NCBI GenBank assembly: GCA_028284345.1
Contig: JANQRY010000008.1
Location: 496,001 to 560,000 of the forward strand
Direction: 5' to 3'
DNA length: 64,000 nt
Source: Hyphococcus sp.
Lineage (GTDB): Bacteria; Pseudomonadota; Alphaproteobacteria; Caulobacterales; Parvularculaceae
Positions 1 to 64,000 of this stretch are shown here, piece after piece. Both the position numbers and the translations under genes were made by a program. The notes under the pieces were generated by a model that saw nothing but the letters and a program-made list of their open reading frames with translations, was not told where the DNA came from and did no database searches. Position 1 is the first letter of the stretch, and every line of letters begins with the position of its first letter.

Positions 1-1
1 G

Positions 2-367
2 GACATTTTCGATGAAGAATACAAATTCGAATCTTTCGATGCCATCCTGGCTTTCAATATGCTGCACACAGTCCCTGATCCTCAAGCTGTTATGCAAAGA
101 ATATACGAACTCCTCAAGCCCGAGGGATTAGTTATTACTGTCACGCCGTGCTTGCGGGACAAGTTGTCATTTCTGATCAGCCTACAGATTAAGCTTGTGC
201 AGGTATTGTGTAGTATTGGGGTAATTCCTGTCCCGATCAGAAGACTCAAAAGCAATGATTTAGATGATTTGATGGGAAACGGGAATTTTCAGATCACTGA
301 TTCGGAAAAATTATTTGCAGGAGCATCGAGTTATTTTGTGGTCGGAAAAAAGATGCGCGAATCATAA
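2..367 (+). CDS. SAM-dependent methyltransferase, C-terminal part (5' end outside window)
   Basis: The frame is open from the first bases of the window, reading DIFDEEYKFESFDAILAFNML, so the track start at 59 is internal. The segment FDAILAFNMLH followed by a helix and ELLKPEGLVITVTP is the typical end of a class I methyltransferase fold, where motif post-I leads to the LKPGG-like turn. The SAM-binding glycine loop would lie upstream of the window. The substrate cannot be inferred. It ends before a short inverted repeat at 378-400. Confidence 0.6.
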   Translation, partial: DIFDEEYKFESFDAILAFNMLHTVPDPQAVMQRIYELLKPEGLVITVTPCLRDKLSFLISLQIKLVQVLCSIGVIPVPIRRLKSNDLDDLMGNGNFQITDSEKLFAGASSYFVVGKKMRES

Positions 368-514
368 TGAAGAAATTTCCGTTTAACCGCTTTAAACGGA
401 GTGACGAAAAAGGCCGCTGCCAGATGCGATTGATCGGCTTAAGATCACCACAAGTAATCCGCTGAAGGCCAACGTGGAAACATGCCGCAAATCGGTCATT
501 CGGAATTACACTGG

Positions 515-546
515 GAACGTCCGCGTTTGGCGAAAGCCGGACGTTC
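515..546. repeat. Inverted repeat downstream of amn
   Basis: GAACGTCCG at 515-523 is the perfect reverse complement of CGGACGTTC at 538-546, with a 14-nt loop. It lies 20 bp past the stop codon of the minus-strand AMP nucleosidase gene, so it may terminate or protect that transcript. No clear U-tract follows. A second weaker repeat, TCCGTTTAA/TTAAACGGA, lies at 378-400. Confidence 0.45.
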
Positions 547-564
547 GCCACCCTCCCGAAGACG

Positions 565-2028
565 CTACCGCAAAAAAGGCTCGTCGAAGCTTCTGAGTTT
601 GCGCGAATGGAGCGTGCCGGCTTTGGCTTCGGCGCGTAAGAGTTCAATGGCGTTGACGCCGATTTCGAGGTGCTGGCTTACCCGCGCCTGATAGAAGGCG
701 TCGGCCATGCCCGGCAGTTTGATCTCCCCATGGAGCGGCCGGTCCGAAACGCAAAGAAGCGTTCCATAGGGCACGCGATAGCGATAGCCGTTCGCCGCAA
801 TGGTCGCCGATTCCATATCGATGGCGATGGCCCGGGCCTGATTGAGCCGCACCGCATTGCGCTCAAAGCGAAGCTCCCAATTGCGGTCGTCAGTCGTCAC
901 CACCGTGCCGGTGCGCAGGTGCTCTTTCAGCCTTGCCTGCTCAATGCCGCTCACCGTCTGAACCGCTTCTGTCAGCGCAAGCTGCACTTCCGCCAGGGTC
1001 GGCAGAGGCACGGACGGCGGCAGGACGTCGTCGAGCACATTGTCCTCGCGCAAGTACGCGTGGGCCAGCACATAGTCGCCGAGCCGTTGCGAGCGACGGA
1101 GGCCCCCGCAATGGCCGATCATCAGCCACACCTGTGGCCGCAGGACAGCGAGGTGGTCGGTAATCGTTTTTGCGTTTGATGGGCCGATGCCGATATTCAC
1201 CAGCGTCAGGCCCCAGTGATCGGGCTGGACGAGATGATAGGCCGGCATTTGCGGGGATTTGACCCCGTCCGCCGGCGCCGGCGCGCCCTTGCGCGTCACC
1301 CGGTCGCCCGGCTCGATCAGCGCCTCGGCGCGGCCCGCCTCGACTTCTTTCTTTGCATAGGCGACGAATTCATCGACATACCGTTGATAGTTCGTAAACA
1401 GAATAAAGTCCTGAAAATAATCAGGACGCGTCGCCGTATAATGCTGAATGCGGTGCAGGGAATAGTCGACCCGTTCGGCCGTAAACATCGACAGCGGCAG
1501 CGGGCCCGACCGCTTCAGGATAATCTGGCCGTCCACAATATCGTCATTGGTGGCGACAAGGTTCGGCGTATGAAAATGGTGTTGCAGCTCGTTGCGCCGT
1601 TCCTGCGTGAGCTGCACGGTGGCGCTTTCAAGGCCGAAGGAAAGCGGTATCGGCGTAAACGAGCGGCCGACGAAAATTTCCGCCTTATAGCGGTCGATGA
1701 TCCGCGACAGCTGACCTTTGAGATAGCCTTTAAAGAGAGCGGGCTGTGTAATCGTTGCGCCGTGCAGGCTGGTCGAGGCGACGCGGCCCAGGGCGAGCGC
1801 CGAGGTCTGCGGCGCGGCCTCCGCGGGAATGCGGGCGCAAAGATAGGGATAGACCGGGGCGTCGGCCGGGTCCGGCGCCGCCTCGCCAGCCATGTACCGC
1901 GCAAACTGCTGCTGCAACGCGACGATGGCGTCGTCGTAAAGCGCGGTCAGGCGATCGACGGCGGCCTGCGCCGTTTTGCAGGCGACGAGATCGCTTGCCG
2001 GCGCGTCAACGGGCGGCTTTATCGCCAT
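565..2028 (-). CDS. amn: AMP nucleosidase
   Basis: The 487-residue protein matches the expected size of Amn (about 480 residues), which cleaves AMP to adenine and ribose 5-phosphate in purine salvage. The N-terminal half holds the family-specific regulatory domain. The C-terminal half is a nucleoside phosphorylase-like domain with LTLVNIGIGPSNAKT, MIGHCGGLR and a region ending AIDMESATIAANGYRYRVPYGTLLCVSDRPLHGE, where the Met-Glu pair contacts the ribose in this superfamily. The gene is complete and in the chromosomal flank, so it is probably native. The start at 2028 gives MAIKPPVDAPAS, a reasonable short leader. Confidence 0.92.
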   Translation of the reverse strand: MAIKPPVDAPASDLVACKTAQAAVDRLTALYDDAIVALQQQFARYMAGEAAPDPADAPVYPYLCARIPAEAAPQTSALALGRVASTSLHGATITQPALFKGYLKGQLSRIIDRYKAEIFVGRSFTPIPLSFGLESATVQLTQERRNELQHHFHTPNLVATNDDIVDGQIILKRSGPLPLSMFTAERVDYSLHRIQHYTATRPDYFQDFILFTNYQRYVDEFVAYAKKEVEAGRAEALIEPGDRVTRKGAPAPADGVKSPQMPAYHLVQPDHWGLTLVNIGIGPSNAKTITDHLAVLRPQVWLMIGHCGGLRRSQRLGDYVLAHAYLREDNVLDDVLPPSVPLPTLAEVQLALTEAVQTVSGIEQARLKEHLRTGTVVTTDDRNWELRFERNAVRLNQARAIAIDMESATIAANGYRYRVPYGTLLCVSDRPLHGEIKLPGMADAFYQARVSQHLEIGVNAIELLRAEAKAGTLHSRKLRSFDEPFLR

Positions 2029-2114
2029 AAACTGTTCCTGTCCTTACTGGCACAACGGCATACACCGTTTCGCCGGGGCCGCACCAGAACGCGCGGCGCC
2101 CATGGCCAACGCCG

Positions 2115-2327
2115 CTAAAGCGCGGCGATTTCCTCATCGCTGAGGGCGCGCGCTTCGTCGATCAGCATGATCGGCACGCCGTCGCGGATCGGATAGGCGA
2201 GCGCCGCATTCTTGCTCAGGAGCTCGCCCTTTTCGCGATTGAAGACGAGCGGCCCGCGCGTTTGCGGACAAACGAGAATTTCGAGCAGTTTCGGATCGAT
2301 CTCGCCCGGCGCCGTTTCTTCGTTCAT
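2115..2327 (-). CDS. Trm112-family small zinc-binding-like protein (YcaR type)
   Basis: This 70-residue protein has the Trm112 signature [16 protein letters not shown] followed by [13 protein letters not shown]. In this family the ...CPxC/T... strand and the YPIRDGIPxML strand form a small beta domain; bacterial members are accessory proteins of largely unknown role. Here the usual second cysteine after CP is replaced (CPQTRG), so metal binding is uncertain. It lies between the LON-domain gene and amn on the same strand. Confidence 0.85.
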
Positions 2328-2342
2328 GGTCGGTCCTTCATC

Positions 2343-3005
2343 CTATTGCAGCGTCGCGTCGCCGCCCGGCTCCTCGCCGCCGGACATTTCCATCAGCGCC
2401 ATCAGGCAATCCGCCTGTTCGGCGACGGTCGGGGCTTCAAGCAACGCCTGTTTCTCGCTGGGCGAGAACGGACAGCCCATGGCGAGGGACACGACCAGCG
2501 CCTCGACGGGCGCGCCCTCCGCCGCGTCCCAGTCCGCCTTCAATCCTTCCGCATCAAGATAATCCCGCATGATCTCGAGGAAGAGATCGCGATCGACCTC
2601 GTCGCCGGATGCGTCCGCATGGGCGTCAATCTCATAGGCGCCCCAATCGACCGTCGCCTGGCGATAGGGCGTATCGGCATGAACCTCTTCGATCAGGCGA
2701 AAGCGGCGCACGCCGGTCAGCGTAATCAGGTAACGCCCGTCGCCGGTTTCCGAAAACGCGGTGATGCGCCCGGCGCAGCCGACATCGAACAGTTTCGGCG
2801 CGTCGCGCCCGTCGCCCGCACGCGGCTGAATCATGCCGATGGCGCGAGCGCCGGCAAGCGCGTCGTCGACCATGCGCAGATAGCGCGGCTCAAAGATATT
2901 AAGCGGCAATTGCGCCCCGGGCATCAAAAGCGCGCCGGCGAGGGGAAAGACGGGAATGGTTTCCGGCAGTTGTTTCTGAAATCTCGGTTTGGGTTCGACA
3001 ATCAT
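2343..3005 (-). CDS. LON substrate-binding (LAN) domain protein
   Basis: The 220-residue protein begins with ETIPVFPLAGALLMPGAQLPLNIFEPRYLRMVDDALAGARAIGMIQP, the hallmark of the N-terminal substrate-binding domain of Lon protease. There is no AAA+ or Ser-Lys protease domain, so it is a stand-alone LON-domain protein, a common conserved bacterial family of unknown role. It lies in a same-strand run with the CnoX-like thioredoxin (30 bp upstream) and Trm112 (15 bp downstream), a frequent alphaproteobacterial gene order that suggests an operon. Confidence 0.88.
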   Translation of the reverse strand: MIVEPKPRFQKQLPETIPVFPLAGALLMPGAQLPLNIFEPRYLRMVDDALAGARAIGMIQPRAGDGRDAPKLFDVGCAGRITAFSETGDGRYLITLTGVRRFRLIEEVHADTPYRQATVDWGAYEIDAHADASGDEVDRDLFLEIMRDYLDAEGLKADWDAAEGAPVEALVVSLAMGCPFSPSEKQALLEAPTVAEQADCLMALMEMSGGEEPGGDATLQ

Positions 3006-3035
3006 AGATGCGGCGTGTTCCCGGCCGGCGGAAAT

Positions 3036-3959
3036 TTAAGAAAACAAGAGCGATGAAAGGCGTCGCCGCCCGCGCGTCGTCGCCGGATTGGCGGGCCCCA
3101 GCGCGTCAAAGACGGTAAGCAGTTTCTTGCGTGCGGCGCCGTCGTCCCAGTCGCGGTCCTTTTCAACAATCGCGAGAAGCTCGTCGATCGCCGCATCCAG
3201 CGACCCGGCGCCGATCAGCGCGGCGGCGTAATCAAACCGCACGGCAAGATCGTCAGGCCGCGCTTCCGCCGCCGCCCGCGCCGCGCCAAGGTCTGCACCG
3301 GCGCCCTCGGCGGCGAGCGACAAGGCCGCTTCAATGCCGGCGAAAGCCGGGTCCGTTTTTTTGTCCTCCGGCACGAGATCAAACGTGGCGCGCGCCTGCT
3401 CGACGTCGCCGGCGCTGAGCTGGCACCGCGTGAGCCCGGCAAGGGCGCGCAGGTTTTGCGGGTCCGCCTGGGCGACCTGGGCGAAGAGTTGCGCCGCGGC
3501 CGCGGCGTCGCCTTCCTTGAGGGCGGCCTCGCCGGCGTTCAGATAGTCCTCAAGCGGATTGTCGCCGCCGCCGGTGGCCGCGTCCGCCGCCTGCACAAGC
3601 CGTTCGATGAACTTCTTGATTTCGCTTTCCGGCAGCGCGCCCTGAAACCCATCGATCGGGCGGCCCTGAAAAAAGGCGTAGACGGTGGGGATCGACTGAA
3701 TACGCAGCTGCGAAGCGAGCATCTGGTTCTTGTCGATATCGACTTTGACCAGGCGCACCTTGCCGCCCGCGGCGACCACAGCGCGTTCGAGAAGGGGCCC
3801 GAGCTGTTTGCACGGCCCGCACCAGTCGGCCCAGAAATCGACAATGACCGGCGCCTCCATCGAGGCGGTGATGACGTCCTGTTCGAAGGTCTCGACGCTG
3901 GCGTCTTTGATGAGATCTGCGGGCGGCGCAGCATCGCCGCCGCCGATAATCGGTTCCAT
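3036..3959 (-). CDS. Thioredoxin-fold co-chaperone, CnoX/YbbN type
   Basis: Residues about 20-125 form a thioredoxin domain with the active site WADWCGPCKQ (Cys47, Cys50), followed by a cis-Pro region SIPTVYAFFQG. The rest is a tetratricopeptide-like helical region (ADPQNLRALAGLTRCQLSAGD and following repeats), the architecture of YbbN/CnoX, which protects proteins from oxidative aggregation and cooperates with GroEL. Length 307 is normal. Unlike E. coli CnoX, which has an SxxC motif, this copy keeps CGPC and could act as a true oxidoreductase. The start at 3959 gives a short acidic leader. Confidence 0.88.
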   Translation of the reverse strand: MEPIIGGGDAAPPADLIKDASVETFEQDVITASMEAPVIVDFWADWCGPCKQLGPLLERAVVAAGGKVRLVKVDIDKNQMLASQLRIQSIPTVYAFFQGRPIDGFQGALPESEIKKFIERLVQAADAATGGGDNPLEDYLNAGEAALKEGDAAAAAQLFAQVAQADPQNLRALAGLTRCQLSAGDVEQARATFDLVPEDKKTDPAFAGIEAALSLAAEGAGADLGAARAAAEARPDDLAVRFDYAAALIGAGSLDAAIDELLAIVEKDRDWDDGAARKKLLTVFDALGPANPATTRGRRRLSSLLFS

Positions 3960-4036
3960 AATCCACCGTCTCCGAAAATTCGGCGCAATGAGTTGAACTG
4001 CTTAGATGAGGGCGCGCCGCGCCAAAGGCAAGCCGT

Positions 4037-4579
4037 CTAGGGGCCGAGCGGCGCCTTAAGGTCCATGATTTCCGGCGCAAAGCCGCAGGATTCAAGGAAT
4101 CGGATCAGATCGTCAGGGGAAATCGCCGTCGAGGCCGTGTTTTCCAGCGGGTGAAACCAGACCGGATCCGCCGCCATCAGCGCCGCGTCGACGACGAGCC
4201 GCGACAGGGCCGCGGCCGACCGGTTGATCAGGGCGAACGGCGTCACCGCGCCCGGAATGACGCCGAGGGTCCGGGTCATCAATTCCGGTTTTCCGAAGGA
4301 AAGCCGGCCCTTCGCCCCGATTGCCTTGCCGAGGCCGACGAGATCGACGCGCGTATCGGCATGGGCGACCGCGAGCGTCAGGACCCCCTTTTTGTCTTTC
4401 AGGAACAGGTTTTTCGAATGACCGCCGGGCATCGACGCCTTGAACGCGCGCCCGTCCTCAACCGTGAAAAAGGCGGGATGGTCGACCGTCCGGTGCGCAA
4501 TGTCGAGCGCGTCGAGCCGCGCAAACAGGTCCGCGCGGCTCGACGCCTCATCTGCCGTCGGCGGATTTTCCGAAGCCAT
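4037..4579 (-). CDS. Prolyl-tRNA editing domain protein (YbaK/ProXp family)
   Basis: The protein has the YbaK/INS domain: LFARLDALDIAHRTVDHPAFFTVEDG, then GGHSKNLFLKDKKG with the conserved Lys, and VIPGAVTPFALIN. Such free-standing domains deacylate Ala- or Cys-tRNA(Pro). I place the start at Met 4579 (MASENPPTADEA), 35 codons inside the track ORF, because the upstream part is arginine-rich and lacks family similarity. It is the last native gene before tRNA-Gly and the island. Confidence 0.82.
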   Translation of the reverse strand: MASENPPTADEASSRADLFARLDALDIAHRTVDHPAFFTVEDGRAFKASMPGGHSKNLFLKDKKGVLTLAVAHADTRVDLVGLGKAIGAKGRLSFGKPELMTRTLGVIPGAVTPFALINRSAAALSRLVVDAALMAADPVWFHPLENTASTAISPDDLIRFLESCGFAPEIMDLKAPLGP

Positions 4580-4705
4580 CGTCAGCGTCTTCCCTCTCGT
4601 CGATCGTCCTATCTGACGCGAAGACTTGGCGCTTGCAATGGCCAGCCCCCTCGTGCATATAGCGCGCCCTGTCGGGAGCGCCACGCGCGCCCGACGCGCC
4701 AGTGA

Positions 4706-4780
4706 GCGGGCGTAGCTCAGGGGTAGAGCATCACCTTGCCAAGGTGAGGGTCGTGCGTTCGAATCGCATCGCCCGCTCCA
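4706..4780 (+). tRNA. tRNA-Gly (GCC)
   Basis: A 75-nt cloverleaf can be folded: acceptor gcgggcg/cgcccgc, discriminator T and an encoded CCA. The anticodon arm is tcacc-ttgccaa-ggtga with anticodon GCC, and the T-arm contains gttcgaatc. The 3' end from 4767 doubles as the island attachment core, and integration leaves the tRNA intact on this side. Confidence 0.96.
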
Positions 4781-4781
4781 A
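4767..4781 (+). other. attL core (tRNA-Gly 3' end)
   Basis: The sequence catcgcccgctccaa is repeated exactly at 55611-55625. Similarity extends leftward with three mismatches (ttcgaatcg versus ttggaatta), as expected for an att core inside a T-arm and acceptor stem. Confidence 0.9.
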
Positions 4782-4835
4782 AATTTCTTTAAACATCAAT
4801 AAAATCAATAACTTAAAATGCCACCACAGGTGGTT

Positions 4836-4867
4836 TGGTGCACGTTTTGGTACACATTCTGGTACAC
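4836..4867 (+). repeat. Left-end integrase arm-type repeats
   Basis: Three boxes, TGGTGCAC at 4836, TGGTACAC at 4848 and TGGTACAC at 4860, have a 12-bp period. The same order, sequences and spacing occur at 55492-55523 near attR, in the same orientation. One box per helical turn on one face suggests binding sites for integrase or an excision factor. Confidence 0.75.
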
Positions 4868-4922
4868 AAAATTTTTTAATGATACCGGCTATGACAGAGA
4901 AATCGAGCGAAGACAGCCTCGG

Positions 4923-7190
4923 CTATCGGTCCGTTTTTAGGCTCTGAAACATCTCGGCGATGCTTTCGTTTTCGTGACGATCAGCACGCCATTGTTCTTT
5001 GTATTCGTCATAGTGGGCATCAGCGTATTGTTCTTCGTTTTCCTCAAACTCCTGGCGTGCATCTTCTACATCCCCGATCAGTAGCTCTGTATTGACGCCT
5101 AGTGTTTTGCCAATGTGGTCGATGTCTGAGACCAAACCATCAAACTCATCCCGGGAGCGGCAATTCGTTCGCTCGTCATAAAAGTAATCTTCGCGATACG
5201 CCCTGAAGCCGGCCTTTAATGCGTCAAGTTCGCTTTCCACTGGCGGTTTTTCCAAAAGCCTAGTGGCCTCACGCAGCTCGTCAGAACGGCACCCATTTTT
5301 CACAATGTCAAAGACGCGGCACCGCAATTCTACTGCGAGCGCCTGATGCTCCGTCTGCTCATTGACCTCGATCATCATAATGACTTCGACAAGCGCATTG
5401 ATATCAGCGCCTTCATCTAATGGTTCAGCCAAAAGCGTATCTGCCATCGGCTCAACTAATTCCCGATATTCTGCGGCTTTCAAATCAGACAAGCCAAGAA
5501 TTACAGCAAGCCGTTCTGGGTAACTTGGCGCTTTCCAAGCTGAGGTGCCATTTGGATAATCCACCCTCCTCTCAGCACACATTAACTCCCGAACTATCGG
5601 CGCGGCTTCACGCGAACATTCTTTTATTGTGCGACGCAGTTCGTTAGACTGCAATTGGCGGGCGAAGTTCCAAAGCCTTGCAACCTGTGAAAATGATACA
5701 GCGCTTATCAACTGGTCGACCGCATTTTCAGGCGCTTCGGATATTACTGCGCCCAATAGGTCGAGCACTGATGGGTCAATGACTTCAACTGCAAAATGCC
5801 CTTTCGGAGCAACAAAGCTGCCGCTTAGCTCTTTCAGAGCCCGGCCAAAGTCTTGAGGTAACGTTTCATAACTATATTTTTTTGCTCGATGGCCCTGAAA
5901 CTTCTTAAACGCCTTTTCCAGTGCATTGATCGCGATCCGGCCCTCAAAGCTCCATAGAGTCAGCAATAATGTCTGAGCCGACTTGCTTAGTTCTTGTTCG
6001 TAAGCGTGACGCCAAATTTCAATCGGGTTTTCGAGAAGTTGGCTTACGAATTTGCAATATTTTTCTGCGGGAACATTCTTAATGCGCTGGCGTGTCGCCA
6101 TCCATTCAATAACACGCGGATTAAATTTTTTGTGACGGATGATCTTGCTGTAGAAGTCGTTCTCTAAAAGAGCCGTCACGTGACTATCGGGCAAATCACT
6201 AAAGTAGATGTGGTTGTAGAGTATCTGCGCACGCTGACGAGTGGAATAATCACGCATCCGCAAAATTATTCGATCCGCATCGAGATTTGCGTATCTCAAT
6301 CGTTCAGAACGCAACTTGGCCTGTTCGTAGAGATGCTCACGCGTGGTCAGCACCAAGCGCGAAGTAGGGTCTTCGCGAACCATCGATATGAAAGATAATA
6401 GTGCCTTATCGTTGGCGTTGATGCTTTCGCCAATGAGCGTCGCGCCGACAAAGTCGTCAAAATAGAAAATCTGGTTGACGCCCTGCTTAAAAAGTTTAGC
6501 CCCTTCCGTGACATCACGGTCAATCACGATGGCTTGCCAACCTTGCGATAAGTGTTCGTATAATAGCATGTTCGCGAGCGTTGTTTTGCCGATACCGGGC
6601 GGGCCAGCAATCATGACGACTCTCTCGTCGGCCAGCCGTTTTTCAGCTTCTCCAAACGCGTCGGTTTGAACATATCGCCGAATTTGTTGATGAATTTTTT
6701 TGACTTCGAATTCGCTGCGGGTTGCTTCTGCATTATGCAGAACGCGGTCCAATACGGCTTGACTTGTGAGCCAGAGTTTTGGGTGGCCTTGCTCGATTGT
6801 GGGGTGGCGGCCAAGTAAGTTATTCAGGTCGGTTTGACCAATAACATCGCCCACGACAAGCGGCGCTGACGGAAGTGCCGCAATTATTTTATCTTTGTCC
6901 TGCGGGGATAGCGGCACAGAAGTCACGACTACGTACCGGGAGGGCGCTAGTTTTTTTACCTTTTTGTCTTCCTTTTTCAGATCTCTAATAAGGCCATTTA
7001 GCCCGGTACGAACATAGTGTTTGACTTGCACAATAAGTTTGTCGGGGCCGCTGGCGTATCTGAGATCGATGCCTCCATCCCGCCCGCTCTTGAAACTCTC
7101 AAGATGCATAGACCATTCCTGTTGCAGTAGGTCCCGGGCAAGCCGCTCTAAATCCAGCGGTGAGAGTTGGTGAAAGTCGTAATCAGGCAT
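4923..7190 (-). CDS. Restriction-endonuclease-like domain fused to STAND NTPase (nSTAND3-like)
   Basis: About 755 residues. Numbered on the track ORF, the N-terminus is a Mrr/PD-(D/E)XK-like nuclease with GRDGGIDLR (43-51) and VQVKHY (61-66), giving the Asp...Gln-x-Lys core. Next comes a STAND-type P-loop NTPase with Walker A AGPPGIGKTT (about 202-211) and Walker B IFYFDDF (about 249-255), a winged-helix stretch, and a long alpha-helical C-terminus that may sense a trigger. I choose ATG 7190 over the track TTG at 7211. It overlaps the Fic gene by 8 bp, so translation is probably coupled. This architecture is typical of anti-phage effectors that degrade DNA when triggered. The trigger is unknown. 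Confidence 0.8.
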   Translation of the reverse strand: MPDYDFHQLSPLDLERLARDLLQQEWSMHLESFKSGRDGGIDLRYASGPDKLIVQVKHYVRTGLNGLIRDLKKEDKKVKKLAPSRYVVVTSVPLSPQDKDKIIAALPSAPLVVGDVIGQTDLNNLLGRHPTIEQGHPKLWLTSQAVLDRVLHNAEATRSEFEVKKIHQQIRRYVQTDAFGEAEKRLADERVVMIAGPPGIGKTTLANMLLYEHLSQGWQAIVIDRDVTEGAKLFKQGVNQIFYFDDFVGATLIGESINANDKALLSFISMVREDPTSRLVLTTREHLYEQAKLRSERLRYANLDADRIILRMRDYSTRQRAQILYNHIYFSDLPDSHVTALLENDFYSKIIRHKKFNPRVIEWMATRQRIKNVPAEKYCKFVSQLLENPIEIWRHAYEQELSKSAQTLLLTLWSFEGRIAINALEKAFKKFQGHRAKKYSYETLPQDFGRALKELSGSFVAPKGHFAVEVIDPSVLDLLGAVISEAPENAVDQLISAVSFSQVARLWNFARQLQSNELRRTIKECSREAAPIVRELMCAERRVDYPNGTSAWKAPSYPERLAVILGLSDLKAAEYRELVEPMADTLLAEPLDEGADINALVEVIMMIEVNEQTEHQALAVELRCRVFDIVKNGCRSDELREATRLLEKPPVESELDALKAGFRAYREDYFYDERTNCRSRDEFDGLVSDIDHIGKTLGVNTELLIGDVEDARQEFEENEEQYADAHYDEYKEQWRADRHENESIAEMFQSLKTDR

Positions 7191-7791
7191 CGAAAGAGTC
7201 GGCTCCAACAAAATTGAGAATTAATGAAAAATTTTGCGCATCAGCGGCTCTCAGCGCCGCAATATACTCGTCGCGCCGCTTGTTCTCATTCATCAGATCG
7301 TGGCCCGCCGCCCAGTCAATCGGCTTGTGGTCGAAGCAGTGCCGCAAATATTCATCGGCCATGATCCGGGCATGTCTTCCATTGCCGTTTGGAAAACAAT
7401 GTATCTGAACCAGGCGGTGATGAAACCGCGCCGCCGCTTCGAGCGGTGGATATGTTCCGTGCTCCGCCCAATAACGCGCATCGTCCAAAAGCATCCGAAG
7501 CTGCATGCCGATCTGCACGGGATCGACGCCGATATTCTTTTCGGTCTGACGAAACGTTCCGGCCCAGTTCCACACATCACCGAACAGCCTGCGGTGCAGT
7601 TCGCGCACAAACTCTTCGCTCAGCACATCATTTTTGCGGCGGCGGCCGAGCCATATGAGGCCGCTTTCCACGTTGGCTTGCTCAAGTGCGTTAAGCTCGC
7701 CCCGCGTCGTAACATGTTTGAACTTCAGCCCTTCCAACTCGTCTGGATCGAGCGGCGTCGCGCCATCAGGTTCTTCGCCTATGCCGGTCAT
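7183..7791 (-). CDS. Fic-domain protein, mobile mystery protein B
   Basis: The Fic motif HCFPNGNGRHAR is at residues 131-142, preceded by the flap region (GTFRQTEKNIGVDPVQI). Fic enzymes transfer AMP or related groups to proteins. The metal-binding acid of the canonical HxFx(D/E)GNGR is Asn here, as I recall for mobile mystery protein B, so enzyme activity may be weak or altered. It overlaps the upstream HTH gene by 4 bp (start 7791 against stop 7788), the standard A-B pair layout, and overlaps the downstream STAND gene by 8 bp. The pair is known from mobile-element contexts. Confidence 0.88.
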   Translation of the reverse strand: MTGIGEEPDGATPLDPDELEGLKFKHVTTRGELNALEQANVESGLIWLGRRRKNDVLSEEFVRELHRRLFGDVWNWAGTFRQTEKNIGVDPVQIGMQLRMLLDDARYWAEHGTYPPLEAAARFHHRLVQIHCFPNGNGRHARIMADEYLRHCFDHKPIDWAAGHDLMNENKRRDEYIAALRAADAQNFSLILNFVGADSFDA

Positions 7792-8258
7792 CCGTTCTCC
7801 CAGAAATCGGAAGGCGGATTGCGCATGAATTCGCGGGCCATCCCCTCAATCTCGTCATTGAGTTGATCTTCATTCAGTTTTTGTTTTTCCAGCGCCATAT
7901 GCGTACTCGCGCGTAAAACGATTTTCCTCGCCTTCTTGCGGGCCTGCTCTTTTATGATGTCCTCGATTCCCACTTGCGCGGGAACGATGGCGTAGACGAA
8001 TTTGCAGCCCATGGCCTCGGCCATGGTTCTCATGGTCTGGAGGGTGGCGCGGTCATTCTGTTCGGATTGCTCGGCGGCGGAGATATTCGCGCGGGTGCGC
8101 CCGACCATCCGGCCAAGCTGGGCGGCTGAAATCCCGAGCGCCTTGCGCACGGAAGCAATCCAGCCCTCGGACGGGCGGATCAGTTCATGCGCAGGCGCAG
8201 CGGCGGCCTGATTGACTTTCGCCTGGTATTGCTTCTGGGCTGTGGATTTCACGCTCAT
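7788..8258 (-). CDS. HTH regulator, mobile mystery protein A
   Basis: The 156-residue protein has an XRE-type helix-turn-helix (WIASVRKALGISAAQLGRMVGRTRANISAAEQSEQ) after a basic N-terminus, then the family's conserved tail TMRTMAEAMGCKFVYAIVP. This matches mobile mystery protein A, always encoded upstream of the Fic partner. It likely represses the operon: an inverted copy of the 19-bp operator starts 2 bp upstream of its ATG, with three direct copies beyond. It therefore resembles the antitoxin/regulator of a TA-like module. Confidence 0.88.
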   Translation of the reverse strand: MSVKSTAQKQYQAKVNQAAAAPAHELIRPSEGWIASVRKALGISAAQLGRMVGRTRANISAAEQSEQNDRATLQTMRTMAEAMGCKFVYAIVPAQVGIEDIIKEQARKKARKIVLRASTHMALEKQKLNEDQLNDEIEGMAREFMRNPPSDFWENG

Positions 8259-8259
8259 T

Positions 8260-8374
8260 GTATAATCTCGGTTTGACGTATCGCAACAAATGTCAAACCA
8301 TAATTATACTAAAACGATAGATTTGTCAAACTATAATTTAACGTTTAGAATTCATTGTCAAACCTTAGCTTGAC
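8260..8374. promoter_or_regulatory. Four-copy 19-bp operator between mmpA-mmpB-STAND operon and HEPN-like gene
   Basis: The copies are tgtcaaaccataattatac (8291-8309), tgtcaaactataatttaac (8324-8342) and tgtcaaaccttagcttgac (8356-8374). An inverted copy lies at 8260-8278 (cgtcaaaccgagattatac on the minus strand). Core is TGTCAAACYDWRRYTT. The copies cover the divergent intergenic region, so the HTH protein likely controls both its own operon and the gene at 8406. Confidence 0.75.
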
Positions 8375-8405
8375 ACATGTCGCCGACATATTGGGGAAAG
8401 CGCCT

Positions 8406-8876
8406 ATGGAAAACATCAACTATGAGAAGATCGACAACCACCCCAAAGGGGCAGTGCGTTTTTTCAAAATCATGATGCGGCTGGAATATGCATTAAAGGC
8501 GTGCGGCTTTGCCGAAATGAATGGCGCCAAACTCGAAATCCTATGGGATAAATACGCTAAAGATCGCCTCAGCAAAGAGTATTTTGAAATCGTTCGAGAT
8601 AGCGGAATTGCCAAGACGCTGATCGACAATCCGCCGAGCCGCCAATCTTTGAGCGAAAACCTCGAAGTAAAATTTCCGCCTGCTGCGCATGTCACATGCA
8701 CTCAAGAATTATTGGGCGCAGTACTTCGTACTAGGAACAATCTTTTTCACGGCGGCAAAAGTGGCGATGTCGATCACGATCGCAATGACACGCTGATCGC
8801 GGAAGCGATTGCCGTTGTTGAAGAAATTTTGAAATCCGATAAAGACTTGAGGGCTGAGTTCGAGGGGCGTTACTGA
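8406..8876 (+). CDS. HEPN-like protein (possible RNase domain)
   Basis: The 156-residue mostly helical protein contains RNNLFHGGKSGD near residues 110-121, matching the HEPN Rx4-6H pattern (R-N-x-x-x-H), here with the common RNNxFHG form. The rest of the chain, including an N-terminal helix with FFKIMMRLEYALK, also fits HEPN/Apea-like proteins. I start at ATG 8406 with ttggggaaag upstream; the track start (TTG 8355) lies within the operator repeats. It diverges from the mobile mystery operon and converges on a DUF2971 gene. The function is not established; HEPN proteins are often RNases in defence or TA systems. Confidence 0.55.
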   Translation: MENINYEKIDNHPKGAVRFFKIMMRLEYALKACGFAEMNGAKLEILWDKYAKDRLSKEYFEIVRDSGIAKTLIDNPPSRQSLSENLEVKFPPAAHVTCTQELLGAVLRTRNNLFHGGKSGDVDHDRNDTLIAEAIAVVEEILKSDKDLRAEFEGRY

Positions 8877-8895
8877 GAAAAATATTCCGCCAAGA

Positions 8896-9699
8896 CTAGT
8901 CTCCAGCGGCTTCCGCAATCGTCACATACCTGTCAAAACCGACCGTCATAGCGCCGCTATGAAGCTTACACTCGTAAACGGAAGCTGCCGGATACTTCCC
9001 GTTGATGCGATAATAGAGGTCCTCCGAATTTTGATCGTGTGAACGAAAGCCAAAATACACTTCCTTTATTGCATCTTTTGGCAACGCATAAAGGAAGAGC
9101 GGTCGGCCTCCCGTATCGATTATTTCAAACTCGCCGCTTTGCGTTCTGGAGCTTTCGCCGGAAATACCATCAAGGCATTTGAGGACGCGGACTTCTTCCT
9201 CATAAGACCAACAAATTGATTTTTGCAGGAAAGTGCGTTGGAGTTTTTCGTAATGGTCTTGCGGGAAAGAATGCGTGACGCCGACGCCAAGGCCGGATTT
9301 AGGTTTGCCGACATACGGCGCATCCGAACGTTCCGAGACATAAATCACGCTGCCAAACTGCGCCGGTATCAAATTGCTGTCTTCGGCTGTAAAACCGGCG
9401 GCCATCGCATCAATGCCGATCACCATGCCTTCATGCTTGTCGGCATAATGTGCCCACATAAGCGGATTCACAGGCGTTCTTGTCAGCGCAAGGATACCGG
9501 TCTTTTCCGCCCAGATCGAATTTTTGATCATCGCGCGGAATCCGGCAAAGATGCCTTCTGCGGCATCTATGGAGTCTTCAGTGAGTGAAAATGGAAGATC
9601 AAAGGGATCATTAAAATATTTCGGTTGCGAAAAACCGATTGAGCAATTTTCAAGAATTTTTTCGCCAGCATCAAATCCGATATATTTATAGAGAAGCAT
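8896..9699 (-). CDS. DUF2971 protein
   Basis: The sequence LLYKYIGFDAG...ILENCSIGFSQPKYFNDPFDLPF and ILALTRTPVNPLMWAHYADKHEGMVIGID is diagnostic of DUF2971, a family of unknown function common in defence islands and phages. The start is set at ATG 9699 (MLLYKYIGFD), since the 16 upstream residues of the track ORF do not belong to the family. It converges with the HEPN-like gene, ending 20 bp from it. Length of about 267 residues is normal. Confidence 0.82.
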   Translation of the reverse strand: MLLYKYIGFDAGEKILENCSIGFSQPKYFNDPFDLPFSLTEDSIDAAEGIFAGFRAMIKNSIWAEKTGILALTRTPVNPLMWAHYADKHEGMVIGIDAMAAGFTAEDSNLIPAQFGSVIYVSERSDAPYVGKPKSGLGVGVTHSFPQDHYEKLQRTFLQKSICWSYEEEVRVLKCLDGISGESSRTQSGEFEIIDTGGRPLFLYALPKDAIKEVYFGFRSHDQNSEDLYYRINGKYPAASVYECKLHSGAMTVGFDRYVTIAEAAGD

Positions 9700-9805
9700 C
9701 GCGGGGCATCCGTTTAAATATCTGCCTACAAGCTCGCATGATAACAAATTCTTCCTGCTTCACCTTGCGGTTATTGAACAATCGGTCATAAGCGCCGCTT
9801 CACCA

Positions 9806-9840
9806 TAAAAAGCCGGCCTGTCCGAAACGGACAGGCCGGC
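9806..9840 (-). terminator. Rho-independent terminator after parB-like gene
   Basis: GCCGGCCTGTCCG (9812-9824) pairs perfectly with CGGACAGGCCGGC (9828-9840) around an AAA loop (TTT on the minus strand). On the minus strand the 13-bp stem is followed by TTTTTATGG, so it terminates the gene ending at 9863. Confidence 0.9.
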
Positions 9841-9862
9841 GCGGCCTTTTATGTAATTTCGC

Positions 9863-11569
9863 TTATACGGCCTCGGCAAAACCATCGTCCTGCTCCACTC
9901 TTGGCTTTGCATCGGGATCGATGGCCGGGAAGTTCATGGCCTCGGGCAGCCAGCCCAGCGCCTGTTTCTGATCGGCCCTGAGGGACTTCATATTGCGGAG
10001 TTTCACGAAGTAGCGGACCATGAGCGGGACAAGTTCGGATTTCTTATAACCATTGCCGTTGCCGTAGAGGCGCGACATGCCGCTTTCGCTTAGGACGCGC
10101 TCAAGCTGGTTCATCGTCCTGCGGCCAAGGAACCATGAGCCGGGCATCCAGTGCTTGCGCATATCGACGCCAATATCGAGCGCCACGCGGTTAAAGACGC
10201 TGCGCTCATCGGTATCGAGTTCGCTGCACTGGCTCTGCCCGAAGTTGATGAGAGAGAGAAACGCAAACAGGCGGTCCAGTCCACCATCGTCAAGCTTCTG
10301 CACCAGATCATAAGCTTCTTCCTTGGAGTAGGCGACGCGAAGCAAACTGCGAAACGCGTCCTCCTCGGGAGCATCTTCCCCCAGCAGTTCCAACAAAGCT
10401 GTGGCTTCGGCTTCAAGTGCGGCCGTGTAGGCTTCGCTTTCATCACTACGCTCAAGATAGGCAAAGCACTCATGGAGAGACGAGTAATACAGCTTGTCAG
10501 CAACGCCGACCTCTTTCGCCTTTCGCGGATTGCTTAAAAGCTCCACCTGCACAGCGGCGCTTTTGTGCATGGCGAAATACTCTTTTACGGGCTTCGCGTA
10601 GGTCGCTTTGGTTTTGGAATTGATCGCCGCCGAAACGGACGGATCAACGTCCCTTCGGATCAGGCCTTTATGGACTTCAACCTTGCCGCTGGGGCAAAGC
10701 TGCACGACCACGCCGCCAGATTCGCCTTTCTTGGCCTGACGATATTCCAGCGAGGAAAACGGCCCTTCGACCAGTTCGGCCCAATCGTTCTTTGCTTCAT
10801 AGTCGGCAACCAGTTTTTCGGCGGCGGCTTTTTGCAAATCGAAGAACTGCTCGGCATCGTCAAAGAAAGTGGTTTCATCTTCTGCAAAGAGGTCGGTGGT
10901 CAGAGAGCCGGAATATTCCTCCTGCGGAAAAATCGCCACGGCAACGCTCGGCGCATCACCGATCAGGCGGTCCCTGATTTCCGAAGGGGTTGAATACCAC
11001 CCGTTAATGACCTCATCCAAGAGGTCGTCTTGCTCGTCATGGCCACCAAGGCTCAGGGCTTCGGCCTGAACAAGCGTGATCTTGGACTTGCTGACCGCTT
11101 CCTTCACCTGATCGCTCAAATCAAGCAATACCAGGCGCCGCTTGATGGTGTTTTCGGAGAGGCCCGTTTGCGCGGCGATTTCCCCCAGACCGTTACCACT
11201 TTCAACCAGCGTTGCAATGGCTTCGGCTTCTTCCAGCGGGCTAAGATTTTCGCGTTGGATATTTTCAATCGCGGCAATGCGCAAGGCATCGTCAGTAGAA
11301 AGATCGTCACGCACTTCAACAGGCACTGTAACATCCTTGGGCATATCACCCTGCTCGACCAACAGCGACAAGGCACGGTAACGCCTCTCGCCGCTGACAA
11401 TTTTATAGGTGCGCTTTCGTCCTTCCGGCTTTGCCGCCACGAGGTTTTGCAACAAGCCATCTGTTTTGATGCTTTGAGCAAGGCCCGCGATTGCTTCATC
11501 GTCAAAGCGTTTGCGCGGGTTGTCGCTTGAGGGACGCAGGTTTTTCAAAGGTATCATTTCAATCGTCAT
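9863..11569 (-). CDS. ParB/Spo0J-family partition-like protein
   Basis: The 568-residue protein has the ParB N-terminal nuclease-fold domain: LRPSSDNPRKRFDDEAIAGLAQSIKTDGLLQNLVA, IVSGERRYRAL, then ENIQRENLSPLEEAEAI. A KorB-like HTH follows (LGEIAAQTGLSENTIKRRLVLL). The long C-terminal region has no motif I recognise. The start is ATG 11569 with cataggagacttaaa upstream; the track start 26 codons earlier lacks family sequence. No ParA lies nearby, so this is likely a stand-alone plasmid/ICE-type ParB that acts as a regulator or stability factor. Confidence 0.85.
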   Translation of the reverse strand: MTIEMIPLKNLRPSSDNPRKRFDDEAIAGLAQSIKTDGLLQNLVAAKPEGRKRTYKIVSGERRYRALSLLVEQGDMPKDVTVPVEVRDDLSTDDALRIAAIENIQRENLSPLEEAEAIATLVESGNGLGEIAAQTGLSENTIKRRLVLLDLSDQVKEAVSKSKITLVQAEALSLGGHDEQDDLLDEVINGWYSTPSEIRDRLIGDAPSVAVAIFPQEEYSGSLTTDLFAEDETTFFDDAEQFFDLQKAAAEKLVADYEAKNDWAELVEGPFSSLEYRQAKKGESGGVVVQLCPSGKVEVHKGLIRRDVDPSVSAAINSKTKATYAKPVKEYFAMHKSAAVQVELLSNPRKAKEVGVADKLYYSSLHECFAYLERSDESEAYTAALEAEATALLELLGEDAPEEDAFRSLLRVAYSKEEAYDLVQKLDDGGLDRLFAFLSLINFGQSQCSELDTDERSVFNRVALDIGVDMRKHWMPGSWFLGRRTMNQLERVLSESGMSRLYGNGNGYKKSELVPLMVRYFVKLRNMKSLRADQKQALGWLPEAMNFPAIDPDAKPRVEQDDGFAEAV

Positions 11570-11668
11570 TTTAAGTCTCCTATGTTTGATTGAGTTGATG
11601 TCGTGTCTGCCGACACGCCGGAACGCATGAGGGTTGATTGCCGCCATGCGCTCGGGCGCAGCGGCGGA

Positions 11669-12076
11669 TCAAATCCAGCGCTGCTCGATGCCGTAGCCGT
11701 CGCCAAGGGCTGCGCTTGCGAGGTCATAGACAAGAGCGAAGCCCATATCCTGACCGCACCCCTTGACCTTTACGCCGTCGCGCAGATCATCCATGGCCAG
11801 CCCTAAGAGAACGGCGCAGACATAGTTGAGGTGACGCAGATCGCCCGTGGCGGCATGGACGTAGTGCACTGAAATTGTCCGGCTCATCCCTGAGCGCGAA
11901 ACGTGTCGGATCAGCGTATAAAAAACCGGCTTGCCGTTTTGGGATTTGGTTGCCTCGGCAATCGCCTCTTGCAGGTGCTCCCTGCAGAGTTCGATTTCCT
12001 GAACGACATATTCGCGAAATGTCTGTCCCGGCTTTGCAAGAAGCTCATAGCTCTGTTTTAATTGTGATCGGCTCAT
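11669..12076 (-). CDS. Conserved hypothetical protein upstream of ParB-like gene
   Basis: The 135-residue protein is unassigned. It has a charged N-terminal helix, then YTLIRHVSRSGMSRTISVHYVH and KGCGQDMGFALVYDLASAALG, a pattern I associate with small phage/plasmid proteins of unknown role. It has aaaggaatctgcc upstream of its ATG and lies 99 bp ahead of the ParB-like gene on the same strand, so the two are probably cotranscribed. A strong minus-strand terminator at 12131-12182 isolates it from upstream genes. Confidence 0.65.
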   Translation of the reverse strand: MSRSQLKQSYELLAKPGQTFREYVVQEIELCREHLQEAIAEATKSQNGKPVFYTLIRHVSRSGMSRTISVHYVHAATGDLRHLNYVCAVLLGLAMDDLRDGVKVKGCGQDMGFALVYDLASAALGDGYGIEQRWI

Positions 12077-12130
12077 GGCAGATTCCTTTCATGATAAAAA
12101 TCGCGCATGAACCTCTGCCCAGCGGCGAGC

Positions 12131-12182
12131 GTCTAAAAACCAAACGCCTTCCGCACGCATTTTCGCGGAAGGCGTTTTAGAC
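12131..12182 (-). terminator. Long terminator hairpin
   Basis: On the minus strand, AAACGCCTTCCGC and GCGGAAGGCGTTT pair as a 13-bp stem, and outer arms GTCTAAAA/TTTTAGAC extend it. The 3' side runs into TTTTTAGAC. It would stop minus-strand transcription coming from the SPARTA side before the ParB operon. Confidence 0.8.
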
Positions 12183-12507
12183 GGGCGTACCGGAGAGCAG
12201 GCGCCCCAAAGCCCTGCTGCTTGCAGCGCGACAAGCGCCGCGCGCCACACGGACTTTCGGAGCGGGCCAGCGCGCGGCAGGGCTATTGGACCAGGCAGTC
12301 TGAAATCCGGTTTAAGCTGAAAGGTAAGGTTCCTTGCGCCTGTTTACGGGCGCAAAAAAAGGAAACGGGGCGGCAAACGCCGCCGCCGCAATCCTCCTGC
12401 GAGGGATTGATGCCGCATGGCCAAGACCCTGCGTCGCTTGAGCTATGCAGGGGCTTGGTTCACGAAAGCCCGGTCCGGCTTAGCCGAACGCAGCGAAAAA
12501 CCGAAAC
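12183..12507. other. Non-coding GC-rich structured region
   Basis: No convincing ORF lies in these 325 bp. The region has several self-complementary segments: agccctgctgc with gcggcagggct, and ttgcgcc/gggcgcaa at 12334-12355 followed by a run of A on the plus strand. It separates the ParB operon from SPARTA. It could hold a small RNA or an origin remnant; nothing decides between these. Confidence 0.35.
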
Positions 12508-14076
12508 TTAAATGTAATGCCAAAATGGAAGAGGTTTATAATCTTCAACACTCTGCCCCGATTTAATATCAGGAGGGCTTGTGGTGAGGATATCTCCGAT
12601 CTTTCCAGCAAATTTTAGCGTGATCGGAAACCCGTCTGAAAATTTGCAACTATTGTAATTGAGCTTGCTCAAACGCAGAATATCATTGAGGACCACCTCG
12701 ATATCCGCTTCACCATTGCAAATTTCAACATCAAGGGGGTTGGGCGTATTCCAACCCGGATAGGTATTAAGGCGTGGTGCGAATCCAGACGCGAACAGGA
12801 ATGCCTTTTTCTTGGACATCAAAAGCGCTGTACCACGTAGGACAGCACCGCTTCCGCGTGTCATGAGTTTTAAACCGCCAAAAGTGCGGCGTATACGAAC
12901 ACCAATTACTTTTGTGCCATAAGGCTCGGCCGCCTCCAAAAAGCCGGCCCACTCTTCATCGTTAAACCGAACGCTTCCATGAACGTAGATCTCTTTTGGA
13001 GCGTTATTGTCATGTTCGTCAGCATAGGAAAGCAGGGCGCGGTCGAGTAGTTTGGCTGCTTCATCGCGATCAAGATGACATTCCCGCGAATCTTCAGAAT
13101 ACCATGGCCCCAGCGCGCCCTTGAAAACCATGCCGTTTCCGTCTTCGAGGAACATCTGCGCACCGCAACAAGCGTTGTTGTCACCCTGGGCCTTTGAAAG
13201 CCGCTTGAAGACTATCCCCATGTAACAAACGCCCGGCCTAAAATCGGAAAGAATCCACGGCCTGCGCCGGGTTTTATAGAATATCGAGGTGGCAAGGTTC
13301 CATAGAATTGTAGCGGGGTCCTCTTTCCCTCGAACAGGGTTATCAGGGCTACGCAAACAAGCGTCCAAGGTTTCTGCCTGAACGATTTGCGTGATAATCT
13401 GGTGCTTTAGCAGGCGCGCCTTGAGTTGGTTATGAAAGTCCGGCTTAAATTTTAGCGCGTCCTCATATTCCTCTGCAAAGCTATCGGCTTCCGCTTTTTC
13501 AACGAACAGACCGAACTGAGCAAAATCATCGGCGCGCGTACCGTCCAAGTAGTCTTTCGGAGGCTCGGACTCCGGTCGGCATAACCGCTCCAATGCCTGT
13601 GGAATAACAACAAACCAGAGATCAGGCTTATTCTCACTTTCAAAGTGCTGCTTGATGAGGCGCTTTGTAAAAACCTTGGTCACTCTTGCAATGCGCGTGT
13701 GAAGGTCATGCGTTTTCAGGGCGTTCTCAAGAACATCATCGGGAACGATACAGAGCGCTTCAGCAGGCTGATTCCAGTTCAGACCGAAAGCGGCCTCAAA
13801 GCCGGGAAAAAACTGATGGGCCAACTTGCCGTAATCGGATTGTTTCTGTCGTGTGAATCGTCCGCCCTTGTGAGCGGGGCGGGCGCAGTTCACCGATGCC
13901 GACCATTTCGCAAATTGATCTAAGGCGTCCTTAGTGCCGATAATTCCATAGCGAACGCTGCCAGGGTTATCCGCGTAGGGTCCGAACAAGGTCAGGCCAT
14001 CCTTTGGATGAGGCAAGCTTTGACCATGTCCAAACAAAAGAAACGGCTCGTCGAGTTGTATCAGTCGTTGCTCCAT
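12508..14076 (-). CDS. Short prokaryotic Argonaute (MID-PIWI), SPARTA subunit
   Basis: The 522-residue protein fits short pAgos (about 450-530 residues). It contains LTLFGPYADNPGSVRYGIIG, the central KPDLWFVVIPQ strand, a MID-like region with KARLLKHQIITQIVQAETL, and a PIWI-like core ILWNLATSIFYKTRRRPWILSDFRPGVCYMGIVFKR ... KEIYVHGSVRFNDEEW. No intact Asp-Glu-Asp-Asp slicer tetrad is apparent, as expected for catalytically dead short pAgos. It starts 16 bp inside the 3' end of the TIR-APAZ gene, the classic SPARTA arrangement. In this family the pAgo uses a small RNA guide to detect DNA and unleashes the partner TIR. Confidence 0.87.
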   Translation of the reverse strand: MEQRLIQLDEPFLLFGHGQSLPHPKDGLTLFGPYADNPGSVRYGIIGTKDALDQFAKWSASVNCARPAHKGGRFTRQKQSDYGKLAHQFFPGFEAAFGLNWNQPAEALCIVPDDVLENALKTHDLHTRIARVTKVFTKRLIKQHFESENKPDLWFVVIPQALERLCRPESEPPKDYLDGTRADDFAQFGLFVEKAEADSFAEEYEDALKFKPDFHNQLKARLLKHQIITQIVQAETLDACLRSPDNPVRGKEDPATILWNLATSIFYKTRRRPWILSDFRPGVCYMGIVFKRLSKAQGDNNACCGAQMFLEDGNGMVFKGALGPWYSEDSRECHLDRDEAAKLLDRALLSYADEHDNNAPKEIYVHGSVRFNDEEWAGFLEAAEPYGTKVIGVRIRRTFGGLKLMTRGSGAVLRGTALLMSKKKAFLFASGFAPRLNTYPGWNTPNPLDVEICNGEADIEVVLNDILRLSKLNYNSCKFSDGFPITLKFAGKIGDILTTSPPDIKSGQSVEDYKPLPFWHYI

Positions 14077-15473
14077 AAAACCTCCAACAACTCTTCGATC
14101 AAAGCATCGTCTTTAACTTCCCTATAGGCCCGTTCGCCAGTGAATATTCTTGGGCCAGACGCCACGACGATGTCCTGGTAGCCGGTGGGAATTCGAATGC
14201 TAACTTGGTCATCTGCGAGCCAAGCGGAAATCCCAAGGATTCTGCGGCGCCAGTCGTCATTCCACCAGCCAAGCTTTTTAAGCACCTTTTTATCGTCTAT
14301 CGGTTTTGGTTTCTCACCTTCGGCGCTTTTGTAAGGTAGCGTAATTACAGCTTTGGGATTCAAGATGATCCCATTATGCGTGTGCAAATCAATGACCGGC
14401 AGAATGCCAAAGTGCCAGAAATACGTTTTCTTGAAATGCTTGCGCTCGCCAACGAAAGTCACCGGAGCTTTGCGTTTTCCCGGTTCGCAGATGCTATGGC
14501 GATTGTTCCTAATCAAGCCGCTTGCCGGATACCAGATTTTGCGCGGCCCGCGTCCCGGCGCTTTGTGGCTGAGGTCGCGGTCGCCAAGGTATTTTTCAAG
14601 GGCCGACGCAATCAGGTAGGTGAGGATATTTCGCGCTGTTTCCGGGGCTATTCCAAGGGGCGGATGACCGTGTGACAAGAAGTCGACTGTGCGCAATACG
14701 ATTGCATCTTCCATTTCCAACCCATGGGTTAGCTCCATGTAATCGTGGGCACACCCAAATGAAATCGCATAGTCGCTGTGGGCGCTGTGAGCGGGGTGCG
14801 CAGGCAGCGCTTTTCTTAAACGTTCATAACCGGTGAGTGGATTCTTCTCTGATGATACTTTCAGAAAATGGATTTTCTCCGGCAACGCTTTAAACGGTAA
14901 AACGTTTGAAACAATCTCATTCTCTTTGCTTTGAACAAGAGCCTCGTGGGCGCTAAGCGCAGGCCACCAGGAGGAGATTCTACCAAGATCTGGAGAATTC
15001 GTTTTGGGAACGCCGTCATGTTCAAGTCGTTCGCATAGTTCACGAAGTCCCGACATCCAGTTTTCCGCATTTATGTAAATGTCGGGATTAATCAGTATCG
15101 GCGTTCTGCCGCTAAGCCTTTCGACCCTCAACGGTATGATGAAATTATCCCGCGCCAGATTGTCGGCAGTCTGAAGTTCTTTATAGACGCCGCGCTTTTT
15201 CTCTAGGTCACGCGATGTATCCGAAAGTATGAAAATGAATTTTGCAGCATCTTCCTCAATTTTTTTCTGAACTTTCAGCCAAAATGCGCTCTCACCGCCA
15301 TGGGTGTTTTTAAGATCGCACCAGACCTCATAGCCAAGAAGGGTAAGCTGGGTAGCAAACCAGGCAGCGACAGCATTGTCTTGTGGATTCGCATGGCTGA
15401 TGAATAACAGGCCCTGTTGAGCCGGCCTTTTTGCGTCGGCTGCCTGAGCCTGTTTTTCCTTGTCCTTCAGCAT
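14061..15473 (-). CDS. TIR-APAZ protein, SPARTA NADase subunit
   Basis: The 470-residue protein begins with a TIR domain: GLLFISHANPQDNAVAAWFATQLTLLGYEVWCDLKNTHGGESAFW, then KFIFILSDTSRD. The likely NADase Glu is E61 in GGESAFW. Residues after about 190 form the APAZ region that binds the Argonaute. I start at ATG 15473, with tggaggga upstream, not the track GTG at 15503. Its 3' end overlaps the pAgo gene by 16 bp. In characterized SPARTA, guide-directed DNA detection causes TIR oligomerization and NAD+ depletion, killing the invaded cell. Confidence 0.88.
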   Translation of the reverse strand: MLKDKEKQAQAADAKRPAQQGLLFISHANPQDNAVAAWFATQLTLLGYEVWCDLKNTHGGESAFWLKVQKKIEEDAAKFIFILSDTSRDLEKKRGVYKELQTADNLARDNFIIPLRVERLSGRTPILINPDIYINAENWMSGLRELCERLEHDGVPKTNSPDLGRISSWWPALSAHEALVQSKENEIVSNVLPFKALPEKIHFLKVSSEKNPLTGYERLRKALPAHPAHSAHSDYAISFGCAHDYMELTHGLEMEDAIVLRTVDFLSHGHPPLGIAPETARNILTYLIASALEKYLGDRDLSHKAPGRGPRKIWYPASGLIRNNRHSICEPGKRKAPVTFVGERKHFKKTYFWHFGILPVIDLHTHNGIILNPKAVITLPYKSAEGEKPKPIDDKKVLKKLGWWNDDWRRRILGISAWLADDQVSIRIPTGYQDIVVASGPRIFTGERAYREVKDDALIEELLEVLWSND

Positions 15474-15661
15474 CTTAGCATCCCTCCATCGGGAATTTTC
15501 CACGATCTAGTGGCTTCTTCCAAGTTGAGGCACCAGATATGGTAGCTCCAGGAAGCGAGGGAGTCCATGATTTTTTTGAACATTTCGGGAACATTTGCCG
15601 GGCGCAAACGTAGTCGAAGTTCAAACCAGTTCCAAAAGATGGAGAAACTGTCGGGGGGGTG

Positions 15662-18562
15662 TTAGGCCGGCATCTCAACGCGGTCAGAGCTGATAAGTGG
15701 TTTTGGATCTTTAACAACAGGTGGCAAACCCGGCCCGACAACCGGGTCGCCCTTTTTCTCAGCGGCCACTACTTTTGCGTTTAACTCTAACATAAACGCT
15801 AATATATCATCGGACTTCTTCATCCCGTAAGCGTTACGAACGGCCGCATCAAGATTTTCGTGCACAGCTTTGAGCTTGGAATCACCCGGCAGTTCTAGCG
15901 TGCGGTAGAGTTCCCGCAGTGTCATCGAATGTTCTTCGCTCAAAGAATTGCGCAGGTTTCGCAATTCAACTGCGCATTTCGCAATTTTAGAGACTGCCGC
16001 AGGTGTCGGTGATTGGGGCCAAGGAAAGGCGTCAAATACCGTATTGGAAGTATACCTGGGATCGCTTTTCATTGTCGAACATCTCGCAACAAACCATTTC
16101 CAATGAATTCCGGATTGTAGAATTCCAAAGGAATAATCGTCGGCAAGCGGAAATGCCGTAAGTGAGTCGTTGGGCTGAATATCCGGTGATACAAATTCAA
16201 ATATTGGTCTTTTTGTTACGCGCCCGCAAACGATGTAACGGTCCAGCGTTTCGATCTCCGAAAGCAACTCTCCTCTGCGTCTAAACAACAGCCACCATCG
16301 CCGAAGCGCATTGGCATGATCTTTAACAATTTTGGCCTTGGAATCTGCTGCTAGCGCCTCATCATTTCTCTTTTTTTCTTTATCAGCCGCTTTTTGCCTG
16401 TCAGGAAGAACCGTATCTTCAATTCGTTTGTAAAGTGATGATATTTTTTGCGCCTGAAACAAATCACAATCACCAAAATCGATGACGTATCTACTCGGGC
16501 AACTTCCAACGGTTCCGATCAAATCATCTGTAATCATGAAGGGATGCAAAAATTGCCCCAGCTCCGGTTCTGAATCAAGGAGCGACTGCGCCTCTGCAAG
16601 GTCAAGCAGAAAACCTTCGTGGCCGTGAGTTTGCCCCTGATAGCAAGCTGTCGACTTGGCGTTAGCCTGTATCGGTTTTGCGATGCTAACGTCCGTATCA
16701 AATGAGAGCGACGGGCCGATTGTATCAACCTCTTTTATTTCCCATGGAGAGTCACGATTGTCACCAACTTGGCGAAAGAGTTTTTTCTTTCCTAGGTGTT
16801 TGCCTTTCACCCAGTTCGCAATCGAGACGTGAACTATCGCATCACCAAGCCAAACCTGAGATGAGACGGCTTCAACGATTGTGCCTCCACTATTGACAAT
16901 GTAATCAAGCCCTCCTTCGCGAGAATAATTTTGCCGAATTGTGTTTGTACCGACCAAGCCAGCATATTGTCCATCTTTCAGATGGTCGTGGGCCTTTCGA
17001 AACCAATAAACGCAATAATCGGCACGACCGGGCACGTCGGGGAATTTCTTGCGGACGCTATTTACATATGGGCGGCCCAATTCTTCGATAATTTTATTTT
17101 TTGATTGATATGGCGGATTGCCAACAATCGCATCGCACTCTGGCCACGGCGCAAACAATGCATCATCACAAATTACGTTATCGTCCAGATTGTCTAGGGG
17201 AAGTGCTTCATCGGCGTGAAACGGTAATTCCATCTGCTCTCGTTCAAAGACTTCTATTGCTTCGTCAAGCGCCAGTTTTTTCGACAGCATGAGCGTAACT
17301 TTTGCCAACTCAACACCAAAAGAATCCCGATCAATACCAAAAAACTGCCTCGGGCTGATGAGTGAAATAGTCTTTGCCTGATCACGAAAACTTTTCTCGC
17401 TTACCGTTGCCTTCAGCTTTGCCAGCAGCCCAATCTCGATTCGGACAAGTTCCCGATATGATAGGTAAAGAAAATTACCGCTGCCACATGCCGGGTCTAG
17501 CACGCGAAATTTCGTCAACTCACTCCTCAACCCAAGCAGCTCCTTCATCGTTGATGCCCTGGCTATTTTCTCTTTCCACGGGGCCACAATTGTCGGGTTT
17601 ACAATTCGCAGAATGTCGGCTTCCGAAGTAAAATGTGCTCCGTAAGCATGACGCTCTTCGGCATCCATGCTTTGCTGAAAGATTGTGCCGAATATTGCTG
17701 GATTGACTTTGGACCAGTCCTGTGTCGCAGCCCCCTCTTCACCGCCAACAAGGGCCAATTCTTCAGGTGTGAGTTCGATAGGATTGATAGTTTGAAAAAT
17801 GCCACCATTAAAGTATGGCACGTTCTGAAAGCGCCCGCCTTTGGCTGGCGCCTTCGTGTTCATTTGCTGGAACAGCGCACCGAACAGATCGTACGAATTC
17901 TGGCCTTTGTGCAAACAGTCATCGACCATTCCCGTAACAATCGCTGCAGGTAAGAGATCAATGTCCTCTGCAAACATGGCAACGACAAGCTGCAGGACAA
18001 ATCGCTGTGCCTGAGACCTTTCGATGCCGCGGTTGGCAAGCGACTTAAATAGTAGGGCCACCTTATCTGCAGCATCTCTCGAAACCTCTTCAAGATCATT
18101 ACCAAATACGGGGTCTGGATCATGGGGGAAGAGAAAATTCAGAGCCGGATATCTTAGGGGAAGGTCTTCAAGCGCCACGAGATCAACCGGCTCATCGATC
18201 TGCTTGTCAAAATCGTAAATACGGAATTCATCAAAGTTACAAAGAACGACATAGCGTGGCCGGTTCGGAACCGCGTGTATCCAGTAATCGAATGCCTGCT
18301 GATAATGGTGAAATAGATTCTCGCCTCGCTTTTTCATTTCCAGAAGCATACGGGGCTTCCAGACCAGGTCGGCGAAGCTGGTACCTTTGGTAGATTTCTT
18401 CTTTATGCGGAATTCCAGTTCCGCTCCGGCTTCTTTGTAACCAGCGTGGCCAAACGCCTGAAACAGGCGGTCGCAAAACACTTGCGCCTCGCCTTTTTCA
18501 TCTCCCTTCAGGAGCTTGGCGTAATCAAGAAACGCCTCCAGTTTTTCCGTCACATCGCTCAT
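15662..18562 (-). CDS. MmeI-like type IIL restriction-modification enzyme
   Basis: The single 966-residue chain has an N-terminal nuclease site FADLVWKPRMLLEMKK, i.e. D65-x9-E75-x-K77, the MmeI pattern. A helical spacer follows with RFVLQLVVAMFAEDIDLLP, then a gamma-type N6-adenine methyltransferase with DPACGSGNFL (356-365) and NPPY (482-485), and a C-terminal target-recognition region. One enzyme both cuts and methylates, with one TRD setting specificity for both. Length is close to MmeI (919). ATG 18562 follows gagagag. It lies 188 bp upstream of the TIR-APAZ start on the same strand and may share its transcript. Confidence 0.88.
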   Translation of the reverse strand: MSDVTEKLEAFLDYAKLLKGDEKGEAQVFCDRLFQAFGHAGYKEAGAELEFRIKKKSTKGTSFADLVWKPRMLLEMKKRGENLFHHYQQAFDYWIHAVPNRPRYVVLCNFDEFRIYDFDKQIDEPVDLVALEDLPLRYPALNFLFPHDPDPVFGNDLEEVSRDAADKVALLFKSLANRGIERSQAQRFVLQLVVAMFAEDIDLLPAAIVTGMVDDCLHKGQNSYDLFGALFQQMNTKAPAKGGRFQNVPYFNGGIFQTINPIELTPEELALVGGEEGAATQDWSKVNPAIFGTIFQQSMDAEERHAYGAHFTSEADILRIVNPTIVAPWKEKIARASTMKELLGLRSELTKFRVLDPACGSGNFLYLSYRELVRIEIGLLAKLKATVSEKSFRDQAKTISLISPRQFFGIDRDSFGVELAKVTLMLSKKLALDEAIEVFEREQMELPFHADEALPLDNLDDNVICDDALFAPWPECDAIVGNPPYQSKNKIIEELGRPYVNSVRKKFPDVPGRADYCVYWFRKAHDHLKDGQYAGLVGTNTIRQNYSREGGLDYIVNSGGTIVEAVSSQVWLGDAIVHVSIANWVKGKHLGKKKLFRQVGDNRDSPWEIKEVDTIGPSLSFDTDVSIAKPIQANAKSTACYQGQTHGHEGFLLDLAEAQSLLDSEPELGQFLHPFMITDDLIGTVGSCPSRYVIDFGDCDLFQAQKISSLYKRIEDTVLPDRQKAADKEKKRNDEALAADSKAKIVKDHANALRRWWLLFRRRGELLSEIETLDRYIVCGRVTKRPIFEFVSPDIQPNDSLTAFPLADDYSFGILQSGIHWKWFVARCSTMKSDPRYTSNTVFDAFPWPQSPTPAAVSKIAKCAVELRNLRNSLSEEHSMTLRELYRTLELPGDSKLKAVHENLDAAVRNAYGMKKSDDILAFMLELNAKVVAAEKKGDPVVGPGLPPVVKDPKPLISSDRVEMPA

Positions 18563-18764
18563 AGCTGCGAAACTCTCTCATTTCTTTAAGTGTATCGAAT
18601 GCAGTGCGCGACTAATAGAACAATTCAGCGCTTTACTTGCGTTATGCCTGTTTCTTTTCACCGTGAAGCTCGTTCTTTGCGGCTTGTACCAGTCAGCGCC
18701 TTTCGGGATGAGACGAGAAACGCGCCGGCTTGTCGGCAAGCCTGGAACACCAAGGAGAAAAGAA

Positions 18765-18875
18765 ATGACAACCCATACACAGATTCGAGTATCGCTAAAT
18801 CTTCAATTCTGCTTCGGGCCTATCCCGGCAGCCGATATTGTGTTCAGCTATGAAATGCGTTCTGAAGACGCCTAA
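18765..18875 (+). CDS. Small ORF, 36 residues
   Basis: ATG 18765 is preceded by a strong ribosome-binding site (aaggagaaaagaa). The peptide MTTHTQIRVSLNLQFCFGP...RSEDA has no recognised family. It ends 3 bp before the relaxase stop on the opposite strand. The longer track ORF from 18663 has no comparable start. Coding status rests mainly on the ribosome site. Confidence 0.35.
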   Translation: MTTHTQIRVSLNLQFCFGPIPAADIVFSYEMRSEDA

Positions 18876-18878
18876 TCT

Positions 18879-20486
18879 CTAGCGCCGTCCCCGGCCACCG
18901 CCGCGATCTTTCTTGTTCTTGAAATCAGCATCTTTTCCGGAACCGGAGCGCGATTTCTTTGGCGGTTTCGCCGCAACGCCGAATTCTTCCCGCAGGGATA
19001 CCAGCTTATCCGGCTGTACAGCCCGCGCCTTTACATTCAGTTCTTTTGCAGTCGGCGCAAAATGGCGCTTTACCGCCAAGTGCGGAGCAGTCTTCCGGCC
19101 AGGCGGGCCAAGGGAAAGATGAAGCGCCGGCATATGATCATGACGGCGGCGCAACCGCACCGTGCGCTCTCGCTGCTCAGCGGCTTTCAAAGAGCGAACT
19201 TCACGTTCAAAGATTTTTTGCTGCGCATGTTCTTTCCGTCGCTGCTCCATCATTTGCAACTGATGCGTATGCGTCTGTTGACGCCGCTGCTGATCTTGCT
19301 GCTCAAGCATTTCGCGGCGCTCTTCTTCCTGCCGCTCATGACGCTTTCGGTCTTCAAGCTTGTGAAGCTGGCGGCGGATGAGAGCAATACCACTGGCTTT
19401 CGCCAGAAACGCCGCCAATCCTTTCGGGTTGTTCTGGGCGCGCCTGAACTGCGCACCGAAATCCTCCCGCGCATGGCCGGATTTAAGGTGGCCAAGCCTT
19501 TCGGCATGCCGGCGGCGAAGCGCATTCAATTCCATTTCATGCACTTTCTTCAATTCGCTGCCTTCGTGAGCGAGTTTTTCCCGGCGCTTTTCCTGCGAAG
19601 CCTTAAGAATTTCCAGTTTCTCAGCCAGCGCCTCGGACCTCTTGAATTGCCCTTGCGTCTTACGATACGCGGCGGCTGCTTCGCGCGCTTCTTCAACCGA
19701 AGGCAGCGCTTCAGGAGGACAATCCTTTTCCAGAAATGCGCGGATATCTTTGGTTCGCACGGATTTGTCGGCAATCATTTTCGGCAGCGCGTTCATATGG
19801 CCGTAAATATCGACCAGCACGTAAGGACGCTTTCCCGTCGCCAGCATATATCCGTTATCCTCAAGGGCTGCGATGAAAGCTTTGGGCGTATCGCTTTGGC
19901 GCCAGAGATCGGTGATGATCTCCATACGCTCTTCCTTGGAAAGTCCCGTCTGATCGGCCTGCGCTTTTTCGTAAAGGGAAAGCTGATCGGCCTTGGCCCG
20001 TTTGTTTTCATAACCGCTGGGAAGCGTCAGACCGTGATCGCGAGCGAATTCGCGCGCAACCACCATGAGCTTTTGCTTATCGAAACTTATGGGGATGGCT
20101 TTAAAGTCCTGAATGTCGGTGCGTGACCAGACGACATGGCAGTGTTCGCGAAGATTTCCGTCCCTGCCCTCCTTAATTTGAAAGACCACGGCGCGAGGCT
20201 GACCGGCCAATCCGAGGCTTTCTTCTGCGCGGGCGATGTAATCCTCATACTGCTCGCGGCTCAAACGCCCTTGCGCCGGATCGGGATTGACCGAAAGACT
20301 ATAGAGATAGTTCTTGGCCCGCGTCATGGCGTGGGCCTGGGCCTCCCATTCGGAAAACGCGCCATGCAGGTCTTCCGCTATGGCGCCGCGTAAATCGGCA
20401 ACCTCGACATATTCATTATCTTCAGCGTTTGAGAGATGGGTTGCGAGATCGGCCCCGCCGGCGCGCTGCGATCCGAAGGCAATCAT
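18879..20486 (-). CDS. Relaxase (MobA/VirD2-like)
   Basis: The 535-residue protein shows the relaxase start GSQRAGGADLATHLSNAEDNEYVEV, a motif II-like NYLYSLSVNPD and the metal-binding histidine motif EHCHVVWSR (114-122). The C-terminal half is a highly charged Arg/Lys/Gln-rich helical region (EERREMLEQQDQQRRQQTHTHQ). It should nick oriT and pilot the strand through a helper's secretion channel. Its start overlaps the mobC stop by 4 bp (ATGA). The candidate oriT lies upstream of mobC, as in P-type systems. Confidence 0.87.
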   Translation of the reverse strand: MIAFGSQRAGGADLATHLSNAEDNEYVEVADLRGAIAEDLHGAFSEWEAQAHAMTRAKNYLYSLSVNPDPAQGRLSREQYEDYIARAEESLGLAGQPRAVVFQIKEGRDGNLREHCHVVWSRTDIQDFKAIPISFDKQKLMVVAREFARDHGLTLPSGYENKRAKADQLSLYEKAQADQTGLSKEERMEIITDLWRQSDTPKAFIAALEDNGYMLATGKRPYVLVDIYGHMNALPKMIADKSVRTKDIRAFLEKDCPPEALPSVEEAREAAAAYRKTQGQFKRSEALAEKLEILKASQEKRREKLAHEGSELKKVHEMELNALRRRHAERLGHLKSGHAREDFGAQFRRAQNNPKGLAAFLAKASGIALIRRQLHKLEDRKRHERQEEERREMLEQQDQQRRQQTHTHQLQMMEQRRKEHAQQKIFEREVRSLKAAEQRERTVRLRRRHDHMPALHLSLGPPGRKTAPHLAVKRHFAPTAKELNVKARAVQPDKLVSLREEFGVAAKPPKKSRSGSGKDADFKNKKDRGGGRGRR

Positions 20487-20842
20487 GAGCGTCGCCCCAT
20501 GCGGGTCATCAGGATTGTGCGGATAAGGCGAAGCTCATCGGCCATCGCTTCGAACGCAAGGGATGAATGTTCGGCACCGGCAAGCTTAAACTCACGGAGT
20601 TGATCTGCAATGCGCGCGCAGGCAGCAAGGATTTGGGCAAGTATCTTATATTCGCCCGGACGATGACGCGATTTTCCAAACACCGCTTCATTGAGAAAGG
20701 CGTTCACAGAAAGGCCGGAGCTTTCAACCATGCCTTCAAACTCCGCGCGCCGGTCTTTGGGCGGGCGGTATGAATAAGGTCTGTCACGTTTGGGCTTATC
20801 CTTTACCATCTCCTTTACCGCATAGTTGATTAGAGCGCGCAC
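20483..20842 (-). CDS. MobC-like relaxosome accessory protein
   Basis: The 119-residue protein has a basic N-terminus and ribbon-helix-helix-like segment (FEGMVESSGLSVNAFLNEAVFG), then a helical tail ending LIRTILMTRMGRRS, matching MobC relaxosome proteins that bind oriT. The start is ambiguous: GTG 20842 has gagga upstream, while ATG 20809 sits directly after aaaggag with no spacer. It is translationally coupled to the relaxase gene. Confidence 0.82.
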   Translation of the reverse strand: MRALINYAVKEMVKDKPKRDRPYSYRPPKDRRAEFEGMVESSGLSVNAFLNEAVFGKSRHRPGEYKILAQILAACARIADQLREFKLAGAEHSSLAFEAMADELRLIRTILMTRMGRRS

Positions 20843-20907
20843 ATTCCTCGTAGAGGCGAGGACATTCCGGGTTTTGAAAGGGAACCCCTTTTGCCGATGG
20901 GATTGCT

Positions 20908-20933
20908 AAAGGGAGCGCCGGAAGGCTCCCTTT
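20908..20933. repeat. Inverted repeat upstream of mobC
   Basis: AAAGGGAGC (20908-20916) and GCTCCCTTT (20925-20933) form a perfect 9-bp stem with loop gccggaag. It could be an attenuator or a relaxosome site in the mobC leader. Confidence 0.4.
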
Positions 20934-21170
20934 GCTCGCTGGTTCCAAGGGACGCGAATTGTCCTTTGGTGCAGGTTCAGGCGGCATACGTCCTGGCCGA
21001 TGGTTCATCCAACTGGAGCTATGGAATGCTCTGATTGGTCGTGATTGAACGGCGATACGTTCTCATCAGCTGGGCCGGGTTCGATGCCTGGCGCGGCTGA
21101 CTAAAAGCCCCTAGCAAGAACAGATAACAAATCTGCTCGCGCTCATAGGGCTTTCCAAGAGGGGTCTGCG

Positions 21171-21220
21171 GGAGACAGGATGTCTCCCCAGCAAGGTGAG
21201 CGAATACCTTCGCACACCTT
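21171..21220 (-). other. Candidate oriT with RP4-like layout
   Basis: Read on the minus strand, a 12-bp inverted repeat AAGGTGTGCGAA-ggta-TTCGCTCACCTT (21220-21193, one mismatch) is followed 10 bp later by CATCCTGT (21182-21175). The latter matches the P-type nic consensus YATCCTG|Y. The nic lies inside the palindrome GGAGACA-gga-TGTCTCC. RP4 has the same order of inverted repeat then nic, upstream of the mobilization genes. The rest of 20843-21405 has no convincing gene. Confidence 0.6.
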
Positions 21221-21405
21221 GTAACCGTTTACCGGCTTATATTTTCATATTATCACGAAATTCGTCATTACTCAAACTATCTACAGGGTAGCAGCCTATG
21301 CTATAATTGGGGTGTACACCACATGAAGTGCCGACGCGAGGAACGAAAGCGGGAATGAGATCGATGCTATTCTCGCCAAACTCCATCCTTAAAGGAGGCA
21401 TTGAC

Positions 21406-21579
21406 ATGGACAAAAGAGAAAAAGAGGAGATCGCAAAACTCCTCAGCTGTGATCCCGCTTATGCGGATCAGGCCAAGAGAGACTATGTGCTTTATACGTC
21501 AAGGGGTTTGCCGCTCCCGCAAAAGCCATCGGCAGTGAAAATCGAACAGCCCAAACCCACTAGACCGTTTCGCCGGTAA
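21406..21579 (+). CDS. Small conserved-looking protein, 57 residues
   Basis: ATG 21406 follows a near-perfect ribosome site (aaaggaggcattgac). The peptide MDKREKEEIAKLLSCDPAYADQAKRD...PTRPFRR is charged and soluble, with no recognised domain. It sits between oriT and the SprT-like gene on the plus strand, so it is probably expressed early from the leading region of the mobilizable unit. Confidence 0.6.
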   Translation: MDKREKEEIAKLLSCDPAYADQAKRDYVLYTSRGLPLPQKPSAVKIEQPKPTRPFRR

Positions 21580-21676
21580 AAACGCGGGCCTTTATAGCGA
21601 GCGTTTGCCGCGAGGAATCAATCTTGGCCCTTGCGTCATAATTCGCATCATCGTTGCAAACGAGAATGCGAAGGCT

Positions 21677-22393
21677 ATGAGTGGAATGCACACGCCAGAA
21701 GATCGGATTGATCCCGGCCTGAAGCCGACGCGCGATACTTATGACGCGTTTCAGCATGCTTATGACCATTTCAACTGGATGCTGTTCGAAGCCGAGTTGC
21801 CGAATTGTCTGATTACGCTGCAACGCAAAGGGCGCACCTATGGGTATTTTCATCGCAAGCGCTTTGCGCGGGAAGACGGGAAGATCTGCGATGAGATAGC
21901 GCTAAACCCGGCGCACTTCAGAAGCCGAAGCGCTGAGGAAGTGCTTTCAACACTCGTGCATGAAATGACGCATCTGTGGCAATTTCATTTTGGAACGCCG
22001 GGGCGCGGACGCTATCACAATCGTCAATGGGCCGAGAAGATGAAATCGCTTGGTCTACACCCGTCTGATACAGGCAGCCCCGGAGGGCGCGAACTGGGCG
22101 ACCGCGTATCGCATTACATTATGGACGGAGGGTCTTTCGCGCGCGCCGCCGACGAACTGATCGAAAGCGGGTTTGTCATAGAATGGCGGGAACCGCTGGC
22201 GCGACCTGCGAAAATCCACCCTTCCGGCGCATCGGGTGCGGGTGGCAGCGCAGCGCCCATTCATCCCTCGCGCAGCTCGAAAGAAGGAAAGCGCATAAAA
22301 TATTCATGCCCGGCCTGCGGCCTTAACGCCTGGGCGAAACACGACGCTCTCCTCGTCTGCGGCGCCGATAGAATTAACATGGAAGCACAATGA
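21677..22393 (+). CDS. SprT-like zinc metalloprotease domain protein
   Basis: The protein carries the SprT domain: AYDHFNWMLFEAELPNCLITLQRKGRTYGYF, then STLVHEMTHLWQFHFGTPGRGRYHN with the HExxH zinc site at about residues 95-99. The C-terminus has CPACGLNAWAK...LLVCG, a zinc ribbon. SprT-like proteins are common in mobile elements; the eukaryotic relative SPRTN degrades DNA-protein crosslinks, so a role on relaxase-DNA adducts is conceivable but is inference. The track start (TTG 21605) is unlikely; ATG 21677 or 21686 is better. It is followed by a terminator. Confidence 0.82.
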   Translation: MSGMHTPEDRIDPGLKPTRDTYDAFQHAYDHFNWMLFEAELPNCLITLQRKGRTYGYFHRKRFAREDGKICDEIALNPAHFRSRSAEEVLSTLVHEMTHLWQFHFGTPGRGRYHNRQWAEKMKSLGLHPSDTGSPGGRELGDRVSHYIMDGGSFARAADELIESGFVIEWREPLARPAKIHPSGASGAGGSAAPIHPSRSSKEGKRIKYSCPACGLNAWAKHDALLVCGADRINMEAQ

Positions 22394-22423
22394 AAACGGC
22401 GGCTCTAACGAGCCGCCGTTTTT
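22393..22423. terminator. Bidirectional terminator
   Basis: AAAACGGCGGCTC-TAAC-GAGCCGCCGTTTTT gives a 13-bp stem with T-runs on both strands. It sits between the converging SprT-like and DUF3768 genes. Confidence 0.92.
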
Positions 22424-22445
22424 CTCGCGAAAGCTTAAAGACTAT

Positions 22446-22799
22446 TCAGTATTCCTCGGCGAGCATGATGGTCAGGACTCGATAGGACAGATCCGTGCTG
22501 GTCGGATCGGGACTGCCCATTTCGCAATCCTCATCGGAATAGTAATCGATCTTCCAGAAAATTTTTCCGGCGCCTTCGACTTCTATGCTTCCAAAGTCAT
22601 GCTCGCGGTAAGGATCGTTATCCTCTTTGAAGGCATCAAATGTCCGAACGGCGCGCAGCACACGCACTTTGACAATTTCGTCCAGCGCCGCAACGCCGCG
22701 AGTGATGACCGCCATACCGGGAACGCCGCAGCAAATTCCCAGTGCGGCGCGGAGCCGATCATTCAGCTCCGCTATCCGCTTGGCGCGCTCCCCGCGCAT
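22446..22799 (-). CDS. DUF3768 protein
   Basis: The 117-residue protein has the family core NDPYREHDFGSIEVEGAGKIFWKIDYYSDEDCEMGSPDPTS. DUF3768 is a small family of unknown function on alphaproteobacterial plasmids and ICEs. Its ATG shares the A of the upstream DUF736 TAA stop (TAATG), so the two are translationally coupled. Confidence 0.88.
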   Translation of the reverse strand: MRGERAKRIAELNDRLRAALGICCGVPGMAVITRGVAALDEIVKVRVLRAVRTFDAFKEDNDPYREHDFGSIEVEGAGKIFWKIDYYSDEDCEMGSPDPTSTDLSYRVLTIMLAEEY

Positions 22800-23152
22800 T
22801 ATAGCGTTTCCTCTTCGTTGGCGCTTTCAGGATCGCTCTTCGGCCTGGGCCGCGACCAGTTGAGGCTGTATTCGCCGTTTTCGCTGCGCGTCAGCGCCGC
22901 CCACATGGGGTATGCGAAAGCCGGATCGTCGATTTTGACCGACAGGTAAGGCTGGCCGGTGCGCTGGGATTTTTCATGCCAGGCTGCGCCGACTTCGGCT
23001 TCTGTATTGGCCGATATGATCCGGAAATCCGGCGAACGGTCCTTGGGTTTTTCCGTAGCCGGCTCAAATTTGAGATCGGCCGTGAATGTGAGTGTTTCAA
23101 CGCGCCCTTCAAAGACGCCATCTTCAGTTTTGGTAAAGGTTCCGATTTTCAT
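22799..23152 (-). CDS. DUF736 protein
   Basis: The 117-residue protein begins MKIGTFTKTEDGVFEGRVETLTFTADLKFEP and ends with the DUF736 pattern LSVKIDDPAFAYPMWAALTRSENGEYSLNWSRPR. DUF736 is a plasmid/ICE-associated family of unknown function. ATG 23152 with aaaggagcaagacg upstream is the clear start; the 120-codon N-terminal extension in the track is spurious. Confidence 0.9.
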   Translation of the reverse strand: MKIGTFTKTEDGVFEGRVETLTFTADLKFEPATEKPKDRSPDFRIISANTEAEVGAAWHEKSQRTGQPYLSVKIDDPAFAYPMWAALTRSENGEYSLNWSRPRPKSDPESANEEETL

Positions 23153-23573
23153 CGTCTTGCTCCTTTGCTGTTTTAAGACCGCACCGTTCGCGGCCTTTTC
23201 TGATGGAGCGCCGTTGAAAATCACTGTCGGGGCGGGGATCATTGCCGCCTTCGCCGCCGGCGTCATTACGCAAGGCGGCATGCAAAAGAAATTTGCCTCG
23301 CGAGGAATGCGTGCTGCGCACGCAGGGGAAATTTCTTTTTGAACCCCGCCCCCGATCATGATTTTAGGTTGATCCGATATTGAAAAGGACCTGGAGACGT
23401 GCGCTTCAACGCCGGCAACGGATGCATTGACGGGAATGGGAGGCTGGAGGGCAAAGAAAGCGTCGCCATTGAAAGGGCTTCTGCGAGGAACCGAGACTAT
23501 TTCAGGCATCAATCTTTACGCGCGCCCGGAAAATCAATTCCGGAGCGCCGAATGAAAAACGGAGATTTTAGCC
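23153..23573. promoter_or_regulatory. Divergent intergenic region with nested palindrome
   Basis: These 421 bp between the divergent DUF736 and TraG-like genes hold no convincing ORF. AAAAGAAATTT (23284-23294) and AAATTTCTTTT (23329-23339) form an 11-bp stem enclosing gcgtgc-tgc-gcacgc and continuing into a T-run. That could act as a terminator or an RNA element on the plus strand. Both gene promoters should lie here. Confidence 0.4.
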
Positions 23574-25115
23574 ATGAAGCTCAGAGAACAGAGCATCGAT
23601 CTGATGCATGATGTCCCGCGCGGGATTACCTCGAAATATCTCAAGGACCAAAGCATTCCCCAGGCGCGCTGGCAGCGACAGGAGGCAATCGAGGCTCACC
23701 CGGACCTCGCTTATGATCCTGACGATCCGCAAGGGAAAATCCTGATTGGAGCCTGTGGTGAAAAGCTGACCGGCATCAGCGATAACCGGCACCTCTTAAC
23801 CTGCGCCGGGAACCGATCGGGTAAGAGCGTCACGGTTACGGCAAATCTGTTCTTTTACAACGGCTCCGTACTTGCCATCGATCCGAAAGGCGAACTGGCC
23901 AACAACACGGCTGATAAACGCGCAAAGCTTGGGCAAAAAACCTTCGTGCTTGACCCCTTCGATCGCGCGCGAGGCCCTGCGCGAAAATACCGCGCGCAAT
24001 ATAACCCGCTGTCGGTTCTAAGCCTTGAACATGACACGGTCATCGAAGGCGCCATGCAAATTGTCGATGCGCTTGTCGTGAAATCCGGCGAAGAAAAAGA
24101 GCCGCACTGGAATGAGGCCGCCGGCGCTGCGCTACTGGGATTTATTCTTTACGCGGCATTCGGCGCAGATGTGCCGGATAAAGAGCGCCATATGGGAACG
24201 GTGCGGCGGTTCGTGCGTGATGCGCGCCGCCAGGAGGAGACAGAAGACGGCCACAGTGTTTATGCCCTTCCGCGCCGCATGATGAATGGTATCAAACATT
24301 TATTTGCGAAAGGACATATCGAGGTCGCCGAAGCAATCGAAGGCGCCGTGCGCGGCCTCTACGAAAAATCCCATGATGAAATGGCCGGGGTGCTTTCGAC
24401 GATGAACCGCCATACGGCGTTTCTCGATTACATTTCCATGAAAAAAGTCATGAACGGCCATGACTTTGATTTACGCGATCTGAAACGCGACCCTGGCGGC
24501 GTTAGCGTTTATCTCTGTCTTCCCGCAACGCGCATGGGCATGTGTAATCGCTGGCTTCGCATCATTATCAATCAGTTGATCGACGCGATGGAAACTGAGG
24601 AAACGGTACCCAAAGCGCCCGTACTCGCAATCCTGGACGAGTTCCCGGTGCTGGGATTCATGAAACAATTGCAGGACGCCGCCGGCCAGGTCGCATCCTT
24701 TCATCTAAAACTATGGACCATCATCCAAGACTGGGGTCAGGGAAAGGCGCTTTATAAAGACCGGTGGGAGTCCTTCGCTGCAAATTCTGGGGTTTGTCAG
24801 TTCTTCGCAAACACGGATTTGACAACGACGCAGTATATATCAAAGCGGCTCGGCAAAACGCCGATCATCACAACGCGCATGGGTGAAGCAACGCATGATC
24901 AAATCGACAAGGGCCTCAGCGGCAAAAGCCAGTCACGCGAACTCTATGACCTCCTGACGCCCGATGAAGTCTCGCGGGTATTTTCGCGCGATGATCTTCA
25001 TAAGAGGCAACTCATTATGATGGCAGGCTATCACCCCATGATTTTGCAGCGTGTGGAACATTTCAATCGAGAGGCGCCATATCACCGTGTATTTGAAAGG
25101 TTGACCAAAACGTAA
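23574..25115 (+). CDS. TraG/VirD4-type coupling ATPase lacking transmembrane segments
   Basis: The 513-residue protein has Walker A GNRSGKS (79-85), IDPKGELANN, and Walker B APVLAILDEFPVLG (about 350-360), plus KLWTIIQDWGQ, diagnostic of conjugative coupling proteins. These hexameric ATPases link the relaxosome to a type IV channel. Typical VirD4/TraG proteins start with two membrane segments; here the chain begins MKLREQSIDLMHDVPRGI with none. That short form is known from mobilizable elements. ATG 23574 follows ggagattttagcc. No VirB genes are present, so a helper channel is needed. Confidence 0.87.
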   Translation: MKLREQSIDLMHDVPRGITSKYLKDQSIPQARWQRQEAIEAHPDLAYDPDDPQGKILIGACGEKLTGISDNRHLLTCAGNRSGKSVTVTANLFFYNGSVLAIDPKGELANNTADKRAKLGQKTFVLDPFDRARGPARKYRAQYNPLSVLSLEHDTVIEGAMQIVDALVVKSGEEKEPHWNEAAGAALLGFILYAAFGADVPDKERHMGTVRRFVRDARRQEETEDGHSVYALPRRMMNGIKHLFAKGHIEVAEAIEGAVRGLYEKSHDEMAGVLSTMNRHTAFLDYISMKKVMNGHDFDLRDLKRDPGGVSVYLCLPATRMGMCNRWLRIIINQLIDAMETEETVPKAPVLAILDEFPVLGFMKQLQDAAGQVASFHLKLWTIIQDWGQGKALYKDRWESFAANSGVCQFFANTDLTTTQYISKRLGKTPIITTRMGEATHDQIDKGLSGKSQSRELYDLLTPDEVSRVFSRDDLHKRQLIMMAGYHPMILQRVEHFNREAPYHRVFERLTKT

Positions 25116-25127
25116 TCGAACGATCGC

Positions 25128-25970
25128 TCATTCCGCGGCAATCGGCCGGGCCATATCAGCGCTGAACCTTTTGAGCAAACCGATGGCCCGGTCTATATCG
25201 GCAGGCTGCCGGCAGAGTTTGAGGCGAACGGCACCAGCATCTTCATGCACACCGGAAAGCGTCATTTCGAGTACACGACGACCTCTTTTGTCATATGCGA
25301 AATCTGTCGCCGTCATGACGCCATTGCTCTGACCGCCAAATATGCGGCCTTCTTTCACGCCAAATGCTGCGAAGGCATCAATTCTGGACGAGCGATCATA
25401 AGCAAACGCCAAAAGCCGCGATTCATGCTTCGAATTTGCACCCTTGAGCGAATACTCTGCCTGCACCAACCGTGCGCGAAACAGCGGCTCCCCATAAAGT
25501 AAGTGAATGAGCAGGATAAATTCTAAGGCACAGTGATCATATTCAGCTACGCCGTGCAACATACCTCTAAAGGTGCCAGCAAGATAGCCTTGATCCGCGA
25601 ACGTTTCATATGCTGATAACAATGCTTGTCGTTTGGCCTTAAAAATGTCTTGGCGGTGGTCCTCGACCGTTACGGCCGTTATCAGACCTTTTTTTGCCAT
25701 AAAACTAAGTAATGCCTGATAGCGATCAGAACGCGGAATTGTATAATATGGCCGCCCGGTTTTTCTATGATGTGTTACACTGAAGTAGCGCCGCAGCCAT
25801 TCACCTTTCTCCGGCTCATGCTCAACAAGCGGGTCCTCATCGCAGAACGTGTCGGCCATAATATCGCATGCGAAATCCTGGTATGAACGGCGCAACCCCG
25901 TTGCGTATCGATACCCGCGAAAATATGCTGTTTCCGCCAACCCACGCAAAGCTTCGATTTTAAAACTCAT
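25128..25970 (-). CDS. Hypothetical protein, 280 residues
   Basis: No family is recognised. The protein is soluble, with a basic N-terminal part (FRGYRYATGLRRSYQDFACDIM), SVTHHRKTGRPYYTIPRSDRYQALLSFMAKKGLI, which could be a winged-helix-like unit, and a C-terminal repeat-like helix pair. It converges on the TraG-like gene, ending 12 bp past its stop. Codon use looks like its neighbours. Confidence 0.65.
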   Translation of the reverse strand: MSFKIEALRGLAETAYFRGYRYATGLRRSYQDFACDIMADTFCDEDPLVEHEPEKGEWLRRYFSVTHHRKTGRPYYTIPRSDRYQALLSFMAKKGLITAVTVEDHRQDIFKAKRQALLSAYETFADQGYLAGTFRGMLHGVAEYDHCALEFILLIHLLYGEPLFRARLVQAEYSLKGANSKHESRLLAFAYDRSSRIDAFAAFGVKEGRIFGGQSNGVMTATDFAYDKRGRRVLEMTLSGVHEDAGAVRLKLCRQPADIDRAIGLLKRFSADMARPIAAE

Positions 25971-25975
25971 TTTAG

Positions 25976-26185
25976 AATCCTACTCAGTGCGGCGTTTCTT
26001 CGGTCGATCGCTCATTTGCATTTGTATTCTCACAATCAACGGAAGCGCTGTTTTGGTCTGAATTCCTGAACGCAAGCGATCAATTAATTGCCCCAATAGT
26101 CATTGCATTCGGCGCTGAACTTGCCAACGCAAGATTAGAGCTGCATAAGCTAAAGCTAGAAAAGCTGCATAAGCCGACAGCTTAA
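25976..26185 (+). pseudogene. Start-less open frame, possible gene remnant
   Basis: The frame is open from a TAG at 25973 to TAA 26183. It reads SQSTEALFWSEFLNASDQLIAPIVIAFGAELANARLELHKLKLEKLHKPTA, protein-like in composition, but has no ATG, GTG or TTG start. It contains the 12-bp direct repeat agctgcataagc twice. It may be the 3' end of a truncated gene next to 25128-25970. Confidence 0.25.
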
Positions 26186-26207
26186 AGGGTTGATATTACG
26201 AGATAAA

Positions 26208-26897
26208 ATGGCAAAGCGACACGCAAATCGGTTTACGAAGTCAGATCAAATCTCAGAGCCGGATTTTGTAGTGATACTGACGAACTTTTTGTTGGGGTTT
26301 CCGGCATCAAAACTGACGGGCTCTAGCCAAGTTGAGGCGACCCTTCCAACAGTTCAGAAATATTACCGCTTAATCAGAGCGCGCCTCATTGATGATGAAA
26401 CCTTGTGCGCTTGGATGGGGGGCGGCCCGAATAAATTGCTTCCAGACGACGATCCTACTTGGACAGAAATCTACGAGTGTGTTTTTTCTTGTAAAACAGC
26501 AATTTTAAATCACATTCCAATTCCATCCAGCGACGCGATTGACGAAGAATTGCCGCCACCCTTGTCCGTTGCTGACCAGATTTTTTATAGCTATTGTATT
26601 CGAATGGGTCATTCAAAGATTCCAAAAAAATTCAATGTGCCTTTTATATACAGCAAAACCACCTGCCAAAACTGTCCGCTTGAGTATGAGCCGGACATTG
26701 CGTTTCATCTTTATATAAACGAACTGCTCACCATGCGTGCTGTATACCAAGGCATTCCGAAGAAATCATTCAAGAAATATTTCTTTGAAGCGGCGCTGCG
26801 CGTAAATTTGAGAACGGCGAATTCGAAATACCGCCCGATGACACTAACAGATTTTATTGCGCTGTTTCTGGTGAGCTGCGAGGCAAATAAAATCTAA
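26208..26897 (+). CDS. Hypothetical protein, 229 residues
   Basis: No domain is recognised. Start ATG 26208 gives MAKRHANRFTKSDQISEPDF. The protein has LPTVQKYYRLIRARLIDDETLCAWMGGGPNKLLPDDDPTW and a cysteine pair in KTTCQNCPLEYEPD, which with other cysteines could bind metal. The segment ATLPTVQKYYRLIR resembles a transposase-type HTH by pattern only. AT-rich and flanked by unrelated genes. Confidence 0.55.
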   Translation: MAKRHANRFTKSDQISEPDFVVILTNFLLGFPASKLTGSSQVEATLPTVQKYYRLIRARLIDDETLCAWMGGGPNKLLPDDDPTWTEIYECVFSCKTAILNHIPIPSSDAIDEELPPPLSVADQIFYSYCIRMGHSKIPKKFNVPFIYSKTTCQNCPLEYEPDIAFHLYINELLTMRAVYQGIPKKSFKKYFFEAALRVNLRTANSKYRPMTLTDFIALFLVSCEANKI

Positions 26898-26901
26898 CAA
26901 A

Positions 26902-27135
26902 TTATAGAATTTCGAGTTTGTCGTCCGGAGTTTTCGGCGTACTTGAGAATATTCTCGTCATATCCTCGCAGGCCGGCCCCCTTATCGGATGAGCGATCAA
27001 GTAGGCAAGCAATTCCTCCTGACGCCCGGCCATCGACTCAAGCAGCGTCTTGATGTTTTGAGGCGCGCTAACTGGTAGCGGGGCCTCAATGAGGCTTTTC
27101 GTATAGTCCTTTGTCAAACATGAATGGTCATCCAT
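26902..27135 (-). CDS. Small hypothetical protein, 77 residues
   Basis: The product MDDHSCLTKDYTKSLIEAPLPVS... is not recognised. The reason to accept it is its promoter: a TATACT -10-like hexamer sits 6 bp before the ATG inside the ATAWAATCNNTATACTG box shared with three other island genes, which implies a leaderless transcript. Confidence 0.5.
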   Translation of the reverse strand: MDDHSCLTKDYTKSLIEAPLPVSAPQNIKTLLESMAGRQEELLAYLIAHPIRGPACEDMTRIFSSTPKTPDDKLEIL

Positions 27136-27158
27136 ATATTCAGTATACGGATTTTATG
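27136..27158 (-). promoter_or_regulatory. Shared island promoter box, copy 1
   Basis: On the minus strand the sequence is ATAAAATCCGTATACTGAATAT directly before the ATG at 27135. Other copies lie before 35604, 43145 and 43672. TATACT at 6 bp from the start codon places transcription start at or near the ATG. Confidence 0.5.
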
Positions 27159-27198
27159 AATTTGGCGCAAATTCGTCTGCAACTGCGATAAACGAATA

Positions 27199-28014
27199 TT
27201 AGGATTTCGGAGCGCTGCGGGAAATCGGTGATGGCGTATCCTGCCCTATTGCGTGGTGATTTAGGGCGTATCGATGAAAATCCGGAACGTGAACGTCGCT
27301 ATGCATTAGGGGAATGGTTAAAAACTCAATAATGCATTCGTTTTGCTCAAATGAGCAGACCTTCTCTCCAAGCTTTGTATACATCGCCTGGGGTACAAGT
27401 TTTAATGTGCTTTGAGCCAAATAATCGCGCTCTAAAATAAATTGAAATTGAGATTCTGTAGTAACAAGTTCGGTCACAAGCTTTCTAATTGCCTTTTGAA
27501 TTTCTCGGCTCACTTCAGATTCTGCGTCAACGCTATTGATCACCTCGTCCCATAAACTCAGAGCGCTTTGCGCGATCAGAATTCCCTGGGCAAGAATATA
27601 TTTTTTCGATTGATCTATAATCGCTTCCTTCATGTCATCGGATTGCGAATCAAATTCAGCGAGCAGATTTAGCACATTGGTTGAAAACTCGTCATCGCGA
27701 TCACCGATGATAATCTTAACTAAGTCGGGATGTCCCTTGTTTTGATGCGAAACGTCACGAGCGAAATACATCATTCGGATCGCATAGTGTACATGTTCAC
27801 ATATCTTATTGAATAACTCTTCAGGCACGCGATTTTTTTCCAGCGCTTCAGTGGCGGTATTTAAGTGCCGGAATGAGTGAAGGTATACGTGACTGGCCAA
27901 AACATCGATAAGATTCACATAAGTTAAGTCGGCCTCGCTAAGCGTCATTTTCGCAAGCGCCACCTTCGCCCGCATCGCAATCAGTTTCTTAGTTATATCT
28001 TTTCCAAAATCCAT
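27199..28014 (-). CDS. Hypothetical all-helical protein, 271 residues
   Basis: No family is recognised. The chain is almost entirely predicted helix, with many acidic and basic pairs. SHVYLHSFRHLNTATEALEKNRVPEELFNKICEHVHYAIRMMYFARDVSH and later helices suggest a helical bundle. There is no signal peptide or membrane segment. It is divergent from the membrane-protein gene at 28177. Confidence 0.6.
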   Translation of the reverse strand: MDFGKDITKKLIAMRAKVALAKMTLSEADLTYVNLIDVLASHVYLHSFRHLNTATEALEKNRVPEELFNKICEHVHYAIRMMYFARDVSHQNKGHPDLVKIIIGDRDDEFSTNVLNLLAEFDSQSDDMKEAIIDQSKKYILAQGILIAQSALSLWDEVINSVDAESEVSREIQKAIRKLVTELVTTESQFQFILERDYLAQSTLKLVPQAMYTKLGEKVCSFEQNECIIEFLTIPLMHSDVHVPDFHRYALNHHAIGQDTPSPISRSAPKS

Positions 28015-28176
28015 TTCTAACTCTCATATAGTCGATGCGAAGAATTCGCGATCCTATCACAATAGGCTCCATTTTCTACGAGGCTGGTTTCTCGCGTGCT
28101 TCATTTCACAGCCGCCGCGAGGAATATGGCCAAGAAAACCGCCCAGATTGGGATTATTCAGTAATGAGGCGGCAGC

Positions 28177-28893
28177 ATGTCGAACTTTACTTCGACCACT
28201 CTTTTTCACACTTTTCCGGATCAACCAAACCCACATTCGACGTCGAAAGACGGCCGAGTGAATAAGGTTTTCATTAAACCCTCAGCGCTTACGCCCTTCC
28301 GCGCGCGCATTGTTGATTGGCTTTGCCTTTTAACAACTGTGGCGGCGGCAATCGGCGCGCTATTCGTAGCGATGAGTTTTGAAGCGCCTAAGTTGTGGCA
28401 CTTCATACTGACCGGCACCTTACCCGCTCTCGCGTTCGGCCTGTCTCGCTGCGCGTTCGATAGGCTCTTAAGAAAATCCGCTCGTGTCGTGTTCACGCCA
28501 GATGAGTTTGTCATCGATGGGCTATTTGGCGAACGCCGGTTTGACCGGAACATGCCCCACCGATTTGCGCTCTATCCTCACAATCGCGCTGAACGCGAAG
28601 CAGAAATCATCCGTTTCAGAATGAGCCGACCCCAGAAATCCTGGCGGCTATTTCCGCCAAAGCATTATCTCGGCTCGTCATATCATTTGTCTTTCGAATA
28701 TCTCGATCAGCGCAATGACATCATGACAATCTACCGGCGTGAGATCGCGCATCAGATCCTCGCGCGTCTCAAAGCCTGTGATGCGATCATGGACGGCTAC
28801 GCCGGGAAAGGTGCAGGCCAATCACTGGCGCCTGAGCAGGACTGGTCGCCGCAGCCCGGCGATCTGGTCATGCCGAAGCGTTCAGGAGGGTAA
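28177..28893 (+). CDS. Membrane protein with two transmembrane segments
   Basis: The 238-residue protein has two hydrophobic helices (IVDWLCLLTTVAAAIGALFVAM and LWHFILTGTLPALAFGLSRCAF) followed by a cytosolic domain rich in Arg and aromatic residues (VVFTPDEFVIDGLFGERRFDRNMPHRFALYPHNRAEREAEIIRF). It has no assigned family. It is the first of five plus-strand genes with close spacing through 31831. It might provide membrane anchoring for the transfer apparatus, since the coupling ATPase here lacks it; that is inference. Confidence 0.6.
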   Translation: MSNFTSTTLFHTFPDQPNPHSTSKDGRVNKVFIKPSALTPFRARIVDWLCLLTTVAAAIGALFVAMSFEAPKLWHFILTGTLPALAFGLSRCAFDRLLRKSARVVFTPDEFVIDGLFGERRFDRNMPHRFALYPHNRAEREAEIIRFRMSRPQKSWRLFPPKHYLGSSYHLSFEYLDQRNDIMTIYRREIAHQILARLKACDAIMDGYAGKGAGQSLAPEQDWSPQPGDLVMPKRSGG

Positions 28894-28897
28894 TTTC

Positions 28898-29464
28898 ATG
28901 ACCGACGAAGGCAAAGATCAAGAAGCAGCGGAGAATGCGCTCGACCTGGACCGCGAATTCAACAAGGCAGGCTCCCGGCTTGAACCGGAAGAACGCAATA
29001 TCAAAGTCTCCACGACGGCCAGCGCTGAACTGGAGAGTATAAAGGCGCGCGAATCCGCCCTTGATTCGCACGACGCGAAGTGGATTCGTGAACGCGACAA
29101 GCTCTCAAACAGTTCGTTGCCTACTCCAGAATTCGATCTCGGCTCGCGGGCGCATAAGAGCCTGTCATCGCAATATGATGAACGGCGCACGGAGTGGGAA
29201 CGCGAGAAAGAGCAGATTGAAATCCACTATGTCGAACAGCGGCATGAGATTCGCGAGAATGGCCAGACTCTGACTTCGGAATTCTCGGCGCAGCAAAGCA
29301 TTACGAAAACTGTTCCGGATTCACAGACTGGCACAAGTGCCGCGGGCGATGAACCACTCAACTGCCGGGTGGCATTTGCGGCGCATGCAAGCCAGGAGCG
29401 CAATGCGCCGGACAAGGCGTTCGCCGTGGCTCAGCATAAACCTGAGAGAAGCAAGAAGCGATAA
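28898..29464 (+). CDS. Charged coiled-coil-like protein
   Basis: The 188-residue protein starts at ATG 28898 with caggagggtaatttc upstream, 4 bp after the previous stop. It is extremely hydrophilic, with runs such as ELESIKARESALDSHDAKWIRERDKL and YDERRTEWEREKEQIEIHYVEQRHEIRENG indicating coiled coil. The C-terminus is low-complexity and basic. The function is unknown. Confidence 0.6.
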   Translation: MTDEGKDQEAAENALDLDREFNKAGSRLEPEERNIKVSTTASAELESIKARESALDSHDAKWIRERDKLSNSSLPTPEFDLGSRAHKSLSSQYDERRTEWEREKEQIEIHYVEQRHEIRENGQTLTSEFSAQQSITKTVPDSQTGTSAAGDEPLNCRVAFAAHASQERNAPDKAFAVAQHKPERSKKR

Positions 29465-29610
29465 ATACGGATTAAACACGCTGAGCGGCCGCGCTGCGAA
29501 ACGCTCCATCTCTCAGTCTCAAACTACGTTAGCCATTTGCGAGGAATCCCGCAGCCCGCATCCGCCACCATGCGCGAGAGAAATTCCTTGCACGAATATG
29601 GAGGCGGTGA

Positions 29611-30843
29611 ATGAAAAAACTGATTGCGGATTACCTGAATGACAAGATGGGCCTTATAGGCGCCAATCTGGCGATACTTGCCATGGCTTCAGTGCTTTTT
29701 GCGTTTAAAGGCGCTGCCTTGGCTGCGGACACGTTTTCAGGCACAGCGCAGGCGAGCGTTATAGCAATTGGCGGCGGCGCCGTTGTTTATCTTTTCTGGT
29801 GGGCAGTGCTCAAGATTGTGCCGCCCATGAAATCGGCGATTAAACGGGGGTTGGCCTTTGTTGTTATCTTCATTTTTATCGTTGTCATTTTTTGGTTGAG
29901 CAGCGCGCTTAATGTTGCGGGCATGCGGGGCAAGGATGCGCTTCAACTGCATTTTGTTACCTATGCTGGCACACTCGAAGAAAGCGCCGGTGCTCAGTTT
30001 GCCAGAGCGTTGCAGCTTGAGAGCGTTCTAACTGACATTAATATAGAGGTCGCCCGATACGAGGCCGCCATCGAAGCAGAGATCAAACGCGGCGCTTATT
30101 CCGGGCGGCCAGGTGTTGGCGCTGTCTCCAACGCGCTTACTGGCGTTAAGGGCCGCCTGGCGCAACTGCGCTCGGAAATCGCGGCTTACCTTACGGACGC
30201 CAAAGACGGTTACGAAAAGGCGAAGGCGCATCTTGATGTCATCCGCAAGATCGCCGTGTCGAACGAGAGCGTAAAGCGCCGCATGCGTGCTCTTACAAAA
30301 GAATCTGATGCGCTCCGCGCTGAACTTGCGGAAATGGACGCGGGCGCATTGGCCGAGACTGTGCGCCGTGCCATGGATGCATTGCCGCGGGAAGCCGATT
30401 TGCATGCGAGCTTTTCACGCAACGCAGGAACGGCAGAGCGACAGCGGGCGGCGCTTGCGCGCGTGCGCACCGATATCGACCAGTCGGGCCAGGTTCTAAG
30501 CGCATTTCTTGACGACATGGCGGCGTATGAACCGGTCACTATAGAGCCGTTTGAATCCATAACCGGCACTCGCGCCGTTATGGTCTACTGGAAAAACTAC
30601 CTGCCTTTTTGGGCGGGCGGCATCGCGCTTGATGTTGCGCCGCTCTTCATTGTCATCCTCTTGATGATGGCGCTCGACACAAAATCGAAGGCAGAACTTG
30701 CCCGGATTAGAATGGAGCGCCTCACATTTGGTGATCTTTTTTATTCGAAGCAGGTCGAGGAGATGCTGCGCCGCTCGGGAATTGATCCTGATACGTTGAA
30801 ATCAATGGCGAAGGACCTGCTCGGAAAGGATGAAGACGAATGA
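29611..30843 (+). CDS. Membrane protein with long periplasmic or cytosolic coiled coil
   Basis: The 410-residue protein has three N-terminal hydrophobic helices (including GLAFVVIFIFIVVIFWLSSAL), a long helical middle (LAQLRSEIAAYLTDAKDGYEKAKAHLDVIRK ... KRRMRALTKESDALRAELAEMD) and a C-terminal hydrophobic pair (FWAGGIALDVAPLFIVILLMMAL). A good ribosome site (ggaggcggtga) precedes the ATG. It overlaps the next gene by 4 bp (ATGA). The layout recalls scaffolding proteins, but no family is recognised. Confidence 0.65.
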   Translation: MKKLIADYLNDKMGLIGANLAILAMASVLFAFKGAALAADTFSGTAQASVIAIGGGAVVYLFWWAVLKIVPPMKSAIKRGLAFVVIFIFIVVIFWLSSALNVAGMRGKDALQLHFVTYAGTLEESAGAQFARALQLESVLTDINIEVARYEAAIEAEIKRGAYSGRPGVGAVSNALTGVKGRLAQLRSEIAAYLTDAKDGYEKAKAHLDVIRKIAVSNESVKRRMRALTKESDALRAELAEMDAGALAETVRRAMDALPREADLHASFSRNAGTAERQRAALARVRTDIDQSGQVLSAFLDDMAAYEPVTIEPFESITGTRAVMVYWKNYLPFWAGGIALDVAPLFIVILLMMALDTKSKAELARIRMERLTFGDLFYSKQVEEMLRRSGIDPDTLKSMAKDLLGKDEDE

Positions 30844-31046
30844 CTTTCCTTAAGAGCCTGCCGCAATATGGCGTACATTTTTTGGCGGCGCTTTTCGGTG
30901 TTTATGTCGCCCTTCTGATAGCCGTTGATCTCGTTGATTCTATGTTCTCGAGCACAGATTCACCGATACCGCGTGAAGCAAACATAGGCGGCGAGGAATC
31001 GTCGTCGAATGACTGCGTAGAAATCGAAGGCATTGAGGTGTGCTAG
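30840..31046 (+). CDS. Small single-span membrane protein
   Basis: The 68-residue product has one hydrophobic segment (YGVHFLAALFGVYVALLIAVDLV) and an acidic tail ending CVEIEGIEVC with two cysteines. Its ATG overlaps the stop of the preceding membrane protein, so the two are coupled and probably interact. Confidence 0.6.
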   Translation: MTFLKSLPQYGVHFLAALFGVYVALLIAVDLVDSMFSSTDSPIPREANIGGEESSSNDCVEIEGIEVC

Positions 31047-31066
31047 ATAAGAAGGGTTTATTGCAG

Positions 31067-31831
31067 ATGTCGGTTAAAAAATTCAAATTCGCAACCGCCT
31101 GCGTCCTTGCGGCGGCGATGTCGCTGTGCTCGGCCAAAGCTGCAGAAACGCCCGAGAATTTTGAAGGCTCGGTTATCTGCGCCTATCATCGCGTTCCGCA
31201 TTTTAAGAATGTGGTTTCGATTGCCGATGCAACACCGGAAGCCATAAAAGCGGTTAACTGGATTGCAGACAAAATTGGAATTACGAAAGATTTTCGTATT
31301 CACCGCGCGAAGTTTTCCTCCAGCCCGATCGCATTTGCCGCGCTGAGGGATGGAGAGCGCTTTATCGTTTATGATGAGGATTTTTTTGTTTCTCACAACA
31401 ATAAAACGCCTTGGCATGACATCGGCATTTTTGCCCATGAAGTGGGTCATCACATCCAGGGACACACGGCCCAGAGCAATTTAGAAAACTGGCCGCAGGA
31501 GATTGCGGCAGACCGCTTTGCGGGCTTCGCGGTAAGCAGACTTGGAGGCTCGCTTGAAAATGCGCTGGCGATGTCGAGATCGCTCAGTGAAAAGCCGAGC
31601 GATACTCACCCGTCTCGCGCCATACGAAAAAAAGCGATTGAAGAAGGCTGGCGACACGGCGAGGCGATGAAGAAACGCGAAGTCAGCGCCTGCGGAAACG
31701 GCTGGCAGGGCAAGGAAATTGATATCGACGGCTCAATGTGTCGGATTGCCCGGCAATGCGTGGACGGAAAGCCTTTAAGCCGGATCGCCTGCCGGGATTT
31801 TGAGGGCGCCTGGAAGTGGATGGGAAAATAG
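31067..31831 (+). CDS. Exported zinc metalloprotease-like protein
   Basis: Starting at ATG 31067, the protein has a signal peptide (MSVKKFKFATACVLAAAMSLCSAKA) and a zinc site HEVGHHIQGH (HExxH at residues 124-128) with a downstream EIAADRFAGF supplying the third ligand, the gluzincin pattern of M48-like peptidases. It is the last of the five-gene membrane group. It may trim the cell wall or process envelope proteins during transfer, but its substrate is unknown. Confidence 0.75.
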   Translation: MSVKKFKFATACVLAAAMSLCSAKAAETPENFEGSVICAYHRVPHFKNVVSIADATPEAIKAVNWIADKIGITKDFRIHRAKFSSSPIAFAALRDGERFIVYDEDFFVSHNNKTPWHDIGIFAHEVGHHIQGHTAQSNLENWPQEIAADRFAGFAVSRLGGSLENALAMSRSLSEKPSDTHPSRAIRKKAIEEGWRHGEAMKKREVSACGNGWQGKEIDIDGSMCRIARQCVDGKPLSRIACRDFEGAWKWMGK

Positions 31832-31871
31832 GAACACAGCAGACGCGCAAAGGCTCCATACTCCACGTGCT

Positions 31872-33182
31872 TCAGACACGCCCGCGCAGTTCATCTCCAA
31901 GGGTTCGCAGTGCGGTCGCATTCCCTTCGAGATCATCAAAGGCGTAGGGATTAAGGAATTGCCGTCCCCATAAGAGGTTGCGGTCTACTTCGGAGAGTTC
32001 GGCTTCGGCGCATACAGCCTCCCAGTGCTCGCCGATGAAGCGGATTTGACCTTCGGCGATGGCAAGCGCCTCATCATCGGACAAAAGAAAATGGTGAGCC
32101 GCGTCAAGGCAGGCGCTGATCCGGCTCATGCGCTCATTGTCGTGAATCAGCATGGCCTGACTTGCTTCTCGCCCGTTGCGCCCTTGCGGACAGATATCAT
32201 AAGCCGGCGTGAGGGTAAGCATTTCGCCGTTCCAGAACGCGGCGTGATTGCGGGCGTGATCGTCCGTATTGCCGGAAAGAATGTTGAACGTAAGACGCCC
32301 ATAGAGCTCGCGCAGCGTATCCTTTGGGTCAGTAAAGCGGCGGCGAATGATTTCCGCCAAATCCTGATAGCTGGCATAGCGCGCCATCATTTCATCAAGC
32401 GATAAAATGGTGAGGGCCGAGACCATTAGCTTTCGGCTCCAACTACTACCAGCGCGCTCACGATCAAATCTTTCGATCAAGAGGACATCTTTTCCAGATG
32501 CGCTTGTGACGGACACCTCAGCCACATTCAGTCCGGCCAATTTTGCAAGACGCATGGCGATGAATTCAGCCTTTACAACGCTGTAGAGGTCGTTGGAAGC
32601 AGAAAACTTGGCGACATATTTTTTATCGCCATCCACAATCATCGCTTTGGGACGCGCGCCGCCGATGGAACTGCCGTGATACAGGGCCTGTTCAAGTTCC
32701 GGGGTTAAAGGAATACCTTTTTCAACAAGCTCGGCGGCCTGAGTGAGTTCTTCCAGACTTGCGTTCTTGGGCGAGCGCGGAACGTACTCGCTCGGCGAGC
32801 GCTGAAAATCGAGCGCGCCAATGCGATCTGATCCGGACTCCAGTAAAAAGCCGAGTTCGGAAAGCTCGGTTTCATCAATTGCCTTTCCTTTAACGCCAAA
32901 CTTCCGGTTTAAAATGACGCGCCGTCCCCATGCATCGGGCGCGGCGTCGCGAATGCTGCTTGGCATTGTGAGCCCGTCAGGCAATGGCAGTTCGCCTGCG
33001 CGAAGCGGCAATTCCGGCAGATAAATCGGAATGGCGTTATCCCGCTCCAGATAGGATTTACCGTAGTTGAAGATCAGCAATTGCGGACTGCCGACAGCAT
33101 GCAAACGGCCGGCGACAACCGGCTCGGTTTCACCGGGCAGCCATATCCATACAAAGGCTTCTTCGTAAGCATCAGAACTCAT
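31872..33182 (-). CDS. hipA: HipA-family serine/threonine kinase toxin
   Basis: The 436-residue protein contains the HipA N-terminal subdomain and kinase core: GSSIGGARPKA (170-180), catalytic loop NTDDHARNH (305-313) and YDICP (329-332) as the DFG equivalent. In E. coli HipA phosphorylates glutamyl-tRNA synthetase and causes persistence. All key residues are present. It overlaps the upstream HTH gene by 11 bp, the usual hipBA order. Confidence 0.9.
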   Translation of the reverse strand: MSSDAYEEAFVWIWLPGETEPVVAGRLHAVGSPQLLIFNYGKSYLERDNAIPIYLPELPLRAGELPLPDGLTMPSSIRDAAPDAWGRRVILNRKFGVKGKAIDETELSELGFLLESGSDRIGALDFQRSPSEYVPRSPKNASLEELTQAAELVEKGIPLTPELEQALYHGSSIGGARPKAMIVDGDKKYVAKFSASNDLYSVVKAEFIAMRLAKLAGLNVAEVSVTSASGKDVLLIERFDRERAGSSWSRKLMVSALTILSLDEMMARYASYQDLAEIIRRRFTDPKDTLRELYGRLTFNILSGNTDDHARNHAAFWNGEMLTLTPAYDICPQGRNGREASQAMLIHDNERMSRISACLDAAHHFLLSDDEALAIAEGQIRFIGEHWEAVCAEAELSEVDRNLLWGRQFLNPYAFDDLEGNATALRTLGDELRGRV

Positions 33183-33510
33183 CGCGCGCGCCCTTTGTGG
33201 ATTTGTGGATATGCTTTGGCAGTAGCGCGATCTTGTCTTCGGTCCGCTCGATCTGCATGGTCAAACGCCCGTCGTCGGCATCAAACAGATTGACGCCAAC
33301 GATTGTGGCCGCCTCAAAGACAATGCCGATTTCTACTTTCGGATCGCCGCGCTCAATGCGCTGAAGGGTTTTCCTTGAAACGCCAGTGCGCTCAGCCAGC
33401 TCTTCAGCCGTAAGCTTTCGTTCCTTGCGCCCAAGACGGATCAGCCGGCCCAAAAGCAGGGCGGCTTCGGTCGTGCGCTTGGAATATGTGCGCTTTTGAA
33501 TTCTAGGCAT
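33172..33510 (-). CDS. hipB: HipB-like HTH antitoxin
   Basis: The 112-residue XRE protein has the HTH LTAEELAERTGVSRKTLQRIERGDPKVEIGIVFEAATIVGV. The start is ATG 33510 (MPRIQKRTYSKRT); the 17 upstream codons in the track run into operator sequence. It lies directly ahead of hipA and should neutralize it and repress the promoter through the four repeats at 33524-33651. Confidence 0.88.
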   Translation of the reverse strand: MPRIQKRTYSKRTTEAALLLGRLIRLGRKERKLTAEELAERTGVSRKTLQRIERGDPKVEIGIVFEAATIVGVNLFDADDGRLTMQIERTEDKIALLPKHIHKSTKGARDEF

Positions 33511-33523
33511 TTCACGCTCAAAT

Positions 33524-33651
33524 GGTTCATCTACTGCCCATATCACCCTGATATGGATCATCTATGACTCATGGTACGGAATTCAATCAAAAAAGTCAAT
33601 AAATGGGTCATCTATAACCCGCATCTGGACAGTATGAGTCATAGATGACTC
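33524..33651. promoter_or_regulatory. hipBA operator array
   Basis: Four related 16-bp dyads upstream of hipB: GGTTCATCTACTGCCC (33524), GGATCATCTATGACTC (33555), GGGTCATCTATAACCC (33605) and GAGTCATAGATGACTC (33636). The consensus is GRGTCATNNATRACYC. Starts are 31, 50 and 31 bp apart. They cover the hipB promoter region. Confidence 0.75.
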
Positions 33652-33709
33652 ACAATTATGAGCCTATTGCAATTATTGGTGCCGGCGCAGGGCGTCGGGT
33701 ACCGTCTGG

Positions 33710-34336
33710 TCAATTCACCAAATCGGCTTGCCACATGCGCTCGGCAATGGCGCGATCTTCCAACCCTTGGGCCGAAAGATAGACCGAAGTCGTCTCCAGA
33801 CTGGCATGCCCGAGCCATGCCTGAATGCGCGATTCCGGTACGTTTGAAACGGCGGCCTGAACGCCAAGCGCATGGCGCAATCCCCGCGCATTTGCGCGTG
33901 CGCCGGTTATCTCTGCAGCCTCCATGACTGTCTGAATAATTCGCCATCCCGTTGTGCGACTAAACGTAAACAAGGAAACACCGGCACCCTGATCCGGTTC
34001 CTCCTGCGCGGTGCGAATGTCATGAACAGAATCCAGGCGGCCCAACAAACAGGTGGGAACAGGAACGGCGCGAAAATGCCTGTTCTTCAATACGCCCCGT
34101 TTTTTCAGACTGCGGAATACGACCATACCTTCTGAAAAATCGACGTTCACCGCACACAGATTCAGCGCCTCGCTCGGCCGGCACCCGGTCCAGAAAATCA
34201 GCTCACAGAAGGTCTGATGTTTGGAATTATCCAGGATTGAAATGGCGTTAAGAAAACGGGCGCGCTCAGACCGCGAGAGATACTTTCGCTCTCCGGCGTA
34301 AGTAAAAAGGCTCATTCCCTTGAACGGCTTTGCCAC
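33710..34336 (-). CDS. Short tyrosine recombinase (FimB/FimE-sized)
   Basis: The 208-residue protein consists of the catalytic domain only, with TGCRPSEAL (Arg I), ARGLRHALG (His-x-x-Arg region, here R-x-L-R-H) and WLGHASLETTSVYL (His and Tyr). It lacks the N-terminal core-binding domain of phage integrases, as do the inversion recombinases FimB and FimE (about 200 residues). Two inverted-repeat sites lie 26 to 190 bp upstream of its start codon. It may be an invertase or resolvase rather than the element integrase. Confidence 0.82.
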   Translation of the reverse strand: MAKPFKGMSLFTYAGERKYLSRSERARFLNAISILDNSKHQTFCELIFWTGCRPSEALNLCAVNVDFSEGMVVFRSLKKRGVLKNRHFRAVPVPTCLLGRLDSVHDIRTAQEEPDQGAGVSLFTFSRTTGWRIIQTVMEAAEITGARANARGLRHALGVQAAVSNVPESRIQAWLGHASLETTSVYLSAQGLEDRAIAERMWQADLVN

Positions 34337-34361
34337 GCGGATACTCCTGTCGGCTTACGCA

Positions 34362-34521
34362 GATGAAACAAAATAGGGAATTTTGTTTCATCGCTTCACA
34401 CTCCCAGAGTTTCCGCCAGTTTCACCCGGATCACTGCGCGTTAATCACGCTTCTTGAAGCCCGAATCGTAAATCTTTTCTCAAAGAAATCAATGTTAGAA
34501 ACAAAATTCCCTATTCTGTTC
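34362..34521. repeat. Pair of inversely oriented recombinase-like sites
   Basis: Site 1 at 34362-34392 is GATGAAACAAAAT-AGGGA-ATTTTGTTTCATC, with perfect 13-bp arms and an asymmetric 5-bp spacer. Site 2 at 34498-34521 is GAAACAAAAT-TCCCT-ATTCTGTTC. Its spacer is the reverse complement, so the sites point in opposite directions and enclose about 105 bp. The minus strand inside carries TTGATT-16-TACGAT, a plausible promoter facing the recombinase gene. Confidence 0.65.
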
Positions 34522-34549
34522 AAAGCATTGGCGCCGTCATGTCTGGCAA

Positions 34550-34894
34550 ATGGCGTCTGTCATATCGCTCTCTGCCATGGTTGTTTTTGGGTGTAGTTCC
34601 GAAAGCGCAAAGGCCGAACAAACCAGTCAATTCACGGGTGAAGAATTCTTAACCTGGGATCGCGTCAATCAAGATTCCTTTATCGAGGTGTCAGTGACTA
34701 TGGCGGGAATTGTCTCGGGTCGCGCCCGAAAAGACATCTCCCGATGCATCGATGAATGGTATTCTCTTGAGGATGAAACGCGGCGCATGCGCAACGATTT
34801 CATTTTGAAAATTATTTCGGAAAATCCGACATATCACCCTCAAGGGGTAATTCTTGCAGTTTTAGAAGAGCAGTGCGGCTCGCTGCAAAATTGA
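34550..34894 (+). CDS. Small putative lipoprotein
   Basis: The 114-residue product begins MASVISLSAMVVFGCSSESAKAEQ, a short signal with a lipobox-like VFGC. The rest is soluble with two cysteines (ISRCIDEWY, LEEQCGS). No family is recognised. It diverges from the short recombinase with the inverted sites between them, so it is the natural candidate for the target of a promoter inversion. The lack of basic residues before the hydrophobic core makes the start uncertain. Confidence 0.5.
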   Translation: MASVISLSAMVVFGCSSESAKAEQTSQFTGEEFLTWDRVNQDSFIEVSVTMAGIVSGRARKDISRCIDEWYSLEDETRRMRNDFILKIISENPTYHPQGVILAVLEEQCGSLQN

Positions 34895-34896
34895 AA

Positions 34897-35604
34897 TTAG
34901 TCACCAAGTTTCGGTAGATCAATATCGGCAGATGCGTCATTCTGGATCGCTCTCGGCGGCTCGCCGTTTGATTGAAGCTCAAAAGTTTTCAATCCCGTTT
35001 CTATCTCTTGTTCCAACTCATCCAATCGTTCCTGAGACGGCGGATTGTGTTCATCTTCCAATTCACCGCGCGCCTTGCCAAGCGTATCAACCTGATACTC
35101 CCGCAAGTCATCAATACGTTTTTTCCGACTTTCAAATTCTTCAAAGCTCGGTGCATCATCTGGCCAGTCGATCCCAGCCGCGATGGCGGCATCGATAATT
35201 GCGCCATCCTCGGTGCGCACATTGCCGTCCTTGTCTCTGAACACGGCGCGGCCATCGGGAAGCTTCACGGCGCGGGCAATAATTTCTTCCAACGCTGCCT
35301 CGGCCTCAACCAGGGCGTTTTCTGTCAGCCTTTCAGCTTCCTCCAACAGGCCTTTCACGCGGGTGTAAGCTTTCGCGTATTCGGGGTCCTGCAGCATCGC
35401 CTGCAAGTTGGTGATAAGATCAACCGTCTCGGAAAAGCGTTTGGCTCTTTGACTACCGGTATCCGGGGCGTTCTGGCCCACACGCGGTAAAATGCGCCCA
35501 GTTTCACGTCCGGCAATAGCGTTTTGATGGTCGGAAAATGTTTCCGCCCTTAATTTTGCGCGCTGCATCGCTTTTATAAATTCATCATCACCGCCGTTAT
35601 TCAT
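34897..35604 (-). CDS. Hypothetical coiled-coil protein
   Basis: The 235-residue, strongly acidic and helical protein (RVKGLLEEAERLTENALVEAEAALEEIIARAVKLPDGRAVFRDKDGNVRTEDG) has no recognised family. The phrase AVKLPDGRAVFRDKDGNVRTEDG is a small beta element seen in plasmid-borne proteins of unknown role. It carries a shared island promoter box with TATACT 7 bp before its ATG. Confidence 0.6.
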   Translation of the reverse strand: MNNGGDDEFIKAMQRAKLRAETFSDHQNAIAGRETGRILPRVGQNAPDTGSQRAKRFSETVDLITNLQAMLQDPEYAKAYTRVKGLLEEAERLTENALVEAEAALEEIIARAVKLPDGRAVFRDKDGNVRTEDGAIIDAAIAAGIDWPDDAPSFEEFESRKKRIDDLREYQVDTLGKARGELEDEHNPPSQERLDELEQEIETGLKTFELQSNGEPPRAIQNDASADIDLPKLGD

Positions 35605-35629
35605 AATGAACAGTATACTGATTTTATAT
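35605..35629 (-). promoter_or_regulatory. Shared island promoter box, copy 2
   Basis: On the minus strand ATAAAATCAGTATACTGTTCATT precedes the ATG at 35604. This copy contains the perfect palindrome CAGTATACTG. Confidence 0.5.
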
Positions 35630-35865
35630 TAATAAGTTGTTAACTTTCGTGGCTTTGTAGCATATTACCACAACTCAAAATGCAGTTGCTCGCCAGTAAG
35701 ACAGGCAGTGCCTTATTCTAAGATTTTGCCGCTGAAAATCGTTGGCTCGTGCCAAGCGGAAAAAAGCACAATAGATCAAGCTCAGAGAGTGACAGGCGAT
35801 TTCTATACGCTTGAGCTTGTAATACGCACTTCATATATTTGAGTAGCAATAATTAGGCTGAATGA

Positions 35866-37020
35866 ATGAGCGCGACAAAGCGTAATTTAAAACGGTCTTT
35901 GGTTTCTGGCGCAATATCGGGCGGTATAGGCGGCACCGTGGGCGCTCTGATATCGGGCGGTATTGGCGTTTTACCAGCCATTGCGGGCACCGTAAGTGGT
36001 GCCGTTTCGAGTCTAAATCTCCAAGAAGCTTTTGACGAGATTCTGAAAAGGGATGCACGCGTTGCCTCTCTGATGAAACGCTTACTCTTTAGTGAATTTG
36101 CAAACACTCCACCCGAAGGAATTTTGCAAATATCGAGCAGCACACGCAAAAACCGAAGAAGTCGATTTATTGAACTCGCTGAAGAAGATAATCCGCAATT
36201 CTCCAGAATTGGAGATCAGCTTTTCGCTACACCACCAACCGGTATTATCAAATCGCAAATTTACGATGCTCGGCTGGATTGGGTGCATCTGAACAACCTT
36301 TCAAAAGGCGAGCCTCTCCGAGTGCATTGCCCAGCTATACACCCGGCAGCAGCAGCGGCGCTGCTTCATATGCGAGAGTTCTACGAAATAGAGTTCGAGT
36401 CTCTAGACTTTAGTGGGGGACTAGGAGTTGCCGTTTTAAGAACGCTCTCAGCAAAGAACGTTGATTATTTTGTTCTCGCTGAATCGCCAGTGTTTCTATG
36501 GAGCCTCAGCCGATTGCTTGAAGACATTTGTTACGTCGGGACAATAAATCGCTCATTCAACAAACTACTGGCAAAAAGTGGAGCGGATTTGCACAATATC
36601 AAGTGGGCATTTTATCAACCCGGAACATCTGGGCATGACCATTTACGGTTTCACCGCCCGGGATGGATTAGGGAACAGCCCACCGAAGTTGACGAATTTG
36701 ATTTAACATCAAGACTGGAGGCGTTGGCTGATGACGATGCCGTGTCGGTCGTATGCCCGGCCGCAGACGCTTTCTTGTCGACCGGCAACTACGCGCAAAT
36801 TAGTGAGTTTCCACACCGAACAAGTCTGTTTGCGTCACGTTTGTCGCCATACTTTACGTCACTCACATTGAACAAATCTTTTTCAGAAGTATTTACTGCA
36901 TCACTGCTCTATTGCAAAAAGCATCCGCGTACAGCCTATCGTTATCTTTCATCTGACATGGCTTTTTCCCATCACTTTGAACAGGCGTTCTTTGGGGCTC
37001 GAAATTTACTAAAATTCTAG
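35866..37020 (+). CDS. Glycine-zipper membrane protein with periplasmic-binding-like domain
   Basis: The 384-residue protein begins with a Gly-rich hydrophobic stretch (VSGAISGGIGGTVGALISGGIGVLPAIAGTVSGAVSSL), then a mixed alpha/beta domain. EPLRVHCPAIHPAAAAALLHMREFYEIEFESLDFSGGLGVAVLRTLSAKNVDYFVLAESP reads like a type 2 solute-binding fold, with the 'DFA' style pocket of NitT/TauT proteins. It lies upstream of the methyltransferase and ABC genes. A soluble-receptor function fused to a membrane segment is inference; I know no named family. Confidence 0.55.
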   Translation: MSATKRNLKRSLVSGAISGGIGGTVGALISGGIGVLPAIAGTVSGAVSSLNLQEAFDEILKRDARVASLMKRLLFSEFANTPPEGILQISSSTRKNRRSRFIELAEEDNPQFSRIGDQLFATPPTGIIKSQIYDARLDWVHLNNLSKGEPLRVHCPAIHPAAAAALLHMREFYEIEFESLDFSGGLGVAVLRTLSAKNVDYFVLAESPVFLWSLSRLLEDICYVGTINRSFNKLLAKSGADLHNIKWAFYQPGTSGHDHLRFHRPGWIREQPTEVDEFDLTSRLEALADDDAVSVVCPAADAFLSTGNYAQISEFPHRTSLFASRLSPYFTSLTLNKSFSEVFTASLLYCKKHPRTAYRYLSSDMAFSHHFEQAFFGARNLLKF

Positions 37021-37096
37021 TGGGTATCTGCTCAAGCCCACGCAACCTTTCGTCGCGCAGGACGATCCCTTCAAGGAACGCAAGCCTATGCGATAG

Positions 37097-37246
37097 ACTG
37101 CGAGCGCCTCGCACCAAAGGCCGTTCGCTGATTTTGGCGCGACCCTTCAGCGCTTTACCGACGCAAAAAAATCAGGCAATATGGAAGTCTGGGCCAAAGG
37201 CTGCCACGATATCGCCGTAGGGTTGCCCAAATTTGTTCCCACCTGA
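37097..37246 (+). pseudogene. Possible gene remnant
   Basis: The open frame reads PFADFGATLQRFTDAKKSGNMEVWAKGCHDIAVGLPKFVPT and ends at TGA 37244, with no good start and a TAG just upstream. It looks protein-like but too short to assign. The rest of the 37021-37281 gap shows nothing clear. Confidence 0.2.
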
Positions 37247-37281
37247 GTAATGCTAACACAGGAATTTGGCGCTACTGCGAT

Positions 37282-38079
37282 ATGAATGTTCATGTGAAAA
37301 AAGATAAGATCGTTGATGCATTGGCAAGTGAGCAAAAAACGCGCTCATTGGCGTTCGGTATATCGCCGCATTTGCCACTTTTGAATGCTGACCAATGTCT
37401 ACAGATTGCTCGCCAGATCATCGCTCATGATCACGATGAATACATCGTGCCAATCGAACTATCGGCACATAAGGCAATCGAAATTGTGACTCACCGGCAT
37501 GTATTGCAACCGATGAGTTCCAAGTTGTTGGCCCAATTCATTTTCAAGAATTCGGCGATATTTGATGGAAAAAGCGTTTATGATATTGGAACGGGAACTG
37601 GCGTTCAGGCGATTGCGGCAGGACTGTCTGGCGCAAAGCATGTGCTGTGTACTGACATATCAGATTATGCGCTGACATGTGCAGATCATAATCTATCAAA
37701 TTATTTGGACAATGACAGCTACTCACTTGTTTCAGCAGATTTGATGTCAAGTAAAGACATTGATGGGGCAGCCGATGCCATTGTATTTGCACAACCATAT
37801 TTCGGTGATAATCCGTTGGCAGACTACAACGTGACAACGGGAATGCTGAATAACACGCAACTAATTAAGCGATTTTTTGATCAGTGCGATGTCATGCTTT
37901 CCCGAACTGGAAAAGTTCTGATGATGTCTTGGGATTTCGCTGGACCGACAAATAATCCTTGCGAATATATTGGTGAACACTCAAAATTTGAGATTGAGCT
38001 TACTGAAACATTTGAAAACAAGTCGGGCATACAGTCTGGTGATTTTCACATTCACGTTTTGAGGCGAAAAGCTCCTTAG
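37282..38079 (+). CDS. Class I SAM-dependent methyltransferase
   Basis: The 265-residue protein has motif I SVYDIGTGTGVQAIAAGLSGAKHVLCTDIS and, in place of NPPY, FAQPYFGDNPL, resembling the HemK/PrmA/RsmC group that methylates proteins or RNA. The N-terminal part (ISPHLPLLNADQCLQIARQIIAHDHDEYIVPIELS) may bind substrate. It converges on the ABC ATPase gene with a 4-bp overlap. A role together with the ABC system is suggested only by location. Confidence 0.72.
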   Translation: MNVHVKKDKIVDALASEQKTRSLAFGISPHLPLLNADQCLQIARQIIAHDHDEYIVPIELSAHKAIEIVTHRHVLQPMSSKLLAQFIFKNSAIFDGKSVYDIGTGTGVQAIAAGLSGAKHVLCTDISDYALTCADHNLSNYLDNDSYSLVSADLMSSKDIDGAADAIVFAQPYFGDNPLADYNVTTGMLNNTQLIKRFFDQCDVMLSRTGKVLMMSWDFAGPTNNPCEYIGEHSKFEIELTETFENKSGIQSGDFHIHVLRRKAP

Positions 38080-38840
38080 ACTGAACGCTGTTCCTCAATC
38101 AAAAATTCAATTATTTCGTTCCGAAGCTGGATGTGCTCTTCGGACTGCAACGATTTGAGCGACCTTGGGCGAGGGAGTGGGTTTTCAATTTCACGCGTGA
38201 TCGATTTGCTTCTTTTGCTTAACAATAAGATTCTGTCGGAGAGAAGTATTGCTTCGTCAAGGTTATGCGAAACCCAAATGACAAGCGGACGGTGCTCTAG
38301 CCAGTAGTGTTCAACCCCGCGCAAAATTTCCCATGTCCTTGCCTGATCCAGAGCGCTCAAAGGTTCATCCGCCAAAAGCACAGGCGTCTTGGACGAAATC
38401 GCACGCACGAGGGATAAAATTTGCTGCTGCCCGCCGCTAAGTTCGGCGACATAGGCTGTTTTTTTGACGTCAGGGAGCAGCACTTCGAATTGCTCCTCGG
38501 CAAATAGCAAGTTCTTTTTGTCTATCTTCGAGTGCAACTTGAGCGGAAGTATTACATTTTTCCAAGCCGTAAGCCATGGAAGATTCGATGAACGATAATC
38601 CTGCCATAGGAAAGCAACGTTAGGGCGGGTTGACGAATCCCCATGAGAAAACTGTAACGATCCTTCGTCTGCGGGCTCGATTCCCGCAATAAGCCGCAGC
38701 AAAGTAGATTTTCCCGAACCGTTAGCACCAATTATACTGACAAATTCAGAGCTACTGATATTCAGATTAAGCTTCCGCAGCACGCCGTTTTCTTTTTGGG
38801 CGCCGTAAGACTTGGAAATATTTCTAACGGCCAGCTGCAT
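38076..38840 (-). CDS. ABC transporter ATP-binding protein, NitT/TauT type
   Basis: The protein shows Walker A GANGSGKST, the Q-loop WQDYRSSNLPWLTAWKNV (the LPW-x-x-x-x-N form typical of SsuB/TauB/NrtD), signature LSGGQQQ and Walker B VLLADEPLSALD with the H-loop SHNLDEA. ATG 38840 with ttggagttacgcga upstream is preferred to the track start. It overlaps the permease gene by 17 bp, so these are one operon. Confidence 0.88.
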   Translation of the reverse strand: MQLAVRNISKSYGAQKENGVLRKLNLNISSSEFVSIIGANGSGKSTLLRLIAGIEPADEGSLQFSHGDSSTRPNVAFLWQDYRSSNLPWLTAWKNVILPLKLHSKIDKKNLLFAEEQFEVLLPDVKKTAYVAELSGGQQQILSLVRAISSKTPVLLADEPLSALDQARTWEILRGVEHYWLEHRPLVIWVSHNLDEAILLSDRILLLSKRSKSITREIENPLPRPRSLKSLQSEEHIQLRNEIIEFLIEEQRSV

Positions 38841-39612
38841 TCGCGTAACTCCAAGGAATTGAAATTTTTTCAAGCAAGAGGAATAATCGGTTGAGCAGAA
38901 CGCCGATAAAGCCAGTAATAATAATTAGCGCGTACAATTTTGCCGTTTCATAGGCTGTAAACGCTTCAATTACGAGTTGCCCTAATCCGCGGTCGCTGCC
39001 CATGAACATTTCAACCAAAATTACGACGATGAGAGCAATTCCAAGTGCGACACGCGCGCCGACGAAAATGTGTGGTAGAGCCTCCTTAAGCTTCACGTGG
39101 TAGAAGACTTGAAAGCCATTTGCGCCGAATAACGCAAGAGTTTGACTCCGCGTGGGGTTGGAAAGAATGACACCATATGCCGCATTCACTGTTATGATTA
39201 ACATGCATGAAAAAAACACCATGACAGTTTTGCTGAGCGCTCCAACTCCGAAAAACAATACGAATATTGGGTAAAGGACAGTTACTGGCGTGCTACGAAA
39301 GAAATCAAATACTGGCATAGCCAGAAATCGAAACAGCTTTGACGATCCAAAGAAGATACCTATGAAACTTCCGACGAAGATAGCGGCGGAATAACCAATT
39401 ACGAATATGTAGAAAGTCTGCCGTAAGCTTTCCCAGAAATAGCTGGACTGCATCAAAGCAAAAAGCGCTTCTATCGTCTGTATTGGCGAAGGAAGTAGCG
39501 TTGGATTAAAAATTGTTGCTTGATACGCAACCTGCCACAGCGCCAGCAGAATCAGCGGCCCAACGCCACCAAGAAAAAATCTATGAATTGAATTTGGTTC
39601 ATTGTTCTGCAT
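38824..39612 (-). CDS. ABC transporter permease, NitT/TauT type
   Basis: The protein has about six membrane segments, starting FLGGVGPLILLALWQVAY, and the permease EAA-like loop VFYHVKLKEALPHIFVGARVALGIALIVVILVEM. It resembles SsuC/TauC. Start ATG 39612 (MQNNEPNSIHRF) lies 14 bp inside the binding-protein gene. Imported compounds in this class include sulfonates, nitrate and thiamine precursors; the substrate here cannot be read. Confidence 0.86.
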   Translation of the reverse strand: MQNNEPNSIHRFFLGGVGPLILLALWQVAYQATIFNPTLLPSPIQTIEALFALMQSSYFWESLRQTFYIFVIGYSAAIFVGSFIGIFFGSSKLFRFLAMPVFDFFRSTPVTVLYPIFVLFFGVGALSKTVMVFFSCMLIITVNAAYGVILSNPTRSQTLALFGANGFQVFYHVKLKEALPHIFVGARVALGIALIVVILVEMFMGSDRGLGQLVIEAFTAYETAKLYALIIITGFIGVLLNRLFLLLEKISIPWSYANAAGR

Positions 39613-40579
39613 TGACGTATGTCGCATCAAAATACTTGGAAAAGTCCGGTATTTCTTTATCGGCGAAGTCCACTTGATCTTCCTTAATAGATCGCGCGAC
39701 TTCGGTCGTAACGGCAACTTGACTATCGATATCGAGTGTAACGCCTATTTGAAAATACGGCCAAATACCTTCGATAACATCATCCCCCACCCCTATTACG
39801 CGAGCAAGAATGTCCTGCGCTTCATTTTCATTATTCGCTATGAATTCTTCCGCGCGCCGGAGCGCCTTGATGAATTTAATCACCGTCTCTGAATTTTTAC
39901 TTCCCCAACCTTTTCGCACTGCGAGATTCATGTAACCGGTATAGGCCTCTGGATCACGAAATACGATTGCATTATCCCCTAACGCTTTAGATATGTTGTA
40001 TACAAACGGTTCCCACGTTGACGCGGCATCAATATCTCCGCCGACAACAGATTGCTGTAATGCAAGCGGTTGAACTTTGCGCAACTCCACTTCGGCATTT
40101 TCGATTCCTATCTTTTCAAAATACTCAAATGCGAAGAGCTCGCCCCCTGTTCCTGGGCTATATGCGATTGTCTTTCCTCGAAGGTCGTTAGGCGCACTAA
40201 TTCCCGAACTTTTTTTGCCGACAATAGCCAAGCTATCTGACTCGACTACCGATGCGACGATTTGAAAATCCTCATTCCCAGTAAAGCCAAGGTAGGCCAA
40301 GTTTACTTCCACAACAGTAGCAAAATCCACGGAACCGGAAACAAGTGCATCCATGTTGTATCGCCCCGCAGTTTGGTATGTGATTTTCGGATTAAGGCCC
40401 TCGGCTTCAAAAAACCCTTTCTCGTGCGCGATCAGCGGTAGGGCGCTCCATACATTCTTCGATGTCGATATGGTTACTTCCTCAAGTTCGCTAGAGTCGT
40501 CGCGCGCGCATCCTACGACAAGAAATGCAACAAAAAGGATAAACGACAAAACCAGCGGACGGTTTGTATTAACGGGCAT
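39599..40579 (-). CDS. ABC substrate-binding lipoprotein, NitT/TauT type
   Basis: A lipoprotein signal with VVGC at residue 24 leads into the SsuA/ThiY-like domain: SALPLIAHEKGFFEAEGLNPKITYQTAGRYNMDALVSGSVDFATVVEVNLAYLGF and DLRGKTIAYSPGTGGELFAFEYFEKIGI. It should capture the ligand in the periplasm for the adjacent permease and ATPase. A good ribosome site (ggagaaattccg) precedes ATG 40579. It overlaps the upstream membrane-protein gene by 11 bp. Confidence 0.86.
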   Translation of the reverse strand: MPVNTNRPLVLSFILFVAFLVVGCARDDSSELEEVTISTSKNVWSALPLIAHEKGFFEAEGLNPKITYQTAGRYNMDALVSGSVDFATVVEVNLAYLGFTGNEDFQIVASVVESDSLAIVGKKSSGISAPNDLRGKTIAYSPGTGGELFAFEYFEKIGIENAEVELRKVQPLALQQSVVGGDIDAASTWEPFVYNISKALGDNAIVFRDPEAYTGYMNLAVRKGWGSKNSETVIKFIKALRRAEEFIANNENEAQDILARVIGVGDDVIEGIWPYFQIGVTLDIDSQVAVTTEVARSIKEDQVDFADKEIPDFSKYFDATYVNAEQ

Positions 40580-41447
40580 CGGAATTTCTCCAACTCGAGG
40601 GCCTCAGAAAGACGTAATATACAGGAGAAATGACGATCTTCCAAAAATCCTTTATGGATCGAACATCTCTCACAAGGACCAAAAAAAGAAATGTTGTCGA
40701 CCCTATCGCCGCCGCTACGTACAATAAAACCTGGGCGGAAGACACGGCGACTATCAAGAGTACGCTGGTAATCAATCCGACAAACCGCTCTACAAACTTC
40801 AGCGTATTGAAATATAGAAATCCATCAGTTTTCAGATAGTAAAACCTTAAATATGTCTCTTTTACTTTCTCAAACTGATGCGGATATCGGCTCTTGAGAC
40901 GCCGCATTGCGATGGCACAATTGATATCCCAAATTATTAGAAGAATAAAAATTGCCACGAGAATACCAAGGTAAGGCATGGCGATCGCAAGGCCTTCGCT
41001 TGAAACAGCGCTCTTATCCATCTGTGTTGGTATTAACAAAAATATCTTTTGCGCAAGCAACTGTGACCACTCTGTTACGTATGCGAATAATCGCAAACTT
41101 TCGAGCGAGATGGTCACTGAGCCAATTACAAGAACAGCTAAAACCACGCGGATTCCGCGATCAACCCAGCCATGCAATCCGAATAAGCGGCTAATGAAGT
41201 GGTCGTCCTGGATGGCATCGACAAGATCGAAGGCATAAAGATAATAATACATCCGCACAAAATGAAACATCGCGAAACTGAGAAAGATCAAAAGTATCCA
41301 ATCGTCCTGCTTGTCGGACATTAGCGTTTCCGCGAATTTCAACGCCAGAGCGCCGGTCGACAGAATATATAAACTTGAAGAAACAACATCGAAAGATGAT
41401 TGATATCGATGCCCACCCCAAACGTTTATCTCATTTTTCTCGCTCAT
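40569..41447 (-). CDS. Polytopic membrane protein, first gene of ABC operon
   Basis: The 292-residue protein has about five or six hydrophobic segments (for example WILLIFLSFAMFHFVRMYYYLY, IRVVLAVLVIGSVTISL, MPYLGILVAIFILLIIWDI). No family is recognised. ATG 41447 follows ccgagggggct. It overlaps the binding-protein gene, so it belongs to the same transcript and may be an extra transporter subunit or a sensor. Confidence 0.65.
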   Translation of the reverse strand: MSEKNEINVWGGHRYQSSFDVVSSSLYILSTGALALKFAETLMSDKQDDWILLIFLSFAMFHFVRMYYYLYAFDLVDAIQDDHFISRLFGLHGWVDRGIRVVLAVLVIGSVTISLESLRLFAYVTEWSQLLAQKIFLLIPTQMDKSAVSSEGLAIAMPYLGILVAIFILLIIWDINCAIAMRRLKSRYPHQFEKVKETYLRFYYLKTDGFLYFNTLKFVERFVGLITSVLLIVAVSSAQVLLYVAAAIGSTTFLFLVLVRDVRSIKDFWKIVISPVYYVFLRPSSWRNSDAR

Positions 41448-41844
41448 AGCCCCCTCGGATGAGTCACCTAACGCCTTTTTATCACGAAAATCTACAAACA
41501 GCGATTATGTCCAGCTGTTTATTCTCTTAGAATATAAAAGAACTTAGCGCTAGGTTGAAATCGATGCTCCAGCTTTACTTCTCTGATTTGACATTTTTTT
41601 GAGCGCGCTTTGGTACCTAAACTATGCAGGTGCCTGTGGGGTGGCCATATTCAAATGACCTCTATTTAAACCAGTCTAACAGCTGGCGAGTGACTTCCAC
41701 GCCACATGGCGCCACATGCTCAAAAATGTTGATTCAGAGAATGGCGGATTTCTGCGGGTTGCAGCGGGCCGGTAATGTGGCGCGAAAATCGCGATTTTCT
41801 TGAAGTTCTGTAAACTGATTATCTGTAAGTAGTTAATCTTGTTA
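41448..41844. other. Intergenic stretch before the tRNA-Trp fragment
   Basis: No gene is seen. The left part is AT-rich and presumably holds the promoter of the membrane/ABC operon. The right part carries three of the GCCACAT boxes described below. Confidence 0.4.
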
Positions 41845-41949
41845 TGGCAGGAGCAGAGGGACTTGAACCCCCGACCTACGGTTTTGGAGGGCGTATACAA
41901 AGCCCAGAAATCAGCGGGTTACAGAGGCCGCGCCACATTCACGCCACAT
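41701..41949. repeat. GCCACAT boxes around tRNA-Trp-like attP
   Basis: GCCACAT occurs at 41701, 41711, 41932 and 41943 on the plus strand, and inverted (ATGTGGC) at 41775-41781. The boxes flank the tRNA-Trp fragment on both sides, as arm-type integrase sites flank an attP core. The last two fall in the 3' end of the integrase gene. Confidence 0.6.
41845..41889 (-). other. tRNA-Trp 3' fragment, candidate attP core
   Basis: On the minus strand: CTCCAAAACCGTAGGTCGGGGGTTCAAGTCCC...CTGCCA. This is the anticodon loop with CCA anticodon, a T-arm, the acceptor 3' strand and CCA of a tRNA-Trp, about 45 nt, without the 5' half. It lies 30 bp from the 3' end of integrase 41919-43145. No intact tRNA-Trp is in the window. 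Confidence 0.75.
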
Positions 41950-43145
41950 GGTTTTTGGGATACGCCGAGCAAGCCGATCATTCCGGCTTGATCTTTCTCC
42001 GAAAGTTCTCTTCGTTCGATCAAATGACCGTAATTATTTAATGTCGTCTCGATGCGCGTGTGTCCCATCCGTTTTTGAATTCGTTTTAGGTCAAAACCCT
42101 GGTCGATAATCACGGACGCATAAAAATGGCGAAGTGCATAAGGCGTGAATTTAGGTTTCGCAATCAATGCGCCATCAATTTCTTCTTCCTCAATTAGTCC
42201 TGCCTCTTCACAGGCGCGAAAAAATCCACGCTTTCGCCAGTTGTCGATACTTTGCCAATGTCCTCTATTTGTTGGGAACACAAGATCATGTGGGCTGGAA
42301 AAATTAATGCGTTTTACGGCGTGCTTCACCATGTCCATGACATCAGCGCTCGCCGGAATTGAGCGGCAGCCTGCCGGTGTTTTGGTAGCGGATATCGTGT
42401 TACCGGGACGTTTGACGGCGCGGTCTACAAAATAGCTGGCCTCGCGAAGATTGAATGTCGGGAATGCAAGATACTCTTGCGGCCGCATCCCTGAGTCTGC
42501 CGCCATGTAGAGCATCGGCCGGTAGCGTTGCCAACTACTCGCAATCTGATTGTTTTTGGAGTTTGCCAGTTTGTCGGCGGCGGAAAGAAGCGCCCAGACT
42601 TCCTTTTCAGTAGGAATTTCCATTTCCTGCTTTTCGTGCGCATTGGAGCGAATGCTCACGCCGGAAGCGATGTTGCTTGCGATGATCCCGCGAAGCGCCA
42701 ATTCATTCATTATTGTTGAAAACGAAGAAAGCACCTTCCGAGCCTGATCCCGGCTTGCGCAATTCTCCAAAAGCCAGGACTTAAAATTCACGATGTCTGG
42801 CGTCGTCAGATGCTGTAATGGTTTGCTCCAGCCATAGCGCTGAATGATTTCACCGCGATATGCGTATTGTTTGAGCGTGTACGGCGTAACCGGTTCATCT
42901 CTTTTTGAGGTTCCCTGTTTTTCACAGATGCGAAGCCAGAGCTCTATCGCCTCGTCGATTTCAGTGATCTTGGGTAACGGGCCGCACAAGCCTTCTTCAA
43001 TATCTTTTTCAGCTTTGAACCTTTGCGCCTGTTTGGCTTTGGCAAAGGTCTTGTAGGCAAATCCGCTTTTCTTGGATTTGTCGATATATCTTACCTGATA
43101 TCCGATGCCGCCATCGGAATTTACTCGTCTCCTGATATCTGCCAT
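41919..43145 (-). CDS. Tyrosine integrase (tRNA-Trp type), internal
   Basis: The 408-residue phage-type integrase has an N-terminal arm-binding segment (GGIGYQVRYIDKSKKSGFAYKTFAKAKQA), a core-binding domain and a catalytic domain with SGMRPQEYL, YALRHFYAS and MGHTRIETTLNNYGH (Arg, His-x-x-Arg type and Tyr). All catalytic residues appear present. It is not the integrase of the present insertion; the tRNA-Trp fragment next to it suggests its own former target. Its ATG is preceded by TATACT at 6 bp in the shared promoter box. Confidence 0.87.
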   Translation of the reverse strand: MADIRRRVNSDGGIGYQVRYIDKSKKSGFAYKTFAKAKQAQRFKAEKDIEEGLCGPLPKITEIDEAIELWLRICEKQGTSKRDEPVTPYTLKQYAYRGEIIQRYGWSKPLQHLTTPDIVNFKSWLLENCASRDQARKVLSSFSTIMNELALRGIIASNIASGVSIRSNAHEKQEMEIPTEKEVWALLSAADKLANSKNNQIASSWQRYRPMLYMAADSGMRPQEYLAFPTFNLREASYFVDRAVKRPGNTISATKTPAGCRSIPASADVMDMVKHAVKRINFSSPHDLVFPTNRGHWQSIDNWRKRGFFRACEEAGLIEEEEIDGALIAKPKFTPYALRHFYASVIIDQGFDLKRIQKRMGHTRIETTLNNYGHLIERRELSEKDQAGMIGLLGVSQKPCGVNVARPL

Positions 43146-43168
43146 TTATTCAGTATAGCGATTATATA
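43146..43168 (-). promoter_or_regulatory. Shared island promoter box, copy 3
   Basis: On the minus strand ATATAATCGCTATACTGAATAA precedes the integrase ATG at 43145. Confidence 0.5.
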
Positions 43169-43182
43169 AACAAAATTGAATC

Positions 43183-43422
43183 TTAATTTCGCAGGTTGTT
43201 TTCGGCTTCGATCTGGCGTTCGATATACAGGCTGATCAACGTGCGTTTTTCGATTTTCAACCGCCCGTCGATAGGGTCGACAAAAAATGGAAGCTTGCGC
43301 TTGCCGTCCGCATCGGGTTCGGCCGCACGCTTAATCTGCTTGTCGTTTAGCTCAACGCCGATGCCCAACAGGACATTCTGCGCCTCTCTGAGATCAATGT
43401 AATACGGCTTATTCGAAATCAT
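43183..43422 (-). CDS. Small hypothetical protein, 79 residues
   Basis: Starting at ATG 43422 with cttggagcgatc upstream, the product MISNKPYYIDLREAQNVLLGIGVELNDKQIKRAAEPDADGKRKLPFFVDPIDGRLKIEKRTL looks like a compact DNA-binding or accessory protein. It could be an excisionase-like partner of the adjacent integrase, but no motif proves that. It overlaps the upstream gene by 14 bp. Confidence 0.6.
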   Translation of the reverse strand: MISNKPYYIDLREAQNVLLGIGVELNDKQIKRAAEPDADGKRKLPFFVDPIDGRLKIEKRTLISLYIERQIEAENNLRN

Positions 43423-43672
43423 GATCGCTCCAAGGCCTATCAAAATGATCTGCGGCGCAGGGATACGGTCCGTCACAGCTTATCTCGTTAATATCCTCTC
43501 CTCTGGAATCAACGCAGCGCACTTCGTCTCCAAAGCCGTTTGTGAATGAGATATAGATCGTCGTATTGCGCGCACAACGAACCGCAAAGCGTTCTTCTAT
43601 GCTTTGAAGTTGCTCGTAGAGGCATTGTCTAAGTTGCGGGATCGACATCTCCCCTTTGATAGTAATCTTCAT
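43409..43672 (-). CDS. Small hypothetical protein, 87 residues
   Basis: The product MKITIKGEMSIPQLRQCLYEQLQSIEERFAVRCARNTTIYISFTNGFGDEVRCVDSRGEDINE is a mixed alpha/beta protein of unknown family, found by me only as a pattern common near plasmid integrases. It overlaps the next gene. A fourth, weaker copy of the shared promoter box lies 44 bp upstream (43716-43723). Confidence 0.6.
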   Translation of the reverse strand: MKITIKGEMSIPQLRQCLYEQLQSIEERFAVRCARNTTIYISFTNGFGDEVRCVDSRGEDINEISCDGPYPCAADHFDRPWSDHDFE

Positions 43673-43715
43673 TTGAATTCCGATCTCGGCTTAGAAAGCC
43701 AAAGGACTATATATT

Positions 43716-43732
43716 CAGTATACAACTTATAA
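43716..43732 (-). promoter_or_regulatory. Shared island promoter box, copy 4 (weak)
   Basis: On the minus strand ATAAGTTGTATACTG lies upstream of the gene starting at 43672. Unlike copies 1-3 it is not adjacent to the ATG. Confidence 0.35.
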
Positions 43733-43836
43733 TGGCATTATGAAAATTTAATTGTGCTGCTCTGCAGCAACGCAACACATCAAACTCCTGGGACTGCGCG
43801 AGGAATATAGCTGTGATTTCAGATTAAATTCTACAC

Positions 43837-44052
43837 ATGAGCAAAGTGCAGGATGAGGAGATTGAAGCAGCGTTACGCAGCCTGTCGCGTATTGTCACGC
43901 GATATGGCGATATCTACTGGCCGCTATTTGAACGCTTGGAATCTGAACTCCAAACAAGGCAGCAGCGTATAGCGCGCTTACATCGATATGAGGAAATTCA
44001 CATCACGAAACCCGCCTTAGAAACAGGATATATGGTCACGTCTCTGGATTAA
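43837..44052 (+). CDS. Small helical hypothetical protein, 71 residues
   Basis: The product MSKVQDEEIEAALRSLSRIVTRYGDIYWPLFERLESELQTRQQRIARLHRYEE is predicted all-helical and amphipathic. No family is recognised. It is an orphan between the integrase module and the exported-protein cluster. Confidence 0.5.
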   Translation: MSKVQDEEIEAALRSLSRIVTRYGDIYWPLFERLESELQTRQQRIARLHRYEEIHITKPALETGYMVTSLD

Positions 44053-44215
44053 AAGTTATTGAGGATAAGGTCGTCAGGCAGATTGTTGTTTTGCATACCT
44101 AAAACTATAGGTGCGCAAGTACTGCAATCGAAAACTGCAATTTGGTTGTGGTTTTTTTAGTAGACGATAAGATTGATGTAAATTGAAACAAATTCCTTGT
44201 GAAGGTGATCTGGAT

Positions 44216-44851
44216 ATGCGGCCAATAAGAGCGATAATGATAAGCGTACTGGCATTGGCTGCGTGTATTTCAAATTCGGCCGCAATGCAGGGCGAAACTT
44301 GTTTCTTTGCAGAGTGCTTCGGAAAAATTACTATTGTCGAAAATGATCGTAAAAAGGAGTTTTATTGGGGGGAAATAAATGAGACCAAGGAGCCTCATGG
44401 TTTTGGCAGGCTTTTTATAAATGAATTAAAGGGAGGAGTGTTTGAACGGGGAGATGGCTCAACGTTTTCAGGAAGAGCATGGATCCCTTCCTACTACGAT
44501 GGAGACTGGGCGAGAGGGCAACGTCATAACCACGGAGTAATGTACTTTAGACGAGATAAACGTTGGCATAGAACGTACACATACTATGAGAATGGGAACT
44601 TGCTGATACGAGCAACTTGGGAGCCATTTTATTCAAGTTCGGGTGCATGGCTTGTGCACCTTATCAATAAACAAGGCCCCTCGTGGAGCGCTTCGTGCGA
44701 AGGCACAGCATATGCTCCTACAAACTGTCAAGACGAGAGACTCTCTATTGAGGACTTGCGCGAAACAATATTCACAGCAAGAGAGAATGCGCAAAAAGCT
44801 GCCGAAGCAGCCAATCGGGCCGGTTTCAATTTAGAGGGCGGCCCCAAGTAA
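44216..44851 (+). CDS. Exported MORN-like repeat protein
   Basis: Starting at ATG 44216, a signal peptide (MRPIRAIMISVLALAACISNSAAM) precedes CFFAECFGKIT and EFYWGEINETKEPHGFGRLFINE, a MORN-type repeat (Y-W-G-E...G-F-G-R-L). More degenerate repeats follow (YDGDWARGQRHNHGVMYF). The C-terminus is helical (ETIFTARENAQKAAEAANRAGF). It is a clear paralogue of the broken gene at 53365-53903. It opens the exported-protein cluster. Confidence 0.7.
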   Translation: MRPIRAIMISVLALAACISNSAAMQGETCFFAECFGKITIVENDRKKEFYWGEINETKEPHGFGRLFINELKGGVFERGDGSTFSGRAWIPSYYDGDWARGQRHNHGVMYFRRDKRWHRTYTYYENGNLLIRATWEPFYSSSGAWLVHLINKQGPSWSASCEGTAYAPTNCQDERLSIEDLRETIFTARENAQKAAEAANRAGFNLEGGPK

Positions 44852-45005
44852 CCTCAGTAGATTCTGTCAAGCCGCCTATATCCTGCAGGAATTGAGTCTG
44901 CGCAGAATGCACCGACATGTCACTACCAATTCAGGCCGCTACTCTTGTGAATCTATCGTCAACGCCATATCGTCGTAACAACTAGCACTTTTCTGGATAT
45001 ACAAT

Positions 45006-45578
45006 ATGCCCCATCAATCGGTGTCGCGCCCCATCCCGGTAATAGCAGTGGCCATTTTTTCAGCGGGAGGACTTCACTTTTTTTCAACAGCAGAAGCCAA
45101 GACAAAGTGCCATTTTTGTCCGCCAGCAAGTGAAATCGAAAATCAATTACAAATCAACTGCGTATCCCATCGATTTGAGCAGTTAGGCGGGCCAAGGAAC
45201 GCGCCTGTACGCTCCCAGCTCGAAGGCATTTCGGCATCAGTTAATGAAGACTATTATTTAACTTATGAATGGGTGCAGCAAGTCGAGCGAACTGGACAAG
45301 ATATTCGCGAACAAGTACGCGTGAAGGTAGGTTTACAGGAAGTTACTGTACAGAATAATAATCAGGGCGGGTTAACAGAAAAGCAGAGCGATGGTGTACA
45401 AGTATTAGGATTGATATGCCGAAATCAATCGGCTTGCGCAAAAGTCGAAAGTGCCGTGAGAACAGTTAATAACCAGAGAGATGAATCCGCAAATCGTAAT
45501 GCTCAGTCGGCATCTAAGGGGTTAAATCTAATATGTCGAAATCCCGAAGTTGTGATGCGAACACTAAGCACTTTTTAA
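45006..45578 (+). CDS. Exported cysteine-containing hypothetical protein
   Basis: The 190-residue product has a probable signal peptide (IPVIAVAIFSAGGLHFFSTAEA) and two related segments, VQVLGLICRNQSACAKVESAVRTVNN and KGLNLICRNPEVVMRTLSTF, suggesting internal duplication. No family is recognised. It is part of the exported cluster by position and composition. Confidence 0.55.
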   Translation: MPHQSVSRPIPVIAVAIFSAGGLHFFSTAEAKTKCHFCPPASEIENQLQINCVSHRFEQLGGPRNAPVRSQLEGISASVNEDYYLTYEWVQQVERTGQDIREQVRVKVGLQEVTVQNNNQGGLTEKQSDGVQVLGLICRNQSACAKVESAVRTVNNQRDESANRNAQSASKGLNLICRNPEVVMRTLSTF

Positions 45579-45665
45579 TTCGTGGAAGCTCTAGCTAGAT
45601 AACCCCATTCCACCTACGCAGGAAAGTAAATTCGGAGTGCGTGCAATCTCGAAGACTTCGCATTT

Positions 45666-46463
45666 TCACGTTGAACTGAGAATGTAACCAATGCCATCGC
45701 TCAAAGCCTGTTCCGCATTTGCATTGGGACGGTTAGCGGAATACCTATATCCTGCCTCAATTGCACTCATCCTTTGAGCGCTTGTACCATGTTTGGATTC
45801 TTTATTGAATTCACTCGGTGCGAGAGTGCTCCATGCTTCTCCGATCGTCTGCAGGCTGCTGTTGGATACTTGGTAGCGCGTCAGATATTGGTGCAAACCG
45901 TAACCGGTTCCGAAGTCAGCATGCAATTCAGTTGCATAACATGGCTTATCCTTAAATGCAGTCGAAAAGTCTTCTTTTGCGTGGAATTGCTTGATGTGAG
46001 AGAATTCATGCCCGCATATTGCTAATACTACCATATCACCATAGCGCTCCTTTTGCAGCTGCTTTGTCAACATGTTCATTCCAAAATAGATGGTACCCCG
46101 ACGACCTGGAATCGTTGAGCTGTCTGCAGCATACGCATTTGCGCCGCTGCTATCGTTAATGTACTTAAAATCGGGAAAAACACGATAAAGGCGAGCAAGT
46201 CTTGTTAGCACCCGCTTCAATGCATCGTCGAACCCTTCGATTCCCGATTCGTCAAAAATATCACTATCAGTTAGTTGATCCAGTGTTTCCTGTGGCGTGA
46301 ATGCTCTGCTCGTACCCATGGCTTCGGCTTCATTCTCCTGCAGCGCACATGCGGCTGCGAAGATCGAGTCACAAGTGTTCGTGTGAGCAGCAGTTCCCGA
46401 AACACAGCAAATCGAATTAGCGGCCAAGCCCACCGAAAATGATCGTCTAGAGATTTTCGCCAT
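45666..46463 (-). CDS. Tat-exported zinc peptidase-like protein
   Basis: The N-terminus MAKISRRSFSVGLAANSICC has a twin-arginine SRRSF motif. The body contains AICGHEFSHIKQFH (HExxH at 152-156) and ATELHADFGTGYGL, which supplies a third ligand, so the fold is gluzincin/M48-like. Tat export suggests folding or metal loading in the cytoplasm. A strong ribosome site (gggaggaag) precedes ATG 46463. It lies 25 bp after the DUF4384-like gene on the same strand. Confidence 0.75.
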   Translation of the reverse strand: MAKISRRSFSVGLAANSICCVSGTAAHTNTCDSIFAAACALQENEAEAMGTSRAFTPQETLDQLTDSDIFDESGIEGFDDALKRVLTRLARLYRVFPDFKYINDSSGANAYAADSSTIPGRRGTIYFGMNMLTKQLQKERYGDMVVLAICGHEFSHIKQFHAKEDFSTAFKDKPCYATELHADFGTGYGLHQYLTRYQVSNSSLQTIGEAWSTLAPSEFNKESKHGTSAQRMSAIEAGYRYSANRPNANAEQALSDGIGYILSST

Positions 46464-46487
46464 TCATTCTTCCTCCCGTCAGGCAAA

Positions 46488-47054
46488 CTACTTGATCAAG
46501 TATCTCAGCCAATCTTCGTACACTTTTGCTGGTCGTTCCGCATCTTCAGTGACACCTGGTAATCGCACTGGCCTAGGGGGTTCGCCATCAATTGTGCCGA
46601 CGATCCATACCTTTCCTTGCCCTTTCGAATTCGGTACTTGGAACGCTAAATCCGCACAGTAAATTACGTTTCGTCTGACGCGCGCAGAATCAATGTAATT
46701 GGTGGGAACCATTGGGTGCCAGTTTCCATCGACGTCAGTAAAAACCACCCGCACATTCATCTCTCGTTCAGCTCTAAAGCAAACAAGAATGAAACCACCA
46801 GGGGTGAGTTCAACTCTACCAGAATTGTCAATAGGGGGCGCATCAACAGCTCGAAGCGATACAATCCCATCTTGCGGTATTACTCGGAAACCGCTGGAAT
46901 CGGGAACTAAAGGAAGATCCCTTCGTAGTTCATCAAGTTTTGAGCGGTCTGGCGCAAAAAGAATTGTTGCTTCGGAAAAATCTGCATGTGCCACGCCAAT
47001 ATTTAGGAAGGCCAGTAGTGTCACCAGTGGGAAGGTACAACGCGAAACGATCAT
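46488..47054 (-). CDS. Exported DUF4384-like protein
   Basis: From ATG 47054 (ggag 8 bp upstream) the signal peptide CTFPLVTLLAFLNIGVAHA is followed by a beta-rich domain: GRVELTPGGFILVCFRAEREMNVRVVFTDVDGNWHPMVPTNYIDSARVRRNVIYCADLAFQVPNSKGQGKVWIVGTIDGEPPRP. The order of strands resembles DUF4384, a domain often beside CHAT or caspase-like genes. Assignment is by pattern. It is followed by the zinc peptidase and preceded by the CHAT gene 39 bp away, giving a likely operon of four genes. Confidence 0.55.
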   Translation of the reverse strand: MIVSRCTFPLVTLLAFLNIGVAHADFSEATILFAPDRSKLDELRRDLPLVPDSSGFRVIPQDGIVSLRAVDAPPIDNSGRVELTPGGFILVCFRAEREMNVRVVFTDVDGNWHPMVPTNYIDSARVRRNVIYCADLAFQVPNSKGQGKVWIVGTIDGEPPRPVRLPGVTEDAERPAKVYEDWLRYLIK

Positions 47055-47093
47055 AAAATGGCTCCATCGCAAGTAAACGAACTTGCGCTTTCA

Positions 47094-49319
47094 TCAATTT
47101 TCAAAATATGAACTGTGGGATCCCGTATAGTGAAACAATAACGGCCAAAGGTTTCCCTGCGTATCAGAGAAAATATTTCGTCTTACCTCGAGAACAGCTC
47201 GGGATGGAGACATACGACGCCCTGCTGTAAACTGCTCCATCAGCAATACGCCAAAGTAGTCAGCGGTTTCATCGTGAATTTCGGCCTCTGTTGTAATAAC
47301 TCCGAATGCGCCGGCGTTGATGAATTTCCCCGCAAAAGACTGTCCAGATGTACCCGAGCCGGGAATGCCTGTTTCGCAGGCCAACAGAACAACAAGCGGG
47401 TGCGATTGGAAAATTAGCCCTCCATCCACCTCCAACGCTAGAGCACGTAATCTAGCCGGAACGAACGCATCATCTTGTGAGCGTTCATTCCCACCGGGCT
47501 TAGCGGCACGAAATATTAATCGTGGGTTCACGCCAACTGGGTTATAGAACCCTCTGGAATCATCAAATCGGGTCTTACCGTGTGTGTAGGTCCACACGAA
47601 ATTTACATTGCGACGACTTTCCCATAACGCGCTTTCAAACTCTGACGAATTTAGGGCTGCTTTTTGGCCGGAGCTTTGACCAATCCGACCCTCCTTGACC
47701 AGCACATCGACAATTTTGCTACGGTGCCGACATGCGAGATAGCTAACCCGATCGATGATACTTCCAGAGTCCCACAATTCGTCACAAGTTGCCTCAGCTC
47801 TAGCCAGCGAATTATAATCCGGCCCTGAATAAGATCCAAATACTACATTCCATGTTTCGGCTTCATAAAACGGGACCTTGCGCGGAAGCGAGTACGATTG
47901 ACCAATGTCTTTTCCCTCAATAATGTCAAACACCAATCCAAGAAACTTCGACTGAGATCGTTCATAGTTTTCTTCGTGCGGATGCAATAACTGCACAGGA
48001 ATGTGGATCTGCGAGTGAGTTCGAATCTTAATGACAGGTCCTCGCATCTCCCCCGACAACCGCCGCCCACTAATATCCGCCAAAGCATCCATAAGTTGGC
48101 GAATTTTACTTTCAGAGCCGAGTGACCCGAACAAGTCGGAATACAATTGTCGCCCTTCAAGGTACATTCGCCGACTAGCCGTAGCAGCATTTCGATTGTC
48201 AGCAGTCCATATAAACGGAATACCGACCCAATCTTCACACCTTGAACCACCTAGAACAGACTCTGTAGCAGCACGCGAAACTGAAGCACCGACTCCTTCG
48301 CGACGAACGAGACAACTAAGCGATGCATACGTTTCCCCAAGTGTCGAATTTAGATCATCGAACCCAGAAATCGAAGTAACGAATGTGACCTCGTTGTCAA
48401 AGTATTGAAAAGCATCAATACCGAATTCCTCCAATTGTTCGATAAGTAGACGAGCCAGCCCTTGATCTTTAGGGCGCATCAATTCTGCTTTTACAACTAT
48501 ATTAGTTGAGCCACCGCCAATTTCCGAAACAACTATTTTGAGATCCGGTCGACTATCCGAGTACTGTTGAAAGGGGACATTTTGTCGAATTTGGATAGTC
48601 GCGACACTACCTTTAGTTTGGGTGAATTGACTGATTTTTTGACGGCCATAAGTGAGGAAATTGTCTATTTTCTTGATGACTTGTGCAGCCGGCCTTTGCC
48701 GGAAGTCTATTTCCTGCGGACTTTTATTTTCGTTGGCAACGAAACCTTCGTCCAACAAACTTATGGGAATATGCAACTGATCGTGCCTGACACCGGCTTC
48801 AAGCAAAATAAGAGTTACACCCGGACTCTCACCTAGCGGCAACCAATTGTGATCTTGTTCGCGGTCGTCGATGGGGCTGAACGCAAATTCTATTTCGTTT
48901 GTTCTCAGAGTTTCGCGATCAAATAGAATTTTCTGGGGTGGCTGAACGTTGTCAGAAAAACCGCATATGCTGCAACGAAAAACTACGTCAAGAGCTTTTC
49001 CTTCGTTTAATGCTGCCCTAGCGCTTTCGCTGACTAGCGGTCCCGAACTCTCGCCTTTCAATTGCGCTTCCAAAGAATACCTAACGGTCGTTTGCCGGTT
49101 CTTAATCAGAGTTATCGTATCTTGGTTTTCGGACATGTTATCAGGAAACAAAATCTCATGAGTAAGCGTCCGGTCGGGCGGTATAATGTGTGGCCCATTC
49201 AGATTACGCCCACCGACACCACCCATACTCGTTACAGTGATAGCGTAGCCGACTGCGACTACAATCACCGTCAGGACAACCAATGCAAAGAAATTCAATG
49301 CACCCTTCAACGTCACCAT
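47094..49319 (-). CDS. Membrane-anchored CHAT-domain (caspase-like) protease
   Basis: The 741-residue protein has one N-terminal membrane segment (FFALVVLTVIVVAVGYAITV, about 11-30), then a large beta-rich ectodomain with a CSICG motif, and a C-terminal CHAT domain. The catalytic pair is His580 in TYTHGKT and Cys648 in VVLLACETG, followed by SFAGKFINAGAFGVITTEAEI, typical CHAT. With no preceding basic loop change, the bulk should face the periplasm, unusual because most CHAT proteases work in the cytoplasm. It lies between genes for a lipoprotein and a DUF4384-like protein. Confidence 0.82.
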   Translation of the reverse strand: MVTLKGALNFFALVVLTVIVVAVGYAITVTSMGGVGGRNLNGPHIIPPDRTLTHEILFPDNMSENQDTITLIKNRQTTVRYSLEAQLKGESSGPLVSESARAALNEGKALDVVFRCSICGFSDNVQPPQKILFDRETLRTNEIEFAFSPIDDREQDHNWLPLGESPGVTLILLEAGVRHDQLHIPISLLDEGFVANENKSPQEIDFRQRPAAQVIKKIDNFLTYGRQKISQFTQTKGSVATIQIRQNVPFQQYSDSRPDLKIVVSEIGGGSTNIVVKAELMRPKDQGLARLLIEQLEEFGIDAFQYFDNEVTFVTSISGFDDLNSTLGETYASLSCLVRREGVGASVSRAATESVLGGSRCEDWVGIPFIWTADNRNAATASRRMYLEGRQLYSDLFGSLGSESKIRQLMDALADISGRRLSGEMRGPVIKIRTHSQIHIPVQLLHPHEENYERSQSKFLGLVFDIIEGKDIGQSYSLPRKVPFYEAETWNVVFGSYSGPDYNSLARAEATCDELWDSGSIIDRVSYLACRHRSKIVDVLVKEGRIGQSSGQKAALNSSEFESALWESRRNVNFVWTYTHGKTRFDDSRGFYNPVGVNPRLIFRAAKPGGNERSQDDAFVPARLRALALEVDGGLIFQSHPLVVLLACETGIPGSGTSGQSFAGKFINAGAFGVITTEAEIHDETADYFGVLLMEQFTAGRRMSPSRAVLEVRRNIFSDTQGNLWPLLFHYTGSHSSYFEN

Positions 49320-49416
49320 CTCCCATGGAAGGTGGAACAGGCCTGGCTCATAGAGGCGGACATTAGGCCGACGAGGCAGCGGGCGTGCTCGGTCGGCCTA
49401 AGTTCCAGCAAATCAC

Positions 49417-50247
49417 TTATTGAGCGTAGGCGGCGCGCAACATATCAGTCGCGTCACTCCACTCTCGTCCAGAGCTGAGGTTACCAACACCCGGAAATTC
49501 TTTTGCCGATTTGAATGCGATGTATGTGCGTCGATCGAACACAACGGTGCCATCATCATCGACATGTGATCCCACAGATGGATCTAGCGACAAAACTTGA
49601 TTGACTTGGATTTTGTCATCGAGCTTCACACCAAAGTCATCTGATCCGTAAAAGGTAACGCGACCGTCGCCAATATAGGCAGATTCAGTAACCAATATCG
49701 CCCGACCAGACGCAATGGCGTTTTGGCATCCTAAATTCAGGCGCCCTAAATTACCTGGTTTGCGAAACCAACCCTCGACGTTATAGGCAAGGACTGTTTC
49801 CGAACCCGCATTATCTGTGGTAATCGTAGCTTTGCGCACATTGTCATAGTCGACGGTCCCGCCTATCATTTTGAGAGCGAAATCCAAACCAAAATCGAGG
49901 TCGGAGTTTCTCTCAAAATCGAAATCAGGAAATGTCGAATTTCTATATTTGTCTTGTGTCTGTTGATCGCTGCCAAACATGGCTTCAAAAAGCTCTGTTC
50001 TAGTTGCGTCATCTACAGCGCAGGAAAGAAGGTCGCCTTTGATAACAGGCACACCATCTTCAAATTCGATAAGCGCACCGGCTGACTGAAGCGTCGCTGG
50101 TACAGGCCAATTCGTATACCCTTTGCTATTCAAATACCGGATCAACGCATTGTTTTCTAAAGTTTGAACTACCGGCCGGCTTGTTGAGCATGATGCAATG
50201 GAAACCCCAACGACAATCGCAAAAAGTGTCTTCGCTATATGACGCAT
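49417..50247 (-). CDS. Putative lipoprotein, unknown
   Basis: ATG 50247 has a near-perfect ribosome site (attaggaggggg). The signal MRHIAKTLFAIVVGVSIASC ends with a lipobox (SIASC). The mature part contains repeated acidic-aromatic segments (FPDFDFERNSDLDFGLDFALKMIGG) and beta-strand stretches. No family is recognised. The first 42 residues of the track ORF are not coding. It is the first gene of the minus-strand CHAT operon. Confidence 0.65.
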   Translation of the reverse strand: MRHIAKTLFAIVVGVSIASCSTSRPVVQTLENNALIRYLNSKGYTNWPVPATLQSAGALIEFEDGVPVIKGDLLSCAVDDATRTELFEAMFGSDQQTQDKYRNSTFPDFDFERNSDLDFGLDFALKMIGGTVDYDNVRKATITTDNAGSETVLAYNVEGWFRKPGNLGRLNLGCQNAIASGRAILVTESAYIGDGRVTFYGSDDFGVKLDDKIQVNQVLSLDPSVGSHVDDDGTVVFDRRTYIAFKSAKEFPGVGNLSSGREWSDATDMLRAAYAQ

Positions 50248-50523
50248 ACCCCCTCCTAATCTTGGCTTTGCGGATGAGTGACAATAACTGCAGCAATTGA
50301 TGCAATCAATATTCAAACGGTGGATACACAAAGCGCAGCGCGATTCTTTGCAATACACTCTTCCGACGCTCACCTCTTTCGCTTCTTCAAAATGAAAAGA
50401 ATGCTCCCTAAATATATTTTTAAATCAAAGATTTAGCAAAGAACAGAAATTGGCTTGGCCATGCTAAAAACACGAATTGCAAAACCGTTGGTAGCTTGAA
50501 CAGCTGCCATTTTTTGACCTACT

Positions 50524-50543
50524 GTAATTAGCGGTAATTAGCG
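50524..50543 (+). repeat. Tandem 10-bp repeat upstream of protease gene
   Basis: GTAATTAGCG occurs twice in tandem and is followed by GTC. It ends 13 bp before the ATG at 50557 and could be an operator or a recent slippage duplication. Confidence 0.4.
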
Positions 50544-50556
50544 GTCAAATCCTGTC

Positions 50557-51450
50557 ATGAATCTACATTCCAATTGGCATTTGTTATTGCCTCGTGAAAT
50601 TGAAGGTATCCACCGTGCAATTCTAGTTACTTGCCTGTTAGTCTTTTCTGGATTTCATATTTCTGCAAGTCGAGCGGAAATAACGTGCTTAAGCAATGCC
50701 GATGAGAATACGGAGGCATTCGAAAATTTTAATGCCGAATACATAGATCTCGAACACGCTCCCTGGATGGTAAACCTCTCGTTAGGTGGTGAACCCTTTT
50801 GCGGAGGCGCAATCGTAGATAGCGGACTTCAATTCGTGATTACAGCAGCTCACTGCGTAAAGAAATACCCGAAATCAGACTTGTGGATTCGAATCGCCGC
50901 ACCGCGCGGAGGTTACAGCGGCGAAAGTCGACGTGTCGTGAGCATTCGTTCGCATCCACGGTACTACGATAAAACAAAAGCATATGATGTCGCAGTTGTT
51001 AAGCTAGACCGAGCATACAGTCATGTTGAGCCTAGTCAGCTTGTACCCCTGCTGCCAAAGGATCAAGCGCACTTTTGGGCAAAGCCCGGAGATTGTGCAA
51101 GGGTAATGGGCTGGGGAAAGACTACAGAATATTCTTCGGCGTCTGAGGAATTGTTGCAGGTTGACGTACGAATTTGGCCACAGTCAGAATGTAAAAATTC
51201 GAATGGTGTCGCTATAGGGCCCCATAGTCTCTGCGCCGGGTATTATCGAGGTGGCTTTGATAGTTGTGGAGGAGACAGTGGCGGCCCCTTGTTGGTACAG
51301 GGTGGCAATTTTGAAAAGTTCATTGTTGGTATTGTAAGTTGGGGAAGAGATTGCGGGCGTGCAGATTACCCTGGTGTATATACCAGAGTGTCGGAAGTCA
51401 GGGATTGGGTATACGGAACGATAAAAGAAATGTCCGAAACGAGTAATTAG
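50557..51450 (+). CDS. Exported trypsin-like serine protease (S1)
   Basis: The 297-residue protein has a signal region (AILVTCLLVFSGFHISASRA) and the S1 triad: ITAAHCVKK (His), DVAVVKLD (Asp) and CGGDSGGPLL (Ser), with paired cysteines (CGGAI...AAHC). The chymotrypsin-type activation sequence IVGG is replaced by NAEYIDLEHAPW, so zymogen activation may differ. It diverges from the CHAT operon and leads the three-gene plus-strand unit. A periplasmic or surface role is expected. Confidence 0.85.
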   Translation: MNLHSNWHLLLPREIEGIHRAILVTCLLVFSGFHISASRAEITCLSNADENTEAFENFNAEYIDLEHAPWMVNLSLGGEPFCGGAIVDSGLQFVITAAHCVKKYPKSDLWIRIAAPRGGYSGESRRVVSIRSHPRYYDKTKAYDVAVVKLDRAYSHVEPSQLVPLLPKDQAHFWAKPGDCARVMGWGKTTEYSSASEELLQVDVRIWPQSECKNSNGVAIGPHSLCAGYYRGGFDSCGGDSGGPLLVQGGNFEKFIVGIVSWGRDCGRADYPGVYTRVSEVRDWVYGTIKEMSETSN

Positions 51451-51478
51451 AACACATACAAAGGCGGGGTCAGCAATC

Positions 51479-52828
51479 ATGAAACAACTAGCGAATCGTA
51501 GAGAAGTGCTCGGCTTGATCGGAGGTGCTGGCGCTTCCATTGGTGTTCAGGGATGCGCCTCAGATACGCGGCAAGGTTTGGGGATTCGAGAGAATGGCGA
51601 TCTAAAAGCCTTGATGCTTGGTGAAGGCGATGGCGCGTTTGAGATGAGCCCCGAACGTGAGAGGACGCTGTTGGACAATCAATGGGAGCCACTGCGCGTA
51701 TCATCAACTGACTGGAATTGGTGGGATTTGGAAACCGACGTTCAGTCACCAGTTAAATGGGCAACGCCGCAGAATGGTATGGACTATCAGCCACTCGGTG
51801 ATTTTATAGGGCTGCCCGTAGGTCCGAATACATTTGTGCATGCTGAGAGTTTGCGCTGGTTAGCAGATCGCAATGCATTTTCTCTTGGAACGGAACAATT
51901 CGTAATTGTGGGGATTCGAGGTGCATCGCTTGTTGACGCAAGTGAAGATTCTGGTTGGCAATCAAATATACGAATTGCGCTGGACGAACCGGACCACAAG
52001 TCCATGCGTTGCCTTATTGGCGTTTGGGACCGAGAAAACAACAAAGTTCGACTGTTCAAAGCTTCGACAGTACCTGAAGTTAGCTACATGTGGCTGCAGG
52101 CGACGTTGGCGAGCAGTGCAAACATGTTGCCAACTGGGCTGTACCGATATTCAGTGGGCACGCATAATGCGTCCTCTTCAAGAGTGCCTCAAGTGGGCGC
52201 ATTAAGGTTGCAGGGTTACAATTTTCACGGCCGATCACATACCGACAAAAACATATTTGTATTACGCACTCTGAATGATCTCTCTTATTCTATCGGTGAT
52301 AAGACCGAACTCTGGGATATATGCGTGCCATTTGACAACATACATGCAGGAATATTTGGCGAGGCGACTCAGTATTTGGTTGGAGCAAAAAACCAACAAT
52401 TTTCTTCTGCAGGATGCCAAGTGCTTCCGGGTGGATATGAACTCTTCCGCAACTCCGAGGGGAAACGTGCTTACACAACGGAGCCTATTGGGATATGGCG
52501 CGACTTCCGCGAGGCTATCGGCTTAAAAGCTTCACCGGAGCTCACAGAACAAGGGGGAACAACGGACGACGGTAAGAACTTCTATTACATGCTCCTCACC
52601 GGATGGGATATTTCGTACGCAGCAAGAAGAAATTCAGCAGTGGTGGACTCCTATTTTCCGATAAGGCCAGGCTCATCAGGCAATCTAGTTGCTGCGGTGC
52701 AAAGAATAATCGGGATGGAAGAAACTGGAAAACTTGATGCTCGAACCTCGGAGCGTATTGTATCCTACAAGAAAGTAATTGCCGAAATTCCCGAAACGCC
52801 CCTGACCTTAAAGGGGCAGCTGCTATGA
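51479..52828 (+). CDS. Exported protein with C-terminal peptidoglycan-binding-like domain
   Basis: The N-terminus MKQLANRREVLGLIGGAGASIGVQGCASD has an RR pair followed by a hydrophobic stretch and a lipobox-like VQGC, suggesting Tat export as a lipoprotein. The middle is beta-rich with no assigned family. The C-terminus PGSSGNLVAAVQRIIGMEETGKLDARTSERIVSYKK matches the peptidoglycan-binding domain pattern (GxxV..LQ..LG...G..D..T). Its stop overlaps the next start (ATGA). Confidence 0.65.
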   Translation: MKQLANRREVLGLIGGAGASIGVQGCASDTRQGLGIRENGDLKALMLGEGDGAFEMSPERERTLLDNQWEPLRVSSTDWNWWDLETDVQSPVKWATPQNGMDYQPLGDFIGLPVGPNTFVHAESLRWLADRNAFSLGTEQFVIVGIRGASLVDASEDSGWQSNIRIALDEPDHKSMRCLIGVWDRENNKVRLFKASTVPEVSYMWLQATLASSANMLPTGLYRYSVGTHNASSSRVPQVGALRLQGYNFHGRSHTDKNIFVLRTLNDLSYSIGDKTELWDICVPFDNIHAGIFGEATQYLVGAKNQQFSSAGCQVLPGGYELFRNSEGKRAYTTEPIGIWRDFREAIGLKASPELTEQGGTTDDGKNFYYMLLTGWDISYAARRNSAVVDSYFPIRPGSSGNLVAAVQRIIGMEETGKLDARTSERIVSYKKVIAEIPETPLTLKGQLL

Positions 52829-53322
52829 GAAACGAAAAGAGATACATCACAACATGCGCAGCAACACTAACGCTTCTTTGCACAACAACTGTGGTATCGA
52901 GTACAAACGCGATTGCAATGGCACAAGACGGACACGAGCCATGCTATTTTGACGAAGGGTGTAGGTCAGCTCGAACCGAATGCATTCTCATTCCATCTGA
53001 AAAGCTGGGTTATTGGTATCACGATTTTGCTGTTGACGGTGACTATGTCAGTGAAATTTCGGCGGCACTTCGTTGGCGCACAACACCGGTTATTGGAGCA
53101 ATATCTAGAGCATGGTTATATTTCAACGATTCCACACAATCTTGTGACAATGGATACGAAGACTTTGAAAGCCCAGATCCTCTCGAATTGTCTTGTTCAG
53201 TTTCAGGTTCGGGCAAAGCAACAATCAGAAAATTTGACGGCGAAGCAACCGCACCGAACAGAATAGAATTCTGTGCGACTGGGGAGGCGTTAACCGTCAA
53301 GTACTTAGGTTCACGCAATTGA
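52825..53322 (+). CDS. Exported cysteine-rich hypothetical protein
   Basis: The 165-residue product has a signal peptide (ITTCAATLTLLCTTTVVSSTNAIAMA) and a small domain with CYFDEGCRSARTECI and later cysteines that could form disulfides in the periplasm. No family is recognised. Its ATG overlaps the preceding stop by 4 bp, so the two products are made together. Confidence 0.6.
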   Translation: MRNEKRYITTCAATLTLLCTTTVVSSTNAIAMAQDGHEPCYFDEGCRSARTECILIPSEKLGYWYHDFAVDGDYVSEISAALRWRTTPVIGAISRAWLYFNDSTQSCDNGYEDFESPDPLELSCSVSGSGKATIRKFDGEATAPNRIEFCATGEALTVKYLGSRN

Positions 53323-53364
53323 CTTTCTTGGTGCTGATGATTCGCCTTAATTCATCAAGCACAG

Positions 53365-53903
53365 CTACTCCACATAACCGTCTTCTTTTGCCGCAACGGT
53401 TTCATTGTCCGCAGAAGTTTTAGCGTTTTCTATTATTTCGATCACTGCATCAATTGTGATCCCTTCGTCGCAAGAGATGGGACGATAGGTGTTGCCGGGG
53501 CAATCAATAAATTCATGCATTCCGACGCCTCCCTCGCGTGGTAACTCAGCCATCCACAACTCCCTATGCTCACTGTAAAAAACTGTAACGATGAGTTTGT
53601 TTTCCGAAAATAGCTATACTCAACTCCACGATGGCTATACAATCCGTATACAGTATGGTTTATGGAATACTTAATCCCATAGCCGTGCAATTTTCCTTCT
53701 AAAAGTTGACCATCGAACACTGAATGCGGATTTTCACTTATTAGCCTGCCGTGGCCGCTTGGAAATTCTTTGCGATCTACTTCGCCGTAGTAAAAAAACC
53801 CGTCTCCGGTAATCTGTTTGTAGCACTCCAAGTAACAAGGTTTTCCCTGCGCGAAAGCAGGTTTGCTGATTAATAAAATTGCGAAAACAATTGCGCGACC
53901 CAC
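53365..53903 (-). pseudogene. Frameshifted exported MORN-like paralogue
   Basis: The upstream frame (53903 to about 53600) encodes a signal peptide (MGRAIVFAILLISKPAFAQG) then CYLECYKQIT...FFYYGEVDRKEFPSGHGRLISE. The downstream frame (to 53365) gives FYSEHRELWMAEL...FIDCPGNTYRPISCDEGITIDAVIEIIE. Together they align along the whole intact paralogue at 44216 (CFFAECFGKIT..., FYSSSGAWLVHL..., SCEGTAYAPTNCQDERLSIEDL). A one-base loss in the A4 run at 53600-53603 explains the shift. It may be a pseudogene, a -1 slip site or an assembly error. Confidence 0.7.
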
Positions 53904-54084
53904 CCAACCGAACTACATCATGTTCTCCATTCCTCAAATACAAACCATGCTTTGACACCTTCGTCATCATATCGTACAAATTTTGCAGTGCCAATATTTG
54001 TCGCTGTTCGGAGTATATGCACTCCGGTACCAGATAGCGAAACTTTCATTTAAGATTGTAATATTGCCGAACATTCGGCTGAGA

Positions 54085-55473
54085 TTAGTGCGAATTAAAT
54101 GCGTTTTCATCAAAGGGATGTACAATCTTCATGAGCTCATCACGCCTGTAGGCCAGCGAACCGCCGTCACCGTATGCAGGTCGTTTGTTCGTGTGGCCCA
54201 TCAGCGTAAGGCGAAGGTCGTGATCGATCCCAGCTTCAAGCATTCTTTTTTCGAACGAATGACGGAACGAATAAATCTTGTGCTGTGGCGTCGGGAACAG
54301 GTGCCTAACTTTAAGAGCTTTCATAAGCGTTGCCGACAAAAGGTCTGGTTTGTCACGGTAGTGATCGAAGCCGCGTGGAAATTTCTTCATCGCCGCGAGC
54401 GAAACCCCGACCAGGGGAATTTCCCGGATGGATGCGGCGGTCTTGATCTCGCGGTTGCGCTTGGGCCGGATGCGGATATGCGGCACATCGTGGTCAAGAA
54501 TAATATCTTCTTCCAGTAAGTTGGCGATTTCGCTGGGACGGCAGCCGGTTTCGATCAGAGCATAGAGAATATGCCATGCTTGCTCATTGAGGCGTGCAAA
54601 GATTCCAGGGACCAGGAATTTCGAGCGTACCCATTCATCCTCAAAAGGCGGGACATCGGCCTTGAACTTTTCCTTGAAGGACAAATTGCGAAACGGATTG
54701 GATCGTCGCTCTTCGCCGATGAACTTACAGTATTCGCTGAACAGTTTTCGGACATTTCCGATATCACGGTTGGCCGTATTGGCGGTCAGCGCTTTTCGGC
54801 CCGGCTTCTCGAGCAGGCGCTCCCGCCACCAGTTGTAATAGCTGTGGGCGTCCTGCCGCGTGATCAAGAGGATGGGTTTGTCACCGATAAGGTCGATGAG
54901 ATATTGCACGCCTCGCTTTTTGGTTTTGCGCCAAAGACGTTTTTGCGCTTCGGACTTCGCAAGTTGTTCATCGGCAGCAATTTCTGTGCAGTAGACTTCG
55001 AACGCTTCCGAGATCGTCACCGGCGGCGGGGTCGCGCCGCCTAAAACGGCTTCGGCTTCGTGGCGCTCTACAGGGGATGCGCGCCCACGGTCTTGCGCAT
55101 CAACAGTCCGAACGCGCTCAATGATTTCGCGGATTTCAGCAGCTTCAGCCAGTTCGGCAGCTGGCACGTAGGTAAAGCCGCGTCCCAGCGCCCGCCTGCC
55201 TGCGGCTTCGTAACGCCTTTGGGCGACTACTCGTTGTGCTTTTTCGCCATCCGGCCCTGCGGCATCTCCATTGATCCCGGCCAGCGAAGCCCAAAAGAGG
55301 TTGTCAGCTTCAATCAGCGCATCGCGGCGTTCGCGGGCGGTATCAAGGGAGGTCGTCTTGAGAGAAAACCGGATGCGTTCGCGGTCATCGAAGGCAGCGT
55401 AGCGCGACGGCACGCGTCGATTGTAGTGCCAGTGACCGGCTCTGAATTGAAGGTTCCTGGTATCGAGTTGCAT
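54085..55473 (-). CDS. Tyrosine integrase of the island (tRNA-Gly type)
   Basis: The 462-residue integrase has an N-terminal segment (RNLQFRAGHWHYNRRVPSRYAAFDDRERIRFSLKTTSLDTARERRDAL), a core-binding domain and catalytic motifs ETGCRPSEIANLL, YSFRHSFEKRML and LMGHTNKRPAYGDG. It lies 18 bp from the right arm repeats and about 140 bp from attR, the expected position for the recombinase that inserted the island. The start at 55473 gives MQLDTRNLQFR. Confidence 0.9.
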   Translation of the reverse strand: MQLDTRNLQFRAGHWHYNRRVPSRYAAFDDRERIRFSLKTTSLDTARERRDALIEADNLFWASLAGINGDAAGPDGEKAQRVVAQRRYEAAGRRALGRGFTYVPAAELAEAAEIREIIERVRTVDAQDRGRASPVERHEAEAVLGGATPPPVTISEAFEVYCTEIAADEQLAKSEAQKRLWRKTKKRGVQYLIDLIGDKPILLITRQDAHSYYNWWRERLLEKPGRKALTANTANRDIGNVRKLFSEYCKFIGEERRSNPFRNLSFKEKFKADVPPFEDEWVRSKFLVPGIFARLNEQAWHILYALIETGCRPSEIANLLEEDIILDHDVPHIRIRPKRNREIKTAASIREIPLVGVSLAAMKKFPRGFDHYRDKPDLLSATLMKALKVRHLFPTPQHKIYSFRHSFEKRMLEAGIDHDLRLTLMGHTNKRPAYGDGGSLAYRRDELMKIVHPFDENAFNSH

Positions 55474-55491
55474 GCCCGTTCACGCTGCTGT

Positions 55492-55523
55492 TGGTGCACA
55501 AACTGGTACACTTTTTGGTACAC
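55492..55523 (+). repeat. Right-end integrase arm-type repeats
   Basis: TGGTGCAC at 55492, TGGTACAC at 55504 and TGGTACAC at 55516 repeat the left-end array with identical 12-bp spacing, in the integrase gene leader. Confidence 0.75.
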
Positions 55524-55610
55524 AAATTCCTCGCACAGCATGGCAAAGTGGGTTCTTATGTCAACTAAGGCATTGTTTTGGAGCGGTAAATTCGATCGGG
55601 GTTGGAATTA

Positions 55611-55625
55611 CATCGCCCGCTCCAA
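55611..55625 (+). other. attR core (duplicated tRNA-Gly 3' end)
   Basis: The 15-bp sequence catcgcccgctccaa equals positions 4767-4781. Only the 3' end of the tRNA is present here. Confidence 0.9.
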
Positions 55626-55798
55626 TTTTCCGAGGGATGGCGGAACAAGGCAGCGAAGTCACGGCGACGGCGCGTGCTTGGGAGACGCGTCCGTGACCGC
55701 AGCGTCTCTTCCGTTTTCAGACTTCGAAATATGGAACCGGCCGGAATTCTGTTTGGATGCTGACTATACAGTAAAGTGAGAAGCGTCGGGAGAAGCTG

Positions 55799-57835
55799 GT
55801 GAACGGTGTCGGGGCGTTTGTTGTTTTTTTGCTTTTGGCCGCAGCGCCCATTGCGGCGGCGGATGATGCTGCGCTGGTGGTGACTGCCGAACGGCGCCCC
55901 CATCCGGCGTCGGAATTGCCGAGAAGGATTTCGGTTATCGACGGCGCAGACCTTCAATTTATCGGCGCCGACCATATTTCCGAAGCACTCGCCCGGGTTC
56001 CCGGCGTCAATCTCCATCGCGGGTCCGGCGCAGAGCACCTTACGTCCATCCGTTCGCCGGTGTTAAACGCCGGCGCCGGCGCCGGATCGTTTCTGTTTCT
56101 GGAAAACGGCGTGCCCATGCGGTCACCCGGTTTCGCCAACATCAACGGGCTTTTCGACGCCCATCATGAAATCGCCGGCGGTATAGAAGTCGTGCGAGGG
56201 CCATCCGGCGCGCTTTACGGCGCCAACGCCATCCATGGCGTCGTCAATATATTGACGCCAGCGCCGTCCGACGCCTTTTCCGTTTTCGCCGAAGCGTTCG
56301 GCGACACGGAGGACCGATATAAATGGAAAGGAACCATGTCCGGCGGCAATGATGCGCACGGGGGCGCGCACGGGTTTTTTGTCGGCGCATCGGCGGTCTC
56401 GGAAGCCGGCTATCGCGAAGACGCCGGCCTCGATCAGCAAAAACTGACGCTGCGCCATCTCTATAATCGCGACGACGTCAGTATCGATACGATTTTTTCT
56501 TTTCAAAACCTTGAGCAGGAAACCGCCGGATTTATCTTCGGCGAGGCAGCGCTCAATGATCGTCGATTACGGCGGGAGAACGCGTTTCCCTTTGCGTTTC
56601 GCGACGCTAAATCAGCGCGATTGCAATCAACAGTCTCTTTTGACGCCGGCGAAAACACGCAGATAAAAATCACGCCATACGCCCGCTGGAACGATATGGC
56701 GTTCCTGATGCACTTTTTGCCAAGCCGGGCGCTGGAGAACAACAGCCACTGGAGCGTTGGCGTGCAGTCGGCCGTTTATCATGACGCCGGCCCCTGGTCT
56801 TTGATCGCAGGCGTCGATGCGGACTATACGGAAGGCGCCCTCGATGAGTTTCAGGAACGAGAAACCGTCTTTTCCTTCACGCAAGGGCTTCACTACGACT
56901 ATGAGATCAAAGCCGTAAACGCTTCCGGCTTTGTGCAGGGCGAATATGCGCTCGGTCAAAAGACGGCGATGATCGCCGCCATACGCGTCGACGGGACGGT
57001 TTATGACTATGACAACCTGACCGATACTGGCGTCGTGGGGCGGTTTCTGCGTCCCGGCGATCGCACGGACTCTTTCCTTACGGCCAGCCCGAAATTCAGT
57101 ATACGCCATGATGTTTCAGAAGGGCTCTCCGGCTATGTGAGTTACGCGCGCGGGACGCGGCCGCCGCAGACGACGGATCTTTACCGTCTCCAGGTCGATA
57201 CGCCGGATGCGCAAACGGGCGATCGGGCGCAGCCTGAAAAAATCGACGCCATCGAACTCGGTCTGCGCGGCCGCTTCAACGACCGGTTACGCGTCGATGT
57301 GACGGGCTTTTTTATGTCAAAACGCAATGTCTTCTTTCGCGATGCGGACCGCTTTAACGTCGCCGACGGAAAAACGCGCCATGTGGGCGTCGAAGCAGAC
57401 GTGGCGATCGCCCTGACCGATCGGCTTGATCTCCACAGCGCGGTTTCCTACGCCCGCCACACATACCGGTTCAGCCGAGCGCTGGCCCCGGACGTTGAGA
57501 CCATCACCTTCGGCAACGATGTGGATACGGCGCCGCGCCTCATCGCCAATACGCGCCTTACCTGGCGTCCTTTGGACCGATTGCAGATGCAGGCGGAATG
57601 GGTTTCCATGGGCGCCTATTTCACTGATGCGGCGAATGCGAATTCCTATGACGGGCACAATCTCCTCCATTTGCGCGCGGAAGCGGCAATGACGGAAGGA
57701 ATCGCGGTCTTCGTCACATTACGGAACGTGACCGATGCGCTTTATGCGGAGCGGGCGGATTTCGCCTTCGGCGAAGACCGCTATTTCCCCGGCGAAACAC
57801 GAACGCTTGGGTTTGGTCTACGGGCGAAATTTTGA
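55799..57835 (+). CDS. TonB-dependent outer membrane receptor
   Basis: The 678-residue protein has a signal peptide, a TonB-box-like ALVVTAER, and the plug: SELPRRISVIDGADLQFIGADHISEALARVPGVNLHRGSGAEHLTSIRSPVLN...IEVVRGPSGALYGANAIHGVVNIL. A 22-strand-type barrel follows, ending NVTDALYAERADFAFGEDRYFPGETRTLGFGLRAKF with the C-terminal Phe. The ligand (siderophore, cobalamin or other) cannot be read. GTG 55799 follows gggagaag. It is the first native gene right of the island. Confidence 0.9.
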   Translation: MNGVGAFVVFLLLAAAPIAAADDAALVVTAERRPHPASELPRRISVIDGADLQFIGADHISEALARVPGVNLHRGSGAEHLTSIRSPVLNAGAGAGSFLFLENGVPMRSPGFANINGLFDAHHEIAGGIEVVRGPSGALYGANAIHGVVNILTPAPSDAFSVFAEAFGDTEDRYKWKGTMSGGNDAHGGAHGFFVGASAVSEAGYREDAGLDQQKLTLRHLYNRDDVSIDTIFSFQNLEQETAGFIFGEAALNDRRLRRENAFPFAFRDAKSARLQSTVSFDAGENTQIKITPYARWNDMAFLMHFLPSRALENNSHWSVGVQSAVYHDAGPWSLIAGVDADYTEGALDEFQERETVFSFTQGLHYDYEIKAVNASGFVQGEYALGQKTAMIAAIRVDGTVYDYDNLTDTGVVGRFLRPGDRTDSFLTASPKFSIRHDVSEGLSGYVSYARGTRPPQTTDLYRLQVDTPDAQTGDRAQPEKIDAIELGLRGRFNDRLRVDVTGFFMSKRNVFFRDADRFNVADGKTRHVGVEADVAIALTDRLDLHSAVSYARHTYRFSRALAPDVETITFGNDVDTAPRLIANTRLTWRPLDRLQMQAEWVSMGAYFTDAANANSYDGHNLLHLRAEAAMTEGIAVFVTLRNVTDALYAERADFAFGEDRYFPGETRTLGFGLRAKF

Positions 57836-57904
57836 TAGCGCCGCTGGAAATGGGACAATCCGGCGCGTGTTGTCCGTGAGCGACGGCGCGTCAGGGAGGA
57901 CGAG

Positions 57905-58741
57905 ATGGAATTGAAATCAGCGGCCAGGAGTTTCGGCGGCGAGCAACATATTTACCGTCATGCGTCCGAAGCGCTGTCGTGCCAAATGCAATTCGGCGCG
58001 TATTTGCCGCCGGGCGCCGGCGATAAAAAAACGCCAGCGTTGATCTGGCTGTCCGGTCTTACCTGCACGGAAGAGAACTTCATTGTTAAAGCCGGCGCAC
58101 AGCGTCTGGCGGCGGAATTGGGGCTGGTCATTATCGCCCCGGATACGAGCCCGCGCGGCGAAGACGTGCCCGACGATCCGGAAGGCGCTTATGATTTCGG
58201 CCTTGGCGCGGGCTTTTATGTAAACGCGGCGCAACACCCGTGGAGCAAACACTATCATATGCGCCGGTATATTGAGGAAGAACTGCTTGCACTGGCGGCG
58301 GCGCATTTGCCGATCGATGAAGACCGTCTTGGTATTTTCGGTCATTCCATGGGCGGGCACGGCGCCTTGACGATCGCCCTGCGCAATCCGGGCCGGTTTA
58401 AATCCGTCTCCGCTTTTGCGCCCATCGTGTCGCCGATCAATTGCCCCTGGGGGCGCAAGGCCCTTACGGGCTATATCGGCGAGGACGAAAGCCAATGGCG
58501 CGAATATGACGCTTGCGCGCTTATTGAGGATGGCGCGCGGCTACCGGAATTTCTTGTCGATCAGGGCCTTGGCGATAATTTCCTTGCCGAGCAGCTAAAA
58601 CCCGAGCTGTTGGAGGCGGCGTGCGAGAGGGTCGGTCAGCCGCTCACATTGAGGCGTCAGGAAGGCTATGATCATAGCTACTATTTTATTGCGAGCTTCA
58701 TGGACGATCATTTGACATGGCACGCTGAGCGACTCGGCTAG
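57905..58741 (+). CDS. fghA: S-formylglutathione hydrolase
   Basis: The 278-residue esterase has the family start LKSAARSFGGEQHIYRHASEALSCQMQFGAYLPP, LIWLSGLTCTEENFIVKAGAQRLAAELGL, nucleophile GHSMGGHGA (Ser148) and the late His in EGYDHSYYF. It completes glutathione-dependent formaldehyde oxidation. The partner dehydrogenase is not in the window. Length and residues are normal for the family. Confidence 0.93.
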   Translation: MELKSAARSFGGEQHIYRHASEALSCQMQFGAYLPPGAGDKKTPALIWLSGLTCTEENFIVKAGAQRLAAELGLVIIAPDTSPRGEDVPDDPEGAYDFGLGAGFYVNAAQHPWSKHYHMRRYIEEELLALAAAHLPIDEDRLGIFGHSMGGHGALTIALRNPGRFKSVSAFAPIVSPINCPWGRKALTGYIGEDESQWREYDACALIEDGARLPEFLVDQGLGDNFLAEQLKPELLEAACERVGQPLTLRRQEGYDHSYYFIASFMDDHLTWHAERLG

Positions 58742-58781
58742 TGCGTTTTGAAGGTGCGTTGATCGGCGCGCCCGCCGGCGA

Positions 58782-60134
58782 TCAAGCTGCGGCGGCGCGG
58801 GCGTCGGCGACGGGGAACGTCAAACGATAGCGGTTGCCGCCCGCCAGCGCGGCGTGCGCCATGTCGCCGCCGATGATCTCGATGGCGCGGGCGACGGTTC
58901 TGAGGGCCATGGGCATTTCATCGCCGGTTTGACTGAGATAGCCTTTCATCTGCGTGAGCGGCTGGACGAGATCCTCATATTGGGCCGCCGACAGGACGCA
59001 AGCGTCGTCGCGGACAGACAGCGCCATGACGCCGTCCGCATCCTCAATCGAAAGCACCACGCGGCTCGCGCCGGTGCGTTTATCGCGGTAGTGCTCGGCA
59101 AAACTGTTCAGCGCGGCGCGCAGGATTTCCGGATCCGCGTAGATGGAACCGCTTGCGACGTCGCCCTTCGACATAGAAACGCCGTCAGGCAGCAGTTCTG
59201 AGAGGTCCTCGACCACCGTTGCAACATTTATCGGCTCCGGCGTGCTGCGCGATTCCGCTTCATCGAGGCGGTGATATCCGAGCAGACCATTGACGCTTTT
59301 CGTCAGGTTGACGGTGGCGTTCTTGATGTAGCGCGCATTCTCTGCGGATTCATCGCTTGGCGCATCGCGCATGGCGTTGACGAGAATGTCGGAGAAGCCG
59401 GTGATTTGGTGCAGCGGCGTCTTGATGAAATGAACCAGCATATTGAGCGCGGCGATCTTGCGTTCATTGTCGCGCTGCGCTTCGGTGAGCAACGTGTTCA
59501 ACTGTTCGTTCTGGCGCTCGATTTTCTGCGTTTTTAAGAAGTCGTTTCGTCTGATGATCTGGATCAGATAGCTGCCGAACCCGCACACCAGGAACATGGT
59601 GAACAGCACAAACGGTTGAACAAACGCCTCTTCCGTTTGCGGCTTGCCGCCCAGGGCGAAGATAATGCCCGCAAGATACGTCATCATGACTAAGGCCGAT
59701 TTCAGAAAATCGGCCCGCAGGAAGAAACAGATAAATACCGCGCCCTGAATGAAGGCGACATGGTAGGTGTTGTCGAGGCCGGGCTGCGTCGCGATGATCA
59801 GATTGACGCCAGCGCCCATAACCAGCACCGCAAAGCACGATAAATTTTCGTACTGATGGCAAAACGACTTCCTGAACATCACCAGCAACGCCGCGGCGGC
59901 GACGGCGGAGGCGCCGAGCCGGATTTCAATCGCCTGTATGTGATTTGTCAGGACGTTGAAGTCGTAAATTGAGTAAATCGAATAAAAGACGATCGCCAGA
60001 CCGATCGCCCAGCGATGAATCGTCAGGCTTTCGCTGTGGATGAACCGCTTGTATCGCGCTTCGGTTTCCGCCGAGGCGAAACGAGCCGTCAACCGATCAA
60101 TTCTCTCGTTCATTTTCGCTTCCGGCACATTCAT
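58782..60134 (-). CDS. Membrane histidine-kinase-like protein with degenerate ATPase domain
   Basis: The 450-residue protein has about six membrane segments (30-200), a coiled linker and a HisKA-like helix LNMLVHFIKTPLHQITGFSDIL with the phospho-acceptor His. The expected HATPase follows (IYADPEILRAALNSFAEHYRDKR as N-box), but the glycine-rich G1 and G2 boxes are not evident and the N-box lacks the usual Asn-Ala-x-Lys. It may have lost kinase activity or act as a sensor. No response regulator is adjacent. Confidence 0.75.
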   Translation of the reverse strand: MNVPEAKMNERIDRLTARFASAETEARYKRFIHSESLTIHRWAIGLAIVFYSIYSIYDFNVLTNHIQAIEIRLGASAVAAAALLVMFRKSFCHQYENLSCFAVLVMGAGVNLIIATQPGLDNTYHVAFIQGAVFICFFLRADFLKSALVMMTYLAGIIFALGGKPQTEEAFVQPFVLFTMFLVCGFGSYLIQIIRRNDFLKTQKIERQNEQLNTLLTEAQRDNERKIAALNMLVHFIKTPLHQITGFSDILVNAMRDAPSDESAENARYIKNATVNLTKSVNGLLGYHRLDEAESRSTPEPINVATVVEDLSELLPDGVSMSKGDVASGSIYADPEILRAALNSFAEHYRDKRTGASRVVLSIEDADGVMALSVRDDACVLSAAQYEDLVQPLTQMKGYLSQTGDEMPMALRTVARAIEIIGGDMAHAALAGGNRYRLTFPVADARAAAA

Positions 60135-60305
60135 ATTGCAGGCGTCGCCAGCGTCGGATCGTAAAAACGTCCGATTAAGGTCGGTTTAACGGCTGCGTTA
60201 ACCTTTTCTCTCGCTATTTCATCGCGATACAGAAAATTATTGCGTTTTCCCGTTAGGGCGGATAGCATTAATATTAACAAAAGGTTAATGACAAAGAGGA
60301 AGTAG

Positions 60306-61043
60306 ATGTTTTCGGACCTGAAACAGCGTTTCGAGCCAGTCCTGTCGGAATTTCTGCAGTCGAAGTCGATGACCGCGCTCGTAAGCGGCGACATGCGGCC
60401 GGAGGAATATCGGTCCGTCATGAAACAGATCTTCCATCACACCCGGGAAAACCCGCAGCTTCAGGCCCTCGCCACCGTGTATTTTCGCGGCCGCGACCGG
60501 GACATGGTCAAAATGTTCTTTAACCACGCCACGTCGGAAATCGGCCACGATCAACTGGCGCTTAACGATTATGAAACCCTCGGCGGCGACCCGTCGATGG
60601 TTCCTTACGAGAACCCCCTTCCGGCGACCAGCGCGATGCTCGCTTACGGGTTTTACCAGATCTACAATCAGAACCCGGTCGGATATCTCGGTTACCTTTT
60701 CTTCCTGGAATTCAGCGGCACCGGCGCCGGCGAAAATATCATGGACTCCCTGCGCAGTATCGGCGTGCCCGATAATGCGATGACGTTCCTCCGCGACCAC
60801 ACGATCATTGATGTCGGCCATAACAGGCTGATGGAAAAATATGCGGCGCACATGATCAGAAGCGAGAGCGATCTCGACGCCGTCACCTACACCATGAAAA
60901 CCTCGGCGTATTTGTATGCGCAAATGATTGACGCCGCGGTGGCGGACGCGCATTCCAACGCTCTCACGGGCTGGAACTGGGAAGAGCTTAACGCCGACGG
61001 CGTCACGCCGCCCAAGCCCGAAGACGTTTCCGTGGTCGCGTAA
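60306..61043 (+). CDS. Iron-containing redox enzyme, heme-oxygenase-like fold
   Basis: The 245-residue all-helical protein has metal-ligand patterns FFNHATSEIGHDQLAL (His...Glu-x-x-His) and LRDHTIIDVGHNRLMEKY, typical of heme-oxygenase-like diiron proteins. The reaction is unknown; relatives make small oxidised products. It converges on the acyltransferase-like gene at 61665 and could act with it. Confidence 0.75.
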   Translation: MFSDLKQRFEPVLSEFLQSKSMTALVSGDMRPEEYRSVMKQIFHHTRENPQLQALATVYFRGRDRDMVKMFFNHATSEIGHDQLALNDYETLGGDPSMVPYENPLPATSAMLAYGFYQIYNQNPVGYLGYLFFLEFSGTGAGENIMDSLRSIGVPDNAMTFLRDHTIIDVGHNRLMEKYAAHMIRSESDLDAVTYTMKTSAYLYAQMIDAAVADAHSNALTGWNWEELNADGVTPPKPEDVSVVA

Positions 61044-61074
61044 TTTACGCGGGACCTTTTCTTCGCTTGCAGAT

Positions 61075-61665
61075 TTATGCGCCCACCGTATCGTCCGGCG
61101 AAAGATACCGGCCGATCACGGACTGCTTCCGGTCGAACTGTTTGCCGCTTCTGAGATCGAAACGCATCACGGTCACTTCGCCGAAGCTCGGATGGATTTT
61201 ATTCGGCCGAAAGGATTCAAACCCCAGTTTTGTGAAAAACGGCACCAGATGCGCGTTGCAGTCGCAAAAGCACCAGTTGACGCCGCGCTGAACGCCCAGC
61301 CGAAAGCCCGCAACGCTGACCATTAAGGGCGGAAGACGCCCGCGCGCGCTTTCCGAGGCCATGATGCGCGTCGAATAGGCGACTTTGTCCGGGTAATCGT
61401 CGCCAACGCTGTCGAGTTCGTAAAATTCAAGGTAATAGCCGGGGTCACCGTCGGCGCAAAAATTCACGCGATTCACCGCAACGATCTCGCCGTCCTCATA
61501 CGCGGCAATGTTGTAGGCGTGGGCGTCAAGCGGGTCTACAATCTGCTTTTTTTTATGATCAGTATACTGATCATGGCGGTTCATCTCCTCTTCATAGATC
61601 TTGTAGCGAAACCGGTATATCTCAGCCGCATCGCTGCCAGGCTCGAAGATTTTGATGTCGACCAT
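61075..61665 (-). CDS. GNAT-fold N-acyl amino acid/autoinducer synthase-like protein
   Basis: From ATG 61665 (gggagcagaaa upstream) the protein reads AAEIYRFRYKIYEEEMNR, then EIVAVNRVNFCADGDPGYYLEFYELDSVGDDYPDKVAYSTRIMASESARGR, FCDCNAHLVPFFTKLGFE. The FRYxIYxxEM start and SxRIMxxxxxRG are the LuxI/FeeM-type GNAT pattern. It may make an N-acyl amino acid or related signal. The coding sequence holds a perfect 20-bp palindrome near its 5' end. Confidence 0.72.
   Translation of the reverse strand: MVDIKIFEPGSDAAEIYRFRYKIYEEEMNRHDQYTDHKKKQIVDPLDAHAYNIAAYEDGEIVAVNRVNFCADGDPGYYLEFYELDSVGDDYPDKVAYSTRIMASESARGRLPPLMVSVAGFRLGVQRGVNWCFCDCNAHLVPFFTKLGFESFRPNKIHPSFGEVTVMRFDLRSGKQFDRKQSVIGRYLSPDDTVGA
61555..61574. 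repeat. Perfect 20-bp palindrome inside the GNAT gene
   Basis: ATGATCAGTA/TACTGATCAT is fully self-complementary and lies about 90 bp into the coding sequence. It resembles an operator for an autoregulator and contains CAGTATACTG, the same core as the island promoter boxes. Confidence 0.45.
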
Positions 61666-61956
61666 TTTCTGCTCCCGCGGGACCCCTTCGCACCGCTTCC
61701 ATACAAAGCAGCGCAACAACCAGTCAATATTGGGCATTTTTTGATGCACCGCTACCAAAATCTTGGCATGGGCGACGAGAAATTCAGCGCGCTGATCATG
61801 GGCGCGCTCGGTCGTATCACGGCGCCGATAATGGCGATCGCGAACTGATCTTAGTTAACGATAGATGGTTAATGTCGGGCGCAACGCGAAGCATTCAGCG
61901 GACGCCGAAATCCGTCCGGCCTCAGACCAACTCGTGAAAGGTCCGGATGCGTCCCA

Positions 61957-62742
61957 TTACGCCGCTTTTGAAGGCATCTCTTCGAAACCGCCGTCGCCTT
62001 CAGATTCGGGAGTGTCGCCGCAGCGTTTCAAATACGCCCACGGCCGCGGCAGGCCCAAGCGCGCCCGCGCGACATCAAGCTCCAGCGGCAGGATTTCCCG
62101 CCAGTCGATTTCAGCAATCCAAACCATTTCCCGCGCGATGCCCTTCGCCTCGCCGAGCAGCCGGGGAACCGGCAAGCCCGGATGCCGCGCCCATTCGCGC
62201 ATGGCCATCAAATGGCCGAGCATCGCAATGCCGCGCAGACCGAACTGTTGCGCGGTAAAGGCGAGCAGCAAGGCTTCGCCCAGCGGCTCACGGCCATAGC
62301 CGGTCAGCACATGCAGCAGATCGTGATTGGCCGTGCCGGCGGCGATGAATTTGCGTCGTGGTTCATCAAGGTGACTATAGGCGCGTTCGGCGACCTGCTC
62401 GGCCGTCAAGAGCATGCCGAGGTCAAGTTTTTCACGGTCCAGGAACTCGATATACTCACGCCCCACGCTACCGGCGGGATACGTTTCAAGGCGCGTGCGA
62501 TCGGAGAGAAACGCCGTAAGGTCAAAACCTTCCGCCGTCAGGCGCAGGCCGGCGTCGGTTTTCATGAAGCGTTGATAGTTTTTTTCGTTCTGGGCGCTGT
62601 CCAGTGCGTCAGTAAGCCTGAAGACGTGGTGCGTCTGCTCCACATCCATCAGGAACTGCGTCGTTGCGGCAATCGCGGTAAACGGTCTGACCTCGGTGGA
62701 GAAACGCTTTTCAGCGTCTCCGATATGATGGGCGTCGCGCAC
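61957..62742 (-). CDS. Coq4-like ubiquinone biosynthesis family protein
   Basis: The protein contains FIAAGTANHDLLHVLTGYGREPLGEALLLAFTAQQFGLRG, the Coq4 metal-binding pattern HDxxH...GE, and ends GLPRPWAYLKR. Coq4 proteins take part in ubiquinone assembly. The start is uncertain: GTG 62742 with ggaggcatt upstream includes the family's N-terminal RPFTAIAATTQFL, whereas ATG 62649 would cut it off. Confidence 0.78.
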   Translation of the reverse strand: MRDAHHIGDAEKRFSTEVRPFTAIAATTQFLMDVEQTHHVFRLTDALDSAQNEKNYQRFMKTDAGLRLTAEGFDLTAFLSDRTRLETYPAGSVGREYIEFLDREKLDLGMLLTAEQVAERAYSHLDEPRRKFIAAGTANHDLLHVLTGYGREPLGEALLLAFTAQQFGLRGIAMLGHLMAMREWARHPGLPVPRLLGEAKGIAREMVWIAEIDWREILPLELDVARARLGLPRPWAYLKRCGDTPESEGDGGFEEMPSKAA

Positions 62743-62799
62743 AATGCCTCCACGCAATCCAGAGCGGCCGGGTATTTGCGAGGAAACTACCGAGTGCTG

Positions 62800-62848
62800 G
62801 TTACAGCCGTGTATAGGGACGCGTGCAGGTTTTACCGACGGCTGTAAC
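62800..62848. repeat. Inverted repeat upstream of the Coq4-like gene
   Basis: GTTACAGCCGT (62800-62810) and ACGGCTGTAAC (62838-62848) are perfect 11-bp arms with a 27-bp gap, in the leader between FtsK and the Coq4-like gene. Confidence 0.4.
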
Positions 62849-62896
62849 GCTTCATTAAGCCATTAACCAAGGGGCGGCGTGTTTTCTTTCGGGCCG

Positions 62897-64000
62897 TTAC
62901 GCCGCGTCTTCGCCGACCAGAATCTCGCGCTTGCCGGCGTGATTGGCCGGTGAAATGACGCCCTGTTCTTCCATGCGCTCGATCAGGGTCGCAGCGCGGT
63001 TGTAGCCGATCTGCAACCGGCGCTGGACATAGGAGGTTGACGCTTTGCGGTCGCGCAGGACGATGGCCACGGCCCGGTCGTAAAGCGCGTCGCCCGACGA
63101 AGTGTTGCCGCCGACCTCAAAGCCGCCGCCGGCCTCGCCTTCGTCGTCGCGCATTTCGGTGACGTCCTGCACATATTCCGGCGCGCCCTGTTTTTTGAGG
63201 AACTTGACGATCTTTTCGACTTCGTCGTCGGAGACAAAGGCGCCGTGCACCCGGCGCAGGCGCCCGCCGCCGGCCATGTGCAGCATGTCGCCTTGTCCCA
63301 GGAGCTGTTCCGCGCCCTGTTCGCCGAGAATGGTGCGGCTGTCGATTTTCGACGTCACCTGGAACGAAATCCGGGTCGGGAAATTCGCCTTGATGGTGCC
63401 GGTGATGACGTCGACCGACGGCCGCTGGGTCGCCATGATGAGGTGGATGCCCGCCGCCCGCGCCATCTGCGCCAGGCGCTGGACCATGCCCTCAATGTCC
63501 TTGCCGGCGACCATCATCAAGTCCGCGACCTCGTCGATCACGACGACAATGAACGGCATCTCTTCGTAATCGAGTTCTTCCGTTTCATAGACTGGCTCGC
63601 CGGTTTCTTCGTCGTAACCGGTATGCACGGTGCGGCTCAGGGTTTCGCCGTTTTCATCCGCCTCGATGACGCGCTGGTTGAACCCTTCTATATTCCGTAC
63701 GCCAACTTTCGACATCTTGCGATAGCGCTCTTCCATCTCGCGCACGGTCCATTTGAGCGCGACGACGGCTTTGCGCGGATCGGTGACCACGGGCGCCAGA
63801 AGATGCGGAATGCCTTCATAAACGGAAAGCTCCAGCATCTTCGGATCGATAAGGATCAGCTTGCACTCGTCCGGGGCGAGCCGATAGAGCAGCGACAGGA
63901 TCATCGTATTGATGCCGACCGACTTGCCCGAACCGGTGGTGCCCGCGATCAAGAGGTGCGGCATGCGCGCAAGATCGGCGAAGACCGGCTCGCCGCCAAT
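62897..64000 (-). CDS. ftsK: DNA translocase FtsK, C-terminal part (5' end outside window)
   Basis: The frame continues past the window edge ([20 protein letters not shown]), so the track start is internal. Walker [13 protein letters not shown], Walker [16 protein letters not shown], and the C-terminal gamma winged-helix ([55 protein letters not shown]) identify the FtsK/SpoIIIE motor with its KOPS-recognition domain. It pumps DNA at the septum and activates XerCD. Native chromosomal gene. Confidence 0.95.

Follow-up and report, generated by a model that had tools for sequence, protein, structure and literature searches.

The locus at positions 34362-34523 raises the question of whether a small tyrosine recombinase and the two facing palindromes beside it constitute a DNA-inversion switch, and of what such a switch would control. 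The window, which is the whole stretch of Hyphococcus sp. DNA that was analysed (64,000 nucleotides), contains this arrangement once. The answer favoured here, with a probability of about 0.84, is a two-state switch in which the recombinase would invert a 134-bp segment and so move a promoter, a Shine-Dalgarno sequence and a start codon to the gene of an exported protein. The features involved are as follows.

33710-34336, minus strand: small tyrosine recombinase, presumed invertase, 208 amino acids (Pfam Phage_integrase, E 4.5e-14)
34266-34391, minus strand: 41-codon leader frame read from the switch start codon in the OFF state, overlapping the recombinase start out of frame
34362-34392, no strand: recombination site A, a 13-5-13 dyad (GATGAAACAAAAT AGGGA ATTTTGTTTCATC) that contains the switch start codon
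34377-34510, no strand: putative invertible segment, about 134 bp as computed between the presumed crossover centres
34397-34405, minus strand: Shine-Dalgarno block GGGAGTGTG, conserved and preceding the start codon in site A
34465-34492, minus strand: promoter in the segment, TTGATT (34487-34492), 16 nt, TACGAT (34465-34470), now directed toward the recombinase
34497-34523, no strand: recombination site B (AGAAACAAAAT TCCCT ATTCTGTTCAA), the same site as A in inverted orientation
34499-34894, plus strand: exported-protein (lipoprotein-like) gene, with an open frame that begins in site B and that the inverted state would extend to MKQNSLFCSKHWRRHVWQMASVISLSAMVVFGC followed by SSES...
34897-35604, minus strand: convergent partner gene, 235 amino acids, largely coiled coil, with a conserved position next to the exported-protein gene

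The recombinase begins at a GTG codon (34334-34336) with its own Shine-Dalgarno sequence, AGGAG (34344-34348). The Phage_integrase match spans residues 20-189, so the protein consists of the catalytic domain only, as a first-pass annotation of this DNA had stated. Residues R53, K78, R154, H177 and Y186 are invariant across 26 aligned recombinases, and the first histidine of the HxxR motif is replaced by K or R throughout the family; the domain together with the R-K-(H/K)xxR-H-Y set places the protein in the tyrosine recombinase superfamily. Its earlier description as FimB-like is apt for its size (about 200 amino acids, without an N-terminal core-binding domain) and presumed mechanism but not for its sequence family, the scores against PRK09870 and PRK09871 being 21.1 and 28.9 bits, far below the NCBIfam cut-offs of 221 and 222 for FimB/FimE-type proteins. 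Nearest in sequence are plasmid-borne and Xer-type recombinases, and the closest solved structures are Xer recombinases. A phage origin of the recombinase was considered and rejected, with no match in 50,697 phage records and none in viral contigs.

Sites A and B form a 23-nt inverted repeat of 96% identity (arms 34367-34389 and 34498-34520, 108 nt apart). It is the only one of that quality in the 64 kb (23 nt with no more than one mismatch, within 700 bp), repeats of its quality are absent from 40 first-order Markov shuffles of the window, and a search of the organism's own genome found the site pair in a single copy. The two dyads with facing spacers AGGGA and TCCCT that had been noticed earlier are real features of the locus, site A also being delimited as 34364-34390; they had been described as facing each other across about 105 bp, and the segment measures about 134 bp from crossover to crossover.

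Comparison with relatives is the principal evidence that these palindromes are recombination sites. Recombinases with about 35-59% identity were found in 17 of 398 genomes of the same order (its own included), 15 of 385 genomes of the class and 12 of 399 genomes of the phylum, and also on plasmids (Acetobacteraceae, Rhodobacterales, Shewanella and others), where rep and par genes are often adjacent. Up to 11 kb of surrounding DNA was taken for most of the chromosomal loci. Type I loci (the window and about 20 others) carry a pair of inverted sites, 123-148 bp apart, upstream of the recombinase gene; in type II loci (16) the inverted sites lie on either side of the recombinase gene itself, at a distance of 650-740 bp; in the remaining loci, on plasmids and similar, there is either a single good site or an additional one whose spacer does not match. 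Within type I, the window and six loci (L046, L047, L048, L049, L113, L114) constitute type IA, which corresponds to one recombinase clade (support 99/95). The two best sites of each of 55 loci were chosen by their arms alone, using a leave-one-out model. The 5-bp spacers of the chosen sites are exact reverse complements in 36 of the 55 loci, the window with its AGGGA/TCCCT pair among them, direct repeats in none and unrelated in 19, compared with a chance expectation for exact reverse complements of about one in a thousand per locus. Between loci the spacer varies (AGGGA, GTATG, TGGCT, TGGGA, AGGTA, TACCA, GGTAC and others); a further pair with matched spacers, that of L047 (ACCAC/GTGGT), was overlooked by the automatic choice of sites. 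Within 33 pairs, spacer positions match in 165 of 165 cases and arm positions in 532 of 726 (73%). Were the palindromes operators or hairpins, conservation would be expected in the arms; a requirement for the spacer is peculiar to strand exchange, and the closer match of the spacers than of the arms points to strand exchange between inverted sites.

Several loci outside type I have peculiarities of their own. In type II loci (L002, L051-L053, L064-L065, L118, L122, L123, L133, L135-L136, L138-L140) the enzyme's own gene would invert, and in one of them, L002, the frame of a flanking exported gene likewise continues through the site. L131 has a 122-bp exact inverted repeat around a type II recombinase, far longer than the sites. 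In five plasmid-type loci (L026, L028, L050, L117, L137) a palindromic core site precedes the recombinase start by 75-107 bp, and another site, perhaps an operator, lies at the start or close to it and has a 6-bp spacer that does not match.

The content of the segment indicates what inversion would accomplish. When the inner segments of the seven type IA loci are aligned in the direction of the recombinase, they share a -35 element TTGA, a -10 element of the TTACGAT/TAACGT type, a leader, the block GGAGTGTG and then [A/G/T]TG AAA CA, which is the beginning of the recombination site itself. The promoter TTGATT-16-TACGAT, which the first-pass annotation placed inside the segment and facing the recombinase, is present as described, with its TTGA and -10 positions conserved in the seven diverged loci, though a plain sigma-70 consensus scan does not pick it up and it is not a strong consensus match. 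The switch start codon is an ATG inside site A (34389-34391, minus strand); at the equivalent position of site B in the present orientation (34496-34498) the sequence reads TAG. In the present orientation the frame opened by the switch start codon is a leader of 32-54 codons in the seven loci, overlapping the recombinase start out of frame. The segment is thus predicted to move more than a promoter, carrying a ribosome-binding site and a start codon as well.

Inversion in silico joins the switch start codon to the frame of the exported protein in all seven type IA loci, and in all seven the fusion completes a signal peptide (for example, MKQNSLFCSKHWRRHVWQMASVISLSAMVVFGC in the window and MKQNSQYWCPPKKRFGFSKLKLAAVFGLISVLSIISTPAYA in L048); the seven cases, which have a common ancestry, are not entirely independent. 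The Shine-Dalgarno energy at the ON start codon is -7.7 to -9.7 kcal/mol in six of the seven loci, versus -3.3 kcal/mol or weaker for the best in-frame start of the same six loci in their present orientation; the exception is L114, with a weak Shine-Dalgarno sequence at the ON start. Taken with the TAG at the start-codon position, these energies describe a target gene that acquires its start signals only through inversion of the segment, as in a vsa-type switch, and the conserved promoter, Shine-Dalgarno block and start codon all lie inside the segment with the in-frame target just outside it. The earlier proposal that inversion would aim the promoter at the lipoprotein gene is supported by this reconstruction, but the gene would not begin at 34550, as had been supposed; in the inverted state it would begin upstream. 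The exported proteins of L047, L048, L113 and L114 have 33-44% identity to that of the window, and those of L046 and L049 have no detectable relationship to it.

All seven type IA loci are in the OFF orientation and none is ON, in assemblies that represent each species by one genome and in which a minority orientation is invisible. Among type I loci no close copies in opposite orientation were found when inner segments were compared both ways, related pairs always having the same orientation; one inverted match between L063 and L130 (z 5.2) was judged to be due to chance. Comparative evidence of opposite orientations comes from two close type II relatives, whose elements are as follows.

L136, 4977-6605, and L138, 251-1924 (recombinase on the minus strand): type II recombinase element, in opposite orientation in the two loci relative to the common flank

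A flank of about 1 kb, 78% identical between these two loci, lies to the right of the element in one and to the left in the other; the break coincides exactly with the sites, and the outer arm CTGGACAG changes side too. The second flanks are not homologous, that of L138 carrying IS21-like istA/istB genes, so that the comparison consists of one flank and a site arm.

The mechanism proposed for the window is that the recombinase would bind both palindromic sites and exchange strands within their common 5-bp spacer; because the spacers lie in opposite orientation, the intervening segment would invert. In the present, OFF state, the promoter, 5' leader, Shine-Dalgarno sequence and start codon would serve the recombinase side, and the exported-protein gene would have no usable start. 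In the ON state, the same elements would be joined in frame to the exported protein, whose signal peptide would receive its opening codons from them. Site A lies just 25 bp or so from the recombinase start; to judge from this anatomy, the recombinase would probably lose its promoter, and with it its expression, in the ON state. A point against the proposal is that a segment of 134 bp is below the DNA persistence length, so that inversion would probably need a DNA-bending protein. The invertible promoter switch of the first-pass annotation is supported by the matched inverted spacers and the conserved frame; inversion in this organism, by this recombinase and with an effect on expression, is what we infer from them.

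The uniformly OFF state of the seven genomes suggests that the ON state is rare or costly. A tentative extension, against which the odds are somewhat weighted, is that the switch silences itself: since the sole promoter sits in the segment, the recombinase would be made only in the OFF state, and a flip to ON would start production of the exported protein while stopping that of the recombinase. The ON state would then be rare, lasting and possibly terminal, confined to a small subpopulation, which would account for all seven genomes being OFF. The control of the exported protein and its partner by switches of two unrelated recombinase families would imply, on the same reading, strong selection for cell-to-cell heterogeneity.

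The exported protein is predicted to be small and helical (AlphaFold pLDDT 87), with two conserved cysteines, and has a weak fold resemblance to the HdeA-like structure 1dj8 (probability 0.60, TM (target) 0.60, E 2.8). Neither it nor its partner has a match in Pfam, NCBIfam or PADLOC or a fold match below E 0.001, and the exported protein was not found on plasmids. The corresponding positions in L046/L049 and L056/L059-L061 are taken by different exported and partner genes. In eight loci where this tyrosine recombinase is not nearby (L143, L145, L146, L147, L149, L150, L151, L152), the same exported/partner pair lies beside a divergent serine recombinase (Resolvase domain) in the same position. 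These enzymes are of the Hin/Pin/TnpR type, a family unrelated to the recombinase of the window, and in only three of the eight loci (L143, L150, L151) is the exported gene preceded by significant inverted site-like repeats, spaced 95-129 bp apart.

Three other explanations of the locus have to be weighed against the inversion switch. A domesticated plasmid multimer resolvase, whose two sites would be a core site and an operator that represses the recombinase promoter, would fit the position of the nearest annotated relatives beside plasmid rep and par genes with one good palindromic site upstream, as well as the second site about 100 bp away, its spacer not matching, in some plasmid-type relatives. 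This is unlikely: neither resolution nor operators need the inverted matching spacers of the 36 loci that include the window, and the continuity of the frame into a headless signal peptide would be left unexplained. Slightly less probable again is a fixed regulatory locus that inverted in the past and does not flip here now, its spacers being kept matched by gene conversion or hairpin formation. The single orientation of the seven type IA loci, with segments of 132-136 bp, is what such a locus would exhibit; yet the ON frame has been kept although the exported proteins are only 33-44% identical to that of the window, the two spacers of each locus stay identical even as they drift from one locus to another, and the catalytic residues of the recombinase are intact.

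It is most improbable that the recombinase and sites are an insertion-sequence-like mobile cassette with the inverted sites as its ends. Such a cassette is suggested by the type II relatives, in which the recombinase gene alone lies between the inverted sites, and by the mostly unrelated flanks of six close relatives, but type I sites, including those of the window, enclose only the promoter segment, and the exported gene and its partner are conserved outside them. The inversion switch is thus retained as the reading of the locus.

Switches of this kind are already known; what is new here is the enzyme family, the self-matching readable spacers, the start codon within the site, the extreme shortness of the segment and the cargo. 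In the fimS/FimB-FimE system of Escherichia coli type 1 fimbriae, a small catalytic-domain-only tyrosine recombinase adjoins a short invertible promoter segment. The sequence of the window reveals the same juxtaposition of such a recombinase with a short promoter-carrying segment; unlike fimS, the sites of its family are palindromes of about 11-5-11 with locus-specific spacers, and the segment also carries a start codon and faces its own recombinase. The vsa locus has one expression site and a choice among several silent genes. In Mycoplasma pulmonis, inversion at vsa puts a promoter, ribosome-binding site and 5' end of an ORF before a headless surface-protein gene, according to the summary in PMC3047005. 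The window is closer to vsa than to fimS in that its segment would bring a promoter, ribosome-binding site and 5' coding end to a headless gene, and differs in that it would toggle a single exported-protein gene with a segment some 134 bp long, in Alphaproteobacteria and with unrelated cargo. The small tyrosine recombinases beside rep/par on plasmids (Komagataeibacter, Acetobacter, Thioclava, Shewanella and others) belong to the same family, at about 37-50% identity and with the same type of palindromic site upstream, but they differ in having mostly a single site, so that their role is presumably to resolve multimers and not to invert DNA.

Little has been documented of DNA-inversion switches in Alphaproteobacteria; a genome-wide survey found none in the four members that it sampled (PMC5903667). 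The family described here is widespread in that class, and its crossover sequence is recognisable from genome sequence. The ON state can be predicted from sequence to the codon, and the target gene is likely to be mis-annotated at its start because that start lies across the inversion. The switch would permit inversion of a segment below the DNA persistence length to be examined, and the exported protein is seemingly kept under stochastic control by two unrelated enzymes.

Three other features of the window may be noted. A full-length tyrosine integrase of 408 amino acids (41919-43145) has no tRNA gene nearby, the only one in the window being tRNA-Gly at 4706-4780, and possibly marks an island. 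A methyltransferase-like protein (37282-38079) with a partial PADLOC mad2 match (E 1e-13) is encoded beside ABC transporter genes. A hipBA-like toxin-antitoxin pair (31872-33561 and 33521-33652) is preceded by a 20-nt repeat (like TATGGATCATCTATGACTCA) in four copies, which are presumably operator sites.
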